DNA from: Candidatus Treponema merdequi
GTDB taxonomy: Bacteria > Spirochaetota > Spirochaetia > Treponematales > Treponemataceae
Length of the DNA: 64,000 nucleotides
Direction: 5' to 3'
Assembly (NCBI GenBank): GCA_018064525.1
Contig: JAGHVB010000014.1
Coordinates: 53,990-117,989, forward strand
Of the stretch, positions 1 to 64,000 are shown in pieces. Below the pieces are notes generated by a model, which saw nothing but the letters and a program-made list of their open reading frames with translations, had not been told where the DNA came from and searched no databases. The first letter of the stretch is position 1, and each line of letters begins with the position of its first letter. A program made the translations under genes and the position numbers.

Positions 1-551
1 ATGAAACAAAAATCTTAAAGAACGGACTTTCAAAACTCATCTGGATAGTTTCTCTTGATGCGATGAAAGGCGAGACATACGAAAAACTTCATCCTGGACT
101 CAAATATGAAAATGCTGTCGAATCAGTAAAATATTTGAACTCTCTTTTCGATGGAGCAGTATACGCACAGTACCTCAGACTTAACGAAAACGAAGATGAA
201 CTTGAATCGTTCTTCAGAACTTTCAAAGAAAAAACTTCAATCTCAGGCGGAAACTTCATCATCCAGAAATATGATAACTTCTGTAAAAAACTTGAAGACC
301 ACAAAAGTGCAGACCTTTCTCCTGTAGAAAGATTTCCGTGCTGGCATCTTAGACGTGATTTCAACATCCTTTCAAACGGCGATGTTCCGCTTTGTAAAAA
401 TAAAAGCTTTGATTCTCCGCTTGGAAATGTTTTTACAGATTCGATTGAAAGCATCTGGAATAAATTTGATTCTGAATTAAAAAAACATATTGAAAAAAAT
501 TACTGCAATGGCTGTGAGGTTTGCGATGAATTCTATACCTACAATTTTTAA
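1..551 (+). CDS. spiro-SPASM protein, C-terminal part (5' end outside window)
   Basis: The reading frame is open from base 3, so the ORF-track ATG at 63 is internal and the gene starts upstream of the window. The visible ~180 residues carry a SPASM-type auxiliary iron-sulfur cluster domain: a Cys in FPCWHL, one in VPLCK and a closing Cys cluster in NYCNGCEVCDEF, with the typical GNVFTDSIESIWN segment between. SPASM domains are normally C-terminal to radical-SAM domains that modify peptides or proteins, and a spirochete-restricted 'spiro-SPASM' family is known. The catalytic part is not visible, so no substrate can be named. The end overlaps the next gene by 26 bp, so they are probably co-translated. 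The downstream sugar-nucleotide and glycosyltransferase genes suggest a role in the same surface or flagellar modification pathway (inference). Confidence 0.75.
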   Translation, partial: ETKILKNGLSKLIWIVSLDAMKGETYEKLHPGLKYENAVESVKYLNSLFDGAVYAQYLRLNENEDELESFFRTFKEKTSISGGNFIIQKYDNFCKKLEDHKSADLSPVERFPCWHLRRDFNILSNGDVPLCKNKSFDSPLGNVFTDSIESIWNKFDSELKKHIEKNYCNGCEVCDEFYTYNF

Positions 552-1485
552 TGAAAGACTGATCAATCGCACTGTTCTCGGCGGAAAACGAAATCCAGAA
601 AAATCAAGGATGAATGTTTCTGTCCTGCTTTTAAACAGTGGCGGAATTCATCTTCGTTCTCAGAATCTTGAAAACTTGCAGAAATGCGGTTTTAAAAATA
701 TTATCTCGATGGAAAAAAATTCTTCAAGCTATAATCTTGAAGATCTTGCTAATAAATTTCCAACCGTAAAATTTATTATTCCTCAGGAAGAAGTGACTGA
801 TGGAGATCTGATTAATATCGGAATGTCGGAAACTGATGCAGATTATGTTTTTGTTTTAAGAGATTCTGTTCAGATTTCAAATTTTGTGCTTTCATCAAAT
901 ATTGCACAGAAACTTATTGAGAAAAACTGTTTCTGTTATGTTCCAAGAATGACTTTGGATAAACTTATGGTTGTTGATGTTGATTATATTCCGTTTGTAG
1001 AAAAGGGAGTTTTCAAAGTTACATCAACTTCAACAGTCGTTGATGGACGGCAGACTTTGTATCCGACTGCTTTTATCGGACTGTATAACAGACAGAAATT
1101 CATCCAGTTAGGCGGCTATGATTACACTATAAAAAGTCCTTACTGGCAGAATCTTGATCTTTCTCTAAGATCATGGCTCTGGGGTGAAAAGACAATAGTC
1201 ACAACAGGAATTACTCTTTCGTTTATTGAAAGTGCGCCTGTTGAAGATACGACAAGCAATTTAAGTCAGTTCAGATTTTATTTAAAGAATCTTGCGCCGG
1301 TATTTAATCTTGACCATGGAGAACTTTCAAAGTCTGCATTTTTCAGAACTTTAAGAAGAACAAGCTGCGGTTTTGTTGAGACAGTAAGACAGTTTAAAGA
1401 TGCCCGTGAATGGGTAGAAAAAAATAAGTATAGATTTAAAATGGATGCGGCTGGATTAATTACATCATGGGGAACAGAAAAATGA
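526..1485 (+). CDS. glycosyltransferase-like protein (GT-A fold, putative)
   Basis: About 319 residues. The ORF track extends to a TTG at 490, but ATG 526 has a GAGG ribosome site 8 bases upstream and is preferred. The region around residues 30-130 reads like a GT-A nucleotide-sugar-binding domain: a first strand NVSVLLLNSGG, then an alternating strand/helix pattern ending in ADYVFVLRDS, where the acidic residue could serve as the metal site. A later segment (YNRQKFIQLGGYDY) resembles the acceptor-side loop of family 2 glycosyltransferases, where the enzyme checks 'GGFDE'-like motifs. No signal peptide or membrane segment is seen. The ATGA overlap with the SpsF-like gene downstream argues for one operon. 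The donor and acceptor are unknown; it could also be a non-catalytic member of the fold. Confidence 0.6.
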   Translation: MNSIPTIFNERLINRTVLGGKRNPEKSRMNVSVLLLNSGGIHLRSQNLENLQKCGFKNIISMEKNSSSYNLEDLANKFPTVKFIIPQEEVTDGDLINIGMSETDADYVFVLRDSVQISNFVLSSNIAQKLIEKNCFCYVPRMTLDKLMVVDVDYIPFVEKGVFKVTSTSTVVDGRQTLYPTAFIGLYNRQKFIQLGGYDYTIKSPYWQNLDLSLRSWLWGEKTIVTTGITLSFIESAPVEDTTSNLSQFRFYLKNLAPVFNLDHGELSKSAFFRTLRRTSCGFVETVRQFKDAREWVEKNKYRFKMDAAGLITSWGTEK

Positions 1486-3953
1486 AAACAGCAGTAATCG
1501 TACAATGCAGATTATCTTCTACAAGACTTCCGTCAAAAGCAATTTATCCTCTTTCCGGACGACCTCTTTTAGCATGGACGTTGAGTGCAATGAAAAAGGT
1601 CATTGCTGATGAATATTTTGTTGCATGTGATTACGATTCAGAAAATGAACTTTTCCCAGTTTGCGAAAAAAACGGATTTAAAATTTTCGCCGGATCAAAA
1701 GATGATGTCCTTGACCGTTTTTGTACTCTGATTGAACGCGAAAAAATAGACATTGTACTTCGTGCAACTGCCGATAATCCTTTTTTGTTTTTTGATGCGG
1801 CTTCAGAACTTCTGGAACTTTTTAAAAATGAATATTCCGGAAAAGCAGATTACCTTACATTTACAGGACTTCCTCATGGAAGCGGAATCGAAGTGTTCAG
1901 CGGATCCTCGCTTTTAAAAGCACGTTCCCTTACAGATCTTGCTTACGATCATGAACATGTCGGACCATCTCTTTATAATCATCCCGACAGATTCAATTCT
2001 GTTTTTCTGCCTGCTCCTCAAAAGTATTATGCACCTCATTTAAGAACTACAATTGATACCAGAGCAGATTACATTCGTGCACTTGATATTATCAGTGACC
2101 TTTCAGAAAAAGATTTAAAACCTCCTTTCAATTCAAAAGATGTTATTGAATCATGTTCAGATTCTTCAATTGCAAAAAAGATTTTATATGTTCCCAGTAT
2201 CAGAAAATCACAGGGAACAGGTCATTTCAGAAGATGCGTAAAGCTTGCTCTTGAGACTAAAGGCGTTTTATTTATTGATGAAAGAGTAAAAGAAAAAATA
2301 GATTATTCAGAATTTCTGACTGATTTTCCAAAAGAAAAAATAATTACACAGCTTCCGTTAAAAGATGAATATGATCTGATTGTCTGTGATATGTTTAAAA
2401 TGACAGATGAAGATATTCAGACTTATAAAAATCTTTCAAAAACAGTTTTCATTGATGAAGGGTCTGGTTGTTTTGATGATCCTGATTATCTTCTTGATAT
2501 CATTCCGTCATACAATCTAAAACGTGAAGCAAATTTGGTTAATCCGTTTTTTATTGAATGCGGAAAAGAAATCAAAACTCAATTTCCACAGGAAAATAAA
2601 ATAAGCAGAGTTCTGGTAACATTTGGAGGCGAAGATCCTTCAGAACTTTCTTTGCCTGTTTCTTCTGTGCTTTTGAGCCTGGGCTACAATGTTACTGTTC
2701 TTATTAAAAATCCTTCTGATTTTACAGAAAAAATTCCGTCTCTGCTGCGTAAAAAAATTATGGCATTTTCAAAAATCGATGATTTAAAAAATCATCTTTA
2801 TGAATATGATCTTGTAATAACTCATTACGGTTTTACTGCTTACGAATGTCTTTATGCAAATACTCCGGTACTTCTTGTAAGTACATCAAAACTTCATGAA
2901 AATCTTTCAAAAAAATATGGTTTTGAATATGTTTCTAAAAACGCGATAAGTGAAAAAACATTTGCAAAAAAACTTTCTGACATATCAAAACTGACTTCAA
3001 AAAAATTCATAAAAAATACAGATAAAGATTTTTGTCTTTCAGAATTTATTCTTCAGCTTTCGCAGGCTAAAAAATATAATTGTCCTGTCTGCCAGAAAAA
3101 TACTTCAGATCCTGTCGTTTTCAGAACGGAACATCATACATTCAGAAGATGTTCTGAATGCAAAATGATTTATATTTCGTTTTCAGATGATTCTGAAAAC
3201 GTTGTATATCAGAAAAATTATTTTGCAGAAGAGTATAAAAAGCAGTATGGAAAAACATACCTTGACGATTTTGAATCAATAAAGAAAACCGGATATTCAA
3301 GAGTAAAAAATATACTTAAAGTTTTAAAAGTTAATGACGGAAATTCAAAATCAGTTCTTGATATAGGTTGTGCTTACGGTCCTTTTATGAAAGCTGCATC
3401 AGAAAAAGGTTTTAATTCCTGTGGAACTGATATAGCAGAAGATGCTGTTGAATATATAAATGAAACTTTAAAATTAAAAGCATCTATTTCTTCTTTTGCA
3501 GATGTCGATTCAAAAAAAGAATTCTCAGTAGATAAATTTGACGCTGTAACAATGTGGTATGTAATTGAGCATATAAAAGATTTAAAAACAAATCTGAAAA
3601 AGATAAACGGACTTTTAAAGCAGGGTGGTGTGTTTGCTTTTTCAACACCAAGTGCATCCGGTATTTCTGCCCGTTTCAATAAAAAGAGTTTTTATACACA
3701 AAGTCCGAAAGATCATTTTACAGTCTGGTCTCCCGAAAATACTGGTAAAGTCCTGATGAAATTCGGATTTAAAGTATGCAGAATTGTTTCAACAGGAATT
3801 CATCCGGAAAGAATTCCTTTTATAAAAAAACATAATATAAAATCCAGCTCACTCATCAGTAAATTTTCAGCTTCAGTAATGAAATTATTTAAGCTTGGCG
3901 ATACTTATGAAGTGTACTGTAAAAAGGTAAATGAAATCGATGATGAACGGTAA
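1482..3953 (+). CDS. SpsF-like cytidylyltransferase / PseG-like / SAM-methyltransferase fusion
   Basis: 823 residues starting at ATG 1482, which overlaps the previous stop (ATGA) and follows GGGGAA. Three domains are readable. Residues 1-230 are an SpsF/NeuA-type cytidylyltransferase (QCRLSSTRLPSKAI; ATADNPF). Residues ~232-520 resemble PseG, the UDP-sugar hydrolase of pseudaminic acid synthesis, or a related GT-B fold (GTGHFRRC, VTFGGEDPSE near 378, THYGFTAYE near 446). Residues ~530-823 have a CPVC...CSEC zinc-ribbon-like start followed by a class I methyltransferase with the SAM loop VLDIGCAYGPF near 625 and a C-terminal MTase helix set. Together they could activate, hydrolyse or transfer, and methylate a nonulosonate-like sugar (inference). 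PseG normally stands alone, so the fusion is notable. The gene overlaps the next start by 23 bp. Confidence 0.8.
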   Translation: MKTAVIVQCRLSSTRLPSKAIYPLSGRPLLAWTLSAMKKVIADEYFVACDYDSENELFPVCEKNGFKIFAGSKDDVLDRFCTLIEREKIDIVLRATADNPFLFFDAASELLELFKNEYSGKADYLTFTGLPHGSGIEVFSGSSLLKARSLTDLAYDHEHVGPSLYNHPDRFNSVFLPAPQKYYAPHLRTTIDTRADYIRALDIISDLSEKDLKPPFNSKDVIESCSDSSIAKKILYVPSIRKSQGTGHFRRCVKLALETKGVLFIDERVKEKIDYSEFLTDFPKEKIITQLPLKDEYDLIVCDMFKMTDEDIQTYKNLSKTVFIDEGSGCFDDPDYLLDIIPSYNLKREANLVNPFFIECGKEIKTQFPQENKISRVLVTFGGEDPSELSLPVSSVLLSLGYNVTVLIKNPSDFTEKIPSLLRKKIMAFSKIDDLKNHLYEYDLVITHYGFTAYECLYANTPVLLVSTSKLHENLSKKYGFEYVSKNAISEKTFAKKLSDISKLTSKKFIKNTDKDFCLSEFILQLSQAKKYNCPVCQKNTSDPVVFRTEHHTFRRCSECKMIYISFSDDSENVVYQKNYFAEEYKKQYGKTYLDDFESIKKTGYSRVKNILKVLKVNDGNSKSVLDIGCAYGPFMKAASEKGFNSCGTDIAEDAVEYINETLKLKASISSFADVDSKKEFSVDKFDAVTMWYVIEHIKDLKTNLKKINGLLKQGGVFAFSTPSASGISARFNKKSFYTQSPKDHFTVWSPENTGKVLMKFGFKVCRIVSTGIHPERIPFIKKHNIKSSSLISKFSASVMKLFKLGDTYEVYCKKVNEIDDER

Positions 3954-5550
3954 ATCTATTTTAATATTGGGCGCAGGTTTGATGCAGAAACCTGCCATAG
4001 TAAGTGCAAAGGAACTCGGACTTAAAGTATTTGTAATTGATGCAAATGATAAAGCTGTATGCGTAAGTCTTGCTGATGTTTTTAAGAAAATCGACTTAAA
4101 AGACCGCGAACAGATTGCTTCTTACGCTGTTGAATTAAAACAGAAAGAAAATCTTTCAGCAGTTTTTACTGCAGGAACTGATTTTTCTGCATCAGTTTCT
4201 TACGCAAGTGAAAAGGCAGGCCTTCTGTCACATTCATTTGAAGCTGCACTCAATGCAAGTGAAAAAACACTTATGAGGACAGCATTTGATAAAAAATCCG
4301 TTCCATCTCCTAAATTCATCAAAATTACCAGAGATAAAATCTGCGAGACACTGACACCGGAATTTGTTTCTTCACTTGTATATCCCTGTGTTGTAAAACC
4401 TGTTGACAATATGGGTGCCCGTGGCTGCAGGATGATACGAAATAAAAGTGAACTTTTATTCAGCGTTGAAGAAGCAATAAAATATTCAAGAAGCGGAACC
4501 TGTATATTTGAACAGTATATGCCGGGACCTGAATTTTCTATTGATGCTCTTGTCTATGACGGAACAATGACAATAACTGGTTTTGCAGACAGACATATTT
4601 ATTTTCCACCGTATTTCATTGAAACAGGACACACAATGCCGACATCTGTTTCAAAAGATGAATATGATGAACTTGTAAAAACTTTTTCAGAAGGTGTTCA
4701 CGCACTCGGACTTACAAGAGGAGCTGCAAAAGCAGACATCAAATATACAGAAAATGGACCGATGATCGGAGAAATTGCAGCGCGACTTTCAGGCGGTTAT
4801 ATGTCCGGCTGGACTTATCCTTATTCTTCAGATTTAAATCTGACAAAGGCTGCAATTCAGATTGCGTGCGGAGAAGTTCCACTTGAACTTGAAGCAAACA
4901 GAAAAGAACTTGATATTAATTCACCATTTAAACTTTTTGCCGTTGAAAGCAAAAGGGTAAGTGCAGAACGTGCATGGATTTCAATTCCTGGTGTTGTAAA
5001 AAATATTTACGGACTTGATCAGAAATATAACGAAAATATAATTAAAAATATTTTACCGCGTGTTCAGAAAGGAGATACCGTAACATTTCCTCGCAACAAT
5101 GTTGAAAAATGCGGAAACATAATTTCAGTTTCTGAAAACCGAAAAGAAGCAGTTTCTGAATGTGAAAACTTTATTAAAAATATTACGATTGAACTTGAAG
5201 AAAATAATGAAGCAACAACAGCATTTCTTGAAGGAAAAAAACATCCTCAGGAAAAAGATTTTCCTCCGAATGCTTTTAATCTTTCCGGTGGAATTATCAA
5301 GGCCCTTGAACTTGAACTTGAAAAAAAAGACATTTCAATTCCTGAAAAAATGAATGTTTTAAATTTCATTCCTGATATTTTAAATTCCGAAGAAATCTTA
5401 AAAGTCCGTGACTGGAATTATCTGTCATTGCAGGAAACTCTTGAAAAGTTTAATATGTTGAAACATAATCACAAAAAACTTGATTACAGAAAATTCTGGC
5501 TTTATTTAATCCGCGGGGGAATTCAGGGTGCGCTTTATGCAGCAGAGTAA
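3931..5550 (+). CDS. ATP-grasp ligase (carbamoyl-phosphate synthase / PurK-like)
   Basis: 539 residues; ATGs at 3931, 3940 and 3943 are all possible, with AAGG just before the first. Residues ~5-110 form a Rossmann-like pre-ATP-grasp domain (SILILGAG). The ATP-grasp core follows: the phosphate-loop lysine in YPCVVKPVDNMGARG near 150, EQYMPGPEFSIDALV near 195, and the metal-binding GEIAARLSGGYMSG near 285. The ~140 residues after the core are not recognised. ATP-grasp enzymes join a carboxylate to an amine or thiol by way of an acyl-phosphate. Sitting inside a sugar-modification cassette, it may attach an amino acid or acyl group to a sugar or protein (inference). It overlaps the genes on both sides, so translation is probably coupled. 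Confidence 0.8.
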   Translation: MKSMMNGKSILILGAGLMQKPAIVSAKELGLKVFVIDANDKAVCVSLADVFKKIDLKDREQIASYAVELKQKENLSAVFTAGTDFSASVSYASEKAGLLSHSFEAALNASEKTLMRTAFDKKSVPSPKFIKITRDKICETLTPEFVSSLVYPCVVKPVDNMGARGCRMIRNKSELLFSVEEAIKYSRSGTCIFEQYMPGPEFSIDALVYDGTMTITGFADRHIYFPPYFIETGHTMPTSVSKDEYDELVKTFSEGVHALGLTRGAAKADIKYTENGPMIGEIAARLSGGYMSGWTYPYSSDLNLTKAAIQIACGEVPLELEANRKELDINSPFKLFAVESKRVSAERAWISIPGVVKNIYGLDQKYNENIIKNILPRVQKGDTVTFPRNNVEKCGNIISVSENRKEAVSECENFIKNITIELEENNEATTAFLEGKKHPQEKDFPPNAFNLSGGIIKALELELEKKDISIPEKMNVLNFIPDILNSEEILKVRDWNYLSLQETLEKFNMLKHNHKKLDYRKFWLYLIRGGIQGALYAAE

Positions 5551-6577
5551 AAAGTTTTATTCGTTTTTTATTTTATTTTTTTCTTTAGTTTCGTTTGCAT
5601 TTTCACAGGTACAGGATAAAAATCTTGTAGATGAAATTAAAAAAAGTGGAATTTCTTTCTACTGGGATTCACTTTCAAATACCGGCATTCTTGAAAAAAA
5701 TAATCAGCATCTTGTCTTCAGACCAGATCAGAATTTTGTTCTTTACAACAGTTCAAAAATCGGTTACATAGATTCACCGGTAATTACTGACGGACAGATA
5801 AAAGTAAGTCAGGATTTCCTTTCAGAAATTGACGACTTTTTTGCAGTTTCAGATGATTCTTCAAGTCTTAAAATCGGAGCAATAATCATTGATCCGGGAC
5901 ACGGCGGAAAAGATCCTGGTGCAAGCATGACTCATAAAATCAACGGAAAAAATGTAACTGTAAAAGAAAAAGATGTAAATCTTACAGTCGGAAACATGCT
6001 TTCAGGAATGCTTTCAAAAGCATATCCCGATAAACGCATCATCATGACAAGAAGTACAGATATCTTTTTAACTTTACAGCAGAGAACAGAAATTGCAAAT
6101 TCCGTAAAATTAAAAGATGATGAAGCCGTTCTGTACATTTCAATTCATGTAAACGCATCTCTTGATAAAAAAGCCAAAGGATATGAAGTCTGGTATCTTA
6201 CTCCGGGCTACCGCAGAACTGTAATCGATTCAAAAACAAATGCAGATCCGACTGTACGCAATATTTTGAATTCGATGATGGAAGAAGAATATACAACAGA
6301 AAGCATTCTCATAGCAAAGTTTATTATGGATGGACTTAATGCACAGATTGGTTCAAAATCAGCATCCCGCGGAATAAAAGCCGAGGAATGGTTTGTAGTA
6401 AGAAATTCCAAAATGCCAAGTGTTCTTATTGAACTTGGATTTTTGACAAATTATGAAGAAGCATGCTGTCTTAATGATAAAGCATACTTGCAAAAGTCCG
6501 CCCTGGGGATATATAATGGAATATCAGCGTTCGTTACTCATTTTGAACGTTCGCGCGGCTTTACAGGAACTAAATAA
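5537..6577 (+). CDS. N-acetylmuramoyl-L-alanine amidase (Amidase_3), exported
   Basis: 346 residues from ATG 5537; the GTG at 5528 is less likely because AGGGTG sits 6 bases before the ATG. The N-terminus is a signal peptide (hydrophobic FFILFFSLVSFAFS). The catalytic domain has the zinc-amidase signatures IIDPGHGGKDPGA (His and Glu ligands, near 117), SIHVNAS (His, near 200) and the closing ELGFLTN with the catalytic Glu near 298. It should cut the amide bond between muramic acid and the stem peptide in the periplasm, for daughter-cell separation or wall remodelling around periplasmic flagella. A 100-residue N-terminal part lies before the catalytic domain and may direct localisation. It overlaps the ATP-grasp gene by 14 bp and the next start by 1 bp. 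Confidence 0.92.
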   Translation: MQQSKKFYSFFILFFSLVSFAFSQVQDKNLVDEIKKSGISFYWDSLSNTGILEKNNQHLVFRPDQNFVLYNSSKIGYIDSPVITDGQIKVSQDFLSEIDDFFAVSDDSSSLKIGAIIIDPGHGGKDPGASMTHKINGKNVTVKEKDVNLTVGNMLSGMLSKAYPDKRIIMTRSTDIFLTLQQRTEIANSVKLKDDEAVLYISIHVNASLDKKAKGYEVWYLTPGYRRTVIDSKTNADPTVRNILNSMMEEEYTTESILIAKFIMDGLNAQIGSKSASRGIKAEEWFVVRNSKMPSVLIELGFLTNYEEACCLNDKAYLQKSALGIYNGISAFVTHFERSRGFTGTK

Positions 6578-7068
6578 TGAGCAATTTAAATTTAAACAAC
6601 TTAAAGTATGAACAGAAGGAAGTAAAAATCCTTTTATCTGTTACAGTACTTTTTTTCATAATTTCCGCAGCTTCCTGGCTTTTGTCTGCTCCCGGAATAC
6701 GATATGATTTTTATTTTGAATCCGCTGATTCTGGTGTTCTTTCTGTGGAACATAGAAATCTGCATCTTAAAGGTTATCCGGAAAATGTCCTTCAGTATGT
6801 TGATGAACTTATTGCAGGTCCTCGTACAGAGCGTTTTAAAAGCCTTTTTTCTGCAGAAACTCATATTATTTCAAGATATATCCGTGACGGGGTTTTATAT
6901 ATAAATCTCTCATCTGATGTTCTTGACAGGGCAGGAAGCTGCTCTGAAATTAAAACTGGCATAGAATTATTCAAAAAGAATGTTTTGAATAATTTTAGCA
7001 AAATAAATTCGGTTGAGATGTACATTGATAATAGAAGTATTTATATTTCTGATGAAAGTGAGCTTTAA
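6577..7068 (+). CDS. GerMN-domain membrane-anchored protein
   Basis: 163 residues. One N-terminal membrane segment (ILLSVTVLFFIISAASWLL, roughly residues 18-38) anchors a periplasmic domain with GerMN-like features (a YVDELIAGPRTE segment and a terminal INSVEMYIDNRSIYI). GerMN domains occur in spore germination protein GerM and in lipoproteins next to cell-wall hydrolases. The start shares one base with the amidase stop (TAATG), so the two are translated together and the protein may regulate or position the amidase. It has no lipobox Cys, unlike many GerMN proteins. The domain assignment rests on recalled pattern, not a search. Confidence 0.7.
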   Translation: MSNLNLNNLKYEQKEVKILLSVTVLFFIISAASWLLSAPGIRYDFYFESADSGVLSVEHRNLHLKGYPENVLQYVDELIAGPRTERFKSLFSAETHIISRYIRDGVLYINLSSDVLDRAGSCSEIKTGIELFKKNVLNNFSKINSVEMYIDNRSIYISDESEL

Positions 7069-7084
7069 AAATTTAAAAAAAAAG

Positions 7085-7113
7085 TTGACAAAATCTGAGA
7101 GTTATAAGATACT
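7085..7113 (+). promoter_or_regulatory. sigma-70-like promoter of flaA
   Basis: TTGACA (7085-7090), a 17-base spacer, then GATACT (7108-7113, 4 of 6 to consensus). It lies ~50 bases upstream of the flaA start, leaving a short leader ending in the strong ribosome site AAAGGAG. Sheath protein genes in treponemes are usually read by housekeeping sigma factor, which fits. Confidence 0.6.
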
Positions 7114-7163
7114 ATATAAATAAAACAAGGCTACATCTAATAGTATATTAAAGGAGTTTTTAA

Positions 7164-8225
7164 ATGAAGAGAACTTTCTATTTATTGGCATCAGTATTGT
7201 TGCTTGCCGGTTCTTTATCTTTTGCTGACAAGGCTATGTTGATTGACTTCGCACAGCTTGATGCAGATTGCTGCAATGACGCAAAGACAAACCAGCCAAC
7301 ACAGAACAAACGTACTGTTATGGATTTCTCTGTATCTGCAGGTGCAACATTCACTGAAGATCAGAAAGGACTTATGAAGACATCATTGGCATTGCCTGAG
7401 TGGGAAATAGACTTGAACTCTTCTGCTCGCAATGTAGGAAGTCTTGCAGAATCAAAAGTTGTTGCTGCTCCTGTAAAAGACAGCGCTAAGGTACCATTTG
7501 CTGGTAAAAACGTAATGGGTGTTCGCGTAATATTCCCATCTATCGCTTGCAATGCAAATGCAAAAATCGTACCTCCATTTGATATCCCAGCTTATGAACC
7601 ATTAGCTGACCGTGATGACAATGGTAACAAGCAGGAACCAACAGACGAACAGAAAGCAAGTGGAAAAACACTTTTCGAAGATGGATATGGTGTTGTAAAA
7701 AATGTTGGAACAGTAAAATCTATTTCTGTTCTTACAATGGGTATGAACTATCCACACGGACTTTATGTTCTTCTTAAAGACAATGACAATATCGAACGTC
7801 GTTATTTCATGGGTTACCTCGGATTTGACGGATGGAAAACTTTGGTTTGGAACAACCCACAGTACATTTCTGAAATCCGCCAGCGCGAAATCCGTGTATA
7901 TCCAATCTATCCACGTGGACTTCCATTCGTAAAATTCACAGGATTCCAGATCACTCGTGACGCAGCTCACATCGGTGACAACTACATTGGATATTTCAAA
8001 GACGTACAGATTATTTACGACAAAGCACTTCTTACATCTGACCGCGACATCGCTGATGAAGACCTCTGGGGAATCATCACAAAGAAAGAAACAGCTCGTC
8101 AGACAGCAGAAATGTCTCGCTTCGGAAATACACAGGTTAACCGCTATCTCGAAAGAGAAAAGATGGATACTGAAAACTACTTCTCAGCTGAAGATGGTAT
8201 CAAGGCTGAAGAGAACAATCAGTAA
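7164..8225 (+). CDS. flaA: flagellar filament outer layer (sheath) protein FlaA
   Basis: 353 residues with a clear signal peptide ending SLSFA. FlaA is the periplasmic sheath protein that covers the FlaB core of spirochete endoflagella. The body shows the FlaA hallmarks: ISVLTMGMNYPHGLYVLL, a GYLGFDGWKTLVWNNP strand pair, and IRVYPIYPRGLPFVKF. The length matches the usual ~350 residues. An acidic tail ends EEDGIKAEENNQ. Codon use is rich in C-ending codons, as expected for an abundant protein and unlike the A/T-ending codons of the upstream cassette. It has its own promoter, AAAGGAG ribosome site and a perfect terminator, so it is a single-gene transcript. Confidence 0.95.
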   Translation: MKRTFYLLASVLLLAGSLSFADKAMLIDFAQLDADCCNDAKTNQPTQNKRTVMDFSVSAGATFTEDQKGLMKTSLALPEWEIDLNSSARNVGSLAESKVVAAPVKDSAKVPFAGKNVMGVRVIFPSIACNANAKIVPPFDIPAYEPLADRDDNGNKQEPTDEQKASGKTLFEDGYGVVKNVGTVKSISVLTMGMNYPHGLYVLLKDNDNIERRYFMGYLGFDGWKTLVWNNPQYISEIRQREIRVYPIYPRGLPFVKFTGFQITRDAAHIGDNYIGYFKDVQIIYDKALLTSDRDIADEDLWGIITKKETARQTAEMSRFGNTQVNRYLEREKMDTENYFSAEDGIKAEENNQ

Positions 8226-8250
8226 TCTGAGTAGTATTACCTGATGAAAA

Positions 8251-8279
8251 AGACGCTTCTCTGAAGCGTCTTTTTTTTT
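8251..8279 (+). terminator. rho-independent terminator after flaA
   Basis: Perfect 9-bp stem AGACGCTTC / GAAGCGTCT with a 3-base loop, followed by eight Ts. It closes the flaA transcript. Confidence 0.95.
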
Positions 8280-8360
8280 AAGTTTCAGATTTTTTTTAAT
8301 TCTGAAATAGTGATAGTTAAAAATAAAGTTTCCTTTAGGCAGACTTATTGGAGAATAAAA

Positions 8361-9635
8361 ATGACAGCCGCTGTTAAAGTTCCTGGAAAGCAGATTATTA
8401 AAGAAAATTATGAAAAATATCGTATTTTGTTTTCTGTTATATTAAAAAACATTCAGGAAAAAATTGAAAAAGATATTACATTAAATCCTAAACCTGTTTA
8501 TAAATCCCGCATTAAATCATTTGACAGTTACTATTCAAAACTTTTACGTTTAAAACCAAAAGAAGCTTCTGAAAAAAGTGATCTCGTTGCACTTACAGAT
8601 ATGATGGGAATAAGGGTTGTCTGTGCTTTTCTTGAAGATATTTCAACGGTTGAACATCAGATAAAAAGTAAATATGAAGTAAAAGAAGTAGAGCATAAAG
8701 GTAATCTTCAGAATGTAAAAGAGTTTGGTTATGAATCAACTCACATTCTTATTTCAATTCCACAGGACTGCCTGAACCTTGATTCAATTGAAGATGAAGA
8801 AATAAAAAAACTTGCATTACCCGAAAATCTAGTATGCGAAATTCAGGTAAGGACAATTTTACAGGATGCATGGGCAGAAGTAGAACATGAACTCATCTAC
8901 AAAACTGAGTTTACTCCTTTTGATGCACCTTTAAGAAGAAAAATGGCTTCTGTAAATGCAAGCTTAAATCTTGCAGATATAATATTCCAGGAAATCAGAG
9001 ATTATCAGACAAAACTTCAGCGTGAAGTAGAAGAAAGAAGAACGACATTCTATGAACAGGCTGATTTTATTACAGATTCAGAAAATAAAGAGCTCCAGAT
9101 AAAGAAGGAAGAGCCAAAAGATATAAACCGTGTTTCACCATTTGTACATGGAACAATTGATGATATGATTCTTGCTGCAATTCACGCACATAACATCGGC
9201 GATATTCCCGAAGCAATCCGAATTTATACACAGATTCTTGAACATGAAAATGCTGATGATAATACAGTTTTATCTGTAATTTACAAACATCGTGGAATGG
9301 CTTATTTTGCACAGAATAATTATCAGAAAGCTCTTGAAGATTTTCAGGCTTCAAGTAAATATGATCCAAAAAGTTTCAGATCAATATATTACGAAGGAAT
9401 TGTTCACAGCGTAATTGGAAATATTGATAAAGCAATTGAATGTTATGACAGATCTCTTGAAATCAACGAATTTCAGTCTCACGCGCTTTTCAGACGCGCT
9501 CTTGCATATTACAACAAGAACGAATATCAGACTGCATTAAATGATTTGACAGCAGCAGAAAGCCTTGGACTTAATTCTGATGAAGCAAAAGCTTTGCATA
9601 AAAAACTTGTAGAAAAGTTTGATATGGGATTTTAA
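8361..9635 (+). CDS. small alarmone synthetase (RelA/SpoT domain) with C-terminal TPRs
   Basis: 424 residues from ATG 8361, preceded by GGAG; the ORF-track start at 8310 has no ribosome site. Residues ~20-230 are a (p)ppGpp synthetase domain: YKSRIKSFDSYYSKLLR, then DMMGIRVVC with the metal Asp region, and EIQVRTILQDAWAEVEHEL with the conserved catalytic Glu. There is no HD hydrolase, TGS or ACT domain, so it resembles stand-alone synthetases such as RelQ/RelP. The C-terminal ~140 residues form at least three TPR repeats (e.g. YFAQNNYQKALEDFQASSKY, IGNIDKAIECYDRSLEI), likely for protein binding or control. A ppGpp synthetase without hydrolase would need another enzyme for turnover. Confidence 0.88.
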   Translation: MTAAVKVPGKQIIKENYEKYRILFSVILKNIQEKIEKDITLNPKPVYKSRIKSFDSYYSKLLRLKPKEASEKSDLVALTDMMGIRVVCAFLEDISTVEHQIKSKYEVKEVEHKGNLQNVKEFGYESTHILISIPQDCLNLDSIEDEEIKKLALPENLVCEIQVRTILQDAWAEVEHELIYKTEFTPFDAPLRRKMASVNASLNLADIIFQEIRDYQTKLQREVEERRTTFYEQADFITDSENKELQIKKEEPKDINRVSPFVHGTIDDMILAAIHAHNIGDIPEAIRIYTQILEHENADDNTVLSVIYKHRGMAYFAQNNYQKALEDFQASSKYDPKSFRSIYYEGIVHSVIGNIDKAIECYDRSLEINEFQSHALFRRALAYYNKNEYQTALNDLTAAESLGLNSDEAKALHKKLVEKFDMGF

Positions 9636-9664
9636 AAAAAATTAAAAAATTAATAAAAATGGTA

Positions 9665-9693
9665 TTGACCAAAATTTTCATTTTTGCTATATT
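9665..9693 (+). promoter_or_regulatory. promoter of tRNA-Glu
   Basis: TTGACC (9665-9670), exactly 17 bases, TATATT (9688-9693). It lies ~30 bases upstream of the tRNA 5' end and is the best -35/-10 pair in this gap. Confidence 0.8.
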
Positions 9694-9722
9694 ACCAAAG
9701 TCAGCGAAATGCTGAAGTGTAT

Positions 9723-9794
9723 GTCTCCTTCGTCTAGTGGTTAGGACATCGGGTTTTCATCCCGACAACAGCAGTTCAATTCTGCTAGGAGATG
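9723..9794 (+). tRNA. tRNA-Glu (anticodon UUC)
   Basis: All four arms fold. The acceptor is GTCTCCT/AGGAGAT (with a G-U first pair), the D arm is GTCTAGTGGTTAGGAC, the anticodon stem is TCGGG/CCCGA around loop TTTTCAT with anticodon TTC at 9756-9758, and the T arm is AGCAG-TTCAATT-CTGCT. The discriminator is G, and CCA is not encoded. It has its own promoter and terminator. It reads GAA/GAG. Confidence 0.95.
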
Positions 9795-9798
9795 TCAA

Positions 9799-9828
9799 AG
9801 CCTGCTTTAGTTAGCAGGCTTTTTTTTT
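9799..9828 (+). terminator. terminator after tRNA-Glu
   Basis: 8-bp stem AGCCTGCT / AGCAGGCT with a TTAGTT loop and eight Ts, a few bases after the tRNA end. Confidence 0.93.
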
Positions 9829-9850
9829 GCTATTCGGGTGGAATTTTTTA

Positions 9851-11986
9851 ATGTCGGATGACGAAGCAGAGTACAAGATAGTTCAATTACTCGATGTAGA
9901 AAGTACTGCAAAGTATATTTCAAACGGCGGTACTTTAAGTAAACTTTCTGAAAATTTTGAGGAAAGAAAAAGTCAGATTGAACTTCTCAAAAAAATTACT
10001 GATGCTTTCAATAAAAATCAGATTGCAGCTTTTGAAGCAGGAACTGGCGTTGGAAAATCGTTTGCATATCTTATTCCGTCAATGCTCTGGTCTCTTTCCA
10101 ACAAAGAAAAAGTCGTTATCTCTACAGGAACAATAAACCTTCAGCAGCAGCTTTCAGAAAAAGATGTTCCGATGGCAGAAATGATAATCGGAAAAAAAGT
10201 TAAGGCAGTTCTTCTTAAAGGCCGCCAGAATTTTGTCTGTCTTCGTCGTCTTTCGGATTTATCTTCTGAACGCGATTTATTTAATACAGAACTTGAAGAA
10301 CTTGACCGTATTGTAGAATGGTCAAAAAAAACTAAGACCGGTTCAAGAAGTGAAATTACTTTTGAATGTTCTGATAATTTATGGTCGAGATTAAATTCCG
10401 AAAGTGATGCATGCATGGGACTCAGATGTCCGTTTCGTGAAAGATGCTTTGTAATGAAGGTACGGGAACAGGCAGAGTCTGCGGACATCCTGATTGTAAA
10501 CCATCATCTTTTGTTTGCAGATATCGAAGCGAGAATGCTCGGAGCTGGATACGATGACACTGCAGTTTTGCCGTCATATAAAAGAATTGTCTTTGATGAA
10601 GCTCATGGAATTGAAAGTGCTGCTACAAGTTTTTTTTCAGAAAGCGTAAACCGTTATAAAATTCAGAAGCAGCTTAATCTTTTGTATCGTCAGAGAAAAA
10701 ATTCAATTGCCGGTTATTATTTTACTTTGCAGGCAATGTCTGATGCTCCTGATTGCACGGAATCTGTAACTAATGCTGTTTCAGAAATCAGAAATAATAT
10801 TTCAAATCTTGAAATTGCTGCCCTTGATTTACTTCATGACGATTTTACGATGAAACTTGACCGGCAGACAGCACAGAGATTTGCTCCTATAATTTCACTT
10901 TTGCTTACTCTCGGAAACAGCATTATGAATTTCTGTGGTCTTGTCAGAAAAGTGATGGAAGGAATTGCAGAAGAAAATCAGAATGAAGGTGCATACTGGG
11001 AATCTCGTTCAATTTTGAATCATTTAGAAAGTTTTGCAAATGCCTGTAAAAACTTTTCTATATGGGAAGAAAAACCAGAAACTGTTTACTGGATTCAAAA
11101 ACAGAGACTCGGAGTTAATCTTGAAAATACAGAAAATCCGCTTTATGTAACTTTTACTCAGACTCCGCTTGATATTTCAAAAATGATGAACACAGGTGTA
11201 TACGAGCCGTTTGAAACTGTCATAAATACATCTGCAACATTACGCATTCAAAACAGTTTTGATTTTTTTCTTAAACGCACAGGAATTAATTATGCAGAAA
11301 AGGAGAGGATTGTAACCGGATTTTTTGAATCTCCGTTCCCGTATGATAAAAATGTTCTGTTTGCAGTTCCTGATGATATTCCTTTTGCACAGAATCTGGA
11401 ATTTCAGAATTCAGTTAACAAAGCCGTCGTTCGTCTTATTAAGGCTTCTCGTGGAAGAACTCTTGTTCTTTTTACATCACACGAATCAATGCGTGCAACT
11501 TTTCTTGCGACAAAATCGGATATTTACGATATGGGTATTGAACTCATGAAGCAGGGCGACGATGACAGATTCCGGCTTTTGGACAGATTTAAGTATGATG
11601 ATTCAAGTGTTCTTTTTGCAACTGATTCTTTCTGGCAGGGAATTGATGTTCCTGGAAACAGCTTGAGTCAGGTTATTATCGTAAAACTTCCGTTTACTGT
11701 TCCGAATGATCCCGTTTTTTCTGCAAGATGTGAACTTATCGAAAAGCGTGGTGGAAGTTCTTTTGCCGAGCTTTCGATTCCTGAAGCAATTGTAAAATTC
11801 CGGCAGGGATTCGGAAGACTTGTAAGGCGTTCAACTGATAAAGGGGCAATTATTGTCCTTGATAAGAGAATATGCACAAAACCTTACGGTAAAAAGTTTA
11901 TCGAAAGTATTCCAGAGACAAAGAGAATGTACGCTCATCTTGATGAAATTGCTGATTCTGTAAGAACTCTTTTATCAGATGATTAA
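9851..11986 (+). CDS. dinG: DinG/XPD-family superfamily 2 helicase
   Basis: 711 residues from ATG 9851 (GGTGG upstream); the TTG at 9827 lies in the tRNA terminator and is rejected. Motif I is EAGTGVGKSFAYL, motif II is FDEAHGIE (DEAH), and motif VI is RQGFGRLVRRS. Between motifs I and II, Cys residues in NFVCLRR, DACMGLRC and ERCF fit the iron-sulfur cluster of the DinG/XPD family, which couples DNA binding to unwinding 5'-3'. The length is like E. coli DinG (716). Likely roles are R-loop or fork repair. It must be transcribed by readthrough or a promoter not seen here, because the tRNA terminator lies directly upstream. YoaA-like naming is equally possible. Confidence 0.9.
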   Translation: MSDDEAEYKIVQLLDVESTAKYISNGGTLSKLSENFEERKSQIELLKKITDAFNKNQIAAFEAGTGVGKSFAYLIPSMLWSLSNKEKVVISTGTINLQQQLSEKDVPMAEMIIGKKVKAVLLKGRQNFVCLRRLSDLSSERDLFNTELEELDRIVEWSKKTKTGSRSEITFECSDNLWSRLNSESDACMGLRCPFRERCFVMKVREQAESADILIVNHHLLFADIEARMLGAGYDDTAVLPSYKRIVFDEAHGIESAATSFFSESVNRYKIQKQLNLLYRQRKNSIAGYYFTLQAMSDAPDCTESVTNAVSEIRNNISNLEIAALDLLHDDFTMKLDRQTAQRFAPIISLLLTLGNSIMNFCGLVRKVMEGIAEENQNEGAYWESRSILNHLESFANACKNFSIWEEKPETVYWIQKQRLGVNLENTENPLYVTFTQTPLDISKMMNTGVYEPFETVINTSATLRIQNSFDFFLKRTGINYAEKERIVTGFFESPFPYDKNVLFAVPDDIPFAQNLEFQNSVNKAVVRLIKASRGRTLVLFTSHESMRATFLATKSDIYDMGIELMKQGDDDRFRLLDRFKYDDSSVLFATDSFWQGIDVPGNSLSQVIIVKLPFTVPNDPVFSARCELIEKRGGSSFAELSIPEAIVKFRQGFGRLVRRSTDKGAIIVLDKRICTKPYGKKFIESIPETKRMYAHLDEIADSVRTLLSDD

Positions 11987-12005
11987 CTGTCCTGGTAAAT
12001 TCCAT

Positions 12006-12037
12006 TTGACAAAAATCAACCTTGAAATTTCTATAAT
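12006..12037 (+). promoter_or_regulatory. possible plsC promoter (wide spacing)
   Basis: TTGACA (12006-12011) and a perfect TATAAT (12032-12037) lie in the short gap before plsC, but they are 20 bases apart, longer than usual. The elements are seen; their joint use is uncertain. Confidence 0.35.
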
Positions 12038-12059
12038 TTGTTATTAATATATAAAAATC

Positions 12060-12821
12060 ATGATTCTTTTAACGAATATTATTACGATTTGTGCCTGTGT
12101 TTATCTTTTATCAGGTCCATCGATTTTAAATATATTATTTTATCCTTTTTCAAAAAAACATCTTTGCGTAAAAGTATCTGATTACATAGTTAAAAGAAGT
12201 TCTCCTTTACTTTTTGCAATTTTAAAATGCTATAAACATTTTAAACTTTCTTTTTCAAAGGAAAATTTTGACAAACTTCCGGAACAGTTTATGATTATCT
12301 GTAATCATCAGAGTCTTTTTGATATTCCGATTTTCTTCTGTTTTATGCCAGAACATAATGTAAGATTTGTTGCAAAAGATAATCTTGCACGTCATATTCC
12401 TCTTGTATCAGAAATGCTTAGAAGTCATGAACACTGTATGATTCCAAGAAAGGGCGGTGCTGCAACTGCAATGCGCACAATGGAAAAGTTTTCAGAGCGT
12501 GTTCTTGAAAAAGGTCAAATTCCTGTTATTTTCCCGGAAGGAACAAGAAGTAAAGACGGTACTCTCGGCAAATTTTACAGTGCAGGTTTTAGAAAAATTT
12601 CTGAAGCTACAAATCTTCCTGTTGTTGTGTGCTGTCTTGACGGCGGATATAAAGTAAATGATCTTCGCCACATTATGGAAAATATTTCTCATGTTGATTA
12701 TAAAGTCAAAATTTTAAAAATCTATGATGCCCCGTCTTCAAAAGAAGAGCAGGTCAAGATTCTTGAAGAAAGCCGCGAATTGATGCAGAAACAGCTTGAT
12801 GAGTGGCGGGGCAACGAGTGA
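12060..12821 (+). CDS. plsC: 1-acyl-sn-glycerol-3-phosphate acyltransferase (PlsC)
   Basis: 253 residues with an N-terminal hydrophobic segment (residues ~1-30) for membrane attachment. The acyltransferase motifs are block I ICNHQSLFDIPIF (NHX4D) and block III VIFPEGTRSKDG. It converts lysophosphatidate to phosphatidate in phospholipid synthesis at the inner membrane. ATG 12060 has no obvious ribosome site. The last codons and the TGA stop (RGNE*) lie inside the first unit of the tandem repeat array that follows, so the present C-terminus seems to be supplied by the repeat. A -35/-10 pair with a 20-base spacer lies just upstream. Confidence 0.9.
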   Translation: MILLTNIITICACVYLLSGPSILNILFYPFSKKHLCVKVSDYIVKRSSPLLFAILKCYKHFKLSFSKENFDKLPEQFMIICNHQSLFDIPIFFCFMPEHNVRFVAKDNLARHIPLVSEMLRSHEHCMIPRKGGAATAMRTMEKFSERVLEKGQIPVIFPEGTRSKDGTLGKFYSAGFRKISEATNLPVVVCCLDGGYKVNDLRHIMENISHVDYKVKILKIYDAPSSKEEQVKILEESRELMQKQLDEWRGNE

Positions 12822-13153
12822 TTCCACTTCTTAACATAAATCATTTGTGCTCGTTGCTACGCCATTTGTACACAAATGGCTGCTTCGAATTTAGAAAGAT
12901 GATTTAGGCAACGAGTGACTTCAATTTCTTAACATAAATCATTTGTGCTCGTTGCTACGCCATTTGTTTACAAATGGCTGCTTCGGTTTTAGAAAGATGA
13001 TCTGGGCAACGAGTGACTTCAATTTCTTAACATAAATCACATGTGCTCGTTGCTACGCCATTTGTACACAAATGGCTGCTTTGGTTTTAGAAAGATGATT
13101 TAGGCAACGAGTGATTCCACTTCTTAACATAAATCACATGTGCTCGTTGCTAC
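12811..13153 (+). repeat. tandem array of 3.5 palindromic ~98-bp repeats
   Basis: This fills most of the 408-bp gap between plsC and the convergent zinc-ribbon gene. Units begin with GCAACGAGTGA at 12811, 12908, 13006 and 13104 (97, 98, 98 bp and a ~50-bp partial unit). Each unit has an outer dyad GCAACGAG ... CTCGTTGC, and full units add an inner hairpin CCATTTGT-NN-ACAAATGG whose stem is conserved while the 2-base loop varies (AC or TT). Sequence variants are mosaic: units 1 and 4 share the left variant, 2 and 3 share another, while 3 and 4 share CACATGTG and 1 and 2 share CATTTGTG. No ORF is supported. A decayed fragment (GATTCCACATCTTAA) lies at ~13504 near the rpsT promoter. Confidence 0.95.
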
Positions 13154-13187
13154 GAGAATAGAAAATTGCAAGTGGATAAAAAAAAAG

Positions 13188-13212
13188 GGCTGTCTGATGA
13201 CAGCCTTTTTTT
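13188..13212. terminator. bidirectional terminator between plsC/repeats and the zinc-ribbon gene
   Basis: 7-bp stem GGCTGTC / GACAGCC with loop TGAT, flanked by A-rich sequence on the left and seven Ts on the right. It can therefore end transcripts from both sides, which fits the convergent genes. Confidence 0.85.
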
Positions 13213-13229
13213 AACGTTAAAAATAAAAA

Positions 13230-13403
13230 TTATTTGAAGTCCTTTGGACGTCTTTCTGTGCGTTTGCATTTAGAGCATTCCGCAACATTTCTAAGTCTTC
13301 CGTTTTCAAACATAGTTTTCATAATGATTTCGCCCTGGCAATCAGGACAAATGAATTTCTGTGTTGCAACGGTTGTACGAGAGTTTTTACTGGCTCCTGC
13401 CAT
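13230..13403 (-). CDS. 57-residue zinc-ribbon protein, function unknown
   Basis: The ORF track begins at a TTG, but the ATG at 13403 (MAGASKNSRT) is preceded by GGAGG at 8 bases and is the true start. The protein has two Cys pairs, CPDC (with G following) and CSKC, a treble-clef or ribbon spacing suited to one zinc ion, plus a basic tail (KRTERRPKDF). Size and charge are like a ribosomal or nucleic-acid-binding small protein, but it matches neither L32, L33 nor L36 as I know them. It is probably expressed strongly given the ribosome site. It lies alone on the minus strand, with a shared terminator downstream. Confidence 0.8.
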   Translation of the reverse strand: MAGASKNSRTTVATQKFICPDCQGEIIMKTMFENGRLRNVAECSKCKRTERRPKDFK

Positions 13404-13527
13404 CTGTATAACCTCCAATCGATTGGTTAAAGTATATTAATTATTATCAGAGTTTTTGTCAATAATGGGATTTGTTTTTGTTGAATTAATCATAAAATTT
13501 ACTGATTCCACATCTTAATGATTCCAC

Positions 13528-13556
13528 TTGACCAAATAATACTGTTTTGTTATTAT
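13528..13556 (+). promoter_or_regulatory. rpsT promoter
   Basis: TTGACC (13528-13533), 17-base spacer, TATTAT (13551-13556, 5 of 6). The -35 box directly abuts a degenerate fragment of the repeat family found after plsC. Confidence 0.7.
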
Positions 13557-13588
13557 AATTTTTAAGTTTTTGAATTGGGGGTCATCCT

Positions 13589-13873
13589 TTGGCTAAAAAT
13601 CAGACATCAGCTCAGAAAGCTTTTAAGCAGAGCGAAGCAAGACGTTTACATAACAAAGCTATTAAAAGCGAATGCCACACATTTGTAAGACAGTTTGTAG
13701 AAGCATGTCAGGCAAAAGATCAGGCAGCAGCTCAGGCTAAGTTAAAGACACTTGTAAGCACACTTGATTCTGCACGCAGCAAGGGCGTTTTAACACGCAA
13801 CGCTGTTTCTCGCAAGAAGTCTCGTATGACAAAGCTTTACAATGTTACTTTTGCCGCTAATGCAGCAAAATAA
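13589..13873 (+). CDS. rpsT: 30S ribosomal protein S20 (TTG start)
   Basis: 94 residues, basic and helical (MAKNQTSAQKAFKQSEARRL...; RGVLTRN-like end SKGVLTRNAVSRKKSRM), typical of S20, which binds 16S rRNA early in 30S assembly. The start codon is TTG with GGGGG seven bases upstream; no ATG is in place. S20 in E. coli also starts at UUG, where poor initiation helps feedback control, so the weak start may be functional. It has its own promoter. HU follows after 117 bp with a separate promoter. Confidence 0.97.
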   Translation: MAKNQTSAQKAFKQSEARRLHNKAIKSECHTFVRQFVEACQAKDQAAAQAKLKTLVSTLDSARSKGVLTRNAVSRKKSRMTKLYNVTFAANAAK

Positions 13874-13943
13874 TTTTTAATAATGCATTTACATTATGCA
13901 TGAATGAAATTGCATAATGTTAAACATAAGGTGTAATTTTTTG

Positions 13944-13971
13944 TTGCATCTTATGTTTAATGTATTATAAT
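13944..13971 (+). promoter_or_regulatory. HU gene promoter overlapped by an inverted repeat
   Basis: TTGCAT (13944-13949), 16-base spacer, perfect TATAAT (13966-13971). The right arm of a perfect 11-bp dyad TTAAACATAAG (13920-13930) / CTTATGTTTAA (13950-13960) fills the spacer. A second 10-bp dyad ACATTATGCA/TGCATAATGT occupies 13891-13920. The dyads could be rpsT transcript ends or an operator. Confidence 0.65.
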
Positions 13972-13990
13972 GCTTTTATGAGGTTTTGAG

Positions 13991-14314
13991 ATGGCAGAAG
14001 ATAAATTAACTAAAATTGATTTAATAGATTCTGTATATCTCAATACAAAAATTGAAAGGCAGCAGGTTCAGGTTGTTGCAGAAGCTCTTCTTGAACAGAT
14101 TAAGTTATCGTTGGAAAACGGTAAGTCAATCGAACTTCGTGGATTTGGAACTTTTGAAAAACGTTTACGAAAAGGACGCAGTAAAGCGAGAAATCCTAAA
14201 ACAGGGGAAATAGTTTCGGTTGAGCCGCATTATGTGGCAGTTTTCAGGCCAGGTAAAGAATTAAGAAATTCTTTATCTAATTTACCTGTAACAGAAGATA
14301 ATTCAAAAAAATAA
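13991..14314 (+). CDS. hup: HU-family DNA-binding protein
   Basis: 107 residues. The HU/IHF fold is clear: N-terminal helices (KIDLIDSVY...VVAEALLEQI), RGFGTFEKR, the DNA-contacting arm KGRSKARNPKTGE with the conserved Arg-Asn-Pro tip, and FRPGKELR at the end. A 15-residue Ser/Asn-rich tail is longer than in E. coli HU (90 residues). It bends and compacts DNA as a homodimer. AGGT before the ATG serves as ribosome site. It lies between S20 and bactofilin, with its own promoter; 28 bp separate it from the bactofilin gene, so both may be one transcript. Confidence 0.93.
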   Translation: MAEDKLTKIDLIDSVYLNTKIERQQVQVVAEALLEQIKLSLENGKSIELRGFGTFEKRLRKGRSKARNPKTGEIVSVEPHYVAVFRPGKELRNSLSNLPVTEDNSKK

Positions 14315-14342
14315 AATCACGGTCAGATTAGAGTAAATATTT

Positions 14343-14756
14343 ATGGAAAACGAAAAAAGAAATTTTACAGTATTAGGCTCAGAAACAGAATTTGACGGTG
14401 TTCTTGAATTTACAGACGATTTAAAAATTAACGGGAGATTCAACGGAACAATTATCGCATCTGGAAATCTTGAAATTGATAAGGCTGCAATCTGTACAGT
14501 TGATAAAATGTCTGCTAATTCAATAATTGTTTCAGGTTCTGTAACAGGAAATATCGAAGCTGCAGAGAGAGTAGAAATGTGCAGCGGAAGCAAAGTAAAA
14601 GGTAATGTAACAACAGCACGCCTTCGTATTGCAGACAATGTTGATTTTGAGGGCCAGGTTACAATGCTTGATAAAGAGCCTGATGTTGATTTATTTTCAG
14701 TTGCCTCTGATGAATTTAAACAGTCTTTGATTTTAAAATCAGATACTGAAAACTAA
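14343..14756 (+). CDS. bactofilin
   Basis: 137 residues with a central beta-helix of short glycine-rich repeats (LKINGRFNGTIIASGNLEID, NSIIVSGSVTGNIEAAERVEM), the DUF583/bactofilin pattern, flanked by short disordered ends. Bactofilins polymerise without nucleotide into filaments that position cell-wall enzymes or affect helical shape. The first residues (MENEKRNFTVLG) lack a membrane-targeting hydrophobic patch. The gene follows HU by 28 bp and is the last before the Rho leader. In spirochetes bactofilins may contribute to cell shape or motility (family knowledge, not shown here). Confidence 0.88.
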   Translation: MENEKRNFTVLGSETEFDGVLEFTDDLKINGRFNGTIIASGNLEIDKAAICTVDKMSANSIIVSGSVTGNIEAAERVEMCSGSKVKGNVTTARLRIADNVDFEGQVTMLDKEPDVDLFSVASDEFKQSLILKSDTEN

Positions 14757-14913
14757 TAAAAAGAAAATTATTTTTTACTACTTAATGTGGGAGTTTGGTA
14801 GTAGAGTTTATATAAAGTATTTAAAAAATCCGTTCTTATTTTACTTTTGAAAATCAATAAAGATTATTGTTTATTAATATTTAATTCCTTTATATTTTTT
14901 ATGGAGAAAATTT

Positions 14914-16596
14914 ATGGCAGCATTTAAACGCCGTACAAAGAAAACAGAAGAAGAAAATCAGGTTAATGAAAATGAAGTTGCAGAGAATGCAGCTCAGCCA
15001 GAGACAGCAGTTTCTGAAGAAAACACCGGTGCAGAAAATTCAACTGAAGCTGCAGAAGAACAGTCACATGAAGAAAATGCAGCTCCAAAGAAAAGACGAA
15101 CAATCGTAAAAAAAGCAGATTCCCAGAACCGTAAACCAAGTCAGAATAGCAATACAAATCAACCGGTTCAATCTAATCAGAACATCCAGCAGAATCAAAA
15201 TAATCAGAACAAACAGAAATTCAACAATAACAACAGAGGTTTTTCACGCAACATTCCACAGGAAGCCCTTGCCGCAGAAACTCATATGCCTGAAAGCATG
15301 CTCAATTCAGGAGAACAGCCACGCCTTGAAATTAATGAACTTACAAAAAAAGGTATGCCTGAACTTCGTGAACTTGCAAAAGAATATGGTTTTACAGAAG
15401 ATGATCTTGCTCCGATGAAAAAGCAGGATCTGATTTTCGTAATTCTTAAGGCTCATACAGAACACGGTGGAATTATTTTTGCATCGGGCGCTCTTGAGAT
15501 TTTGCCGGATGGTTACGGATTTTTACGTTCACCACAGAACTCATATCTGCCGGGACCTGATGATATTTACATCAGTCCGAGCCAGATCAGACTTTTTAAC
15601 CTTAAGACAGGTGATACAGTTTACGGTCAGACTCGTTCTCCAAAAGAAGGTGAAAAGTTCTTTGCACTTTTACGCATCGAAACTGTAAACTTTGACGAAC
15701 CTCGTGTTGCACAGACACGCGTTCCATTTGAAAACCTTACACCGCTTTATCCGAATGAAAAACTTAAGCTTGAAACAGTTTCTACAGAAGTTTCAACACG
15801 TATCGTAGACCTTTTTGCACCGATTGGAAAAGGACAGCGTCTTTTGATCGTTGCTCCACCAAAAGCCGGTAAAACAATCTTGATGCAGAAAGTTGCAAAT
15901 GCAATTACAACAAACAATCCTGAAGTATACCTTATCGTTCTTTTGATTGATGAACGCCCGGAGGAAGTTACAGAAATGGAACGCGCTATTAAAGGCGAAG
16001 TTATTTCTTCTACTTTCGATGAACAGGCTACACGTCACGTTCAGGTTGCAGAAATGGTACTTGAAAAAGCAAAACGCCTTGTAGAACACAAACGCGATGT
16101 TGTAATTCTTCTTGACTCGATTACTCGCCTTGCACGTGCATATAACCAGACTGTTCAGACTTCTGGAAAAGTTCTTTCTGGTGGTGTTGATTCGAATGCA
16201 CTTTTCAAACCAAAGAGATTCTTTGGTGCAGCCCGCAATGTAGAAGAGGGTGGTTCTCTTACTATCATCTCGACAGCTTTGATTGAAACAGGAAGCCGTA
16301 TGGATGAAGTTATTTTTGAAGAGTTCAAGGGAACTGGTAACTCAGAAATTGACCTTGACCGCCGTCTTGCAGAACGCCGTCTGTTCCCGGCTATTAATAT
16401 TAAAAAGAGTGGAACTCGTAAAGAGGAGCTTCTTTTGACAGACAGTGAACTTCAGCGTCTGTGGATTTTAAGAAAAGTTCTTAATCCGATGGAAGATATC
16501 GAAATTACAGAACTTATTCTTGACCGCATGAAAAAGTCAAAGACAAATGAAGCTTTCCTTGCCAGCATGAATGCAGGAAGCGCAGCAGTTGAATAA
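14914..16596 (+). CDS. rho: transcription termination factor Rho with long acidic and Q/N-rich N-terminal extension
   Basis: 560 residues against 419 in E. coli. Residues ~1-135 are extra: first acidic ([13 protein letters not shown]), then a basic stretch ([11 protein letters not shown]), then Gln/Asn-rich low complexity ([20 protein letters not shown]). After this come the Rho N-terminal helices ([18 protein letters not shown]), the RNA-binding cold-shock-like domain ([13 protein letters not shown] near 192), Walker [11 protein letters not shown] near 313, and the R-loop/Q-loop region ending in [14 protein letters not shown]. It is a hexameric RNA translocase that ends transcription. The start is ATG with GGAG. 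A 157-bp AT-rich leader precedes it, and a hairpin follows. Confidence 0.96.
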
Positions 16597-16601
16597 GATT
16601 A

Positions 16602-16652
16602 AAAATACCTTAAAAGAGTCTGGTACTTTGTATTGACTCAAAGGGGTATTTT
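16602..16652 (+). terminator. stem-loop after rho
   Basis: Outer stem AAAATACC / GGTATTTT with an inner GAGTC / GACTC stem. The following sequence has only a short T-run (it continues AATTAAAA), so termination is probable but not typical. Confidence 0.55.
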
Positions 16653-16689
16653 AATTAAAATTGTTTTAATTATTCTTGTGGTATTATTT

Positions 16690-16790
16690 TTAAAATTTTT
16701 GAGCTGACGGTGACGGAATGATAGAAGTGCTTTTTGCACAAGCTAGTGGTGGCCGGGCGTAATACAGGGCAAGAACATAGGAGTTATAAA
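16690..16790 (+). promoter_or_regulatory. structured leader before rpmE
   Basis: The ~100 bases before the L31 start are GC-richer than the flanks and carry a GTGC-TTTTT-GCAC hairpin (16727-16739) followed by a GCC...GGC pairing and the ribosome site ATAGGAG. Several bacteria control L31 by leader RNAs bound by L31 itself; this may be such a leader. No known consensus could be matched by eye. Confidence 0.35.
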
Positions 16791-17003
16791 ATGAAAAAGG
16801 ATATTCACCCAGAATACCAGCTTACAAAGATTACTTGCGTTTGCGGTAATGTAATCGAAACACGTTCAACAGTTAAAGATATCAACGTTGAAATTTGTTC
16901 AGCTTGCCACCCATTCTTTACTGGTAAGCAGAAACTCGTTGACACAGCAGGACGTATCGACCGCTTTAACAAACGTTACGGAATCAAAGACGGAAACAAA
17001 TAA
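16791..17003 (+). CDS. rpmE: 50S ribosomal protein L31 (zinc-binding type)
   Basis: 70 residues from ATG 16791 (ATAGGAG upstream); the ORF-track extension to 16734 lies in the leader. MKKDIHPEY is the standard L31 N-terminus, and the Cys set CVCG plus [13 protein letters not shown] marks the zinc-containing C+ form rather than the zinc-free paralogue. [11 protein letters not shown] closes the protein. L31 bridges the two ribosomal subunits. C-ending codons fit high expression. Its neighbours are rho upstream and rpsO downstream, as in other treponemes. Confidence 0.97.
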
Positions 17004-17020
17004 TTTCCGTTTCATAAATG

Positions 17021-17178
17021 GCAGCCAGATTTTTCGGGCTGCTTGAATTTGAATCTGTACTACGGATTTACTTGTGATAACAGCCTTGAACTCAGACTGT
17101 TACCTGCAGAACTTCCGCGTATTCAGATAAATTAAATCTTGCGAGTTACGTAAGTTAACCGCATAAAGGGGTTCCATT
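17021..17178 (+). promoter_or_regulatory. rpmE-rpsO gap: hairpin plus possible S15 leader
   Basis: GCAGCC / GGCTGC (17021-17042) forms a short hairpin with an imperfect T-run, a possible weak L31 terminator. Then a GATAACAG ... CTGTTACC pairing (~17075-17110, one G-A mismatch at its base) and a TTACGTAA self-pairing element lie before the ribosome site AAGGGG. S15 represses its own translation in many bacteria through leader structures near the start; this arrangement would suit that, but the class is not identified. Confidence 0.35.
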
Positions 17179-17448
17179 ATGGCACTTTCAAAAGAACAGT
17201 CTGCATCACTTGTAACAAAGTTTGGTGCAAACGAAAGAGACACTGGTAATACTAAAGTTCAGGTTGCTCTTCTTACAGCAAGAATTGAACAGCTTACAGC
17301 ACATGTTCAGAACTTTCCAAAAGACAAGAGTGCAAAACGCTCTCTCTTAAAAGTAATCGGACAGCGCAAAAAGCTCTTGAAGTATCTCCAGACAACAAAT
17401 CTTGAAACATACCGCGCACTTATCAAAGAATTGAATTTGCGTAAGTAA
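17179..17448 (+). CDS. rpsO: 30S ribosomal protein S15
   Basis: 89 residues, the exact family size. MALSKEQSASLVTKFGANERDTGNTKVQVALLT matches S15, as do the middle HVQNFPKDKSAKRSLLKVIGQRKKLL and the end YLQTTNLETYRALIKELNLRK. S15 binds the central domain of 16S rRNA. The strong AAGGGG precedes the ATG. A terminator follows, then pnp; the rpsO-pnp order is widely conserved in bacteria. Confidence 0.98.
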   Translation: MALSKEQSASLVTKFGANERDTGNTKVQVALLTARIEQLTAHVQNFPKDKSAKRSLLKVIGQRKKLLKYLQTTNLETYRALIKELNLRK

Positions 17449-17465
17449 GTTTTTTAAGTGTTATA

Positions 17466-17498
17466 AATCCTGTTTCAATTTTGAGACAGGATTTTTTA
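17466..17498 (+). terminator. terminator after rpsO
   Basis: 11-bp stem AATCCTGTTTC / GAGACAGGATT (one G-U pair) with a short loop and a T-run. It separates rpsO from pnp. Confidence 0.88.
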
Positions 17499-17562
17499 TA
17501 CTTGTTAATTTTAAAATCAAATCGGAACCTTGTTTTATTAAGTTCCATTTGTAAAATAAAAG

Positions 17563-17719
17563 AGAGGACAAAAAGGAATAAGGTAGGAAACAAGATAAAA
17601 GAAATTATTATAGAGAAAAAAAATTGTGGAATTTATAAGCTTCAGTTTTTTTTTGATTGCACACAGGATGAAGTGTGATAGTTTTTTTTATTTTGTTTCT
17701 TATTTTTCTTTTGTCCTCT
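17563..17719 (+). promoter_or_regulatory. very long hairpin in the pnp leader (candidate PNPase autoregulatory element)
   Basis: The 5' arm 17563-17604 pairs with the 3' arm 17682-17719 in about 37 base pairs. It starts AGAGGAC / GTCCTCT and continues through A/G-rich against T-rich strands, with one bulged C on the right and a GTAGG bulge on the left. The 3' arm ends three bases before the ribosome site GAGAGGAG. In E. coli a long pnp leader stem is cut by RNase III and then degraded by PNPase, giving feedback. The same position and size here suggest an analogous control. The 77-base interior holds no gene. Confidence 0.7.
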
Positions 17720-17735
17720 AGAGAGGAGAATTTAA

Positions 17736-19844
17736 ATGTCAGTAGAAAGAGTAACTTACCGACTTGGAGATGCCGATCTCATCCTTGAAACAGGAAAAAT
17801 CGGAAAACAGGCAAACGGATGTGTTTACGCTCAGTGGGGCGGAGCAGCTGTAATTGCTACAATCTGTGCATCAAGCGCAGTAACAGAAGGACAGGACTTT
17901 GTTCCTGTAACAGTTGAATACAACGAAAAATTTTATGCTGCCGGAAAAATTCCTGGCGGTTTTGTAAAACGTGAAGGTCGTCCAAAGGACAAAGAAATTC
18001 TCGTAAGCCGTCTTATTGACCGTCCGATGCGTCCTCTTTTTGAACCATCATTCGGACACGAACTTCAGATTGTTCCAACTTGTGTATCAGCTGACGGTGA
18101 ACACACACAGGACATTCTTGCAGTACTCGCAGCAAGTGCCGCAACATCAATTTCAGACATTCCGTTCCACGGACCAGTTGCAGCATGTCGTATCGGTTTT
18201 AAAGACGGAAAATACATCGTTAACCCTACATTCAAAGAAATCGAAGAAGGCGACATGGAAATCGTTGTAGCCGGAACAAAAGACGGTTTCACAATGGTAG
18301 AAGGTGGAGCTAACGAAGTTTCAGAAGAAGTAATGCTTGGAGCACTTGCAGAAGCTGATAAGTTCATTAAAGAAATGTGTATCCTTCAGGAAGAACTCGT
18401 TAAAAAATGCGGAAAGGCAAAACTCCCGCTCAATCCTCTTGATGTTACACTTGAAAATAAAGAAGCTATCGAAGCAGAAGCAACTCCATTATTAAAAGAA
18501 GCATGCTTCCAGGATGGAAAACAGAACCGCGGTAATGCAGTTTCAAAAGTAATCAAAGAACTCACAGCAAAACATGAAGAACAGCTTTCTGACCCTGTTC
18601 AGGCTAAACTCTTTATGACTTTGATTGACGACATTCAGTACAACCTCTTGAGAAAATCAATTCTCGATGACGGAGTTCGTATTGATGGCCGTAAGACTGA
18701 CGAAATCAGACCTATCACTTGTGAAATCAATGTTCTTCCACGTCCGCACGGATCAGCACTCTTTACACGCGGTGAAACTCAGTCACTTGCTGTTTGTACA
18801 CTCGGTACAACAATGGATGAACAGGTTTACGACGATATCGACGGAGACAGAAGCGAACACTTCATCCTTCATTATAACTTCCCGCCATATTCAGTTGGTG
18901 AGACAGGAAAACTTACAACAGGACGCCGCGAAATCGGACACGGAAATCTTGCACGCCGTTCACTTGCACCAATGGTTCCAAGCCGCGACGAATTTCCTTA
19001 CACAGTACGCGTAGTATCAGAAATCATGGAATCTAACGGTTCTTCTTCTCAGGCTTCTACTTGTGGTGGCTGTCTTTCAATGCTCGCTGCTGGTGTTCCA
19101 ATGAAGAAAATGGTTGCCGGAATTGCTATGGGTCTTATCACAGAAGCAGAAGGCGACAATCCATACGGACGCTATAAGATTCTTTCTGATATTCTTGGTG
19201 AAGAAGATCACCTTGGCGATATGGACTTTAAAGTAGCCGGAACAGAAGACGGTATTACTGGATTCCAGATGGATATTAAGATTGCCGGTGTTACAACAGA
19301 AATCATGAAGAAGGCTCTGGAACAGGCTCGCGTTGGCCGTATGCACATCCTCGGAAAAATGAAGGAATGCATCGACAAACCAGCTGAGATCAGCCCATTC
19401 GCACCAAAAATCCTTACTATGAAAATTCCAGTAGATAAAATCGGTGCTCTCATCGGACCTGGCGGAAAGAACGTTAAAGCTCTCTGTGCACAGTATGGTG
19501 TTACAATCAACACTGATGATGACGGAACAGTTACAATCTACGGAAAAACTGGAACAAGCGCAGAAGAAGCTAAGAAAGCAGTTAAGGGAATTACAGAAGA
19601 TCCAGAAGTTGGAACAATCTACAACGGTACAGTTAAGTCTATCAAAGACTTTGGTGCATTCGTTGAAATCCTTCCTGGAAAAGAAGGTCTCTGCCACATT
19701 TCTAAGCTCTCTCGTGGCCGCGTAGAAAAAGTAACAGACGTTCTTAAAGAAGGACAGCAGATTCCTGTAAAATTGCTCGAAGTTGACCAGAGAGGTCGCC
19801 TCCAGCTTTCTTACATCGATGCGATTGAGGAACAGAAAAAATAA
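17736..19844 (+). CDS. pnp: polyribonucleotide nucleotidyltransferase (PNPase)
   Basis: 702 residues, the usual length. Two RNase PH-like domains are present, with RPMRPLFEPSF in the first and GETQSLAVCTLG plus the catalytic-site GSSSQASTCGG and DHLGDMDFKVAGT in the second. A KH domain follows (KIGALIGPGGKNVKALC) and then S1 (GTVKSIKDFGAFVEILPGKEGLCHISKLS). It degrades RNA 3'-5' by phosphorolysis and is a degradosome partner. GAGAGGAG precedes the ATG. The long leader hairpin suggests autoregulation. C-ending codon use indicates high expression. Four hairpins, the last a terminator, follow. Confidence 0.98.
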   Translation: MSVERVTYRLGDADLILETGKIGKQANGCVYAQWGGAAVIATICASSAVTEGQDFVPVTVEYNEKFYAAGKIPGGFVKREGRPKDKEILVSRLIDRPMRPLFEPSFGHELQIVPTCVSADGEHTQDILAVLAASAATSISDIPFHGPVAACRIGFKDGKYIVNPTFKEIEEGDMEIVVAGTKDGFTMVEGGANEVSEEVMLGALAEADKFIKEMCILQEELVKKCGKAKLPLNPLDVTLENKEAIEAEATPLLKEACFQDGKQNRGNAVSKVIKELTAKHEEQLSDPVQAKLFMTLIDDIQYNLLRKSILDDGVRIDGRKTDEIRPITCEINVLPRPHGSALFTRGETQSLAVCTLGTTMDEQVYDDIDGDRSEHFILHYNFPPYSVGETGKLTTGRREIGHGNLARRSLAPMVPSRDEFPYTVRVVSEIMESNGSSSQASTCGGCLSMLAAGVPMKKMVAGIAMGLITEAEGDNPYGRYKILSDILGEEDHLGDMDFKVAGTEDGITGFQMDIKIAGVTTEIMKKALEQARVGRMHILGKMKECIDKPAEISPFAPKILTMKIPVDKIGALIGPGGKNVKALCAQYGVTINTDDDGTVTIYGKTGTSAEEAKKAVKGITEDPEVGTIYNGTVKSIKDFGAFVEILPGKEGLCHISKLSRGRVEKVTDVLKEGQQIPVKLLEVDQRGRLQLSYIDAIEEQKK

Positions 19845-19932
19845 TTAAACTGACTAAAGCAGTTTAATTAGCTATATCAGGATTGCTTCGCAACCTGATA
19901 AATGATATTCGGACTGACGCTTCGCGCAGTCC
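19843..19932 (+). repeat. three consecutive hairpins downstream of pnp
   Basis: AATTAAACTG/CAGTTTAATT (19843-19869), TATCAGG-A-TTGC-TTC-GCAA-CCTGATA (19875-19900) and GGACTG-A-CGC-TTC-GCG-CAGTCC (19911-19932) stand head to tail, all before the true terminator. The last two share a TTC loop and a one-base bulge, as if from one family. They could protect the 3' end of pnp mRNA or be intergenic palindromes. Confidence 0.75.
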
Positions 19933-19936
19933 AAAG

Positions 19937-19970
19937 ACAACAGCCGCTTTTAGCGGCTGTTGTTGTTTTT
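19937..19970 (+). terminator. terminator of pnp
   Basis: 12-bp stem ACAACAGCCGCT / AGCGGCTGTTGT with a TTT loop followed by TGTTTTT. Confidence 0.9.
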
Positions 19971-20081
19971 GTACAGAGATGTCAACTGCTTAAGAAATGA
20001 TGAGCAATAAAAAAAGAAAAATAATCTATTAAGATTTTGTAAAAAATGGTATTATTAAAAGAAATGTTTTAAGGGGGAAAA

Positions 20082-20714
20082 ATGAAAAAATATATTCTTT
20101 CTTTTCTTGTTTTGTTTATGTTTGTGTTTTCAATGAGTGCAAAAAACAAGACGGATTCTGACTTTGCAATTGTTGATGTTGATCAGAGAACAATGTTCTA
20201 TTCAGTTGATGGAAACGTGCTTAAATTGAATGAATATAAAAAAGAAATGAAACTTGAAGAAGGTTTTCATGATCTGCTTGTTTTTTATAACGACGGCCGT
20301 ATGAAATCAGAAAATACTTTTCTGAGAATCTTTGTTCAGAAAGGAAAAAGTTATACTATAAGAGCTCATATAGATGCTTTGGATAAATGTTTTTTCATTA
20401 TTTTTCAAGATGATATGCTCATCGAAAAAGTAAGGGAATGGGGAACATTTGATATACAGTCTCTCGAAAAAGAAATAGAAGTTTTCAATGAGTTTCCGGA
20501 AGGTAAAGATTATGAAGTGATTTCTATTGCAAGATATCAGATTGATACGACTGCCGGTGCAAGAAAAAAGATTACAGATGAGATGATTTTAAACAGATTT
20601 CAGCAGATGGCCATCAAAAATGGTGCAGACGCTATTGTAAATCCATTTTACTATACAGCTTCAAATCCGAACTGGCAGAAAAACGTAGTCGGATATTTTA
20701 TCAGGTATAAATAA
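20082..20714 (+). CDS. exported protein of unknown function
   Basis: 210 residues with a typical signal peptide (ILSFLVLFMFVFSMSA). No Cys follows, so it is a soluble periplasmic or surface protein. The mature part begins with ~100 residues of beta-rich sequence including FHDLLVFYNDGRM, and ends with a segment like the small YbjQ/RcsF-type fold that binds metals or senses the envelope (KDYEVISIARYQID, then MAIKNGADAIVNPFYY). I do not recognise the full family. AAGGGGG precedes the ATG. The gene is followed by dut after only 3 bp, so the two are probably co-transcribed. Confidence 0.7.
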   Translation: MKKYILSFLVLFMFVFSMSAKNKTDSDFAIVDVDQRTMFYSVDGNVLKLNEYKKEMKLEEGFHDLLVFYNDGRMKSENTFLRIFVQKGKSYTIRAHIDALDKCFFIIFQDDMLIEKVREWGTFDIQSLEKEIEVFNEFPEGKDYEVISIARYQIDTTAGARKKITDEMILNRFQQMAIKNGADAIVNPFYYTASNPNWQKNVVGYFIRYK

Positions 20715-20717
20715 AAA

Positions 20718-21161
20718 ATGAATAAAATTGATATTAAATGTGTTGCTCTTGAGGGAGCAGCCGTTCCACAATATAAAACAGAAGGCGCTGCGGGTGCTGA
20801 TATCTGTGCGTTACTTGAAAGTTCAATTACGCTAAAACCTTTTGAGCGTGCAATGATTCCGACCGGGCTTTTTTTTGAAATTCCACCCGGATATGAAATT
20901 CAGGTGAGGCCTAGAAGCGGACTTGCTGCAAAAAACGGAGTGACGGTTTTAAATACTCCTGGAACAATTGACAGCGATTACCGCGGAGAAGTTAAGGTCA
21001 TTCTCATAAATCTTGGAAAAGAAGATTTTGTAATAAATAACGGTGACAGGATTGCACAGATTGTCGTAGCTCCTGTAACAAATGGAAATTTTATAAAAGC
21101 TGATTCTCTTTCTGAAACAGAGAGAGGAGAAGGCGGATTTGGTTCCACTGGAAAAAAATAA
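20718..21161 (+). CDS. dut: deoxyuridine 5'-triphosphate nucleotidohydrolase (dUTPase)
   Basis: 147 residues, the trimeric type. All five motifs are present: AGADICA (I), [10 protein letters not shown] (II), the uracil-binding hairpin [13 protein letters not shown] (III), GDRIAQIVV (IV) and the glycine-rich tail [10 protein letters not shown] (V), which closes the active site. It hydrolyses dUTP to dUMP and pyrophosphate, keeping uracil out of DNA and feeding dTMP synthesis. It has no visible ribosome site and probably depends on coupling with the gene 3 bp upstream. LptF-like follows after 10 bp. Confidence 0.97.
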
Positions 21162-21171
21162 AATTAAATAA

Positions 21172-22389
21172 ATGGATTTTGAAAAAATAAAAGAAACTGC
21201 AATACAAAAATTTTTTTTGATACTTGCATTTTTGAAAAGAAAATATATCGGACTCAAATTCAGATACAGGATGTACAAGACTAATTATCTTGTGCGTTAT
21301 ATTGTAAAAGAACTTTTGATCTACTTTTTTGTAATGTTTCTTTTTTACTTTCTTGTATTTTTTGTAAATCAAATTCTTGTAATGATGTTAAAACTTCTCG
21401 GAAAAAATCTTCCTTTCTGGGATGTTGTTTTGCTCATGTTTTATTCTATTCCGTCAATTATTTCTCAGACTGCTCCTTTTGCGGTTTTAACAGGATTTTT
21501 GATGTGTCTTGGCAGAATGAACAGTGATAATGAAATTCTGATTTTACGTGCTTCAGGACAAAATCCGAGATCTGTAATTCTTATTCCGGTATTGATAATA
21601 GGACTTATAGTTTCTGTTTTTTCATTTTTTGTAAATGATTTTCTTTTGCCGGCAGGTCTTATTAAATACAAAGAACAGTATCTGATAAGTATTTCAAGAA
21701 ATCCTTTTATTGAAATTGAATCTAATACTGTTAAGCACCTTAATGAAAATACGATTGTAACTGGAGAAGTAAAAAATTCTTCAATATCTGATATTGTTTT
21801 TTTAGATCGTGATGATGAAGGAAATCAGAGAATAATTATTGCAAAAAAATCTTCTGTTGATACAGCAGAAGAAAATGGTGTAAGCATGCAGCTTAACATG
21901 AATGATGCAAGTATTTTTGTTCTCGATAAAAAAGATGAAAATGATTACAATTTGATAACAGCTGACAAAATGAGGATGAATATTTTTGAATCTTCTTTTA
22001 TTGATCCGATGACTGGAGTTTCTCCTAACGAAATGACTACTTATGATATTCACAAGGAAATTAAAAAAATCAAGCAGCAGGAAGATTATCAGAAAGAAAC
22101 TCTAAATCAATATGTAATTGAGTTTAATAAAAAATATGCGCTTTCATTTGGAGCATTGTTTTTTGCATTTCTTGCATTACCGCTTGCATTGATTTTTGGA
22201 AAACAGAATGGTGTGTTTATTGGACTTATTGTTGGAGTCTTGATTTCCGTTTTATACTGGTCTTTAATCTGGATTTTCATGCTGGCAGGTTATAGAAATG
22301 GTTTGAATGGATTTTTAGCGATGTGGATTCCGAATTTTGTAATCGGTGCTGCGGGACTTGGATTTTACAGCGTGATGGTAAAGCAGTAG
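21172..22389 (+). CDS. LptF/LptG-family (YjgP/YjgQ) permease 1
   Basis: 405 residues with six hydrophobic segments in the LptF/LptG arrangement: three before and three after a ~150-residue periplasmic domain (NPFIEIESNTVKHLNENT...). Typical segments are RYIVKELLIYFFVMF, QTAPFAVLTGFLMCLGRM and FGALFFAFLALPLALIFGKQNG. In Gram-negatives LptFG with the LptB ATPase extract lipopolysaccharide. Treponemes generally lack typical LPS, so the cargo here may be another glycolipid or lipid. A ~40-residue cytoplasmic N-terminal tail is unusual. Permease 2 begins 14 bp after the stop. Confidence 0.85.
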   Translation: MDFEKIKETAIQKFFLILAFLKRKYIGLKFRYRMYKTNYLVRYIVKELLIYFFVMFLFYFLVFFVNQILVMMLKLLGKNLPFWDVVLLMFYSIPSIISQTAPFAVLTGFLMCLGRMNSDNEILILRASGQNPRSVILIPVLIIGLIVSVFSFFVNDFLLPAGLIKYKEQYLISISRNPFIEIESNTVKHLNENTIVTGEVKNSSISDIVFLDRDDEGNQRIIIAKKSSVDTAEENGVSMQLNMNDASIFVLDKKDENDYNLITADKMRMNIFESSFIDPMTGVSPNEMTTYDIHKEIKKIKQQEDYQKETLNQYVIEFNKKYALSFGALFFAFLALPLALIFGKQNGVFIGLIVGVLISVLYWSLIWIFMLAGYRNGLNGFLAMWIPNFVIGAAGLGFYSVMVKQ

Positions 22390-22403
22390 AGATTGTTCAG
22401 AAT

Positions 22404-23483
22404 ATGAAGCTTGTGACTTATATTTTTAAAAATTATTTTCCTCTTTTGTTTGGTGCGCTTGCTTTATTTGTAATCGGTTTTGAAATTGTAGATCTCTTTA
22501 TGAATATCTGGAAATACATTTTTAATAATGTTCCTGTAAAAACTGTTTTACAGATTTTAATTTATTATCTTCCAAAAACTCTGACATTTGCACTTCCTCT
22601 GGCAATGCTGTTTGCAACATGCTATATGCTTTGTATTCTTTCATCACAAAATGAACTTGTAGCTCTTTTTGCATCAGGCGTTTCCTATTTTAAGGCAATG
22701 CTTCCGCTGATTGTTTTTGCATTTGTTTTAACTCAGGGTTATGTTATTTTTGAAGATAAAGTCGTTGTTCCGTGTTATAAGCTTTACAGTGAACTGAAAG
22801 ATGCCTGTCTTCATATTGAACATGATTCAAACAACAGCAATATTGTAATTAGAAGTGATAATGGAAAAATTATTTATAAAGCTGACTTGTATGAAGATGC
22901 AGCTTCAAGACTTCATGGAGTTTTAATAATTGTCAGAAATGATGACGGTGGGGCAAATTCCATCATAAAAGCAAATTCTGCATTATGGAATGAAAATGAA
23001 AACCGCTGGATTTTATCGTCTTCTGTAAAATATGTTTTATCTGAAAATAAAGAATTGAAAAAGACTTATGTAAATTCTGATGATGAAAAACTTTTTACAG
23101 AACCGCCAGTGACATTTAAAAACAATAAAATTGACATAGAGACTGCTACAATTAAAGAATCAAAAGAATTTATCAATTATTTAAAACGAACAGGTCTTCC
23201 ATCTGGAGAAGCGCTCAGTGTTTATTATAAAAAATTTTCTTTTTCATTTGTTCTTTTAATTGTAACTCTTCTGGCAATCGGACTTTCCGGAAAGTCCAGA
23301 AGAAATGTAATAATTATCAGTATGATGCTTTCACTGGCGTCATCTGTTTTGTTTTATGTTTTACAGATGGTAACAATGCTTCTTGCTAAATTCGGATTTG
23401 TAACTCCAATAGCTGGTGCGTGGTTTCCAGTAGTAGTGTTCTTAATTATAAGTGTTGTTTTATTAAGAAATTCAAAAACCTGA
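22404..23483 (+). CDS. LptF/LptG-family (YjgP/YjgQ) permease 2
   Basis: 359 residues from ATG 22404; the ORF-track start 22323 lies inside the previous gene. Six hydrophobic segments flank a central periplasmic domain of ~170 residues. The recognisable first part is TYIFKNYFPLLFGALALFVIG and TFALPLAMLFATCYMLCILSSQNE (family 'E-x-A' cytoplasmic loop with ALFASGVS). It pairs with permease 1 as in lptF-lptG tandems. No lptB or lptA gene is in this window. Tgt follows in the same direction after 57 bp. Confidence 0.83.
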   Translation: MKLVTYIFKNYFPLLFGALALFVIGFEIVDLFMNIWKYIFNNVPVKTVLQILIYYLPKTLTFALPLAMLFATCYMLCILSSQNELVALFASGVSYFKAMLPLIVFAFVLTQGYVIFEDKVVVPCYKLYSELKDACLHIEHDSNNSNIVIRSDNGKIIYKADLYEDAASRLHGVLIIVRNDDGGANSIIKANSALWNENENRWILSSSVKYVLSENKELKKTYVNSDDEKLFTEPPVTFKNNKIDIETATIKESKEFINYLKRTGLPSGEALSVYYKKFSFSFVLLIVTLLAIGLSGKSRRNVIIISMMLSLASSVLFYVLQMVTMLLAKFGFVTPIAGAWFPVVVFLIISVVLLRNSKT

Positions 23484-23540
23484 TGAAATAACAGGTATTT
23501 TAATATAGAATAAAAATATTGTGGGAGCAATTTTACTATA

Positions 23541-24677
23541 ATGAGTCAGATTTTTAATATTATTCATAAAAATAAAAATTCTCGTGCCAGAACCGGTGTT
23601 TTGACTTTACCTCACGGAACAGTTCAGACCCCGGTTTTTATGCCTGTCGGAACAAATGCAACAGTCAAGGCAATTACAATTGATGACCTTAACGAAATCG
23701 GTTTTGAAATAATTCTTGCAAATACATATCATCTTTATTTAAGACCTGGTGCTGATCTTATTTCTGAAATGGGCGGGCTTCATGGTTTTTCAAAATGGAA
23801 TAAAAATTTTCTGACAGATTCTGGTGGTTTTCAGGTTTTTTCTCTTTCAAAACTTAGAAAAATTACTGATGAAGGGGCAAAGTTTCAGAGTAACATCGAC
23901 GGAAGCTACCATATGTTCACTCCAGAAAATGTTGTCGACACACAGGTCAAATTTAATTCTGACATTCAGATGCAGCTTGATGTCTGTTCAGGATGGGGTG
24001 TAAGCCGTAAAGAAGCTGTTGAGTCGCTGAGGATTACTTCTGACTGGCTTTTGCGTGCAAAAAAGCGGTATGAAGAACAGAAAGAAAAAGGCTATAAGGG
24101 AATTTTATTTCCGATTGTTCAGGGAAATTTTTTTGAAGATCTGAGAAAGCAGTCTGCAGAATTTGTTGCAGGACTTGATTTTGATGGAATTGCTATCGGA
24201 GGTCTTTCTGTCGGAGAGCCGAAAGAAGAATATTCGAAATTCTTAAATTATACTGTCGGATGCCTTCCTGAAGATAAACCTAAATATGTTATGGGAATCG
24301 GAACTCCTGATTACATTCTCGATGCAATCGCAAACGGAATTGATATGTTTGACTGTGTTTTACCGACCCGTAATGCAAGAAACGGTTCATACTTTACACG
24401 GGATGGAATGCTTTCAATTAAACAGGAAAGATTCATTCACGATGCTCTTCCTGTTGATCCTGAATGTAACTGTAAAGTCTGCAGAACTTACAGCCGTTCA
24501 TATTTAAGACATATTTTTAAAGCTCAGGAAATTCTTTCGAGCATGCTTGCTTCTTATCACAATCTTTATTTCTTGAATAACCTTGTAAAAGAAGCACGCG
24601 AAGCTATTAATAATGACAGATTTGAAGAATATAAAGAAATGTTCTTAAAAAGATTCAAGGCAGGAGAAATAAAATGA
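23541..24677 (+). CDS. tgt: queuine tRNA-ribosyltransferase (Tgt)
   Basis: 378 residues. The TIM-barrel signatures are DSGGFQVFSL (active-site Asp), IAIGGLSVGEPKEEY (substrate binding) and GIDMFDCVLPTRNARNG (nucleophile Asp), followed by a zinc site CNCKVCRTYSRSYL...H. It exchanges guanine 34 for preQ1 in tRNAs with GUN anticodons. No other queuosine gene is nearby. GGGAG lies a little far (about 14 bases) from the ATG. The stop overlaps the next start (ATGA), so translation of the HEAT protein is probably coupled. Confidence 0.97.
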   Translation: MSQIFNIIHKNKNSRARTGVLTLPHGTVQTPVFMPVGTNATVKAITIDDLNEIGFEIILANTYHLYLRPGADLISEMGGLHGFSKWNKNFLTDSGGFQVFSLSKLRKITDEGAKFQSNIDGSYHMFTPENVVDTQVKFNSDIQMQLDVCSGWGVSRKEAVESLRITSDWLLRAKKRYEEQKEKGYKGILFPIVQGNFFEDLRKQSAEFVAGLDFDGIAIGGLSVGEPKEEYSKFLNYTVGCLPEDKPKYVMGIGTPDYILDAIANGIDMFDCVLPTRNARNGSYFTRDGMLSIKQERFIHDALPVDPECNCKVCRTYSRSYLRHIFKAQEILSSMLASYHNLYFLNNLVKEAREAINNDRFEEYKEMFLKRFKAGEIK

Positions 24678-26179
24678 AAAAATATTTTTTTATAGGCTTA
24701 TTTATTTTATGTGGAATTTTTACGGCTTTCTGTCAAAGCGAAGAAACTGATGTCAGTGAAGAAGTTTTAGAAGATACTGTTTCAGTTGAAGCTGAAAAAA
24801 AAGATTCTGAAGAAAAAAAAATAAAGACAATTGATATTGAAGATATTAAAATTCCTGCTAAAAAACCGCCAAAAGAACCTGACAAAGAAAAAGCCGAAAA
24901 AGCAGCTCTCAAAGATGAAGGAAAAAAATCTGTAGAAAACAGACAGGAAACCATCAAATTTGGAATTGAATCCGAAATTGTTTCCCTTATAAAAGACTTG
25001 ATTGATAATGATGATCCAAGATTTTCAAAAGACCTGTATGAACTTTTTTATTCAACAAAAAGTGTACAGGTAAGGGAAAAAATTATTGAATATTTTACAA
25101 AGCAGAAAGATCCATGCATTGAGGATTATGCTGTGGAAATTTTAATGGATCCTTATGATACAAAAGATTCTACTGTAGAGCTTTTGTTCCGTTATGTTTC
25201 TGAAGTTAAAACAACAGAAGCTTCTCCATGTGTTTTAAAATTGCTTGAATCAGAAGATGAAACATATTTTAATTCTGCTCTGACAGCAATTGGAGAAATT
25301 GGTGGAAGTGCAGAGGCAGAATTTCTTGTTGAATATCTTGAACGTGATGATCTTTCTTTAAATCAGAGACAGAATCTTATGAAAGTTTTGGGAAAGTTAA
25401 AAGTTGAAAGTACTTTTGATAAACTTTCAGAAATCTGCCAGGATGAAGAAGAAAATACATTTGTCAGAATGTACGCAGCACAGGCAATTGGTGAAATGAA
25501 GAAACCGGAGGCACTTCCGATTTTAGTAAAATTGTTTGAAGGTTCTGATCCAAATTTCAGAGTTTGCGTAATTAAAGGAATTTCAAATTTTACTGAAAAA
25601 GAAGCAGTTGATGTAATTATTCAGGGAATAAAAGACGGTCACTGGAAAGTCAGACAGGAAGCAATTGACAGCTGCAGTAAGATGCAGATTGCAGAAGCCG
25701 TTCCATATATTATTTACCGTGCAAAAAATGATCCGGAAAAAGTTATAAAAGACAAATGTTACGAAGTTCTGTCAAAATCAAAAAATGCTGAAGCAGAAAT
25801 ATTCCTTGTAGATAGAATAACGGAAAAGAAAATCGATGACTATGCAAGAGGAAAGGCCTGCGAGATGCTGTTAAAAAATACAGATGCCGGAAGAAAAGAA
25901 ATTGCGGAACTTGCATTGGAAATTGCATCTGATGATAAAAGAAAACCGCTCAGATATCAGATTGGGAAACAGATTGCAAAATATCCGTCATCTCAATTTG
26001 AAGAAGTATGTAAAGTTTTTATGACTTCAAAAGATTCAATGACTTGTGCTATCGGAATTGATATGTATGCAACAGGCCGTTATTCTGGTGCAGAATCAAG
26101 AATTAAAGAAATATCTGAAGATGAAAAAACAGGCGCAAATTACAGAAAAGCAAGAAAAGTTCTCCAGCTTGATGATTGA
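24674..26179 (+). CDS. exported HEAT-repeat protein
   Basis: 501 residues. There is a signal peptide (FFIGLFILCGIFTAFCQ), then a ~75-residue acidic/Lys-rich linker (EKKDSEEKKIKTIDIEDIKIPAKKP...), then repeated helical pairs of the HEAT/PBS-lyase type, e.g. TAIGEIGGSAEAEFLVEYLE, AAQAIGEMKKPEALPILVKLFE and RVCVIKGISNFTEKEAVDVI. At least eight such units are visible. HEAT solenoids act as protein-binding scaffolds; in the periplasm this would bind an envelope or flagellar partner (inference). It overlaps the tgt stop. No catalytic motif is seen. Confidence 0.85.
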   Translation: MKKYFFIGLFILCGIFTAFCQSEETDVSEEVLEDTVSVEAEKKDSEEKKIKTIDIEDIKIPAKKPPKEPDKEKAEKAALKDEGKKSVENRQETIKFGIESEIVSLIKDLIDNDDPRFSKDLYELFYSTKSVQVREKIIEYFTKQKDPCIEDYAVEILMDPYDTKDSTVELLFRYVSEVKTTEASPCVLKLLESEDETYFNSALTAIGEIGGSAEAEFLVEYLERDDLSLNQRQNLMKVLGKLKVESTFDKLSEICQDEEENTFVRMYAAQAIGEMKKPEALPILVKLFEGSDPNFRVCVIKGISNFTEKEAVDVIIQGIKDGHWKVRQEAIDSCSKMQIAEAVPYIIYRAKNDPEKVIKDKCYEVLSKSKNAEAEIFLVDRITEKKIDDYARGKACEMLLKNTDAGRKEIAELALEIASDDKRKPLRYQIGKQIAKYPSSQFEEVCKVFMTSKDSMTCAIGIDMYATGRYSGAESRIKEISEDEKTGANYRKARKVLQLDD

Positions 26180-26233
26180 AATATTAACTTAATAAAAAAA
26201 TTCAAAATATAAAATTATGGAAGATCAGATAAT

Positions 26234-26686
26234 ATGACTTGTGATGAGTTCTGGATTAAATATAAAAAAGAAACAAATCAAAATGAAAATTTAAAATACA
26301 ATGGAGAGTTTTCTTTTGGTTTTGATGAAAAATCAATTACAGAAATGAACAGTCTTGTTCTTGCAGGACTTAAAAAGATTATGGTTACTCCTCTCGAAAC
26401 TTACAGTATTGATAATAGTCCTGTCCCGAGAACTGGAAATCATTATGTAATTACAGGAATCAATGAAGAACCTGTCTGCATTATCAGAGATGTTGATGTT
26501 TCGGTTATGGCTTTTAAAGACGTGACATGGCAGATTGCAAAGAAAGATGGTGAAGCTTCTTCTATTGAGGAATGGCGTGAAAATCATAAGGAATATCTTG
26601 AAGAAGAAGCAGAGATTGTAGGTTTTGAATTTTCAGAAAATACTCCTGTCGTAATTGAAGAGTTTGAAGTAATTTATAAGGCATAA
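26234..26686 (+). CDS. ASCH-domain protein
   Basis: 150 residues, the usual length of stand-alone ASCH proteins. The hallmark elements are present: TPLETYSIDNSPVPRTGNHY..., the central AFKDVTWQIAKKDGEASSIEEWRE and the end VVIEEFEVIYK. ASCH folds resemble PUA domains and are thought to bind RNA; some members are N4-acetylcytidine amidohydrolases. Which role applies cannot be told. It lies between the HEAT gene and the convergent helicase, separated from it by a shared terminator. Confidence 0.88.
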   Translation: MTCDEFWIKYKKETNQNENLKYNGEFSFGFDEKSITEMNSLVLAGLKKIMVTPLETYSIDNSPVPRTGNHYVITGINEEPVCIIRDVDVSVMAFKDVTWQIAKKDGEASSIEEWRENHKEYLEEEAEIVGFEFSENTPVVIEEFEVIYKA

Positions 26687-26698
26687 TTTTTAATGTTT

Positions 26699-26738
26699 AA
26701 ACAGAATGCATTTTCTGAAATTGAAATGCATTCTGTTT
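26699..26738. terminator. bidirectional terminator between ASCH and HrpA-like genes
   Basis: Perfect 15-bp inverted repeat AAACAGAATGCATTT / AAATGCATTCTGTTT around a 10-base loop. It ends within the minus-strand stop codon region, so it can serve both convergent genes. Confidence 0.85.
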
Positions 26739-29338
26739 TATGCGTAAAATTCATTCAGCTTTCTGTAAATTGAATTTATCTTTTCTTTCTGCTCATCTGT
26801 AAGACTATCTTCTGTTTCGTCGATCAATGTTTCTATTGTTGAAAGACTTTCGGAAAGGGCAGTTGAAAAACCTCTTGAAACTTTGAACCAGTAATTTTTA
26901 TTTCCATCTGTAAACGCACAGATAAATCCCATTTCTTTACTCTTTGTCTTTGCTACTGCAACATTTAAAACATTTTCCATTGCAGAAATAAGCTTATCAA
27001 GACCGTTTTCTTCAGAAATGTTGATATTCATTTTGCGGTTGAACTTCTTTTCGTCGACAGGAATTAGATTTAAAACAGATGCAATCTTGAAAATGAGTTC
27101 AAGTTTTTCACCTGACAGAAGTTCAAAATCATTTTTAAGAAGAACTTTTCCCTTGTATTGAGAAAGCTTAATATGAAGTTCATTATCATTTGTAAAATCT
27201 GTTTCTTTTGCGCAGACGAGAAGTTCTGAAAGCGGAAGTCTGACAATCTGTTTTCCTTTGATTTTTTTAAGTTCAAAACTGAAAGAACCGATTGTAACAG
27301 ATTTTTTATCTTCTTTCTTATTGTGTTTTTTATCTTTTTCTTTACTTTTGTCTTTTTTTGAATATTCATCATTGAAAGAGCCTTGTGAAGAATATTCAAA
27401 TCCAGAGATAAGGCTTCTGTCTCCGCGTGATTTTTTCAGTGCGTTAAGATTTTTTTCAAGTGACGGATCAATTTTATAAAGCTGAGACTTTGTAAGAGGC
27501 GAAACACTCATTGCAAACATTCTGCTTGTTCTGACTATTTCTCCCGCAACGATATACATCGGATCTGTCTTAAACATATTGCTTCCAGGATGAATTGAAA
27601 TGTGATCTGCGGTCAAAGTTCTGTAATTGTCACGGCCTTCACGGACAGCAACAAACTGAATCATTCCGCTTGCAATACAGCAAAGATAATCTTCAGTTGA
27701 ACCTCCGCCTGAAATTGGAATCTGCTGAGATGAAACAATATCTGAAAGCTGTATATCGATATTTTCAATTTCTGCCATAACTTTTTCATCAAGATAATTT
27801 TTTTTGCAGAACTGTTCTTTGTTTTTTTGTGACTGATAAATTTTGTAAAGTTTAACATAGGAAACAAAGTCACCCTGAATGTCGCGGAATGAATGATGTG
27901 CACGGCGCGCATCCATTTCTTCACCTTGTGGTAAAACAAAAGGCGAGTGAGTACTTAAGTAAGATGCTGCAATTAAAACTTCTTCAAGAACTTCCGGATA
28001 GTGAAGGATTGATTCAACAATTATTCTGGAAATTCTTGGCGGAAGCGGAAAAAGTACCATCATATTTCCAATAGAAGAAAGTGTGTTGTCATCATTTAAA
28101 GCTTTGAGCATTTTGAGTGTTTCTACAGCTCCTCTGATTCCTTCTTTTGGAGGCTGTGAGATAAAATCAAAAGTTTCAAAATCTGTAATTCCGAGTTCTG
28201 CCATTCTGAGAACAACTTCGCTTAAATCTGTTCTGAATATTTCTTCTGTTGTGTAGCTTTCACGGGTATCATAATCTTTTCTTGGATAAAGCCTGTAACA
28301 GGTACCGCTCTGTGTTCGTCCGGCTCTTCCACGTCTCTGATTGCATGAAGCTTTTGAGATTGAAGTTTCGATAAGGCTTGAAGTGTAGGTTCGCGGACTA
28401 TAGAAATTAAGTTTTGCAAGCCCTGAATCGATTACAGACGTGATTCCGTCAATTGTGACAGAAGTTTCTGCAATGTTTGTTGAAAGAATGACTTTTTTTC
28501 TTCCAAAAGGAGCTTTGTCAAAAACTTTTTCCTGTTCTTCTTTCGGAAGTCTTCCGTAAAGAGGAATCATCTGAATTTTTCTTGAAAAGTGAGAATAATA
28601 TAATTTATTTATACAGTCTTTGATTGCTTTTTCACCTGGTAAAAAAACAAGAATGTCGCCGTCTGTATGATTATATAAGATGCGTTCGATAGTTGTCGTA
28701 ATTTTCTGCAAAAGTGCTTCTTCTGCAGTTACAGTAAGCGTACTTGCTGGAATTGTCGGAGGATCGTAGATTACAGAAACAGGATATGTAACTGTATCGA
28801 TTGTAACAATCGGACAGCCGTCAAAGTAAGTTGAAAACTTTTCTGCATTCATTGTTGCACTTGAGACAATGACTTTTAAATCGGGTCTCTTTTTTAAAAC
28901 TCGTTTTATCAATCCAAGAACAAAATCAATATTCAAGCTTCTTTCGTGAGCTTCATCAACCATAATAACAGAATATTTATTCATGTCAGGATCGAGTTTC
29001 ATTTCCTGTAAAAGAATTCCATCTGTCATGATTTTGATTTTTGTAGTTAAATCTGTTTTGTCTTCAAAACGCATTTTATAACCGACGAGACCCGGATAAG
29101 AAGTTCCAAGCTGTTTTGAAATAAACTCAGAAACGGAAAGAGCAGCAATGCGTCGAGGCTGTGTTACTGCAATAATTCCATTATCAGAATAACCTGCTTC
29201 ATGCAGAATGACAGGAATCTGTGTTGTTTTACCGGAACCTGTCGGACTTTGTACGACGATAACCTGATTTGTTTTTAATGTTTCTAAAATTCTGTCTTTC
29301 TGTTCATAGACTGGAAGTGATTTATAGTTTATTGCCAT
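26738..29338 (-). CDS. DEAH-box RNA helicase, HrpA/HrpB-like
   Basis: 866 residues. Motif I is SPTGSGKTTQIP, motif II is MVDEAHERS, motif III is SSATMN and motif VI is QRRGRAGRTQSG, followed by the helicase-associated winged-helix/ratchet region and an OB-like part (AVREGRDNYRTL, HPGSNMF). Full-length bacterial HrpA is ~1,300 residues; here the long C-terminal domain is absent. Residues ~645-670 form a very Lys-rich insert (KKDKSKEKDKKHNKKEDKK) followed by a unique ~180-residue C-terminus. It probably remodels rRNA, mRNA or ribosomes. It overlaps the upstream CapA-like gene by 10 bp (26738-29338 against 29329-30513), so both share an operon. Confidence 0.9.
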   Translation of the reverse strand: MAINYKSLPVYEQKDRILETLKTNQVIVVQSPTGSGKTTQIPVILHEAGYSDNGIIAVTQPRRIAALSVSEFISKQLGTSYPGLVGYKMRFEDKTDLTTKIKIMTDGILLQEMKLDPDMNKYSVIMVDEAHERSLNIDFVLGLIKRVLKKRPDLKVIVSSATMNAEKFSTYFDGCPIVTIDTVTYPVSVIYDPPTIPASTLTVTAEEALLQKITTTIERILYNHTDGDILVFLPGEKAIKDCINKLYYSHFSRKIQMIPLYGRLPKEEQEKVFDKAPFGRKKVILSTNIAETSVTIDGITSVIDSGLAKLNFYSPRTYTSSLIETSISKASCNQRRGRAGRTQSGTCYRLYPRKDYDTRESYTTEEIFRTDLSEVVLRMAELGITDFETFDFISQPPKEGIRGAVETLKMLKALNDDNTLSSIGNMMVLFPLPPRISRIIVESILHYPEVLEEVLIAASYLSTHSPFVLPQGEEMDARRAHHSFRDIQGDFVSYVKLYKIYQSQKNKEQFCKKNYLDEKVMAEIENIDIQLSDIVSSQQIPISGGGSTEDYLCCIASGMIQFVAVREGRDNYRTLTADHISIHPGSNMFKTDPMYIVAGEIVRTSRMFAMSVSPLTKSQLYKIDPSLEKNLNALKKSRGDRSLISGFEYSSQGSFNDEYSKKDKSKEKDKKHNKKEDKKSVTIGSFSFELKKIKGKQIVRLPLSELLVCAKETDFTNDNELHIKLSQYKGKVLLKNDFELLSGEKLELIFKIASVLNLIPVDEKKFNRKMNINISEENGLDKLISAMENVLNVAVAKTKSKEMGFICAFTDGNKNYWFKVSRGFSTALSESLSTIETLIDETEDSLTDEQKEKINSIYRKLNEFYA

Positions 29339-30513
29339 GTTGTTGTTTCCTTAAGTTCACGCAGAAGTTTTTCTCTTTCTTCAAGATAGTTCTGCCATGC
29401 GCTGTGACCAGTATTTATAAGTTCATTGTAAAACTTTTTATCAAGTTTTTTAATGACATAATTTTTTGAATCATCAATATATGTTGTTATATAAGTTGTA
29501 TGTGGATTTTTTATAGAAATTGAATTTTTTTCTTTTTTTACAGTAAGATTTACCAAAAATCCTTCACCTGTATATTCATGCATATCAGCAGGATTTAAGT
29601 AATTTGGTTTATGACGCTGACCTGAAATTGTATTTCCTGTTGAATAAAGAATTACTTTTTCAATTTTTTTTGTTTTTGAATTTCCGATATACTCAATCGG
29701 TTTAGGGCAGTGAGGGTGATTTGCCCAGAGAATATCAACTCCGTTATCAAGAAGTTCAAGATACCATTCTCTTCGTTTTGGAAAAACAGTAAGATTATAT
29801 TCCGGTTCTTCTGAATGCATTGCAAGAATAAAAACGTCACATGGATTTTCTTTTCTGAGTTTGATAATCAGATTTTTAAGTTCTTCTTTTCCTTTATTTG
29901 TGTGCGGAAAATAATTGATTCTGTCTGCTCCTTTTTGTGTGTTCAATATCTGGGTAATTCCGAGAAACAGAATCCTAACTTTGTCTTTTGTAAAATAACA
30001 GTAAGTCGGCTGAGAATTTTTTGATGCCTTATCATCTAAAACATTTTCTCTTAAACCGCATATATAGACAGGCCTTAAAGTTCCATTATATTTTTTTGTG
30101 ACATCTTTTATCCATTCAGATGTCTTGATGATTCCATCAGTGTCCTGGTCATTTGTATGATTGTTTGCAACTGTAATCAGGTTGACTCCGGCATCAATGG
30201 CTGCCTGCGGATATGAACGCTGCATGTTGAAATTTGGATAGTTTTCAAAAGGCTGATCGTCGCATACCGGTGCTTCTACGTTAGCAACCGTAAAGTCTGA
30301 GCCGGAGGTAATATCTCGTACATCGTCCCAGATCAAGTTAAAATTTTTCATTCTGAAATTCTGTGTGTGAGCCATGATGTCACCGCAAATAACAAAATTT
30401 ACTTCATCTGGTTTTGATTTTTTACAGGTGGATTTTGTTTCAACCTGGGTCGAAGTACATGAAAATAATGTTAAAACTGCAAATACTGTTATTAGAAGCA
30501 AATTCCGTTTCAT
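29329..30513 (-). CDS. CapA-like metallophosphatase lipoprotein (PGA_cap)
   Basis: 394 residues from the internal ATG (MKRNLLLITVFAVLTLFSC); the ORF-track start lies before the signal. The lipobox LFSC marks a lipoprotein. The CapA/PGA_cap fold is readable in order: ICGDIMAHTQNF, VANVEAPVCD, VANNHTNDQDTDG, AMHSEEPEYN and HPHCPKPIEY. Members of this calcineurin-like family act on poly-gamma-glutamate or other envelope polymers, but most are uncharacterised. A TATAAT element sits 9 bases before the ATG and no ribosome site is visible. The HrpA-like gene overlaps its end by 10 bp. Confidence 0.85.
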   Translation of the reverse strand: MKRNLLLITVFAVLTLFSCTSTQVETKSTCKKSKPDEVNFVICGDIMAHTQNFRMKNFNLIWDDVRDITSGSDFTVANVEAPVCDDQPFENYPNFNMQRSYPQAAIDAGVNLITVANNHTNDQDTDGIIKTSEWIKDVTKKYNGTLRPVYICGLRENVLDDKASKNSQPTYCYFTKDKVRILFLGITQILNTQKGADRINYFPHTNKGKEELKNLIIKLRKENPCDVFILAMHSEEPEYNLTVFPKRREWYLELLDNGVDILWANHPHCPKPIEYIGNSKTKKIEKVILYSTGNTISGQRHKPNYLNPADMHEYTGEGFLVNLTVKKEKNSISIKNPHTTYITTYIDDSKNYVIKKLDKKFYNELINTGHSAWQNYLEEREKLLRELKETTTWQ

Positions 30514-30590
30514 ATTAATTCTATTATAAAGGAAAAATAAAGGATTATCCATATAATAAAAAGCGGTGAAATTTTGTATTAAAAAAAAGT

Positions 30591-30619
30591 TTTACAGTTT
30601 ATTCTGTGCGTGATATAAT
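30591..30619 (+). promoter_or_regulatory. promoter of the methyl-accepting chemotaxis protein
   Basis: TTTACA (30591-30596), exactly 17 bases, perfect TATAAT (30614-30619), about 45 bases before the start. A GGAGG ribosome site follows. Confidence 0.8.
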
Positions 30620-30664
30620 GAAAATTCAGACACCGATTATTTGTTTCGGATTTCGGAGGAATTT

Positions 30665-32995
30665 ATGTCAGTCGAAAAATCTATTAAAAAGAAAACTCTT
30701 TATACAAAGCTTCTTATTCCAGCAATAATACTTGCAATTATAGGTTGTGTATATCTTACAGTAAGAACGAAAGCAATTACACATCAGACTGTAAAAACAA
30801 TGAATGTAGAAGAACTTGACAGTTATATACCGATTATGCTTAAAGTTCTTGATGATGAAAAAAAACAGATTCAGCTTAATGCTGAATCTGCAAGAAGAAC
30901 AATAACAGGTTTACACCTTGAAGATAAAATTACAGTATCGCTTCTTGAAAACTTAATCAGACAGTACAATCTTTATGGAGCTTTATTAACAGATGATTCT
31001 GGAAATATAATTTTTACAACTGGAAATGCTTCCAAAGAGCTTTCTCAGGCAGAAAAGAAAATAGTAATAACTGCAACTGAATCTAATCCTCAGGGAATTA
31101 CTGCTGTAAAAGACGGAGAAATTTTGCTTGCTTCTTCAGTTAAAGTAGGCAGTAATGTTCTTGTATTTGAAAAAGACCTGACAAATATTGAAAAGATGGA
31201 AACATATGCCGGAATGCTTGGCTGTGTAATGACATATTTTATTGATGATCTTCGTGTTGAAACAACAATCAAAGATGATAAAGGAAATTATCTTAAAGGA
31301 ACAAAACTTAATAATGACAATATTTATACTATAGTTTACAAAGATGGAAAGATATATCGTGGAAACAATATAATTAATAAAAAGCCGTATATTACAGTTT
31401 ATGTTCCATTCAGCAATGAAGATAATGTAAATACACTTCTGTTTATGGGTATTTCAATTGAATCAATTGATGCCATTACAAATAAAATCAGTGGCAAAGT
31501 ACGACTTATCATTATTGTTTCAATGATCATTCTGATTACAGTTATTATAATTCTTGTAGGTATTTTCATCATGAAGCAGCTTAATAATACTGTCAAAGCT
31601 TTTGGTGAGCTTAATGGAAATTCTGGTATTTCAGATTTGACTCAGAGAATCAAAGTTAAAACAAATGATGAAATTGGTTTAATGGGAATTGAAATCAATA
31701 AATTCATTGAATCACAGCAGACTCTTTTAGGGCAGGTAAAGGCAGCAAGTACAAATCTTGAAGAAATCGGTCAGAATCTTGCTTCAAGTTCTCAGGAATC
31801 TGCAAGTGCCATTTCAGAAATTATGGCAAATATTTCTAATGTAAAAAAATCTGTAGAACAGCAGACAAATGCTCTTACAGAAGTACGAAAACATCTTGAT
31901 GTAAATATTCAGGGTGCGGAAGATCTTAAGACTTATGTAGAACAACAGTCCGCAAGTATTGTTCAATCTTCTGCAGAAATTGAAGAAATGATCGGTAATA
32001 TTTCATCTGTTACAACTAATGTAAAACAAATGTCAGATGAATACCGTATGCTTATGAGAGTAACTGAAGATGAAAAGGAAAGACAGAATCAGGTTGCCGC
32101 ACAGATTACTGATATGGCACAGAAGTCTCAGCATCTTTCTGACGCAAACAATGTTATTTCTCAGATTTCATCACAGACAAACCTTCTTGCAATGAATGCT
32201 GCAATTGAAGCAGCACATGCAGGTGTTGCCGGAAAAGGATTCTCTGTTGTTGCTGATGAAATCAGAAAGCTTGCAGAAAACTCTGCAAAACAGTCTAAAG
32301 CAATTAAATCAGAACTTACTCAGATTACTAAAGTTATTGAACAGGTTGTATCAAATTCATCTCTTGCAGTTAAAGGATTTGATACCATTATGGATAAAGT
32401 TGGTTCAACTGAAGTTCTCGTTCAGCAGATAACTCATGCAATGACAGAACAGCAGACAGCTTCTCAGGAAGTTCTTGTTGCCTTAAAGCATATTAATGAA
32501 ACATCTTCAAATGTTCAGGCTGTTTCTAAAAAGATGACAGATGGAATTATAAATGTAGATAGTGCGACAAAGAATCTTAATATGATTGCTGATCAGGTTG
32601 CCGGAAGTATGGATGAAATGTCAGCCGGTGTAACTCAGATTAACGGTTCTGCACAGAAAGTATTTGAAATTGCAATTGATACAAGAGAAAACATTAATTC
32701 GTTAAAAGGTGTAATCAATAAATTCAAACTTGATGAAAACTTTGTAGTGGACAGAAGAACTGAAATTGCGTGGGAAATTGAAAAGCTTCATAATGAAAAT
32801 GTTTCTACAATAGATGCAATCAACGCAAAAATCCATCAGAATCCGTTTGCTCCTGCAGAACCGGCTCCTTTAGATCCTGTTGATGCAATTCTTGAAGAAT
32901 TGACTCAGGCTGCAATTGAAGATAAGCCGATTTTTAATGATGCAGAAAAAGAAAAAAACGAAAGTACAAACGATATGTTTAAGGCTTTTGACTGA
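30665..32995 (+). CDS. methyl-accepting chemotaxis protein
   Basis: 776 residues from ATG 30665 (GGAGG). TM1 is residues ~17-34, followed by a ~245-residue periplasmic sensor that looks like a Cache-type domain ([21 protein letters not shown]), then TM2 ~281-305 and HAMP (~306-360). The signalling hairpin tip is [23 protein letters not shown], with flanking methylation helices, and a long cytoplasmic tail (PFAPAEPAP...) without the CheR-docking WEW-like pentapeptide. It reports ligand to CheA/CheW and steers the endoflagella. The ligand is unknown. It is a single-gene transcript with its own promoter and a strong terminator. The ORF at 32196 on the same strand is an out-of-frame shadow. Confidence 0.95.
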
Positions 32996-33000
32996 AAAAA

Positions 33001-33050
33001 AAACTGCCTGTTATAAAATGATTTACACTTTATAACAGGCAGTTTTTTTA
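33001..33050. terminator. bidirectional terminator after the MCP gene
   Basis: Stem AAACTGCCTGTTATAAA / TTTATAACAGGCAGTTT with a short loop, followed by Ts and preceded by eight As. It can end both the MCP and the convergent GGGtGRT transcript. Confidence 0.9.
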
Positions 33051-33060
33051 TAACATAATC

Positions 33061-33106
33061 AAGAATCATTTACAGAAGAATGTTTCGTAAATGATTCTTT
33101 TTTTTG
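33061..33106 (+). terminator. second terminator hairpin, + strand
   Basis: Stem AAGAATCATTTAC (33061-33073) / GTAAATGATTCTT (33087-33099) plus a T-run. It lies directly after the first hairpin and just before the GGGtGRT stop. Confidence 0.75.
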
Positions 33107-34150
33107 TTATTTTGCAAGTCCTTCTGCAACTGATACTGCACAAGCTACTGTACATCCAACCATAGGGTTGTTTCCCATTCCCATAAAGCCCATCATTTCT
33201 ACGTGTGCTGGAACTGAAGAAGATCCTGCAAACTGAGCGTCTGAGTGCATGCGTCCGAGTGTATCTGTAAATCCGTAAGAAGCAGGACCTGCAGCCATGT
33301 TATCTGGATGCAATGTACGACCTGTTCCACCGCCAGATGCTACAGAGAAGTATTTTTTACCTTCGAGAAGGCGTTCTTTCTTGTATGTACCTGCTACTGG
33401 GTGCTGGAAGCGAGTAGGGTTTGTTGAGTTTCCTGTGATTGAAACATCTACGCCTTCGTGCCACATGATTGCAACACCTTCGCGAACGTCGTTAGCTCCG
33501 TAACATTTTACGCAGAGACGTTTTGGATCGTTTCCGTATGGGATTTCTTTTACAACTTTGAGGGCTTTGTCTGTTCCTTCGCCGTTGAAGTAATCAAATT
33601 CTGTCTGAACGTATGTAAATCCGTTGATGCGGCTGATGATCTGAGCTGCGTCTTTTCCGAGACCGTTAAGAATAACGCGGAGTTTGTTTTTACGAACGTT
33701 GTTAGCTTTAGCAGCGATTTTGATAGCACCTTCAGCTGCAGCGAATGATTCGTGACCAGCCAAGAATGCGAAACACTGTGTTTCTTCTGAAAGGAGGCGA
33801 GCTCCGAGGTTTCCGTGTCCGAGACCAACTTTGCGGTCATCTGCTACAGAACCAGGAAGACAGAATGCCTGAAGTCCTTTTCCGATGTTAGCAGCTGCAG
33901 TAGAAGCTGATTTGTCACCAGTCTTCTGAGCTTCTTTAATAGCAATTGCACAACCGAGTACATATGCCCATTTTGCATCTTCGAAACAAATCTGCTGAGT
34001 TTCCTGGCAGATTGCATATGGGTCAAATCCCATGTCTGTACAAAGTTTGCGAGCTGCGTTGAGTCCGTCTTCACCTTCTGCAAAGCCGTATTCTTTAAGT
34101 GCTTTATTAACCTGTGGGATACGTCCAGCGTAATCTTCAAATAATGCCAT
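33107..34150 (-). CDS. GGGtGRT family protein, function unknown
   Basis: 347 residues. It carries the family signature GGGTGRT inside SVASGGGTGRTLHPDN (near residue 270). Other conserved parts are LGHGNLGARLLSEETQCF, HESFAAAEGAIK and the end GMGNNPMVGCTVACAVSVAEG. Cysteines are several (CQETQQIC, CVKC, GCTVAC), possibly metal ligands. The family is known only by sequence and is nearly always paired with an iron-sulfur scaffold-like gene, as here (20 bp upstream on the same strand). Codon use (C-ending, CGT/CGC for Arg) resembles ribosomal genes, so it may be abundant. No signal peptide, so cytoplasmic. Function unknown. Confidence 0.9.
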   Translation of the reverse strand: MALFEDYAGRIPQVNKALKEYGFAEGEDGLNAARKLCTDMGFDPYAICQETQQICFEDAKWAYVLGCAIAIKEAQKTGDKSASTAAANIGKGLQAFCLPGSVADDRKVGLGHGNLGARLLSEETQCFAFLAGHESFAAAEGAIKIAAKANNVRKNKLRVILNGLGKDAAQIISRINGFTYVQTEFDYFNGEGTDKALKVVKEIPYGNDPKRLCVKCYGANDVREGVAIMWHEGVDVSITGNSTNPTRFQHPVAGTYKKERLLEGKKYFSVASGGGTGRTLHPDNMAAGPASYGFTDTLGRMHSDAQFAGSSSVPAHVEMMGFMGMGNNPMVGCTVACAVSVAEGLAK

Positions 34151-34169
34151 ATCTATATTCCTCCAAGTC

Positions 34170-34871
34170 CTATTCTTTGCGTGGGTCGATTAATTTAACC
34201 ATACCCTGATCTGCAGTTACACGACCATAGTGTGTGCGTGCACCTTCGATAGCTTCGTTAGCTGGTTTTCCGGCTTTGAGAGCATCCATCAATTTACCAA
34301 AGTTGATACAGTTGTAACCGATGATCTGATTGTCTTTATCGATTGCACATGTTTCAACGTAACCTTCTGTCATTTCGAGGTAGCGAGGACCTGTCTTGCG
34401 TGTAGCAAACATTGTTCCAACCTGAGAGCGGAGGTTCTTTCCGAGGTCTTCGAGAGAAGCACCAACTTTAAGTCCGCCTTCTGAGTAAGCTGACTGTGAA
34501 CGACCGTATACGATCTGTGAGAAAAGTTCACGCATAGCTGTGTTGATAGCATCGCAAACAAGGTCAGTATTTAATGCTTCAAGAAGTGTTTTTCCGATAA
34601 GAATTTCTGAAGCCATAGCTGCTGAGTGTGTCATTCCTGAACAACCGATTGTTTCTACAAGTGCTTCTTCGATGATACCGTCTTTTACGTTAAGAGAAAG
34701 CTTACAAGCTCCCTGCTGTGGTGCACACCAACCGATACCGTGTGTGAAACCAGACACATCTTCGATTTTTTTTACCTGAACCCATTTGCCTTCTTCTGGA
34801 ATTGGTGCTGGTCCATGATAAGCACCTTTAGCCAGAGGACACATGTGTTCAACTTCTGCTGTGTATGTCAT
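34170..34871 (-). CDS. NifU/IscU-like iron-sulfur scaffold paired with GGGtGRT protein
   Basis: 233 residues, longer than IscU (~130). GIGWCAPQQGAC followed by VETIGCSGMTHSAAMASEILIGKT matches the core of NifU_N/IscU scaffolds, where two of the three cluster-ligand Cys lie; a third candidate is YVETCAID. The N-terminus (AEVEHMCPLAKGAYHG) adds another Cys. No Suf, Isc or Nif cysteine desulfurase is nearby, so its sulfur source is elsewhere. It is upstream of the GGGtGRT gene in one operon and shares its high-expression codon use. TAGGAG precedes the ATG. It may build or donate a cluster to its partner (inference). Confidence 0.87.
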   Translation of the reverse strand: MTYTAEVEHMCPLAKGAYHGPAPIPEEGKWVQVKKIEDVSGFTHGIGWCAPQQGACKLSLNVKDGIIEEALVETIGCSGMTHSAAMASEILIGKTLLEALNTDLVCDAINTAMRELFSQIVYGRSQSAYSEGGLKVGASLEDLGKNLRSQVGTMFATRKTGPRYLEMTEGYVETCAIDKDNQIIGYNCINFGKLMDALKAGKPANEAIEGARTHYGRVTADQGMVKLIDPRKE

Positions 34872-34990
34872 AGTGATCTCCTATAATATAATCGGGTAAG
34901 TGGAATTTTCACAGCCCGACAAATTTACAATAACATCATTTTATATTTTTTATTGATTTTATACAACTATTTCGCTATTCTTCTTCTATT

Positions 34991-35824
34991 ATGAGTGATA
35001 ATAATGAACAGACACAAATTCTGACAGATGAAAATTCTCTCTGTAAAATTCCAAACTTTCATACACATACAAAACTTTGCCGCCATGCAGAAGGAATGCC
35101 TTCTGACTATGTAAAGGCTGCAAAAGAGCAGGGTGCGAGCATGCTTGGAATGAGCGATCATTGTCCGTATCCGGAATCGATGGGTTATAACTGGGATAAT
35201 GTCAGAATGAAGGTTTCAGAAATTGAAACATATATTCAGGCTGTAAATCAGGCCAAAAAAGAAGCTCCATTTAATGTCTATCTTGGATTTGAATGTGAAT
35301 ATGATAAAAACTTTGCATTCTGGTACAAGGAACTTAAAGAAAAATACGGTGCTGATTATCTTGTTCTCGGACCTCACTGGTGTGTCGATGGAACTGAAAG
35401 AATATATATTCCTGAAATCAAACATGATTTAAGACTTTTGCATAAATATGCTGACCAGACTGTCGAAGCAATCGGTTCCGGACTTTATGATTTTGTTGCA
35501 CATCCTGATTTATTCATGATGGGATGGCACGACTGGGATAAAGAAACCGAAAGTGTATTAAAGGCAATTCTTGACGCGGCCGTTGATAAAGGTATTCCGC
35601 TTGAGATTAACGGACTTGGTATTAAACGTGGAATTGTTGATGCAAATGTCGGTCCCCGCTACGGATATCCATATCATGAGTTCTGGGAAATGGTTGCAGA
35701 AACGGATGCGAAAGTAATCTGCAATTCTGATGCACATAATCCTGAAGATGTGATTGTATGCGCAAGAAACTCAAGGAAGTTTGCATCTCACTTTGGATTT
35801 AAAGTTATTGATACGGTTTTCTGA
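34991..35824 (+). CDS. PHP-family phosphatase, histidinol-phosphatase (HisK)-like
   Basis: 277 residues. The PHP metal ligands appear in order: NFHTHTKLCRHAEG, SDHCPYPE, the FECEYDKNF segment, GPHWCVDG, VAHPDLFMMG and the final CNSDAHNPEDV. This set binds a trinuclear metal cluster in histidinol-phosphate phosphatase of the PHP type. No other his gene is in the window, so histidine synthesis is not proven and another phosphoester may be the substrate. The start ATG lacks a visible ribosome site. The NifU-like gene lies divergently upstream; the two may share a control region. Confidence 0.85.
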   Translation: MSDNNEQTQILTDENSLCKIPNFHTHTKLCRHAEGMPSDYVKAAKEQGASMLGMSDHCPYPESMGYNWDNVRMKVSEIETYIQAVNQAKKEAPFNVYLGFECEYDKNFAFWYKELKEKYGADYLVLGPHWCVDGTERIYIPEIKHDLRLLHKYADQTVEAIGSGLYDFVAHPDLFMMGWHDWDKETESVLKAILDAAVDKGIPLEINGLGIKRGIVDANVGPRYGYPYHEFWEMVAETDAKVICNSDAHNPEDVIVCARNSRKFASHFGFKVIDTVF

Positions 35825-35870
35825 TTTGTGAAGTTCCATATTAAGTAATAAAAACGAAATTTTATTACTC

Positions 35871-35899
35871 TTGACAAGAATTTTATTTTTTAAGATTAT
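35871..35899 (+). promoter_or_regulatory. promoter directly before DUF4912 gene (possible leaderless start)
   Basis: TTGACA (35871-35876), 17-base spacer, GATTAT (35894-35899, 4 of 6). The ATG of the next gene begins at 35907, 7 bases after the -10 box, so transcription would begin at or next to the start codon. Confidence 0.6.
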
Positions 35900-35906
35900 T
35901 GAATTT

Positions 35907-36587
35907 ATGAAAATTACTGAAGCTAAAAATAATTTATCGCGCAATCACCTTGAGACACTTACTTCTTCTCAGCTTATTGCACTTGCAGATCTTCATGGAA
36001 TTGATATTCCTGATGATTTGAACCGTCGTTTTATCATCGAAGAATTACTTGAAGTTGCAAAAGAGCTTGATGAAAATGCAAACTTTAAAGAAACAATTAA
36101 AGTTACAGAAGATGCTGTAAATTCCATTGCTACAGAATTACCAGATACTTATAATGAAACTAAAATTGATGTTCTTATGAGAAATCCTGTTTCTCTTTTT
36201 GTATACTGGGACATCAGTGAAGTTCATCTGAAACAGATTACTGCAAATAAGACTCCGCTTCATCTTCAGGTCTGTCTTTTTGATGACCTTGAAAGTGAAA
36301 AACCGGAAGATACTTTTGATATCCAGATTAATCAGGAAGACCGTGAACAGTATATTTTGATTCCTGGAGCAAAAAAATATGTCAGGGTTGATTTGATGCA
36401 GAATTCTGGAAGTGCACTTGATAATGTTCTTGCTGTCTCTTCAAGAATTCAGATTCCACAGGCTTCAGAAGAGTTTAAACATTTTCAGCCGGGTCATGAT
36501 CAGAAAATCAAACCTGTTCTTGAATTGTCAGGAATAAAAACAATGTTCAAAAATCTTTATAATAATTACAGGCAGTCTTTTAACTGA
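35907..36587 (+). CDS. DUF4912-domain protein
   Basis: 226 residues from ATG 35907; the ORF-track start at 35871 lies in the promoter. An N-terminal helical part (HLETLTSSQLIALADLHGIDIP) resembles a Rho-N/SAP-like motif, and the remainder has the DUF4912 signature (VLMRNPVSLFVYWDISEVHL). DUF4912 proteins are often found next to GH57 alpha-glucan enzymes, as here (14 bp upstream of one). They might bind glucan or the enzyme; this is inference. The probable promoter would make a leaderless mRNA, consistent with no ribosome site at the ATG. Confidence 0.82.
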   Translation: MKITEAKNNLSRNHLETLTSSQLIALADLHGIDIPDDLNRRFIIEELLEVAKELDENANFKETIKVTEDAVNSIATELPDTYNETKIDVLMRNPVSLFVYWDISEVHLKQITANKTPLHLQVCLFDDLESEKPEDTFDIQINQEDREQYILIPGAKKYVRVDLMQNSGSALDNVLAVSSRIQIPQASEEFKHFQPGHDQKIKPVLELSGIKTMFKNLYNNYRQSFN

Positions 36588-36601
36588 TATCGGAGCACGT
36601 T

Positions 36602-38200
36602 ATGTCAAGTAAAAATATTTCATTATTATTAAATCTTCATCATCCATACATAAGACACACAGACGAAAAATCGCTTGAAAATGCTCAGGAAAAAGCTCTT
36701 TTATTTGAAAAGATTACAAACGTTTATATTCCATTGTTAAATATGCTTTCAAAACTCGAAAGCGAAAATTTAAAATATAAAATTGCAATTGTTTTTTCAA
36801 CACCGCTTTGTTCTTTACTTTCTGATTCACTTATTAAAAAGCAGTATGTTGAATATCTGGATAAGCTTATCGATTTTGGAAAAAATGAAATCGTAAGAAC
36901 AAAAGGTTTTAAAGAAGTAAATAAACTTTCTGTTGAATATCTTGAAAAAGCAGTAGAAGCAAAAAGATATTTTACAGAAGTATATGAAAATAATCTTTTG
37001 AAACATTTTGCATCTTTTGCTAAAAAAGGTATTGTAGAAATTCTTGCAACATGCGGAACTTATATGTTTATGCCGCATTATGCAGATATGAGTGAAATCT
37101 TAAATGCTCAGGTAGAAACAGGTTTATATTCTGTAAGACATTATTTTGGAGTAAACGCAGAAGGCTTTTTCCTTCCGGAAATGGGTTACGCCCCTGGTAT
37201 AGAAAAAGTCTTGAGAATGTACGGCGTCAACTACACAATTCTTCCTTCACAGAGTTTCCTTTTGGGAGAGGTTACTCCGGAAAAAGGAATTTTTGCTCCA
37301 TGCCGCTGTTACAACTGTCTTTCTCTTTTTGCAACAGATAAAATTAAACTTGAATATAATCAGAATGAAATTTATAAAAATTATAATAAAGACATTGCCT
37401 GGGAACTTGAATTAAAAGAACTTACTCCTTTCATAAAAAAAGGTCAGGCAAGAACTCCATCTGGTTTCTGTTATTTTAATAATTCTTTTACAGAATCTGA
37501 AATCAATCCGAAAATCTTAAAAAAATCTGAATATATTTATAATTCAGAAAATGCATGTAATCAGATACTGATTGATGCAGATGACTTTGTTAACGGATAT
37601 AAAACAAAACTTGAAGATGCTGCAAAGATTTTAAAGGATACTGATGTTTCAATGACTTGTGTTTTTGATGATTCAATGCTTTATTCGTCATGGAACGAAG
37701 GTCTTTTATGGTTTGAAAATGTAATCAGAAAATTTGTTCAGAATGATATTAATGTTACAACTTTCTCTGAACTTCTTTTTGATAAATTTTCACTTCAGAA
37801 AATTGTTCCTTATTTTGCATCAGGCTCAGAAGAAAGTTATGGAGAAGATTATCTTTCAAATAAAAATGGATGGATGATCCGTTATCTCAGAAAAGCATGT
37901 GAAAGAATCGTTGACCTTGCCGGAAGATTCCCGGATGACAGCGGATTAAAAGTCAGACTTTTGAATCTCGGTTCAAGAGAATTAATGCTTGCACAGAGTT
38001 CTGAATGGGCAAAAATGATTGAAACAAATCAGTATGCAGAATATGCAGAAAAGACATTTAAAGACAGCATCATTTCCTTTACTGCTGTTTTTGATGCACT
38101 TGGTTCAAATACTGTAAGTACTGAATGGCTTTGTAATCTCGAAAAAGAACATCCGATTTTCCCATGGATGAACTTTAGAATTTTCAGCAAGAAAAAATAA
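36602..38200 (+). CDS. GH57-family alpha-glucan branching enzyme-like protein (DUF1957 type)
   Basis: 532 residues. NISLLLNLHHPYIR at the start, the nucleophile-region motif FFLPEMGYAPGIEKVL near residue 191 (Glu) and the acid-region VFDDSMLYSSWNEG near 354 (candidate Asp) fit the GH57/DUF1957 (beta/alpha)7-barrel proteins, some of which are 1,4-alpha-glucan branching enzymes. The sequence around the second motif differs from the usual DTELFGHWW, so the family's activity should be treated with caution. GGAG precedes the ATG. It probably works in glycogen-like storage with the DUF4912 partner. No other glycogen gene is nearby. Confidence 0.82.
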   Translation: MSSKNISLLLNLHHPYIRHTDEKSLENAQEKALLFEKITNVYIPLLNMLSKLESENLKYKIAIVFSTPLCSLLSDSLIKKQYVEYLDKLIDFGKNEIVRTKGFKEVNKLSVEYLEKAVEAKRYFTEVYENNLLKHFASFAKKGIVEILATCGTYMFMPHYADMSEILNAQVETGLYSVRHYFGVNAEGFFLPEMGYAPGIEKVLRMYGVNYTILPSQSFLLGEVTPEKGIFAPCRCYNCLSLFATDKIKLEYNQNEIYKNYNKDIAWELELKELTPFIKKGQARTPSGFCYFNNSFTESEINPKILKKSEYIYNSENACNQILIDADDFVNGYKTKLEDAAKILKDTDVSMTCVFDDSMLYSSWNEGLLWFENVIRKFVQNDINVTTFSELLFDKFSLQKIVPYFASGSEESYGEDYLSNKNGWMIRYLRKACERIVDLAGRFPDDSGLKVRLLNLGSRELMLAQSSEWAKMIETNQYAEYAEKTFKDSIISFTAVFDALGSNTVSTEWLCNLEKEHPIFPWMNFRIFSKKK

Positions 38201-38246
38201 CGAAAAAGAAGTGACTCTGAAGTAAAAACTGAGAAGTGCGAGACGC

Positions 38247-39551
38247 TTATTCCAGACTCTGAATGTCAATTACTCTGTCAAAAAGTTTGTTTGAGTTTTT
38301 GACAAGGTTGATGCTGTTTCTTGCGGGTGTAAATGAAGGATTAAGTTTTAAACAGTTTTCCCAGCACTCGACAGCCTGTTCCATTTTTCCATTTGCGTAG
38401 AATTTTAAACCGTCTTCGTAGTAACCTTCAGCTACGAGTTCCTGTGATTTTCTTCCGCGGTCCCCAAAATTGATTTTTGCTGCAAGTGAAAAGTGATTTA
38501 CAGGATTTAATGAAGATGTCAGATCAAATGTGTAGTTTAAGTCAATTACAAAAGATTTGAGCTTGATTTCCGTTCCGAGACTAAAACGAGGGTTAGCACC
38601 TTTCAGTCTGAATCCTGCCATCAGTTCCACAAAATTTGTAATATTTACATCAACTCCGGCACCAAAAGACCACATTTCGCTTTTTGAAAAATCAGAAATA
38701 TTTACAGGCTGTGAAAAATCAGCACATATTGAAACAGGTTTTAAAAATCTGTAACTGATTCCGGCAGAAAGTTTTGTTGGAAGTGAATCATCTGTCTGAA
38801 CGCCTTTAGAAGTTCCAAAACCAGTAAGTGCAATACCTGCATTCATAAGGCTTAACCCGATTTTTAAGTTTGGATTTCTGTCATTAAAAAATTTTCCTGC
38901 ATTAAAACGCAGAAGAATTCCAAGGTCTCCCATAAGGGCCGCACCAGACTGTGCAAGACCCGAGTTTTTAATAATTTCACCAGTAATTCTGTCTGTATAA
39001 TCTGGAATTGAGCGCCATGCGGCTTTTACATTTGCTCCGACTGCAAGCCCCTTGAAATAATAGCCATGAAAAAAGTTGTATGAAACATTAAAGACTGCAG
39101 TTGTTTCTGAATAATAATTTGATGCAGCTCTTTCTCCAAAATCATTATATTCTGTAAAGGGAACGTAAAAACATTTGAGTTTTGCACCGTAACCTAAATC
39201 ATTTTTTCGCTGTGTAAAGGCAAATGTTTCAACATTTGAGTCTGAAATCCAGGAATTGTGAAGAAGTGCAAGTTCTGTATTTTCAAGGACTGAACTTGCT
39301 GCCGGATTGTAGTCAAAAAATCCAATGTCATCGGCAACGGCTGTAAAAGCAGATCCAAGGCTTTCTTCACGGCCTCCGGACGGAATGTTAAGCGACGGGA
39401 AAACTGTTGTACCTGCATTTTTGTCTACAAAACCGGAAAAGGAATCTGCAAGTGATGAAAAGACATCAATGTATTCCAGTGAACACACTTTTACTGGTAT
39501 AATAAAAGCGGTGAGGAGGAGAGAAATACATATTTTACAAATTCTTTTCAT
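38247..39551 (-). CDS. UPF0164 (FadL-like) outer-membrane protein with C-terminal TPR
   Basis: 434 residues with a signal peptide (ICISLLLTAFIIPVKVCS). The early GREESLGSAFTAVADDIGFFDYNPAASS segment is the UPF0164 signature of the treponeme FadL-like porin group. Alternating strands with Gly/aromatic pattern follow (GLAVGANVKAAWRS, SFGAGVDVNITNFVELMAGFRLKG, FSLAAKINFG). The last ~60 residues switch to a TPR-like unit (GLKFYANGKMEQAVECWENCLKLNPSFTPA), which would face the periplasm. It may import hydrophobic nutrients. A TTGAAT-16-TATAAT element directly precedes the ATG. It runs divergent to the big TPR gene. Confidence 0.88.
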   Translation of the reverse strand: MKRICKICISLLLTAFIIPVKVCSLEYIDVFSSLADSFSGFVDKNAGTTVFPSLNIPSGGREESLGSAFTAVADDIGFFDYNPAASSVLENTELALLHNSWISDSNVETFAFTQRKNDLGYGAKLKCFYVPFTEYNDFGERAASNYYSETTAVFNVSYNFFHGYYFKGLAVGANVKAAWRSIPDYTDRITGEIIKNSGLAQSGAALMGDLGILLRFNAGKFFNDRNPNLKIGLSLMNAGIALTGFGTSKGVQTDDSLPTKLSAGISYRFLKPVSICADFSQPVNISDFSKSEMWSFGAGVDVNITNFVELMAGFRLKGANPRFSLGTEIKLKSFVIDLNYTFDLTSSLNPVNHFSLAAKINFGDRGRKSQELVAEGYYEDGLKFYANGKMEQAVECWENCLKLNPSFTPARNSINLVKNSNKLFDRVIDIQSLE

Positions 39552-39554
39552 TTT

Positions 39555-39582
39555 ATTATAATTTTACCAAAAATATATTCAA
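39555..39582 (-). promoter_or_regulatory. promoter of the UPF0164 gene, very close to its start
   Basis: On the minus strand TTGAAT (39582-39577), 16 bases, TATAAT (39560-39555), then only three bases to the ATG (39551). Transcription would begin at or inside the first codons, so the mRNA would be leaderless or the start lies further in. Confidence 0.5.
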
Positions 39583-39705
39583 ATGTCTAATATCTCCAGT
39601 GTGTAACAACTATCTGGACATTATCGTTATAATAATTTTTCGGTTTTTTTTCCTTATATCATTAATTTTATTTACCGAAAAATATTAAGATAAGGGGAAT
39701 TTATT

Positions 39706-42700
39706 ATCAAAAAAGTCATTTTGATTCTGACATCATTATTTTTTCTCAACTTGTGTTTTGCAGAGGATAATTCTGCCGGTGCTGTAAATTCTACTCAGAA
39801 TAAAAATGAAACAAAAATCAGAGAAATTGATGTTCTGATTGATGAAACTTATTATTCAAAAGCTCTTATTGAACTTAGCGATTATCTTCGTGCGCATCCG
39901 GATGAACTTGATATTGTTCAGAAAAGAATTGATAAAATTATGAAAGCGAGAAATCAATATATTGTTCTTGCAAATCAGCTTATAGATGTTATGGAAAATG
40001 ATCCGGAAAATGCGCAGCATAAGCTTGAAATTATTTCTCAGCTTGAAAGTGTAGAAAAAAATCCTACAGAAGAGCAGCTTTCTTTTATACGTCAGGCAAA
40101 AATAGCTGCACAGTTTACATATTACAGAGCTCAGTTCAGAAGAATTGTTGAAGAGTCTGAAAAACTTCTTGAAAAGGGTGAATATTCTCAAAGTGTTTCC
40201 CAGATTCAAAAGGGATTTAATATGTATCGTGAAGAATTTTACGACGAAAATCCTGCAGGTGTTACAAACAATGTTACACAGATTGTCAATTCCATAAACT
40301 CACTTTGTAAAGAATATTCAAATGAACAGGATAGATTAAAAAGTTCATACAACGCTTTTATTAATGCTGTAAAAAGTTCAAATTATAATGATGCTGCAAA
40401 AACATATTCCAACTTCAACAATGAAATGCAGAATCTTGCAGACATAAGAAATTCAATTTATAAAAATGCAGTTTCATTAAAAGATATTTTTGCTTCACTT
40501 CAGAAAAAAAATCCGGAATTAACAGAGGCTTCTTATCTTCCGTTTGTTTTCAGATTTACACTCGGACTTGAAAATAATAAACGTTCTGGAATTATTGGCG
40601 TAATTGATAGTCAGTTTGCACAATATGTAGAAGGTGCAAAACCTGTAATAAACGATGTAATTACAAGCGGAGAGTTTGCAAAAATTGATGAGACAAATGT
40701 TGCATCTGTAAAAAGTTCGGAACTTCCGGTTTCAAAACTTTCGTCACTTTATAATTTTGCAGAACTGGGAATTTCCGTAAATGGAATGTATAAAAAACTC
40801 AGCTACGAAGTGAAATTTGATACTTCCAATAAAAATTATGTTGCATCAATGGAATATGTAAAAACAGTTTCAAAAACACTTGATGAAAGCTATTCTGTTC
40901 TTTCCAGATATCAGAAAACAAATGAAACCCTGAAAGCAATTGTAAAACCGGAAGATGCTGTTGAAGGTATAAGATCAAAAAATTCGTATGCTTCAATGAT
41001 GATTTCATGTTCAAAAGAATATGATGAATGTGCATCAAAAGCAGATTCTCTTTTGAATGAATTGTGGTTTACTTCTTACAGAGATACGATTGTTCAGAAT
41101 TCCAGAACAAAATCAGATGATTCTCCTTTTGAATATAAAAATTTTGATTCATATTATTCGTTGTTAAATAAAACTTTGTATGATGTCTGCAAAAAAGCAA
41201 GTGAGCAGCAATGGAAAGAAACTGCTTCTTATTTTGCATCTGCTTCAAATGACATCTGTAACTATTATCAGGAAGAATACAGAAAAACCCGGGAACTTCT
41301 TGAAACTCATTACCCGAAAGAAGCTCTTGTTTTACTTTCTAAAACAGAAAAAGATCTTAATGCTGATGCAGATACTCTCATTCAGTGCCGCGATATTCTT
41401 GTTCAGAGTTCTTCAAATAAATCTGCGTTTGCTCAGGAAGAAAAAGCTGTCGTTGACGGTGTTGCAAGAATGAATCAATTTAAAAAGGAAAGCCGTGATA
41501 CAACAGATAAATGTAATGAAGAAATTCTTTTAAGCCAGAGAGCAGTAAATGAAGCTGAACTTCGTTATAATCAGGCAGTCAGTGCGTATAAACGGAACGA
41601 TTACACAAATGCAAGAAAGAATATTGAACTTGCATCTTTAAAATATAAGGAATCATTTGACCATCAGGAAAATTCTGAACTTCGCGACAACAGTGATAAA
41701 AAACTTTTTGCATTAGGTCAGCAGATTAATGATGCAGAAAATAAACTCGTTGTAGCGGAAGTGCGTCAGTTAAAAAATAAGGCAAAGACTGAATATTATA
41801 ACGGAAATTTTGAAAAGTCTGAAAGTCTTCTTGCAAAAGCAAAGAGCAGATGGGCTGTTACAAATGGAGATGAAGAAGATGAAGAAATTAAAAATCTCCT
41901 TGCTCTTGTAGAAACAGCTCTTTCAATGAAGACCGGTCGTGTAATTCCACCGACTGCACCTCTTTATCCTGAAATGTCTCAGATTTTAAGTATTGCTCAC
42001 CAGTATTATGACAAAGGTTCTAAACAGATAAAGAAAGGTGAAAAGGATGAAGGTGTTGAGATTTTGAATCTTGCAAAGAAAAAACTTCAGGAAGTTCAGC
42101 TTGTATATCCGTTAAATCAGGAAGCGAGTCTTTTGACACTTAGAATCGACCAGTTGATTGATTCTGACAGTTTTAACGATATGTTTGACAGAAAAGTTGC
42201 AAGTGCAAAAGAAAACTATAAAATCCGTGATAAGCAGCAGGAAGCTTACCGTGATCTTTGTGACCTTTATGAAATCAGACCTGATTATCCGGGACTTAAA
42301 AATCTGATTTATCAGGTTGAACTTGAACTTGGTTTTAAACAGAAACCTGTTGATACGACAGCGATAACAAAATCTCAGGCTTTGACCCGTGAAGCACAGT
42401 CGCTGATTTCTTCTGCCGGTAAAAATGAAGCACAGCTTAGAAATGCACTTGCAAAGCTTGATCAGGCTATTGTATTGAATCCAAATAATGATCAGGCATA
42501 TATGTTAAAAGACCGTGTCCAGGTTTCTCTCGGAGGAAGGGCAAGCGTTGTATTGTCTTCTGCAGATGAAGCAAAATATCAGTCTGCAATTCAGGAACTG
42601 CAGAAAAATAATATCGTTGGTGCTTATGCAATTGTTGAACAGCTTTTGCAGAAGCCTGAAAATAAGAGAAGTACAAAAGTACTTGATTTACAGAAAAAAG

Positions 42701-42717
42701 TAAAAGCATTGTTGTAA
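39706..42717 (+). CDS. large exported TPR/coiled-coil protein with apparent non-ATG start
   Basis: ~1,003 residues. The ORF track starts at TTG 39721, but the frame extends upstream to ATC 39706 (and ATT 39703), 8 (or 5) bases after AAGGGG. This reading gives (M)KKVILILTSLFFLNLCFA, a complete signal peptide with Lys residues, which the TTG start lacks. The mature protein is mostly helical with TPR-like pairs at both ends (YYSKALIELSDYLRAHPDEL; YKRNDYTNARKNIELASLKY; NPNNDQAYMLKDRVQ) and long coiled-coil stretches between. It is probably a periplasmic scaffold. A hairpin ATTTTTCGGT/ACCGAAAAAT (39635-39683) precedes the ribosome site. The sensor phosphatase follows after 43 bp. Confidence 0.8.
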   Translation: MKKVILILTSLFFLNLCFAEDNSAGAVNSTQNKNETKIREIDVLIDETYYSKALIELSDYLRAHPDELDIVQKRIDKIMKARNQYIVLANQLIDVMENDPENAQHKLEIISQLESVEKNPTEEQLSFIRQAKIAAQFTYYRAQFRRIVEESEKLLEKGEYSQSVSQIQKGFNMYREEFYDENPAGVTNNVTQIVNSINSLCKEYSNEQDRLKSSYNAFINAVKSSNYNDAAKTYSNFNNEMQNLADIRNSIYKNAVSLKDIFASLQKKNPELTEASYLPFVFRFTLGLENNKRSGIIGVIDSQFAQYVEGAKPVINDVITSGEFAKIDETNVASVKSSELPVSKLSSLYNFAELGISVNGMYKKLSYEVKFDTSNKNYVASMEYVKTVSKTLDESYSVLSRYQKTNETLKAIVKPEDAVEGIRSKNSYASMMISCSKEYDECASKADSLLNELWFTSYRDTIVQNSRTKSDDSPFEYKNFDSYYSLLNKTLYDVCKKASEQQWKETASYFASASNDICNYYQEEYRKTRELLETHYPKEALVLLSKTEKDLNADADTLIQCRDILVQSSSNKSAFAQEEKAVVDGVARMNQFKKESRDTTDKCNEEILLSQRAVNEAELRYNQAVSAYKRNDYTNARKNIELASLKYKESFDHQENSELRDNSDKKLFALGQQINDAENKLVVAEVRQLKNKAKTEYYNGNFEKSESLLAKAKSRWAVTNGDEEDEEIKNLLALVETALSMKTGRVIPPTAPLYPEMSQILSIAHQYYDKGSKQIKKGEKDEGVEILNLAKKKLQEVQLVYPLNQEASLLTLRIDQLIDSDSFNDMFDRKVASAKENYKIRDKQQEAYRDLCDLYEIRPDYPGLKNLIYQVELELGFKQKPVDTTAITKSQALTREAQSLISSAGKNEAQLRNALAKLDQAIVLNPNNDQAYMLKDRVQVSLGGRASVVLSSADEAKYQSAIQELQKNNIVGAYAIVEQLLQKPENKRSTKVLDLQKKVKALL

Positions 42718-42760
42718 TTTTATGATGACTAAAGTAAAATGACAGATGGTGGGATTATTC

Positions 42761-45700
42761 TTGAATAAAATCAGCAGTTTTAGAAAGTTTATTTTTCTCT
42801 TTTTGATTTTTACAGGCATATATGTTTTTGTGCCCCAGAATGTTTATGCTGAATTTTACTGGGAAGTTCCTGAAAAACTTACATCAACTGATTCACGCTT
42901 TCCAAAAGCGATAAGTAATAACGATTCATGCGCTGTTTTCTGGCAGGAAACAGATACTCAGAATAAACTTGTTTATCTTTCATGTTCTGTAAAAATGTAT
43001 AATACGGATGGACGAGCAGAGTGGAATTCAGTCAGAAAATTTGCGGGTCCTTTTCCTTATTCGGGAGAAGTACCTGATTTATATTCTGCTGCGATGAATA
43101 AAGACGGAAAAATCTGTGTCAGCCTCTTGTCTGATTCAAATACCATTTCTGTTTTTACTTCTTCTGACGGCGGAAAAACTTTTAATGAAAATCATTTTGA
43201 AAAATTAAGTCTTCCGCTTGTTGCACCACGAATCTATTCACTTAAATCAGGAGATTTTATTCTCTTTACATCACTTGGAAAAGATGAATCTTTTTCGATG
43301 CTTACTGCAAGAAGTCATGACGGATTAAAGTGGTCTGAGTTTACAAATTTTGAACCGACAAAAAATTTGAAAAATCCATTTTTGCCAGTACTTGTTTCTT
43401 CTGAAAAAGGAGAGACACTTTTCTTTCAGGCACAATATCTTTACGGAACAAGACTTTCATATCAGCTTTATACGACACATTCCCGTTCAAACGGTGCTTC
43501 ATGGAGTGCTGCGGAATTAGTAACTGACCAGACTTCTGTTTCAGGTTCAGATAATCTTTTTACATCCTTTCATAATCAGCAGCCTTCAATACTTTCAAAA
43601 GATTCAAGAACATATATTGCATGGGAAAGAACTCATATAGCTTCTGAAAATTCAAATATCTGTTTTGCAGAAGTTGATTCTTCAACAGGAAAAATAGTTT
43701 CTCAGGTAGAACAGCTTACTTCTCGGGGAAACTGTTCAAGACCTGTTTTATTTTCTTTTAATGATATGATAAGTCTTGTCTGGTTTGATACAAGACTTGG
43801 AACAGAAACAGTTTATTTTTCTCAGAAAGAAGGTGTTTTGTGGAATGAAATCAAACTTTCGCAGAATGGACTTTCATCTGTCTTTTCTTATCCTGTGGTT
43901 ACAAACGGAGGTAAGGAACTTGCTTTTGTATGGCAGACAGATAATTCAATTTACAGACTTTCTGCAGATAACAGTGTAAGACAGCCGAAAATCAATCCAT
44001 TGACGTACATAGCAGGACGTCATTCAAAAGAAGAAAAAGTCCGTTATCAGATTATGCTTCCACAGGACAGCTCCGGTATTGCAGGATATTCCTGGATATG
44101 GACAAAAGATAAAGACGAAGAAGTTCCGCATATTTTAAAAGCACTTCCAAAAGAGAATGTTGTAAATGTAGAAGCTTCTGATGAAGGTGAATATTTTCTT
44201 AAAGTTGCTGCAACTGACTATGCAGGAAACTGGTCTGATGCTCAGATTATATCTTATTACAGAGATTTGACTCCTCCTTCATGTCCTGTCATAAAACTTC
44301 CGGAACTTGATCAGTATGGATTTGTAAATGCAAACTCATTTGTAATTTCATGGCAGGATGATGAAAATGCTGATGATATCGCAGGTTATTCATGGAATAT
44401 TGTCAGGGCAGATGATATGGTTAAAGGTGTTGTTACATCTAAAAAGCATCCTGCAAAATTTTCTGATTTAGAAATTAAAGATACAGTTACTGCATTTAAC
44501 AATAAATATGATTCTTCCGTCTTACCACAAAAAATTTCTGCTCCACAGAAAAAAATAATGCAGAAGAAAAACAATACACAATTTATAAATTATTCAAATG
44601 GAATTTATATTTTTGCTGTCCGTGCAATTGACGAAGTTGGAAATGTCGGAGAACCTTCTTACGCTGTTTTATATTTAAATAAATTTGAACCTTATACATT
44701 AATTACATCTGTAAAAAAATCGCAGGATATTTTTGGAAATGTTAACCTGACTCTTGAAGGTACAGGATTTAATTATGACGGCATTATATCTGACATTTAT
44801 CTTACTCAGGAAAATAAAACAGAGTCAGCCGTTCATTTAAAATATTCAAACGGTGATTATAAAATAAATTCAAATTATAAAATTTCAGACATCAAACTTT
44901 CTTCACAGCTTCCGAAAGGAAAATATTATATTTCTCTTTACCACACAGACCGCGGATTGTATAAATCAAATCTTGCATTCTCAATTTCTGAAAACGGTAC
45001 TGTTAAGATTGAAAAAGAATATGAATATGTTCCAGACTGGTTCGGATATACAAAACTTGGAAAATATAATGTTCAGGTTGCATACATTTTGCTTGCAGTT
45101 CTTCTGATTTTTGCTCTTGCAGGAATTCTTCTTGCAGTCAAGGGAATTGCGAATACTATAAAGGATTTCAATATTGTTAATCTTGAAGTCCGTGCTTTAA
45201 TACAAGGAGATATTATGCCATTACAGAAAAAACAAAGGGCAGTGGCCCTTAAGAAAAAAGGCGGTGGACTCCGTCTTAAACTCATTGGATTTACTGTTAT
45301 ACTTGTTTTGATGGTTTCTCTTCTTGTATCAATTCCTCTCGGATTTATAATGGTAAGGACTCAGGAGCAGAGTCTTTCGCAGGGCCTTCAGGATCGAGTA
45401 AATGTACTTCTTGAAAGTTTATCAAGTGGAACCAAGGCGTATATGCCTTCTGAAAATATTCTTGAACTTTCTTATCTTCCTGGTCAGTCAAGTGCTCTTG
45501 AAGAAGCCAATTATGTAACAATTACCGGTTTTAAAACCGGAGAAGAAAATTTTACTGATGCAGCTCTTGAATATGTATGGGCAACTAATGATGAGCGGAT
45601 TACAAATGAAAATGAAAATGAAAAAATAATTGATTCTAAAATTTATAATGCCGGAAGTTCAAAAATTACTGATGAAATATTCAGTCAGATAGCAATGAAC

Positions 45701-47437
45701 TGTAAAGAAGTAAATACAAAAGCTTCTGAAACCGCAGGTGAAATTGCAAATAATATTGCAAAGCTCAATGCAGAAGGAGCACAGCTTGCACTTAAGACAG
45801 ATAAAGCATCTGTCAACAGAATGAATGAAATTGCTGACATCACAACTCAGCTTACAAACAGAATGACAGAAACAATGAACAGTCTTTCTCTTGAAAACAG
45901 TTCATCTTATCCGCTTTATGACAGTAAAGTTTTAGACAGAAATAATACAGAATATCTTTTCTATCGTCCTGTTCTTTACCGTTCCGGAAGTTCAAAGACA
46001 TTTGTACGTGGAATAGTATTTATTTCAATTTCTACAAAATCACTGATTTCCAAAATTGATGCAGCACAGAATACAATCACATTGACAGCTCTCGGAATTG
46101 CTCTTGTTGCGGTTATCATCGGTACAATCTGTGCAATTGCCCTTGCAACAATCATTGTTAATCCTATTAAACGACTTGCAAAACATGTGCAGATGATCGG
46201 TCAGACAGTCGACAAGGAAAAACTTGCTGGAAAAGAAATCGTAATCAAATCAAAAGATGAAATCGGAGCTCTCGGTGACACTGTAAATGAAATGACACGC
46301 GGACTTGTAAAAGCGGCTCAGGACGAACATCTTTTGATGGACGGTAAAGTCGTTCAGCAGACATTCCTTCCGCTTTCGACAGACGGTAAAGGAAATAAAC
46401 AGACAACGGCACAGATTAAAGATGCAGCACTGGAATTTGTAGGATATTACGAAGGTGCATCCGGTGTATCTGGTGACTATTTTGACTACAAGAAACTTGA
46501 TGACAGATGGCATGTTGTAATCAAGTGCGACGTTTCGGGACACGGAGTTCCGGCGGCGCTTTTGATGACTGTAGTTGCGACATTGTTCCGAAAGCATTTT
46601 GAAAACTGGAGCTATGCAAAAAATGGAACTGATCTTACAAAACTCGTATGTACAATCAACGACTTCATTGAAGCTCTCGGAATCAAAGGAAAGTTTGCGA
46701 CAATCATCCTTTCCCTCATCGATACAAAAACAGGTGATGTATATCTCTGTAACGCCGGAGACAACATCGTTCACATTTACGACAGTCACGAGAAAAAGCA
46801 GAAAGTCCTTACACTTCAGGAAACTCCGGCTGCAGGTCCGCTCCCGACATTCATGGTAGAAATGAAAGGCGGCTTTAAATTGGAAAAGACACACCTTAAC
46901 AAAGGCGACATTCTTTTCCTCTATACTGACGGTATCGAAGAAGCAACACGCAAATTCCGTGATGCAGAATTTAACGTAACAAAATGTGCAGAGCCTGGAT
47001 TAAATGAAGGCGATGTTCACGGAAATCATAAAGTAGGTTTGGATTCTGAACAGATGGAACCAGAGCGAGTAAGTGCAATCATTGAAGCAGCTCTTAACAA
47101 ACAGACTTACGTTCTTGAAAAATTCCACAGTCCGCTTCCTGATGAAAAACTCGTTTTCGATTTCTCAAAAGGCGACGGAACTGTACAGGATGCGATTCTC
47201 GCTCTCTGTTCTGTTGAAAAAGTATTCCGCTTTTACAAACCGATGGACGTTACTCCGACAGATATTGTCCGCGTAGATAAAAAGATCGATGCTTATCTTA
47301 AGAAATGTTTTAACCTTTATGATTATTACTGCTCAAATCAGGAAGCAATTTCTGAAGAATCGTCATACTTGTATTATACAAACCTCCGCGAAGACGAACA
47401 GCTTGATGACTTAACACTTGTTGCGGTTAAGATGTAA
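42761..47437 (+). CDS. multi-domain membrane sensor with PP2C/SpoIIE serine phosphatase
   Basis: ~1,558 residues. TTG 42761 has GGTGGG at 7 bases and is preferred over ATG 42746, which has none. In order: signal/TM1 (IFLFLIFTGIYVFV); a large periplasmic part ~30-760 with BNR/sialidase-like blades (SSDGGKTFN, SRSNGASWSAAE, GYSWIWTKD); TM2 ~770-795; a basic loop; TM3 ~838-862; a second periplasmic sensor; TM4 ~1104-1132; HAMP; then a RsbU/SpoIIE phosphatase (SGDYFDYKK, KCDVSGHGVPAALLM, LFLYTDGIEEA, DDLTLVAVK). It would dephosphorylate an anti-sigma antagonist in response to envelope ligands. Codon use changes to C-rich in the last ~1.2 kb. It follows the TPR gene by 43 bp. Confidence 0.88.
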   Translation: MNKISSFRKFIFLFLIFTGIYVFVPQNVYAEFYWEVPEKLTSTDSRFPKAISNNDSCAVFWQETDTQNKLVYLSCSVKMYNTDGRAEWNSVRKFAGPFPYSGEVPDLYSAAMNKDGKICVSLLSDSNTISVFTSSDGGKTFNENHFEKLSLPLVAPRIYSLKSGDFILFTSLGKDESFSMLTARSHDGLKWSEFTNFEPTKNLKNPFLPVLVSSEKGETLFFQAQYLYGTRLSYQLYTTHSRSNGASWSAAELVTDQTSVSGSDNLFTSFHNQQPSILSKDSRTYIAWERTHIASENSNICFAEVDSSTGKIVSQVEQLTSRGNCSRPVLFSFNDMISLVWFDTRLGTETVYFSQKEGVLWNEIKLSQNGLSSVFSYPVVTNGGKELAFVWQTDNSIYRLSADNSVRQPKINPLTYIAGRHSKEEKVRYQIMLPQDSSGIAGYSWIWTKDKDEEVPHILKALPKENVVNVEASDEGEYFLKVAATDYAGNWSDAQIISYYRDLTPPSCPVIKLPELDQYGFVNANSFVISWQDDENADDIAGYSWNIVRADDMVKGVVTSKKHPAKFSDLEIKDTVTAFNNKYDSSVLPQKISAPQKKIMQKKNNTQFINYSNGIYIFAVRAIDEVGNVGEPSYAVLYLNKFEPYTLITSVKKSQDIFGNVNLTLEGTGFNYDGIISDIYLTQENKTESAVHLKYSNGDYKINSNYKISDIKLSSQLPKGKYYISLYHTDRGLYKSNLAFSISENGTVKIEKEYEYVPDWFGYTKLGKYNVQVAYILLAVLLIFALAGILLAVKGIANTIKDFNIVNLEVRALIQGDIMPLQKKQRAVALKKKGGGLRLKLIGFTVILVLMVSLLVSIPLGFIMVRTQEQSLSQGLQDRVNVLLESLSSGTKAYMPSENILELSYLPGQSSALEEANYVTITGFKTGEENFTDAALEYVWATNDERITNENENEKIIDSKIYNAGSSKITDEIFSQIAMNCKEVNTKASETAGEIANNIAKLNAEGAQLALKTDKASVNRMNEIADITTQLTNRMTETMNSLSLENSSSYPLYDSKVLDRNNTEYLFYRPVLYRSGSSKTFVRGIVFISISTKSLISKIDAAQNTITLTALGIALVAVIIGTICAIALATIIVNPIKRLAKHVQMIGQTVDKEKLAGKEIVIKSKDEIGALGDTVNEMTRGLVKAAQDEHLLMDGKVVQQTFLPLSTDGKGNKQTTAQIKDAALEFVGYYEGASGVSGDYFDYKKLDDRWHVVIKCDVSGHGVPAALLMTVVATLFRKHFENWSYAKNGTDLTKLVCTINDFIEALGIKGKFATIILSLIDTKTGDVYLCNAGDNIVHIYDSHEKKQKVLTLQETPAAGPLPTFMVEMKGGFKLEKTHLNKGDILFLYTDGIEEATRKFRDAEFNVTKCAEPGLNEGDVHGNHKVGLDSEQMEPERVSAIIEAALNKQTYVLEKFHSPLPDEKLVFDFSKGDGTVQDAILALCSVEKVFRFYKPMDVTPTDIVRVDKKIDAYLKKCFNLYDYYCSNQEAISEESSYLYYTNLREDEQLDDLTLVAVKM

Positions 47438-47809
47438 TAAAGGAAAATTTTCTTTACAGACATTAATATGTTTATAAAAAAAAATAATACCAGTCAGTCA
47501 GCGGCAGGCAAAACCGCTAGCTGACGTCGCTACACACTGAGTTATTTGGCCACACGGATAAGTCCGCTACGCTGGACGGGCTACGCACGTCCCCAAAAAA
47601 ATAAATCCTTGCTATTAATTTAAATGGATAAAGGTTTTGGGTGGCGGCGTAGCCGACACAGCGTTAGCGAACTCATCCGTGTGGCTAATTCCCACTATAC
47701 AAACCCCTTGAAAAACTATATACTTAATTGAAAATGATGGAAAACTATGCACTTTTGCGCATTTAGAAGTTCCATTTAAAGAGAATTTTTATAAATAAAG
47801 GTAATATAT
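47438..47809 (+). repeat. 372-bp gap with a palindromic intergenic element
   Basis: No gene is supported. At 47546-47563 TTGGCCACACGGATAAGT matches the reverse complement of ACTCATCCGTGTGGCTAA at 47671-47688 (18-base arms, two mismatches), bounding a 143-bp GC-richer segment. Inside are further hairpins: GTCC-GCTACGCT-GGAC, GGACG...CGTCC and GGCTACG/CGTAGCC. Before it, GTCAG...CTGAC with CGG/CCG forms another hairpin near 47500-47525. The remainder (47690-47809) is AT-rich leader of the DEAD-box gene, ending in AAAGGTAATATAT before the ATG. The word CTACGC recurs here and in the elements at 12.8 and 51.2 kb. Confidence 0.75.
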
Positions 47810-49432
47810 ATGGATTTTAAGGAATTTAATTTGGATTCGGGCCTCGCAGAGGGAATCCAGAATGCCGGTTATGTGAGCTGTACGCCGGTTCAGGAGCAGG
47901 TTATTACTGCAAGTGGTGATGGAAGTGATTTGTATGTTCAGTCTCAGACTGGAACTGGTAAAACTGCGGCATATTTGATTGCTGTAATGCAGGAAATTTT
48001 GACAAAACCTGAATGCAAAGGCAAGAAGGCTTTGGTTATGGTTCCGACTCGTGAACTTGCAGTTCAGGTGGAAATGGAATGCAGAACGCTTTGTGAGAAA
48101 ACTGGTTTGAAAGTTTTTTCTTTTTATGGTGGCGTTGGATATGAAAAACAGGTTAAGGCAATCGAAAACGGAGTTGATATTTTAGTTGCAACTCCTGGTC
48201 GTATCATTGACCTTCAGGAACAGAACAAACTTGATTTGTCAAATGTCGGATTTGCAATCATTGATGAAGCAGACAGAATGTTTGATATGGGATTCTATCC
48301 AGACCTCAGAATCATTTTGAAGCATCTTCCAAAAGCAGAAGACAGACAGACAATGCTCTTTTCTGCAACTCTCAACACATATGTAAAAAATCTCGCATGG
48401 GAATATACCCGCGATGCAAAAGAAATTACTATCGAAGCCGAAAACATCACAGTTGATGAAATCGATCAGGAATTGATTCACGTTTCATCAGATGAAAAAA
48501 CAAAACTTCTTGTCGGAATTCTTTCACGCGAAAAACCAGAAAGCACAATCATTTTCTGCAATACAAAAAAAGGATGCGAAATCATCGGAAAGCGTCTTTC
48601 TATGAACGGCTTTTCATGTGAATACATTATCGGCGACATGCAGCAGACAAGACGCCTCAAAGTTTTGAATGACTTTAAAGCTGGAAAAGTTTCTATCCTC
48701 GTTGCGACAGATGTTGCTGCCCGTGGAATTGATGTAAACGATCTTTCAATGGTTGTTAACTACGATCTTCCGAATGAACCGGAAAATTATGTTCACCGTA
48801 TCGGTCGTACAGCACGCGCTGGAAAATCTGGAAAAGCATACACATTCTGCAGCGAAAAAGATGTTTACGACTTAATGCCGATTGAACGCTATATCGGAAA
48901 ATCAATTCCGTCTGTTGTATGTAATTCTGACATGCTCGGCGAAGATAAGAGTGAAGGAACTTACATCAAGCTTGATTCTTATGATGATGAACACGGCGAC
49001 AGAAGATCGTTCCGCGAAAAGAAAGGTGAAAACCAGCGTGGAAGAAATTACAAAGGTAAGAGCCGTTATGATAAGAAAAACGGGGATTCAAAATTCCACG
49101 ACAGAAAGAATGACGGATACAAAAAAGATTATAAGAATGAAAACCGCGAAGATCTTTCGAGTCTCAGCTTTGAAGAGCGCATGAAAGTTTACAAAGAAAA
49201 ATACGCTAATTCAAATTCCAAAGACAACAACAAACGTTACGATAACAAAAACAAAAATCGTAACGGCAAAAAATTTGACAGAAAATACGATAAGAATTCA
49301 AACTACAAAAACAGCAAAAAGAATCCTAAAAACAATCTGTCTGGAAAAAGAACTTATGATTCAAACAAAAAAGGTGTTCAGAAAAAAGGACTCTTTGCAA
49401 GAATTAAAGCTCTTTTTTCAAAAAAGAAATAA
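47810..49432 (+). CDS. DEAD-box RNA helicase with long basic K/N/D-rich tail
   Basis: 540 residues. Q motif CTPVQEQVI, motif I SQTGTGKTAAY, Ia PTRELAVQ, motif II IDEADRMF (DEAD), motif III SATLN, motif V ATDVAARGIDV and motif VI HRIGRTARAG are all intact. The last ~150 residues are low complexity, rich in Lys, Asn, Asp and Tyr (NDGYKKDYKNENRED..., KKNPKNNLSG), a basic RNA-binding tail of the RhlE/CsdA kind. It should remodel RNA, e.g. in ribosome assembly or mRNA decay. AAAGGT precedes the ATG. C-rich codons suggest good expression. The ABC-F gene follows after 46 bp. Confidence 0.93.
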   Translation: MDFKEFNLDSGLAEGIQNAGYVSCTPVQEQVITASGDGSDLYVQSQTGTGKTAAYLIAVMQEILTKPECKGKKALVMVPTRELAVQVEMECRTLCEKTGLKVFSFYGGVGYEKQVKAIENGVDILVATPGRIIDLQEQNKLDLSNVGFAIIDEADRMFDMGFYPDLRIILKHLPKAEDRQTMLFSATLNTYVKNLAWEYTRDAKEITIEAENITVDEIDQELIHVSSDEKTKLLVGILSREKPESTIIFCNTKKGCEIIGKRLSMNGFSCEYIIGDMQQTRRLKVLNDFKAGKVSILVATDVAARGIDVNDLSMVVNYDLPNEPENYVHRIGRTARAGKSGKAYTFCSEKDVYDLMPIERYIGKSIPSVVCNSDMLGEDKSEGTYIKLDSYDDEHGDRRSFREKKGENQRGRNYKGKSRYDKKNGDSKFHDRKNDGYKKDYKNENREDLSSLSFEERMKVYKEKYANSNSKDNNKRYDNKNKNRNGKKFDRKYDKNSNYKNSKKNPKNNLSGKRTYDSNKKGVQKKGLFARIKALFSKKK

Positions 49433-49478
49433 CGGTTGGAATTATTCCACAAAAAAAATTACTGCGAGGAAATAAATA

Positions 49479-51116
49479 ATGATTACAGTAAGTGATGTAT
49501 CTTTGCGTTTCAGCGAAAAACCACTTTTTAAAGATGTCAACTTAAAATTTACAAACGGAAACTGCTACGGAATCATCGGTGCAAATGGTGCCGGAAAATC
49601 TACTTTCTTAAAAGTTTTGTCTGGTGAACAGGATCATGATTCAGGTACTATCACAATCGGAAGCGGAGAACGAATGGCTGTATTAAAGCAGGACCACTTT
49701 GCTTTTGATGAATTTTCTGTAAAAGATACTGTAATGCAGGGATTCCCGAAACTTTATGAATGTGCAAAAGCTCGTGAAGCAATTTACGAAAAAGCAGATT
49801 TTTCTGAAGAAGACGGAATCAAAGCTTCTGAACTTGAAGGTGAATTTTCAGAACTCGGCGGATGGGAAGCAGAAAATCAGATTGAACAGATGCTTTCTGG
49901 TCTTGGACTTGAAGAAGAACATCATGACAAGATGATGAGTGAACTTGATGAAAGCCAGAAAGTCCGCGTACTTCTTGCACAGGCTCTTTTTGGAAATCCT
50001 GACATTCTTCTTCTTGACGAACCTACAAACGGTCTTGACCTTGAATCAATTGCATGGCTTGAAGACTTTTTGATGGAATTTCCAAATACTGTAATCGTTG
50101 TATCGCATGACCGTCACTTCTTGAACGCAGTTTGTACTTACATCTGTGACATCGACTACGGAAAGATTTCTCAGTTCTCTGGAAACTATGACTTCTGGTA
50201 TCAGATGAGCCAGATCATGCAGCGACAGGCTAAAGACCAGGCTAAAAAGCGTGAAGAAAAAATGGCTGACTTGAAAGAGTTCATCCTTCGTTTTGCTTCA
50301 AATGCCGCAAAATCAAAACAGGCAACAAGCCGCAAAAAGATTTACGACAAACTCGCTCTCGAAGAACTTCCTGTTACAAGCAGAAAATTTCCGTATGTTC
50401 ACTTTCAGGCTAACCGCGAAATCGGAAACAATGTTCTTGAAGTAAAAGATGTATGCTATAAAGAAGACGGAATTGAATTACTCAAAAACTTTAACCTTAC
50501 AGTAAACAGAACAGATAAAATTGCATTTGTCGGAATTGAACACAATTCCATTTCAGCTCTTTTTGACATCATCACAGGAACAAAAAAAGCAGACTCAGGC
50601 GAATATTTCTGGGGACAGACAACAACAAACACTTATCTTCCTCGTGATACAACTTCATATTTTACAAATGACTACAACATTACAGACTGGCTCAGACAGT
50701 ATTCACCAGACCAGGATGATGCATATGTACGCGGATTCTTGGGAAGAATGCTTTTCTCAGGCGACGAATCGTTAAAGCCTGTAAAAGTTCTTTCCGGTGG
50801 TGAAAAGGTTAGATGTATGCTTTCAAAACTCCAGCTTTCAGGAGCAAACGTTTTGATTCTCGACGATCCGACAAACCATCTCGACTTGGAATCAATTCAG
50901 AGTTTGAACGAAGCTCTCACATCTTTCCCTGGCGTAATTCTTTTTAATTCCCACGACCACGAATTTGTTCAGTCAATTGCAAACCGCATTGTAGAAATCA
51001 CTCCAAACGGAGTAATCGACCGCATGATGCCGTTCGATGACTACCGAAAAGACGAACAGGTAATTGAATTAAGAAATAAAGCCTACGAAGGCACAGGCAA
51101 AAAAATAAGATATTAA
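49479..51116 (+). CDS. ABC-F ATPase (YkpA/YbiT-like) with one degenerate ATP site
   Basis: 545 residues, two NBDs. NBD1 has an intact Walker A (GANGAGKSTFLKVL) and Walker B (LLLDEPTNGLDL), but its signature is LDESQKVRV instead of LSGGEK. NBD2 has an intact signature (VLSGGEKVRCML), but its Walker A is GIEHNSISALF without GK(S/T) and its catalytic Glu is Asp (LILDDPTNHLDL). So only the composite site of NBD1 Walker A with NBD2 signature can work normally. ABC-F proteins act on the ribosome in translation quality or antibiotic protection. It is cytoplasmic and has no TM. The gene is tail-to-tail with pcrA across a long dyad. Confidence 0.9.
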   Translation: MITVSDVSLRFSEKPLFKDVNLKFTNGNCYGIIGANGAGKSTFLKVLSGEQDHDSGTITIGSGERMAVLKQDHFAFDEFSVKDTVMQGFPKLYECAKAREAIYEKADFSEEDGIKASELEGEFSELGGWEAENQIEQMLSGLGLEEEHHDKMMSELDESQKVRVLLAQALFGNPDILLLDEPTNGLDLESIAWLEDFLMEFPNTVIVVSHDRHFLNAVCTYICDIDYGKISQFSGNYDFWYQMSQIMQRQAKDQAKKREEKMADLKEFILRFASNAAKSKQATSRKKIYDKLALEELPVTSRKFPYVHFQANREIGNNVLEVKDVCYKEDGIELLKNFNLTVNRTDKIAFVGIEHNSISALFDIITGTKKADSGEYFWGQTTTNTYLPRDTTSYFTNDYNITDWLRQYSPDQDDAYVRGFLGRMLFSGDESLKPVKVLSGGEKVRCMLSKLQLSGANVLILDDPTNHLDLESIQSLNEALTSFPGVILFNSHDHEFVQSIANRIVEITPNGVIDRMMPFDDYRKDEQVIELRNKAYEGTGKKIRY

Positions 51117-51122
51117 AATTAT

Positions 51123-51335
51123 AAAGCCACAGATTGCACAGATATACAAATATTTTTCATTAATATTTTTTTTATGTGCTTTCGTCGGTTTTATGATATA
51201 AAAAAAGGCTGTGCTCGCGGGCGTGCCAGAGAAGCATTACTGCGGCGCAGGATTTTTTTTATATCACAAAACCGACTACGCACATAAAAAACATCTTTTC
51301 AATAAGCTGTGTAAATCTGTACAATCTGTGGCTTT
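51123..51335. repeat. long imperfect palindrome between ABC-F and PcrA genes
   Basis: Arms of ~85 bases are largely complementary. The outer part AAAGCCACAGATTG (51123-51136) matches 51322-51335 perfectly, and the inner parts TTTTTTATGTGC, GTCGGTTTT and TGATATAAAAAAA (51168-51206) match 51254-51291 with a few differences. The 47-base loop (51207-51253) is GC-rich (GGCTGTGCTCGCGGGCG...CTGCGGCGCAGG). It fills most of the 244-bp gap between convergent genes. It may end both transcripts or be a MITE-like or RNA element. No ORF is seen. Confidence 0.85.
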
Positions 51336-51360
51336 AAAAATTTTATTATAATTATTTTTG

Positions 51361-53376
51361 TTAATCTTCTGGGGCTTTGAACATTTCGGCCATTCGGGCG
51401 AGAATGTCCTGGGCTTTTTCATCTGAGACTACCTGTGATGGTTCGTGGTATTCTACGAGGTTTGGTGGAATTTCGTCTAAGAATCTCGATGGGGTACATT
51501 CCACTGTGGCAGACATTTTTCTTCTTTTCTGACATGACGAAATAAAAAGCTTATCTCTTGCCCGTGTAATTGCTACATAGAAAAGACGCCGTTCTTCTTC
51601 GACATTTCCATCACCTTCTTCAATTGACCGTGCATGAGGAATAAGGCCGTCTTCAGCCCCAGCAATAAAAACAACAGGAAACTCAAGTCCTTTTGATGCG
51701 TGAATCGTCATGAGATTTACTTTTCCTTTGTCGTTTTCATCATCACCATCATCACGGCTCAAAAGAGTGATGCGGTTTAAGTAATTGTAAAGGTTTGCAT
51801 CATAGTTGTCCGGATTGTTTTCCCATGTTTCAATTGACTGAATGAGATGCTCGATATTAAGATATTTAAATCGGGCGGCTTTTTCTGATTTAGGATTATC
51901 GACTATGAGATAGTCCCAGTAATTTATTTCTTCGACAAGTGCACGCACTTTTTTTGAAAGACCTTTGCCGCTGATCATTGAAGTGTTTCCTTCAATGATG
52001 TCCATAAATTCTTTAATGAGAAGTTTAGTCTTGTCGTTTAAAACTCCGTCTGGCATCGCCATCAAATCTGTAATTGCCGTCCAGAGAGAACACTTATTCT
52101 GAAGCGCATAATCATTGAATATTTCAAGAGTAGCACGACCGATTCCGCGGCGTGGAACATTGATGATACGGATTAAGTTTACATCGTCATCGTGATTTGC
52201 AATCACGCGAAGATAACTGATTACATCTTTGATTTCTTTTCGCTGAAAGAATGAAGTTCCGCCGGACATTGTATATGGAATGTTTGCTTCGAGAAATGCT
52301 TCTTCAATAGGGCGCGACTGGGTGTTTGCGCGCATCAGAACGCCAAACTGGTCATACTTGAGTTTTTCTTCCATCGAAATTCCCTGAATGGATTCTGCAA
52401 TAAAGTTTGCTTCATCAGTTTCGTTGTCGGGCATAAAGATTTCGATTGGTTTTCCAGAGTTGTTTCCGCTCCAGAGTTTTTTTTCTTTTCTGTTTGTATT
52501 GTGGGAAATTACACCGTTTGCGGCTGCTAAGATTGTCTCTGTTGAACGGTAATTCTGTTCAAGACGGATTTCCTGCATGCCTTTAAAGTCTTTTTCAAAA
52601 TTGATGATGTTCTGATAATCAGCCCCGCGCCAGCTGTAAATTGACTGATCATCATCTCCAACGACTGCAACATTTTTATCTGCAAGAAGATGCATAAACT
52701 CGTACTGTTGGTGACTTGTATCCTGAAATTCATCAATCATTATGTATTTGTAACGGCTTTTGTAGCGTTCGAGTACTTCTGGAAACTCGCGGAATATTTT
52801 AATCGGTAAAACGATAAGGTCATCAAAGTCAACTGCGTTGTAAAGCTTGAGTCCAGCCTGATAGCCTTCGTAAAGCTGTTTGTACATATCGTTTTCGCCG
52901 TTCCAGTCTTTTCTTCCGCATTTGATGTTTGAAAAAAGGTTTCCGATTTTGTAGACATCAAGATTGTCTGCAGTAAATCCGAGTTCGCGGCCTGTTTCTT
53001 TTATGAGTGTATTTCTGTCTGTTTCATCGTAGATTGAAAAATTTTCACGCCATCCGAGTGCTGTTATTTCCTGGCGGAGAATTTTTACTCCGAAGGCATG
53101 GAATGTTGAAACAGTAAGGTTCTGAAGTTTTTTCTGAGTGAGGTCTTTGATTCGTTCTTCCATTTCGCGTGCAGCTTTGTTTGTAAATGTCAAAGCAAGA
53201 ATCTGGCTCTGTGGAATTCCGATGTCGAGCATATGTGCAATTCTGAAAGTGATTACGCGTGTCTTTCCGCTTCCGGCTCCTGCAATGATCAGAATAGGGC
53301 CGTCGACAGTTGTAACTGCACGATACTGTTCCGGGTTGAGTTCTTTTTTCAATGTCTCTAAATCTAATGCTGCCAT
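51361..53376 (-). CDS. pcrA: UvrD/Rep-family DNA helicase (PcrA-like)
   Basis: 671 residues. Superfamily 1A motifs: LNPEQYRAVTTVDG (Q), IIAGAGSGKTRVI (I), ALTFTNKAAREM (Ia), DEFQDTS (II), GDDDQSIYSWRGAD (III), LEQNYRST (IV), VNLMTIHASKGLEFPVVF (V) and RRLFYVAITRAR (VI). It is a 3'-5' translocase, used in repair and in removing RecA or stalled forks. The name PcrA rather than Rep is by general similarity. The C-terminal ~50 residues are short against B. subtilis PcrA and lack a clear RNA-polymerase-binding tail. Its 3' end is near a long palindrome. The RlmK-like gene lies upstream after ~40 bp on the same strand. Confidence 0.95.
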   Translation of the reverse strand: MAALDLETLKKELNPEQYRAVTTVDGPILIIAGAGSGKTRVITFRIAHMLDIGIPQSQILALTFTNKAAREMEERIKDLTQKKLQNLTVSTFHAFGVKILRQEITALGWRENFSIYDETDRNTLIKETGRELGFTADNLDVYKIGNLFSNIKCGRKDWNGENDMYKQLYEGYQAGLKLYNAVDFDDLIVLPIKIFREFPEVLERYKSRYKYIMIDEFQDTSHQQYEFMHLLADKNVAVVGDDDQSIYSWRGADYQNIINFEKDFKGMQEIRLEQNYRSTETILAAANGVISHNTNRKEKKLWSGNNSGKPIEIFMPDNETDEANFIAESIQGISMEEKLKYDQFGVLMRANTQSRPIEEAFLEANIPYTMSGGTSFFQRKEIKDVISYLRVIANHDDDVNLIRIINVPRRGIGRATLEIFNDYALQNKCSLWTAITDLMAMPDGVLNDKTKLLIKEFMDIIEGNTSMISGKGLSKKVRALVEEINYWDYLIVDNPKSEKAARFKYLNIEHLIQSIETWENNPDNYDANLYNYLNRITLLSRDDGDDENDKGKVNLMTIHASKGLEFPVVFIAGAEDGLIPHARSIEEGDGNVEEERRLFYVAITRARDKLFISSCQKRRKMSATVECTPSRFLDEIPPNLVEYHEPSQVVSDEKAQDILARMAEMFKAPED

Positions 53377-53415
53377 AATTCCCTTTGTTAAAAAATAATT
53401 TTCATCATCTAAAAA

Positions 53416-54621
53416 TTATTTTGCTATTTTTAATTCCCACGCTTTATGACACTTAGTGCCTTCAAAATCTTTCGGAATTGATTCTTCTGTAATGTCAGTT
53501 ACCATAATGACTTTCCCAGAAATTGTAGCCTGTGGTAACTTTGATTTATCGAACACAAGTTTTGTACTGTTTGTTGAAAAATATAAAACGCCGCCTGGTG
53601 AAAGAATGTTGAGACAGTCTTTTACAAGCTGAGGCCAGTCTTTGTTTATGTCGAGAACATTGTATGTGTTCTTGCTGTTTGAAAAAGTAGGCGGGTCGAG
53701 GATGATTAAATCATAATAATCTTCTTCTTTGAGCTGTCCCTGTTTTGCGCTCACAGCTTTTTCCTTTAAAAATTCAATGCAGTCACATCTTGTGTAAATA
53801 TATTTTTCGCTGTCAGAAAATCCGTTGAGCATCATGTTGTCTTTTGCAAAAGAAAGATATGTGTTTGAAAGATCAACTGATTCAACTTTTCGTGCTCCGC
53901 CTTCTGCAGCATATACTGAAAAACTTCCTGTGTAGCAGAAAAGATTTAGAACTGATTTTTTTGCTGAGATTTCGCGGACTTTTGAACGGAGAGGGCGGTG
54001 GTCAAAGAAGAGACCTGTGTCGAGGTAAGATGTTAAATCGAGTTTGAAAAGCTGTCCTGCTTCCTGGGTGACGCCTGTTATTTTGTAAGTGGAATTTGTT
54101 AAGCCAGTTTCTTCGTCAGAGCTGTCATCACTTGAAGTGCCGCGGGTTTTTGAAGTGACCTCAGTTTTTTCGTATTGAGATGTTCCTCTCTGGCGTTTTC
54201 GTTCTTTTTTTACGATGTGATTTTTCTGAAGACCAAGTACCTCAGCTGCAACATTTGCCATTTCTTCAAACCAGATTTCTTCTTCTTTTTCGTCTTTTTC
54301 ATAAGGACGCTCGTAAAGATAGAGAACTGCGTACTGATTATATGAGATTTCGTTTTGAACAGTCGGATCGTTTTGAGAAATGCGTTCTGTAAGATTTGCG
54401 GTGTAGCGTGCAGCTTCGGCTTTTGAGTCAGTTCCATCAGGTAAAAACTCGTATAAATCGAGGCTTACTGGAATTTCTGGAATGTCTTTGTCGTAGATTC
54501 TGTAGCACGAAATTTTATTTTTGCGTGCCCATTTTTTGAGTTCCTTGAGCTTTCGTTTGAGGCGGTTTGCAAAAAGTGTCTTCTGATTTTCGAGCTTGGC
54601 TCCGGCATTATTAAATTCCAT
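53416..54621 (-). CDS. class I SAM methyltransferase, RlmK-like (23S rRNA)
   Basis: 401 residues from the ATG at 54621 (MEFNNAGAKLENQK); the ORF-track TTG start is rejected. The N-terminal half has the RlmK/RlmL-type substrate region (LKKWARKNKISCYRIYDKDIPEIP), then a low-complexity insert near residue 165 (RGTSSDDSSDEETG), then the linker LDTGLFFDHRPLR, the SAM loop VLNLFCYTGSFSVYAAEGGA and the catalytic IILDPPTFSNSK. RlmK makes m7G2069 in E. coli 23S rRNA. The Ser/Asp insert is unusual. pcrA is downstream on the same strand. Confidence 0.87.
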   Translation of the reverse strand: MEFNNAGAKLENQKTLFANRLKRKLKELKKWARKNKISCYRIYDKDIPEIPVSLDLYEFLPDGTDSKAEAARYTANLTERISQNDPTVQNEISYNQYAVLYLYERPYEKDEKEEEIWFEEMANVAAEVLGLQKNHIVKKERKRQRGTSQYEKTEVTSKTRGTSSDDSSDEETGLTNSTYKITGVTQEAGQLFKLDLTSYLDTGLFFDHRPLRSKVREISAKKSVLNLFCYTGSFSVYAAEGGARKVESVDLSNTYLSFAKDNMMLNGFSDSEKYIYTRCDCIEFLKEKAVSAKQGQLKEEDYYDLIILDPPTFSNSKNTYNVLDINKDWPQLVKDCLNILSPGGVLYFSTNSTKLVFDKSKLPQATISGKVIMVTDITEESIPKDFEGTKCHKAWELKIAK

Positions 54622-54693
54622 ATACACAGTTATAGCACAAAGCGGCAAAAAAATATATAATTTGGCAGTATTTTTTAGTGGAATCGGACGCTT

Positions 54694-55278
54694 ATGCTTT
54701 TTATTTTTGATATGGGCGGTGTTGTGACGAACACTTTTGAGTTTGACGCAATGTACAAAAGCCTTAAAATGGATTCAAAAGAATTTCGTGAAATCTGTAA
54801 AAGTGGAACTGATATTTTTTCACTTCTCACAAAAGGTGAAATTTCTGTAAAAGAATTCTGGGCTCAGTTTAACGACAGAATTAAAGGCCGCGATATTACT
54901 CCTGTTAAAAACGATCTTTTCAGGCTTTATTTTCATCCGGTCCTTAACGAAAAAACTGCAGCAATCATAAAATCGCTTAGAAAAAAACATCGCGTCATCT
55001 GCGGAACAAACACAATTGACAGTCACTATGAAAACCACGCAGAACGCGGAGATTATGCATTTTTTGACCAGACTTACGCATCAAATAAAATCGGAGAAGA
55101 AAAACCAGATGAAAACTTTTTCCGCGTGATTTTACAGGCAGAAGGCGTTAAACCGGAAGACACTTTTTTTACTGACGACAGAGAAGAAAACATCGAAGTC
55201 GCACGCCGGGTCGGAATAAACGCAGTTTTATTTACCTCAGCCGAACAGCTTAAAAAAGAGTGGAAAAAATATTTTTAA
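54694..55278 (+). CDS. HAD-superfamily hydrolase
   Basis: 194 residues. The HAD motifs are I FIFDMGGVV (first Asp nucleophile), II GTNT-like (VICGTNTIDS), III lysine (GEEKPDENFF) and IV TDDREENI. The cap is a small helical type, as in the YihX/epoxide-hydrolase-N-like group. Probably a phosphatase for a small phosphorylated metabolite; the substrate is unknown. It starts 72 bases from the divergent RlmK-like gene. It runs to RlmI-like after 40 bp. Confidence 0.88.
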   Translation: MLFIFDMGGVVTNTFEFDAMYKSLKMDSKEFREICKSGTDIFSLLTKGEISVKEFWAQFNDRIKGRDITPVKNDLFRLYFHPVLNEKTAAIIKSLRKKHRVICGTNTIDSHYENHAERGDYAFFDQTYASNKIGEEKPDENFFRVILQAEGVKPEDTFFTDDREENIEVARRVGINAVLFTSAEQLKKEWKKYF

Positions 55279-55318
55279 GTTTTAATTAAAATAATTTTTA
55301 ATCAGAAGGATAATTGAT

Positions 55319-56578
55319 ATGACATTTCCAAGAGTATTTTTAAATTCAAAAGAAGAAAAAGAAATTAACCAGGGATTCCCTTGGGTTTTTGATAATGAGA
55401 TTTCTCATTTAAAAGTTAAGAAGAACAGCGCTGAAAAAGAAGAATGGGTTAATATAACATTCAAAGACTGTACGCTTGAGCCTGGAACTCCTGTTGAGAT
55501 TTATACAAAGGCAGGCGGATTTTTAGGAACTGGAATTTTCAATAAAAATTCCAAAATTACAATCCGTATCATTTCAAATGAAAAAGGCGATTCAGTATAT
55601 TCTGATATCGAATCTTTCTGGTCAAAAAGAATTTCAGATGCTTACAATATCCGACAGCTTCATTATTCACAGAATGATTCATATCGTCTTATTTTTGCAG
55701 AAGCTGATTTGATTCCAGGTTTTATCTGCGAAAGATACTGTGATGAAAATGAAAAAGTTTATCTTGTAGTTCAGTTTTTAAGCATGTCATGTGAAGTTTT
55801 CAGAAAAGAAATTTTGAGCGCACTCGAAAAGATCTGCCGTCCGTATGGAATCTATGAAAGAAGTGATGCTGATGTCAGAACAAAAGAAGGCCTTGAAATG
55901 AAAGCAGGCTGGATTGGTGCTGCCCGTGATGAAAAAATTGTAATCATTGAAAATGGAATTAAGCTTACAGTTGATCTTGCACACGGACAGAAGACTGGAT
56001 ATTTTCTTGACCAGAAAGACAACAGAAAAGAAGCTGCTGCATTCTGCCATGGAAAAACTGTTCTTGATACTTTTACGCATACAGGTGCTTTTGGTCTCAA
56101 TGCATTTAAAGCCGGTGCAAAAGAAGTTATCAGTGTTGATATAAGTCCTGAAGCCGTTGATACAGTTAATGAAAATATTAAAATCAATGGCGCAGAAAAA
56201 GTAATGACTGCAGTCTGTGCAGACGTTTTTGATTTATTAAAACAATATGAAACAGAAAACAGAAAATTTGATGTAATTATTCTTGATCCTCCAGCCTTTA
56301 CAAAAAGTGCAAAGATGATTCAGAAAGCTTATGGCGGTTACAAAGAAATCAATCTTCGTGCGATGCGTCTTTTAAATAAAGGTGGAATTCTTGTTACATG
56401 CAGCTGTTCTCACTTTTTTGATGCAGTAACTTTTTATGATATGCTTATGCATGCTTCAATGGACAGCCATAGAAGAGTTCAGATTCTGCAGAAGAGAGGA
56501 GCAGGACCTGATCATCCGGTACTTCTCGGATATCCAAAGTCAGAATATCTGAAATGTGCAATAACAAGGGTATTTTAA
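55319..56578 (+). CDS. class I SAM rRNA methyltransferase, RlmI-like (PUA + MTase)
   Basis: 419 residues. The N-terminal PUA-like domain is NSKEEKEINQGFPWVFDNEI, the middle is the EEHRE-like region (ADLIPGFICERY), and the MTase part has GQKTGYFLDQKDNR, VLDTFTHTGAFGLNAFKAGA (SAM loop) and IILDPPAFTKSAK followed by the Cys motif TCSCSHFF, where the catalytic Cys of m5C enzymes lies. RlmI makes m5C1962 in 23S rRNA. AGAAGGA precedes the ATG. The MiaA gene follows after 15 bp, so both are one operon. Confidence 0.9.
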   Translation: MTFPRVFLNSKEEKEINQGFPWVFDNEISHLKVKKNSAEKEEWVNITFKDCTLEPGTPVEIYTKAGGFLGTGIFNKNSKITIRIISNEKGDSVYSDIESFWSKRISDAYNIRQLHYSQNDSYRLIFAEADLIPGFICERYCDENEKVYLVVQFLSMSCEVFRKEILSALEKICRPYGIYERSDADVRTKEGLEMKAGWIGAARDEKIVIIENGIKLTVDLAHGQKTGYFLDQKDNRKEAAAFCHGKTVLDTFTHTGAFGLNAFKAGAKEVISVDISPEAVDTVNENIKINGAEKVMTAVCADVFDLLKQYETENRKFDVIILDPPAFTKSAKMIQKAYGGYKEINLRAMRLLNKGGILVTCSCSHFFDAVTFYDMLMHASMDSHRRVQILQKRGAGPDHPVLLGYPKSEYLKCAITRVF

Positions 56579-56593
56579 TTTTGAGGAGATTAA

Positions 56594-57544
56594 ATGGGCA
56601 ATTATAATTCCGTTGTTTTGCTCGGACCTACAGCAGTTGGAAAAACTTCTCTTGGTGTAAAGCTCGCGTCTGAGTTTGGATTTGAAATCATTTCTGCAGA
56701 TTCCCGTCAGGTTTATAAAGGCCTCGACCTCGGAAGCGGAAAAGATTTAGATGAATATAATTACAACGGCCAGAAAATTCCATATCATGTGATTGATGTT
56801 ACAGATCTTTCTCACGAATATAATCTCTTTGATTACACAAAAGATTTTTACAAAGCATTTTCAGATATAACTTCGCGCGGTAAAATTCCATTTGTAGTCG
56901 GTGGAACAGGAATGTATCTTGATTCCTTTATAAGAAATTATGAACTTGTTGAAGTTCCGGAAAATAAAGAATTAAGAAAATCACTTGAATCAAAAACACT
57001 CGAACAGCTTGATGAAATGCTTTTACAGTTAAAACCTGATCTTCACAACAGAACGGATCTTGCACTTCGAGACCGAGTTGTGAAAGCAATCGAAATTGCA
57101 ACATTTATGCAGAGTGAAGAATATCTCAAAAACAAAGAAGAACTTTTAAGACGCCCAAAAGTAGAACCTTTGATTCTCGGAACGACAATTGACCGGAGTA
57201 TATTAAGAGAAAATATCAGAATCAGACTTCAGGAACGCTTTGATGAAGGAATGATTGAAGAAGTGCAGGGACTTCATGATGCAGGTTTTTCATGGGAAAG
57301 AATGGAACGTCTTGGACTTGAATATAAATTTATTTCAGAATATCTCGAACAGAAAATCAAGACAAAAGAAGAACTTTTTGATTCTCTGTATACTGCAATC
57401 TGTCAGTTTGCAAAAAGACAGGAAACCTGGTTCCGCGGAATGGAACGAAAAGGCGTAAAAATAACCTGGCTCACACGAGAGGCAAACCAGGTTTCAAAGT
57501 TTAACGAAGCAGTTAAATTAATTAAAGAAAACTTTAATTTCTAG
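56594..57544 (+). CDS. miaA: tRNA dimethylallyltransferase
   Basis: 316 residues. Walker A LGPTAVGKTSLGV, the substrate-base site SADSRQVYKGLDLGSGKD, VGGTGMYLDSF and the tRNA-binding TAICQFAKRQETWFRGM are the standard MiaA elements. It adds the dimethylallyl group to A37 of tRNAs reading UNN codons. TGAGGAG precedes the ATG. It follows the RlmI-like gene in the same RNA-modification operon. The stop is followed by a 72-residue minus-strand gene. Confidence 0.97.
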   Translation: MGNYNSVVLLGPTAVGKTSLGVKLASEFGFEIISADSRQVYKGLDLGSGKDLDEYNYNGQKIPYHVIDVTDLSHEYNLFDYTKDFYKAFSDITSRGKIPFVVGGTGMYLDSFIRNYELVEVPENKELRKSLESKTLEQLDEMLLQLKPDLHNRTDLALRDRVVKAIEIATFMQSEEYLKNKEELLRRPKVEPLILGTTIDRSILRENIRIRLQERFDEGMIEEVQGLHDAGFSWERMERLGLEYKFISEYLEQKIKTKEELFDSLYTAICQFAKRQETWFRGMERKGVKITWLTREANQVSKFNEAVKLIKENFNF

Positions 57545-57565
57545 ATTATGAAATTAATTTTCTAA

Positions 57566-57784
57566 TTAAGCTCCAACAGCCATTTTCTGAGTGTCTTCAA
57601 CTTTTGTAAGATAACCAGTTCTTACGCAGCTGTCGAAAAGAGTATGGCTGATAAAGTCTGTTTTAACTTCATTGTAGCCGTCACGATCGCGGACGATTCT
57701 AACTACGTAGCCGTCTTCCATTTCGTGAACGATTGTCATATAGTCTGTAGATTTTCCAATACTTTTTAATGTGTAAGTTCCCAT
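57566..57784 (-). CDS. 72-residue protein, function unknown
   Basis: MGTYTLKSIGKSTDYMTIVHEMEDGYVVRIV... no Cys, signal or membrane segment, a mixture of short beta-strand patterns (GYVVRIVRDRDGYNEVKTDFI) and a hydrophobic helix-like end. AAAGGGG lies well placed before the ATG, so it is a real and well translated gene. Family unknown to me. It stands alone on the minus strand between miaA and tatD and may be a small regulatory or RNA-binding protein (speculation). Confidence 0.75.
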   Translation of the reverse strand: MGTYTLKSIGKSTDYMTIVHEMEDGYVVRIVRDRDGYNEVKTDFISHTLFDSCVRTGYLTKVEDTQKMAVGA

Positions 57785-57881
57785 AGTTAAACCCCTTTAC
57801 ATAAAATAAAATTCTACTTAAAGTACAAATTGCTTGTACTTATATTTTCGGTTTTTGAAAAATTTTGTTTAGCATTTTTTT

Positions 57882-58658
57882 ATGAATTTTAGAGATTTTT
57901 TAGATTTAAATATTTTATGTGATTCTCATCTTCATCTGTCAGATTTTTGTGACGATGAGGTGGAATTTATAAATAATCCGAATTATTTCTGCATTTCATC
58001 ATGTCATACAGAAAACGATTTTCAAAAAACAGAAAAACTGAAAGCTGAATCAAAATCAAATATTTTAATAAGTTTTGGAATTCATCCGCAGAAACCTGAA
58101 AAAAGTCTTATTTCTTTTCTGGAAAAACTTTTACAGAATAATAAACTAAATGCTGTAGGAGAGTGCGGTTTTGACTTTTTTACAGATGAGTTTAAGTCAA
58201 ATCAGAAAGAGCAGACTGAAGTTTTTAATATCCAGATGGAATTTTCTCAAAAATATAATGTTCCTCTTGTAATTCATGGACGAAAATGTGTTGAACAGTT
58301 TTTTAAAAATTCAATTACGTTAAAAAAATGTCCTTCTGTAATTTTTCATTCCTTTATGGGAACAGCATCTGAAGCTTTTTCACTTTTAAATCACGGAATA
58401 AATGCAGCATTTTCATTTTCAAAGCAGCTTTCAAATGGAAATAAAAAGGCGATTGAATGTGTAAAAAATCTTCCTGCAGACAGACTGCTTTTTGAAACAG
58501 ATGCACCATATCAGACTTTAAAAAATGAAAAAATAACAGCCCCACAACAGATTTTATCTGTTTATGAGGCTGCTTATAATCTGCGTAAAGAAAATGATTT
58601 TTCAGATTTTGCAGGAAAGATTTATTCTAATTTTCAGCATTTTGTAAATATTGTTTAA
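57882..58658 (+). CDS. TatD-family metal-dependent hydrolase
   Basis: 258 residues. The TIM-barrel metal ligands are present in order: CDSHLHLSDF, GECGFDFF (Glu), PLVIHGRKC (His), VIFHSFMG (His) and FETDAPYQT (Asp). TatD proteins are DNA 3'-5' exonucleases or general hydrolases in repair and quality control. The N-terminus before the first ligand pair is slightly extended. Its last 32 bases overlap, on the opposite strand, the end of the Hpt gene. Confidence 0.92.
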   Translation: MNFRDFLDLNILCDSHLHLSDFCDDEVEFINNPNYFCISSCHTENDFQKTEKLKAESKSNILISFGIHPQKPEKSLISFLEKLLQNNKLNAVGECGFDFFTDEFKSNQKEQTEVFNIQMEFSQKYNVPLVIHGRKCVEQFFKNSITLKKCPSVIFHSFMGTASEAFSLLNHGINAAFSFSKQLSNGNKKAIECVKNLPADRLLFETDAPYQTLKNEKITAPQQILSVYEAAYNLRKENDFSDFAGKIYSNFQHFVNIV

Positions 58659-58974
58659 CGGCTTTCATAGTTTCGTCAAGAAGCTTTACAAAATCATTAA
58701 TAAGAGGAGCAAGATTTCCTTCTGCTTTTTTTCTAAGAATATCTTCAATTTCCTGTCCTTTTGCTGCGGCTTTTACTGCTGCAATCTGGCGGCAGGCGCC
58801 TTTTGCCCTGTGAACATAACTTGCGGCTTCTTCTTCAGATTTCATAATAAGATCATTAAGTTCCTTAACGTCAAATTTTGCTTCTGTTGAATAAAGTTTT
58901 AAAAGTTCCACATAAAGTTCTTTATCGTTATCTGCAAGATCAAGACCTTTTTCTATATCTAATATTTCATTCAT
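58627..58974 (-). CDS. Hpt (histidine phosphotransfer) domain protein
   Basis: 115 residues, a single helical bundle. YVHRAKGACRQIAAVKAAAKGQEIED carries the phospho-accepting His in the HxxKG-like Hpt motif, with the expected preceding helix (DNDKELYVELLKLYSTEA). It passes phosphate between a hybrid kinase and a response regulator. No kinase or regulator gene is in the window, so it is an orphan that probably serves a distant two-component system. It overlaps tatD tail-to-tail by 32 bp. Gap to the divergent lepB is short (45 bp). Confidence 0.88.
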   Translation of the reverse strand: MNEILDIEKGLDLADNDKELYVELLKLYSTEAKFDVKELNDLIMKSEEEAASYVHRAKGACRQIAAVKAAAKGQEIEDILRKKAEGNLAPLINDFVKLLDETMKAVKQYLQNAEN

Positions 58975-59019
58975 ATTGAAAATATAGAATGTTTTATGTT
59001 TTTATGCTATATTAATCTT

Positions 59020-60819
59020 ATGAAAAAAATCAATTTCTTTATTGCTGCTAATTTAATTTTTGCAGTTTTGTTTTCACTTATAAATATTTGTTTTAATCCA
59101 GATATTTCATGTCTTGCTTTTATCATTTCTCTTGTTTTTACAGGATTTATGATTTATTTTCTTGGAATAAATATTTATAAAAAAAAGCTTTCTGAAAAAG
59201 TTTTCTGTGCTAAAAAATTTTTGCAGTATGAAGCATATATTTATTTAATAGCTTTTATCATCAGACGTGCAGGTCTTAAAGAAACTGGTTTTATTTTCGA
59301 CTTGATTTCTGTAATTTTCTGGCTTGGAATTTTTATAAGCGGTTTATTTTTACAGAAATATTTTAATCCAAAAAATTATAAAGTAATTACAGGAATAACA
59401 ATTACTGATTTTAAAAATGAAAGTTTTGTAAAAATGTTTTCAAAAGGAAAGACAAGAAACGGAAAAAAAGTTTCTGGAATTGATTATCTTAAATGGCTTG
59501 GCTTTGAAATTGTAGACTGGGGTGATGCACTCGTTCAGGCTGTTTTTATGCTTTTTCTTTTTCAGATATTTTTCTTTCAGCTTTATAAAATTCCATCAGA
59601 ATCCATGGTTCCAGAGTATATGATTAATGACAGAGTTGCTGTCAGCAAACTTACAAGCGGACCAAAATTTCCATTAAGTGATGTTGGAATTCCCTGCTTT
59701 AAAAAATATCACAGAGGAGATATCGTAGTATTAAGAAATCCTCATTATATCATCAACCGCGAATCCGAAGTAAAAACAGTTGTATCACAGATTGTTCATA
59801 TGCTGACTTTTACACTTGTAAATACAAATCTTGATGAAAATGGAAATATCAAAGCAGACCCTCTTGTAAAACGAATTACAGGTTTAGAGGGTGAACAGCT
59901 TATGATGCAGGATGGAATTTTATATTCCCGCACAAAAGATAGTGATGAATTTAAAGTTGTTCAGGAAGACGCAAAATGGGCATCATATAATCTTAATGAT
60001 GAAAATGAAGCTGTAAAAAGATATATCAGGGATTTCAGGGTTTCTGATGAAATTTACGAAGAACTTTGTTTTGTAGAAAAGCAGAGAAATAATCTCGATA
60101 TGAATTTTGCAAAGCAGAGATGTAACGAACTTGCAGTTGAATTTTCAAAATACGCAGACAATTTTGAATTATCAGATAATGAACTTCTTGAAATATTTAA
60201 TTCTTCAGAAATGCAGGAAGCTCTTTTTACAAAGTTTTATGATAATTATATCCAGCGTCTTCTTTCATTAAAAGGTGGAGCTGGATGGTTTAAAAAGTTT
60301 ATGACTGAATGGATTTTGAGTTATGACCAGCTTTCAGAAAATGGGCTGATTGGTAATAATCTTTATGATGACGCAAATTATAAACTTAATATAATGTTTA
60401 AACTGACACTTGGAGAACTTTTTGTAAAGTGTGCAGAATTAAGCCATAAAATGATTCCTGCAGAAACATGGAATGATGACAGTGTAGTTTCTCAAAATAA
60501 AATGCTTTTAAGGCTTTTACATAATTATATGTGTGTAATGGATTTAAGAAATATGCCTGTTTTTCCTGAAAATGATGAAAATGGAAATCCATGTTATATT
60601 CCTGAAGGATGTTATTTTATGATGGGAGATAACAGATTCAATTCTTTTGATATGAGACACACTAACAAGGAATTTCTTGCAAAGCTTACTGAATACGACA
60701 ATTATTCTCTTACATATTATTCATCAATGAAACCGATGTATGTTCCTGAAAAACTGATTCTTGGATCTGCTGTATTCCGTTTCTGGCCGCTTACAAGAGC
60801 AGTCAGAAATGCAAGGTAA
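59020..60819 (+). CDS. lepB: signal peptidase I with a large insertion
   Basis: 599 residues; usual enzymes are 180-330. Four hydrophobic segments come first (residues ~3-120), and a further anchor ~175-200 precedes the catalytic Ser in IPSESMVP. The Lys is in LVKRITGLEGE, and the last box is FMMGDNRFNSFDMRH. Between the Lys box and the last box lie ~230 residues where the family has ~40-100: mostly helical, acidic, with many Glu/Asn (NELLEIFNSSEMQEALF). The N-terminus and insertion may recognise partners or shape the periplasmic face. It removes signal peptides from exported proteins. ATG 59020 is six bases after a TATATT element; the ORF-track start 58996 is rejected. Confidence 0.88.
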   Translation: MKKINFFIAANLIFAVLFSLINICFNPDISCLAFIISLVFTGFMIYFLGINIYKKKLSEKVFCAKKFLQYEAYIYLIAFIIRRAGLKETGFIFDLISVIFWLGIFISGLFLQKYFNPKNYKVITGITITDFKNESFVKMFSKGKTRNGKKVSGIDYLKWLGFEIVDWGDALVQAVFMLFLFQIFFFQLYKIPSESMVPEYMINDRVAVSKLTSGPKFPLSDVGIPCFKKYHRGDIVVLRNPHYIINRESEVKTVVSQIVHMLTFTLVNTNLDENGNIKADPLVKRITGLEGEQLMMQDGILYSRTKDSDEFKVVQEDAKWASYNLNDENEAVKRYIRDFRVSDEIYEELCFVEKQRNNLDMNFAKQRCNELAVEFSKYADNFELSDNELLEIFNSSEMQEALFTKFYDNYIQRLLSLKGGAGWFKKFMTEWILSYDQLSENGLIGNNLYDDANYKLNIMFKLTLGELFVKCAELSHKMIPAETWNDDSVVSQNKMLLRLLHNYMCVMDLRNMPVFPENDENGNPCYIPEGCYFMMGDNRFNSFDMRHTNKEFLAKLTEYDNYSLTYYSSMKPMYVPEKLILGSAVFRFWPLTRAVRNAR

Positions 60820-60848
60820 GAGAGTAATTACAGATAATTCTTTAGATT

Positions 60849-62204
60849 TTAGTTATTATTTTTATCTGCCATATATTTTCTGTATTTTTCCGGATTGACT
60901 CTGAAAGCAATAATTGGACTTTCAGGGTCATCTTTTGCATGGAACAAAGCCTGTTCTGCTTCTGCTATAAGACGTTCTCCAGAAATAAATCTGAGTGAAC
61001 GGGAAGCGATTCCGATATATGGTTTCTCTTTAATATTGTATCCGCTTAAAGTTGAACAGAGTTCTGCATAAATCAATTCACCGCTGTCCATTGCCTTATC
61101 AATATCAGCATTGCTATATATAACTGCGATACCGTCTTTCTTATATTCAAAAAGCATGTCTTTGTAGTGAAAAATATCGATGAGATGTTTACAAATTTCA
61201 ATTCCATGAGGAGTATCAAAGTTGATTGACGGAATCTGAATAAGCATTAAAGAAATATCAATTTCTCCGCTTGCAGCTCTGGCAAGTTCACTTTCAAGTC
61301 TGGTTTCAAGATATTTTTCAAAACAGAAACCTGTTGTAGAACTGAATAAATCTTCATGTTCCGGAGCTGGTTTTGAAAGAACTTCATCAATTGATTCGGA
61401 ATCAGTTTTTGTTTTCTGTATATCATTATCTGATTCTGTTGATTCTTCAGCTTTTATATTTTCTGTGATTTCTGGCTGGAAAGTTTCTGTATCATCTGAA
61501 ATTTCTGTTTGAGAAGATTCAGTATTTTGTTCAATTTCTGTTTCTGGAACTTCCGTGTTTTCTGAAATTTCTGTTTCTTCTGTGATTTCCATTTCTGAAA
61601 CATCTGTTTCGGACTGGAGTTTTGAATCGTCAATACTGTCAGTCTGGGAATCTTCCTGTTCAAAAGATTCAGAATCAAAATCATTGTCTGTCTGTGTCTG
61701 TCTGTGAGTTTTTGAAGTTCCACTTAAATATAAAGACATGAGACAGATTGCGCTTACACAGGTTGCTGATAAGATAATGATAAATGCAACTTTTGCACGT
61801 GAGAAAATCAAATTGAGTGGAAGAGTATAAATCTGAACTGTCAATGTCATATCAACAGTATTTCCTTCTGTAATTCTTCGGGAATCTGTAATTGTCAGTC
61901 CTCGTTTTGAGGATTTTTCAGAAGGAAAAACATAAATTTCCTGTGAAGGTGTTTCAAGTTTAATTGTATAATAATAATCAGGACTTCCGATTGCTCTTGT
62001 AAAACTTTTTATAAAATCTGAATCCGGATATTTATAGTAAGAAATTGATTCTTCTGTCTGTCTGTAAAGTTTATCAAGTTTTTCGCGGGCAGATGTCTGT
62101 CCGATTTTATAATCTTCGTAAAGAACGGCTCCTGTGCCGATTAAAGTTCCTGCAAATGTAAAGCAGATAAGGATGACAATAACATTAAAAAATTTCTTAT
62201 TCAT
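60849..62204 (-). CDS. membrane protein with acidic repeats and degenerate GGDEF-like domain
   Basis: 451 residues. TM1 (VIVILICFTFAGTLIGTGAVL), a ~110-residue periplasmic part, TM2 (~residue 140), then a ~130-residue Glu/Thr/Ser-rich linker of short repeats (EITEETEISENTEVPETEI), then a C-terminal domain whose order (FCFEKYLETRLESELARAASG ... LFEYKKDGIAVIYSNADID ... YIGIASRS) resembles diguanylate cyclase GGDEF domains. The GGDEF motif itself is absent (KKDG where RYGGDEF should be), so it is probably catalytically dead, a c-di-GMP or protein-binding relic. It overlaps the upstream DUF115 gene by 4 bp. Confidence 0.78.
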   Translation of the reverse strand: MNKKFFNVIVILICFTFAGTLIGTGAVLYEDYKIGQTSAREKLDKLYRQTEESISYYKYPDSDFIKSFTRAIGSPDYYYTIKLETPSQEIYVFPSEKSSKRGLTITDSRRITEGNTVDMTLTVQIYTLPLNLIFSRAKVAFIIILSATCVSAICLMSLYLSGTSKTHRQTQTDNDFDSESFEQEDSQTDSIDDSKLQSETDVSEMEITEETEISENTEVPETEIEQNTESSQTEISDDTETFQPEITENIKAEESTESDNDIQKTKTDSESIDEVLSKPAPEHEDLFSSTTGFCFEKYLETRLESELARAASGEIDISLMLIQIPSINFDTPHGIEICKHLIDIFHYKDMLFEYKKDGIAVIYSNADIDKAMDSGELIYAELCSTLSGYNIKEKPYIGIASRSLRFISGERLIAEAEQALFHAKDDPESPIIAFRVNPEKYRKYMADKNNN

Positions 62205-63754
62205 AATACTTTAGTATAATCCAGAATCATATTGTTTGCAAGTTTAAGACAGCCTGTGAATGAAAGTCTGGTATTTTTCTTTTTTAGGTATGAAATAAGT
62301 GGTAAAAGGGAAATCTGAAGATTTGTAAGATCGCTCAGATTTTTATAGGTTGAATTTTCAGATACGGGTTTTATGTTATTTTTTATGAAATCTATAAAAA
62401 GATTGAAATCAAATGCCTGGTTCTGTAAAAATAAATCTGCGTTTTTTACTGAAATATTTTGACTTGTAAAATTTTTTTGATTGAGTGAATAAATGTATGA
62501 ATCATATTTATACTCAAAGTTGTTTTCCTTAATCCAGTCTATAAAAGTTTTTTTGTATAGATTGAGAATTTCTGTTCTTATGATTCTGCATGTTTCTGAA
62601 TTTTCTGTAATTACCGGTGTCCGATACAGAAGATTTGTAAAACTGTTTTCTGCAGGATTTATTTTTGTTTCATTTTTTCTGTAAAGTTTATCAAGATAAG
62701 TGCCACGGGTATAGGGTTTGTTATTGATATAAGAAAAATCTGCACCAAAGACTTCGATTTTTGAAAAACCGCAAAGCTTTGCAAAATCGACAGCTGCGAT
62801 TGTTACAGTTCCACCTCCAGAATTTAATTTTGAAAAAATATTTCTGTTTTGAGAAAGTTCGGCAAACTCCGCAAATGGATGTCCTGATTTTGTAAAAATT
62901 ATTCTGTCTGAAAATTGTTTTACATAATTTACAGCATTAAAATTTGCCTGAAGGTCAAATATAAAAATAGTTTTATCATCAGTAACTCCAAGAAAATGTG
63001 TTTCGGAAATGTTCTGACCGTCAATAGATAAAACTGCATCACTTGTTATATTGAATTTTGAAAGTGAAGAAAAAGCTGTATCAGTTGCGATTACAAAATA
63101 TTCATTTCGGTTATTTATTATTTTTTGAAGTGTAAAATCAAGAGAAGGGCCTGCGGCAATTACTGCAGCTTTTTTTGAACTGTCAATATAAAGGTTTTGA
63201 AGTTTTAATTTTGAAAGTATCAGAAGATTATTTATAATATTATTCTGCCATATCAGTCCGAAATTTACCTGTACAGAATAATCTCCGGAACATTCCTTGA
63301 TTGTGCTGTTAATTTTATTTATTACAGATTTTGAATTTTCTGTATCATTGTCAAACCACGCTCTGTTTGGAATGATGTTTATTTCATCAAAAAAAACAGG
63401 AAGATAAGTTTTTTTAATACTATTTTCAATTTGATCCTGCGGGATGATAATTATTTTTTTATCATTTAATAATTCCTTTACGCAATTGATTTCAGAAAGA
63501 AATTCAATATCTTTCTGAGACTTTTCAATAACAATTATTGTATGCTCCGGGTTTCTTTCTTTAAAACTTTGAACATGATAACCACCACCAAGTCCAAGAA
63601 TAACTGTATATGATGATGAGTTTTTTACTTCAGAACCAAATGAAAGGGCTTCTCTTAACGGAGCGTATTTTGAATGCATTGCTTTTTTATCATTAAAAAG
63701 AGGAATATCAAAACCATCTTTTGACTTTATGATTTGAGAATAATTAAGATTCAT
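62201..63754 (-). CDS. DUF115 / MptE-like (Maf-type) protein
   Basis: 517 residues. YTVILGLGGGYHVQSFKERN, then the DUF115 core KAAVIAAGPSLDFTLQKI, FVIATDTAFSSL and IEVFGADFSYIN are typical of the MptE-like fold found in motility-associated factors (Maf) that transfer nonulosonic acids to flagellins, and in pterin diphosphokinases. Given FlaA and the nonulosonate-like cassette at the left end of the window, flagellar or surface glycosylation is the better guess. Start ATG is 1 bp inside the previous gene's end (ATGA), so the minus-strand genes form one operon with the partial gene at the edge. Confidence 0.85.
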   Translation of the reverse strand: MNLNYSQIIKSKDGFDIPLFNDKKAMHSKYAPLREALSFGSEVKNSSSYTVILGLGGGYHVQSFKERNPEHTIIVIEKSQKDIEFLSEINCVKELLNDKKIIIIPQDQIENSIKKTYLPVFFDEINIIPNRAWFDNDTENSKSVINKINSTIKECSGDYSVQVNFGLIWQNNIINNLLILSKLKLQNLYIDSSKKAAVIAAGPSLDFTLQKIINNRNEYFVIATDTAFSSLSKFNITSDAVLSIDGQNISETHFLGVTDDKTIFIFDLQANFNAVNYVKQFSDRIIFTKSGHPFAEFAELSQNRNIFSKLNSGGGTVTIAAVDFAKLCGFSKIEVFGADFSYINNKPYTRGTYLDKLYRKNETKINPAENSFTNLLYRTPVITENSETCRIIRTEILNLYKKTFIDWIKENNFEYKYDSYIYSLNQKNFTSQNISVKNADLFLQNQAFDFNLFIDFIKNNIKPVSENSTYKNLSDLTNLQISLLPLISYLKKKNTRLSFTGCLKLANNMILDYTKVL

Positions 63755-64000
63755 TTGATGCCCTTTTTTACGATAAATTTTTTTAAGGATTCTATTTTAC
63801 TGTGCAAAGATTTCTGCAATTCAATTTTTTTTGTGCTGTCATTGGATCTCTTTATGGCAATAAGATCTGCAGGAAAATAATTTTCTATAAAGTATTCATC
63901 TTCAAAAAGTTTTTCAAAAAGTTTTTGAATTTCGTTTTTAGAAATGGAAATTTCTTTTTCATTTTCAAAGTAATTTTTTTTGATGTTTTTACTTATTTTA
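63751..64000 (-). CDS. C-terminal end of a gene truncated by the window edge
   Basis: Not in the ORF track. On the minus strand the frame is open from the window edge to the TGA at 63751-63753, which overlaps the ATG of the DUF115 gene (ATGA). The visible ~82 residues (including KISKNEIQKLFEKLFEDEYF and ending KKFIVKKGIK) are mostly basic and helical. No family is recognised. As it is upstream in the same operon as the DUF115/Maf-like gene, it may be another surface- or flagellin-modifying protein (inference). Confidence 0.65.
   Translation of the reverse strand, partial: KISKNIKKNYFENEKEISISKNEIQKLFEKLFEDEYFIENYFPADLIAIKRSNDSTKKIELQKSLHSKIESLKKFIVKKGIK

What the first reader, a model, noticed from the sequence alone, without database searches (positions are those of the whole stretch)
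1..5550. Overlapping glycan cassette with SpsF/PseG/methyltransferase fusion
Four overlapping genes (SPASM-type, GT-A-like, three-domain fusion, ATP-grasp) are co-translated. The fusion puts a CMP-transferase-like, a PseG-like and a methyltransferase domain in one chain, which I do not recall as a described enzyme. Along with a DUF115/Maf-like gene at 62-63.7 kb and FlaA, this suggests an undescribed nonulosonate-like or other sugar modification for flagella or surface in treponemes.
Basis: partly seen in the sequence, partly recalled or inferred. Interest (0 to 1): 0.65.

Follow-up and report, generated by a model that had tools for sequence, protein, structure and literature searches.

The report
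Spirochete flagellin sugar-making gene cassette
Four overlapping genes, one of them a fusion of three enzymes, very probably make the unusual acidic sugar that spirochetes attach to their flagella; they are found in every flagellated spirochete genome examined except one lineage, most likely the Borrelia family, whose flagellins carry acidic residues where the sugar-bearing serines would be.

Summary
Window 1-5550 carries the end of a radical-SAM/SPASM gene (whole gene 541 aa, mostly upstream of the window), a GT-A-fold protein, an SpsF-PseG-methyltransferase fusion and an ATP-grasp ligase, all with overlapping starts. This is not a local oddity. The order is conserved in Treponema and across many spirochete families, usually followed by an amidase and flaA; where the fusion is split, SpsF lies just upstream of a PseG-methyltransferase chain. 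In 80 genomes, the ATP-grasp, radical-SAM, Maf and PseG-methyltransferase genes occur in all 57 flagellated genomes outside one family, and are absent from that family (8 flagellated genomes, inferred to be Borreliaceae) and from 15 genomes without flagellin (bar one weak Maf hit). PseB-, PseC- and NeuB-like genes complete a nonulosonate pathway in the same genome. Flagellins of cassette-bearing genomes keep the two serine motifs reported as glycosylated in T. denticola; the cassette-less family has Glu and Asp there in 8 of 8. Best reading: the cassette makes the known 450.2-Da flagellin nonulosonate. The target is FlaB rather than FlaA, and the glycan is known, though I found no published gene assignment. 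New variant of a known kind. Substrates are inferred, not assayed.

The parts
1..551 (+). C-terminal third (SPASM part) of a 541-aa radical-SAM/SPASM 'spiro-SPASM' protein; the gene starts about 1.08 kb upstream of the window (G000:C15; L002:8913-10541). Its N-terminal ~230 aa form a degenerate SpsF-like domain
   Evidence: TIGR04321 510.9 bits, cut-off 250; SPASM PF13186; CxxxCxxC in the translation; SPASM Cys invariant in 28 sequences; profile-profile match of N-domain to SpsF, prob 96.8%, E 2e-10
526..1485 (+). GT-A-fold, glycosyltransferase-like protein (GTA), metal-binding DXD not conserved
   Evidence: AlphaFold2 pLDDT 89.8; Foldseek best hits GalNAc-T enzymes, E 2e-11, TMq about 0.6; DXD region variable; no Pfam/NCBIfam family
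1482..3953 (+). Three-domain fusion: SpsF-like cytidylyltransferase, PseG/SpsG-like, methyltransferase (ATG 1467 also possible)
   Evidence: single open frame in nearly all Treponemataceae examined
1482..2141 (+). SpsF-like CMP-transferase domain
   Evidence: PF02348 95 bits; PDB 6oew E 8e-42 by profile; invariant Q13, R15, S18, R20, K24, D103, N104, E142, E163, H164, D197 in 32 sequences
2142..3056 (+). PseG/SpsG-like UDP-sugar hydrolase domain (GT-B fold); invariant His codon at 2223-2225
   Evidence: TIGR03590 50 bits; profile finds PseG 3hbm first, E 7e-7, aligning the invariant His with PseG His17; AlphaFold2 pLDDT 92.6; Foldseek includes PseG 3hbn/3hbm
3072..3950 (+). SAM-dependent methyltransferase domain with N-terminal Cys pairs (CPVC...CSEC)
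   Evidence: PF13489 81 bits; 27 invariant residues in 59 sequences incl. D97, G99, G103
3931..5550 (+). ATP-grasp carboxylate-amine ligase with L-amino-acid-ligase-type C-terminal domain
   Evidence: PF13535 61.9 bits, LAL_C2 PF18603 40.1 bits; orthologue in 57/57 flagellated genomes outside family f6, absent from f6 and from flagellin-less genomes
5528..6577 (+). N-acetylmuramoyl-L-alanine amidase, conserved neighbour, overlapping start
   Evidence: PF01520 157 bits; next to the cassette in most loci
7164..8225 (+). FlaA flagellar sheath protein, conserved neighbour
   Evidence: PF04620 252 bits; downstream of the cassette in 20 of the 32 extended loci L049-L080, several of the others cut by contig ends
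62201..63754 (-). Maf-type (MptE-like/PseD-like) protein, candidate flagellin NulO transferase, one of four in the genome
   Evidence: PF01973 103 bits; NF050051 PseD 50 bits, cut-off 670; distribution

Best explanation
The cassette makes and activates an acyl-substituted, O-methylated nonulosonic acid (NulO) of the pseudaminic/legionaminic type that Maf-type transferases put on serines of the FlaB flagellins before export. Proposed route: PseB- and PseC-like enzymes (same contig, about 18 kb upstream) convert UDP-GlcNAc to a UDP-4-amino sugar. The ATP-grasp ligase joins a carboxylic acid to that amine (the later N7) by an amide bond. The methyltransferase domain O-methylates the acyl part, giving in T. 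denticola the 450.2-Da glycan. The PseG-like domain removes UDP; the separate NeuB condenses the sugar with PEP; the SpsF-like domain forms CMP-NulO; Maf transfers it to FlaB. The fusion thus holds the steps just before and just after NeuB in one chain, which would suit substrate channelling. The radical-SAM protein, whose N-domain is a degenerate SpsF, may make the deoxy acid or act on the nucleotide-bound sugar. The GT-A protein's role is open. Shown here: domain identity, conserved active-site residues, gene order, genomic partners, distribution, acceptor-site correlation. Inferred: every substrate, the order of acylation and methylation, and the transfer to FlaB in this organism.
For: Domains and catalytic residues. 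Only one CTP_transf_3 match in the genome, namely this fusion, and one true NeuB (the second hit is DAHP synthase). Adjacent PseB-like and PseC-like genes (PseC model the best match, 325 bits). Conserved order with flaA. Distribution: fusion parts, NeuB, ATP-grasp, spiro-SPASM and Maf present in 57/57 flagellated genomes outside f6, while f6 (8/8 flagellated) lacks all and the 15 flagellin-less genomes lack the cassette. Acceptor sites: the two serines in the motifs VEVSQL and DRIAS, named for T. denticola in PMC7431986, are Ser/Ser in 52 of 61 flagellin reads from cassette genomes and Glu/Asp in 8/8 from f6. Genetic precedent for the sps enzymes: B. subtilis SpsG and SpsF act in a CMP-legionaminate pathway (PMC7439481). 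Precedent for methyltransferase plus ATP-grasp: S. oneidensis sfmABCDE is needed for a 274-Da mono-N-acetyl NulO bearing an O-methylated side group (PMC3765264). Arithmetic: 274.116 + 176.068 (2-methoxy-4,5,6-trihydroxyhexanoyl, the acyl group I recall for T. denticola) = 450.185 Da, matching the 450.2 Da in PMC9481697.
Against: No biochemical or mutant evidence for these genes was found. The PseG and NeuB matches fall below NCBIfam equivalog cut-offs. GT-B glycosyltransferases (YjiC, MurG) match the PseG-domain model as well as or better than PseG. The 57/57 pattern reflects few independent events (essentially loss in f6 and loss in the flagellin-less families), so it is weaker than the counts suggest. 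The GT-A protein has no evident role in a glycan that is a single substituted NulO. The acyl structure of the T. denticola glycan is from memory; the primary paper was not held. The VEVSQL/DRIAS Ser to Glu/Asp change in f6 could be lineage drift.
Confidence: 0.72

Rival explanations
1. The cassette makes a NulO or other sugar for a surface polysaccharide or envelope glycan, and its place beside flaA is incidental.
For: NulO pathways also serve surface glycans, e.g. Leptospira (PMC3438082) and spore crust (PMC7439481). An amidase and other envelope genes sit next door.
Against: Distribution follows flagellin within the class; flagellin-less families lack it. The genome inferred to be T. pallidum from its size (1,139,633 bases), a species known for lacking LPS, keeps all parts. 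FlaB acceptor serines are lost in the flagellated family that lacks it.
Confidence: 0.13
2. The PseG-like domain is a GT-B glycosyltransferase, and fusion plus GT-A protein build an oligosaccharide rather than a single substituted NulO.
For: Foldseek ranks YjiC and MurG above PseG; GT-A fold next door.
Against: Only PseG is a clearly significant family match and it is the first PDB profile hit, with the GxGHxxR His aligned. The reported T. denticola glycan is 450.2 Da, too small for an oligosaccharide with a NulO.
Confidence: 0.1
3. The methyltransferase, radical-SAM and ATP-grasp proteins modify flagellin or another protein directly (e.g. amino-acid methylation or ligation), independent of the sugar.
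For: SPASM radical-SAM enzymes often mature peptides; S. oneidensis flagellin also has methyl-lysines (PMC3765264).
Against: Methyltransferase and PseG-like domains share one chain even where SpsF is separate. The radical-SAM protein carries an SpsF-like domain, which points to a sugar nucleotide.
Confidence: 0.05

Closest known systems
CMP-pseudaminic acid pathway of Campylobacter/Helicobacter (PseB, C, H, G, I, F) with Maf/PseD transfer
   Same: PseB-, PseC-, PseG-, NeuB/PseI-like and Maf-like parts all present; flagellin target proposed
   Different: CMP-transfer, PseG-like and methyltransferase parts in one chain; SpsF-type instead of PseF; ATP-grasp ligase and radical-SAM protein added; NeuB unlinked. 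PseH was not searched for
B. subtilis sps operon (SpsC, D, E, F, G, M), CMP-legionaminate
   Same: SpsF and SpsG-type enzymes; NeuB-type synthase; PseC/SpsC-type aminotransferase
   Different: separate genes, no methyltransferase, ATP-grasp or radical-SAM; spore surface rather than flagella; the treponeme dehydratase has Tyr (YxxxK) where SpsM has Met146
Shewanella oneidensis sfmABCDE flagellin modification
   Same: SAM methyltransferase plus ATP-grasp_4 ligase needed for a mono-N-acetyl NulO with an O-methylated substituent; Maf genes nearby
   Different: no fusion, no radical-SAM, different substituent mass (236-264 Da versus 176 Da); direct homology to sfm proteins not tested
T. denticola FlaB glycan, 450.2 Da (Kurniyati 2017)
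   Same: presumed product; mass fits mono-acetyl NulO plus methoxy-acyl
   Different: a structure, not a gene set; I found no gene assignment in held papers
TIGR04321 spiro-SPASM
   Same: the first gene is a full member
   Different: model gives no function; linkage to NulO synthesis and the degenerate SpsF-like N-domain are additions here

Membership tests
SpsF / CTP_transf_3 (CMP-sugar synthetase) | family score above cut-off | tested here: met
   PF02348 95 bits versus 22.6
SpsF / CTP_transf_3 (CMP-sugar synthetase) | conserved nucleotide/metal-site residues | tested here: met
   R15, S18, R20, K24, D103, E142, E163-H164, D197 invariant in 32 sequences; aligned with 6oew
SpsF / CTP_transf_3 (CMP-sugar synthetase) | CTP + NulO gives CMP-NulO | not testable with these tools
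   needs enzyme assay
PseG (TIGR03590) | equivalog score above 153.55 bits | tested here: not met
   50 bits, E 2.6e-13; hence filed as PseG/SpsG-like only
PseG (TIGR03590) | GxGHxxR with catalytic His17 | tested here: met
   G25, H28 and R31 invariant in 51 sequences, aligned with His17 of 3hbm; catalytic role of His17 from knowledge
PseG (TIGR03590) | GT-B fold closest to PseG | tested here: inconclusive
   GT-B fold; YjiC and MurG rank above PseG, TM 0.55-0.61 for all
NulO pathway | NeuB-type synthase in genome | tested here: met
   PF03102 189.5 bits; TIGR03569 228 bits, below equivalog cut-off
NulO pathway | 4,6-dehydratase and aminotransferase | tested here: met
   adjacent PseB-like (182 bits) and PseC-like (325 bits) genes, both below equivalog cut-offs
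NulO pathway | N-acetyltransferase (PseH-type) | not tested
   not searched
Maf flagellin transferase | MptE-like/Maf domain | tested here: met
   PF01973 103 bits versus 34.6; PseD model NF050051 50 versus 670, not met
spiro-SPASM TIGR04321 | score above 250 bits | tested here: met
   510.9 bits
ATP-grasp carboxylate-amine ligase | ATP-grasp domain and LAL_C2 | tested here: met
   PF13535 61.9/27, PF18603 40.1/29.4 bits
GT2/GT27 glycosyltransferase (GT-A protein) | GT-A fold | tested here: met
   Foldseek E 2e-11, TMq about 0.6
GT2/GT27 glycosyltransferase (GT-A protein) | conserved DXD/DXH metal motif | tested here: not met
   positions 125-126 are D in 50% and 39% of rows
Shewanella sfm-type system | homologous SfmD/SfmE proteins | not tested
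   only domain types compared, from PMC3765264

The most novel reading that the evidence does not exclude
The cassette is the long-missing gene set of the spirochete flagellin NulO. One polypeptide carries out the steps on either side of NeuB and also O-methylates, while a radical-SAM enzyme with a dead CMP-transferase domain builds an acyl group found on no other known NulO. The lineage inferred to be Borreliaceae lost the whole pathway and replaced both glycosylated flagellin serines by acidic residues, keeping the negative charge at the core-sheath interface.
Probability: 0.35. Interest if true: 0.78.

Novelty: new variant of a known kind. Interest (0 to 1): 0.6.

Why it matters
Spirochete flagellins have been reported as glycosylated since the 1990s. 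The T. denticola glycan is essential for filament assembly and motility, and recent cryo-EM places glycans at the core-sheath interface in Leptospira (PMC13144727). A gene set that fits that glycan, present even in a 1.14-Mb treponeme genome, makes its synthesis and role directly testable. It gives a function hypothesis to the unassigned spiro-SPASM family and to a fusion with no curated model, and it offers a simple explanation of why one flagellated family does without the glycan.

Tried and rejected
Pfam and NCBIfam on the GT-A protein found no family; profile search of PDB gave only weak nucleotidyltransferase hits; the fold search settled the GT-A fold. A single-sequence PDB search of the PseG domain gave nothing; the profile did. 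The second NeuB hit in the genome is DAHP synthase, not NulO synthase. Plasmid records gave SpsF-domain matches of 34.8% identity or less in other phyla and no full fusion; nothing outside Spirochaetota was searched more deeply. Loss of the ATP-grasp in treponemes that lack it next to the fusion was considered and rejected: it is present elsewhere in their genomes. FlaA as the glycosylated target was considered and set aside. Literature searches for a gene assignment of the treponeme glycan found none; the primary 2017 paper and the PseG structure paper were not held.
Full report
What is there. The window is G000:C15:53990-117989 of a 2.7-Mb genome. Its closest named relative among the loci fetched is 'Candidatus Treponema scatequi' (79% identity over the fusion). 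Reading upstream shows that the first gene is a 541-aa radical-SAM/SPASM protein of the spirochete-specific family TIGR04321 (510.9 bits, cut-off 250), of which the window holds the last third. Then follow a GT-A-like protein (ATG 526), the fusion (ATGA overlap at 1482-1485), an ATP-grasp ligase (starts inside the fusion) and an amidase (starts inside the ligase gene).

Domains. The fusion has an SpsF-type cytidylyltransferase domain with its nucleotide-site residues invariant, a PseG/SpsG-like domain (TIGR03590 50 bits, below the 153.6-bit cut-off) and a methyltransferase. A profile of 51 PseG-like domains finds Campylobacter PseG (3hbm) first in the PDB, and the only invariant His aligns with PseG His17. 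The predicted structure (pLDDT 92.6) is GT-B and matches PseG, but also MurG and YjiC, so hydrolase activity is likely rather than proven. The GT-A protein model (pLDDT 89.8) resembles polypeptide GalNAc-transferases, but its metal motif is not conserved. The N-terminal domain of the radical-SAM protein is a degenerate relative of SpsF (hhalign probability 96.8%, E 2e-10) without the conserved Arg/Lys motif.

Conservation. In 30 Treponema-type loci the radical-SAM, GT-A and fusion genes are always adjacent, and the ATP-grasp gene follows in 29. In wider samples the order radical-SAM, GT-A, SpsF, PseG-methyltransferase, ATP-grasp, amidase, GerM, FlaA recurs across families. In many of them SpsF is a separate gene just upstream of a PseG-methyltransferase chain, while elsewhere, including some lineages outside the class, all three are fused. 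Genomes G056 (1,139,633 bases, the size of T. pallidum) and G031 (2.76 Mb; perhaps an oral treponeme) keep radical-SAM, GT-A and fusion together with the ATP-grasp gene elsewhere.

Pathway context. The genome has one true NeuB and, about 18 kb upstream of the cassette on the same contig, overlapping PseB-like and PseC-like genes. The PseB-like enzymes of this genome, G031 and G056 have YxxxK at the catalytic site, unlike the Met-type enzyme in G029. Four Maf/MptE-type genes are present, one in the window. This is a complete set of NulO steps apart from the N-acyl step, for which the ATP-grasp ligase is the candidate (a PseH-type acetyltransferase was not searched for).

Distribution. In 80 genomes: flagellin in 65; ATP-grasp in 57; spiro-SPASM in the same 57 (55 over the cut-off; the only other matches are two weak ones); Maf in the same 57 plus one weak hit; fusion parts and NeuB in the same 57. 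The eight flagellated genomes without them form one family, f6, with 1.0-1.8-Mb genomes and 334-336-aa flagellins, inferred to be Borreliaceae. The other 15 have no flagellin. Two caveats: losses in related genomes are not independent, and a few flagellin-less genomes have a NeuB for other uses.

Acceptor sites. PMC7431986 names VEVSQL and DRIAS as the glycosylated regions of T. denticola FlaB and notes that the serines are replaced in B. burgdorferi. I read these positions in 73 flagellin stretches: 52 of 61 readable reads from cassette genomes have Ser at both (one Brachyspira-size flagellin, L130/L187, is counted twice), four reads did not fit the pattern, and all eight from f6 have Glu and Asp. 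Replacement by acidic residues would keep a negative charge that the NulO carboxylate otherwise supplies; this is an inference.

Product. PMC9481697 gives 450.2 Da for the T. denticola FlaB glycan and says it is needed for filament assembly and motility. The structure I recall, a mono-acetyl NulO with a 2-methoxy-4,5,6-trihydroxyhexanoyl group, computes to 450.185 Da. It calls for an amide ligase and an O-methyltransferase, both present here. S. oneidensis sfmABCDE offers a tested precedent for methyltransferase plus ATP-grasp in such a glycan (PMC3765264), and B. subtilis spsF/spsG one for the sps enzymes (PMC7439481).

Verdict. The novelty lies not in a new kind of modification but in a conserved, partly new gene set for a known one: a fusion that brackets the NeuB step, a radical-SAM partner with a dead SpsF-like domain, and a distribution that tracks flagellin glycosylation. 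Substrates and order of steps remain untested.

Noticed in passing
Flagellin loci L124-L129, L135, L136 (family f6) versus the rest: The two serines reported as glycosylated in T. denticola FlaB are Glu and Asp in all eight f6 flagellins, the flagellated family that lacks the whole pathway.
   Followed up: yes
L002:8913-9614 (just upstream of the window): The N-terminal domain of the spiro-SPASM protein is a degenerate SpsF-like domain; TIGR04321 itself picks up an SpsF gene weakly in G138.
   Followed up: partly
L003:6799-12850: The PseB/PseC-like pair is followed at once by a three-gene molybdopterin dehydrogenase set (MoCo, 2Fe-2S, FAD subunits) on the same strand with overlapping starts; whether it shares the operon or acts on the sugar acid is unknown.
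   Followed up: no
L047:9476-10597: NeuB is an orphan gene next to hisS, unlinked to the rest of the pathway.
   Followed up: partly
window 60849-62204: Gene overlapping the Maf-type gene; only sub-threshold matches (GGDEF 19.9 bits).
   Followed up: no
G118, G136, G003, G087 and other genomes outside the class: The ATP-grasp orthologue sits in an open frame of about 720-800 aa there, suggesting an extra C-terminal domain.
   Followed up: no
L063-L065 (Brachyspira-size genomes): PseG-methyltransferase chains occur without the flaA neighbourhood; flagellins of such genomes (L130, L155, L180) have Asn instead of Ser in the first site.
   Followed up: no
G000: C30, C40, C78 and window 62.2-63.75 kb: Four Maf/MptE-type genes in one genome, and 2-6 in nearly all cassette-bearing genomes, which may mean several acceptor specificities.
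   Followed up: no
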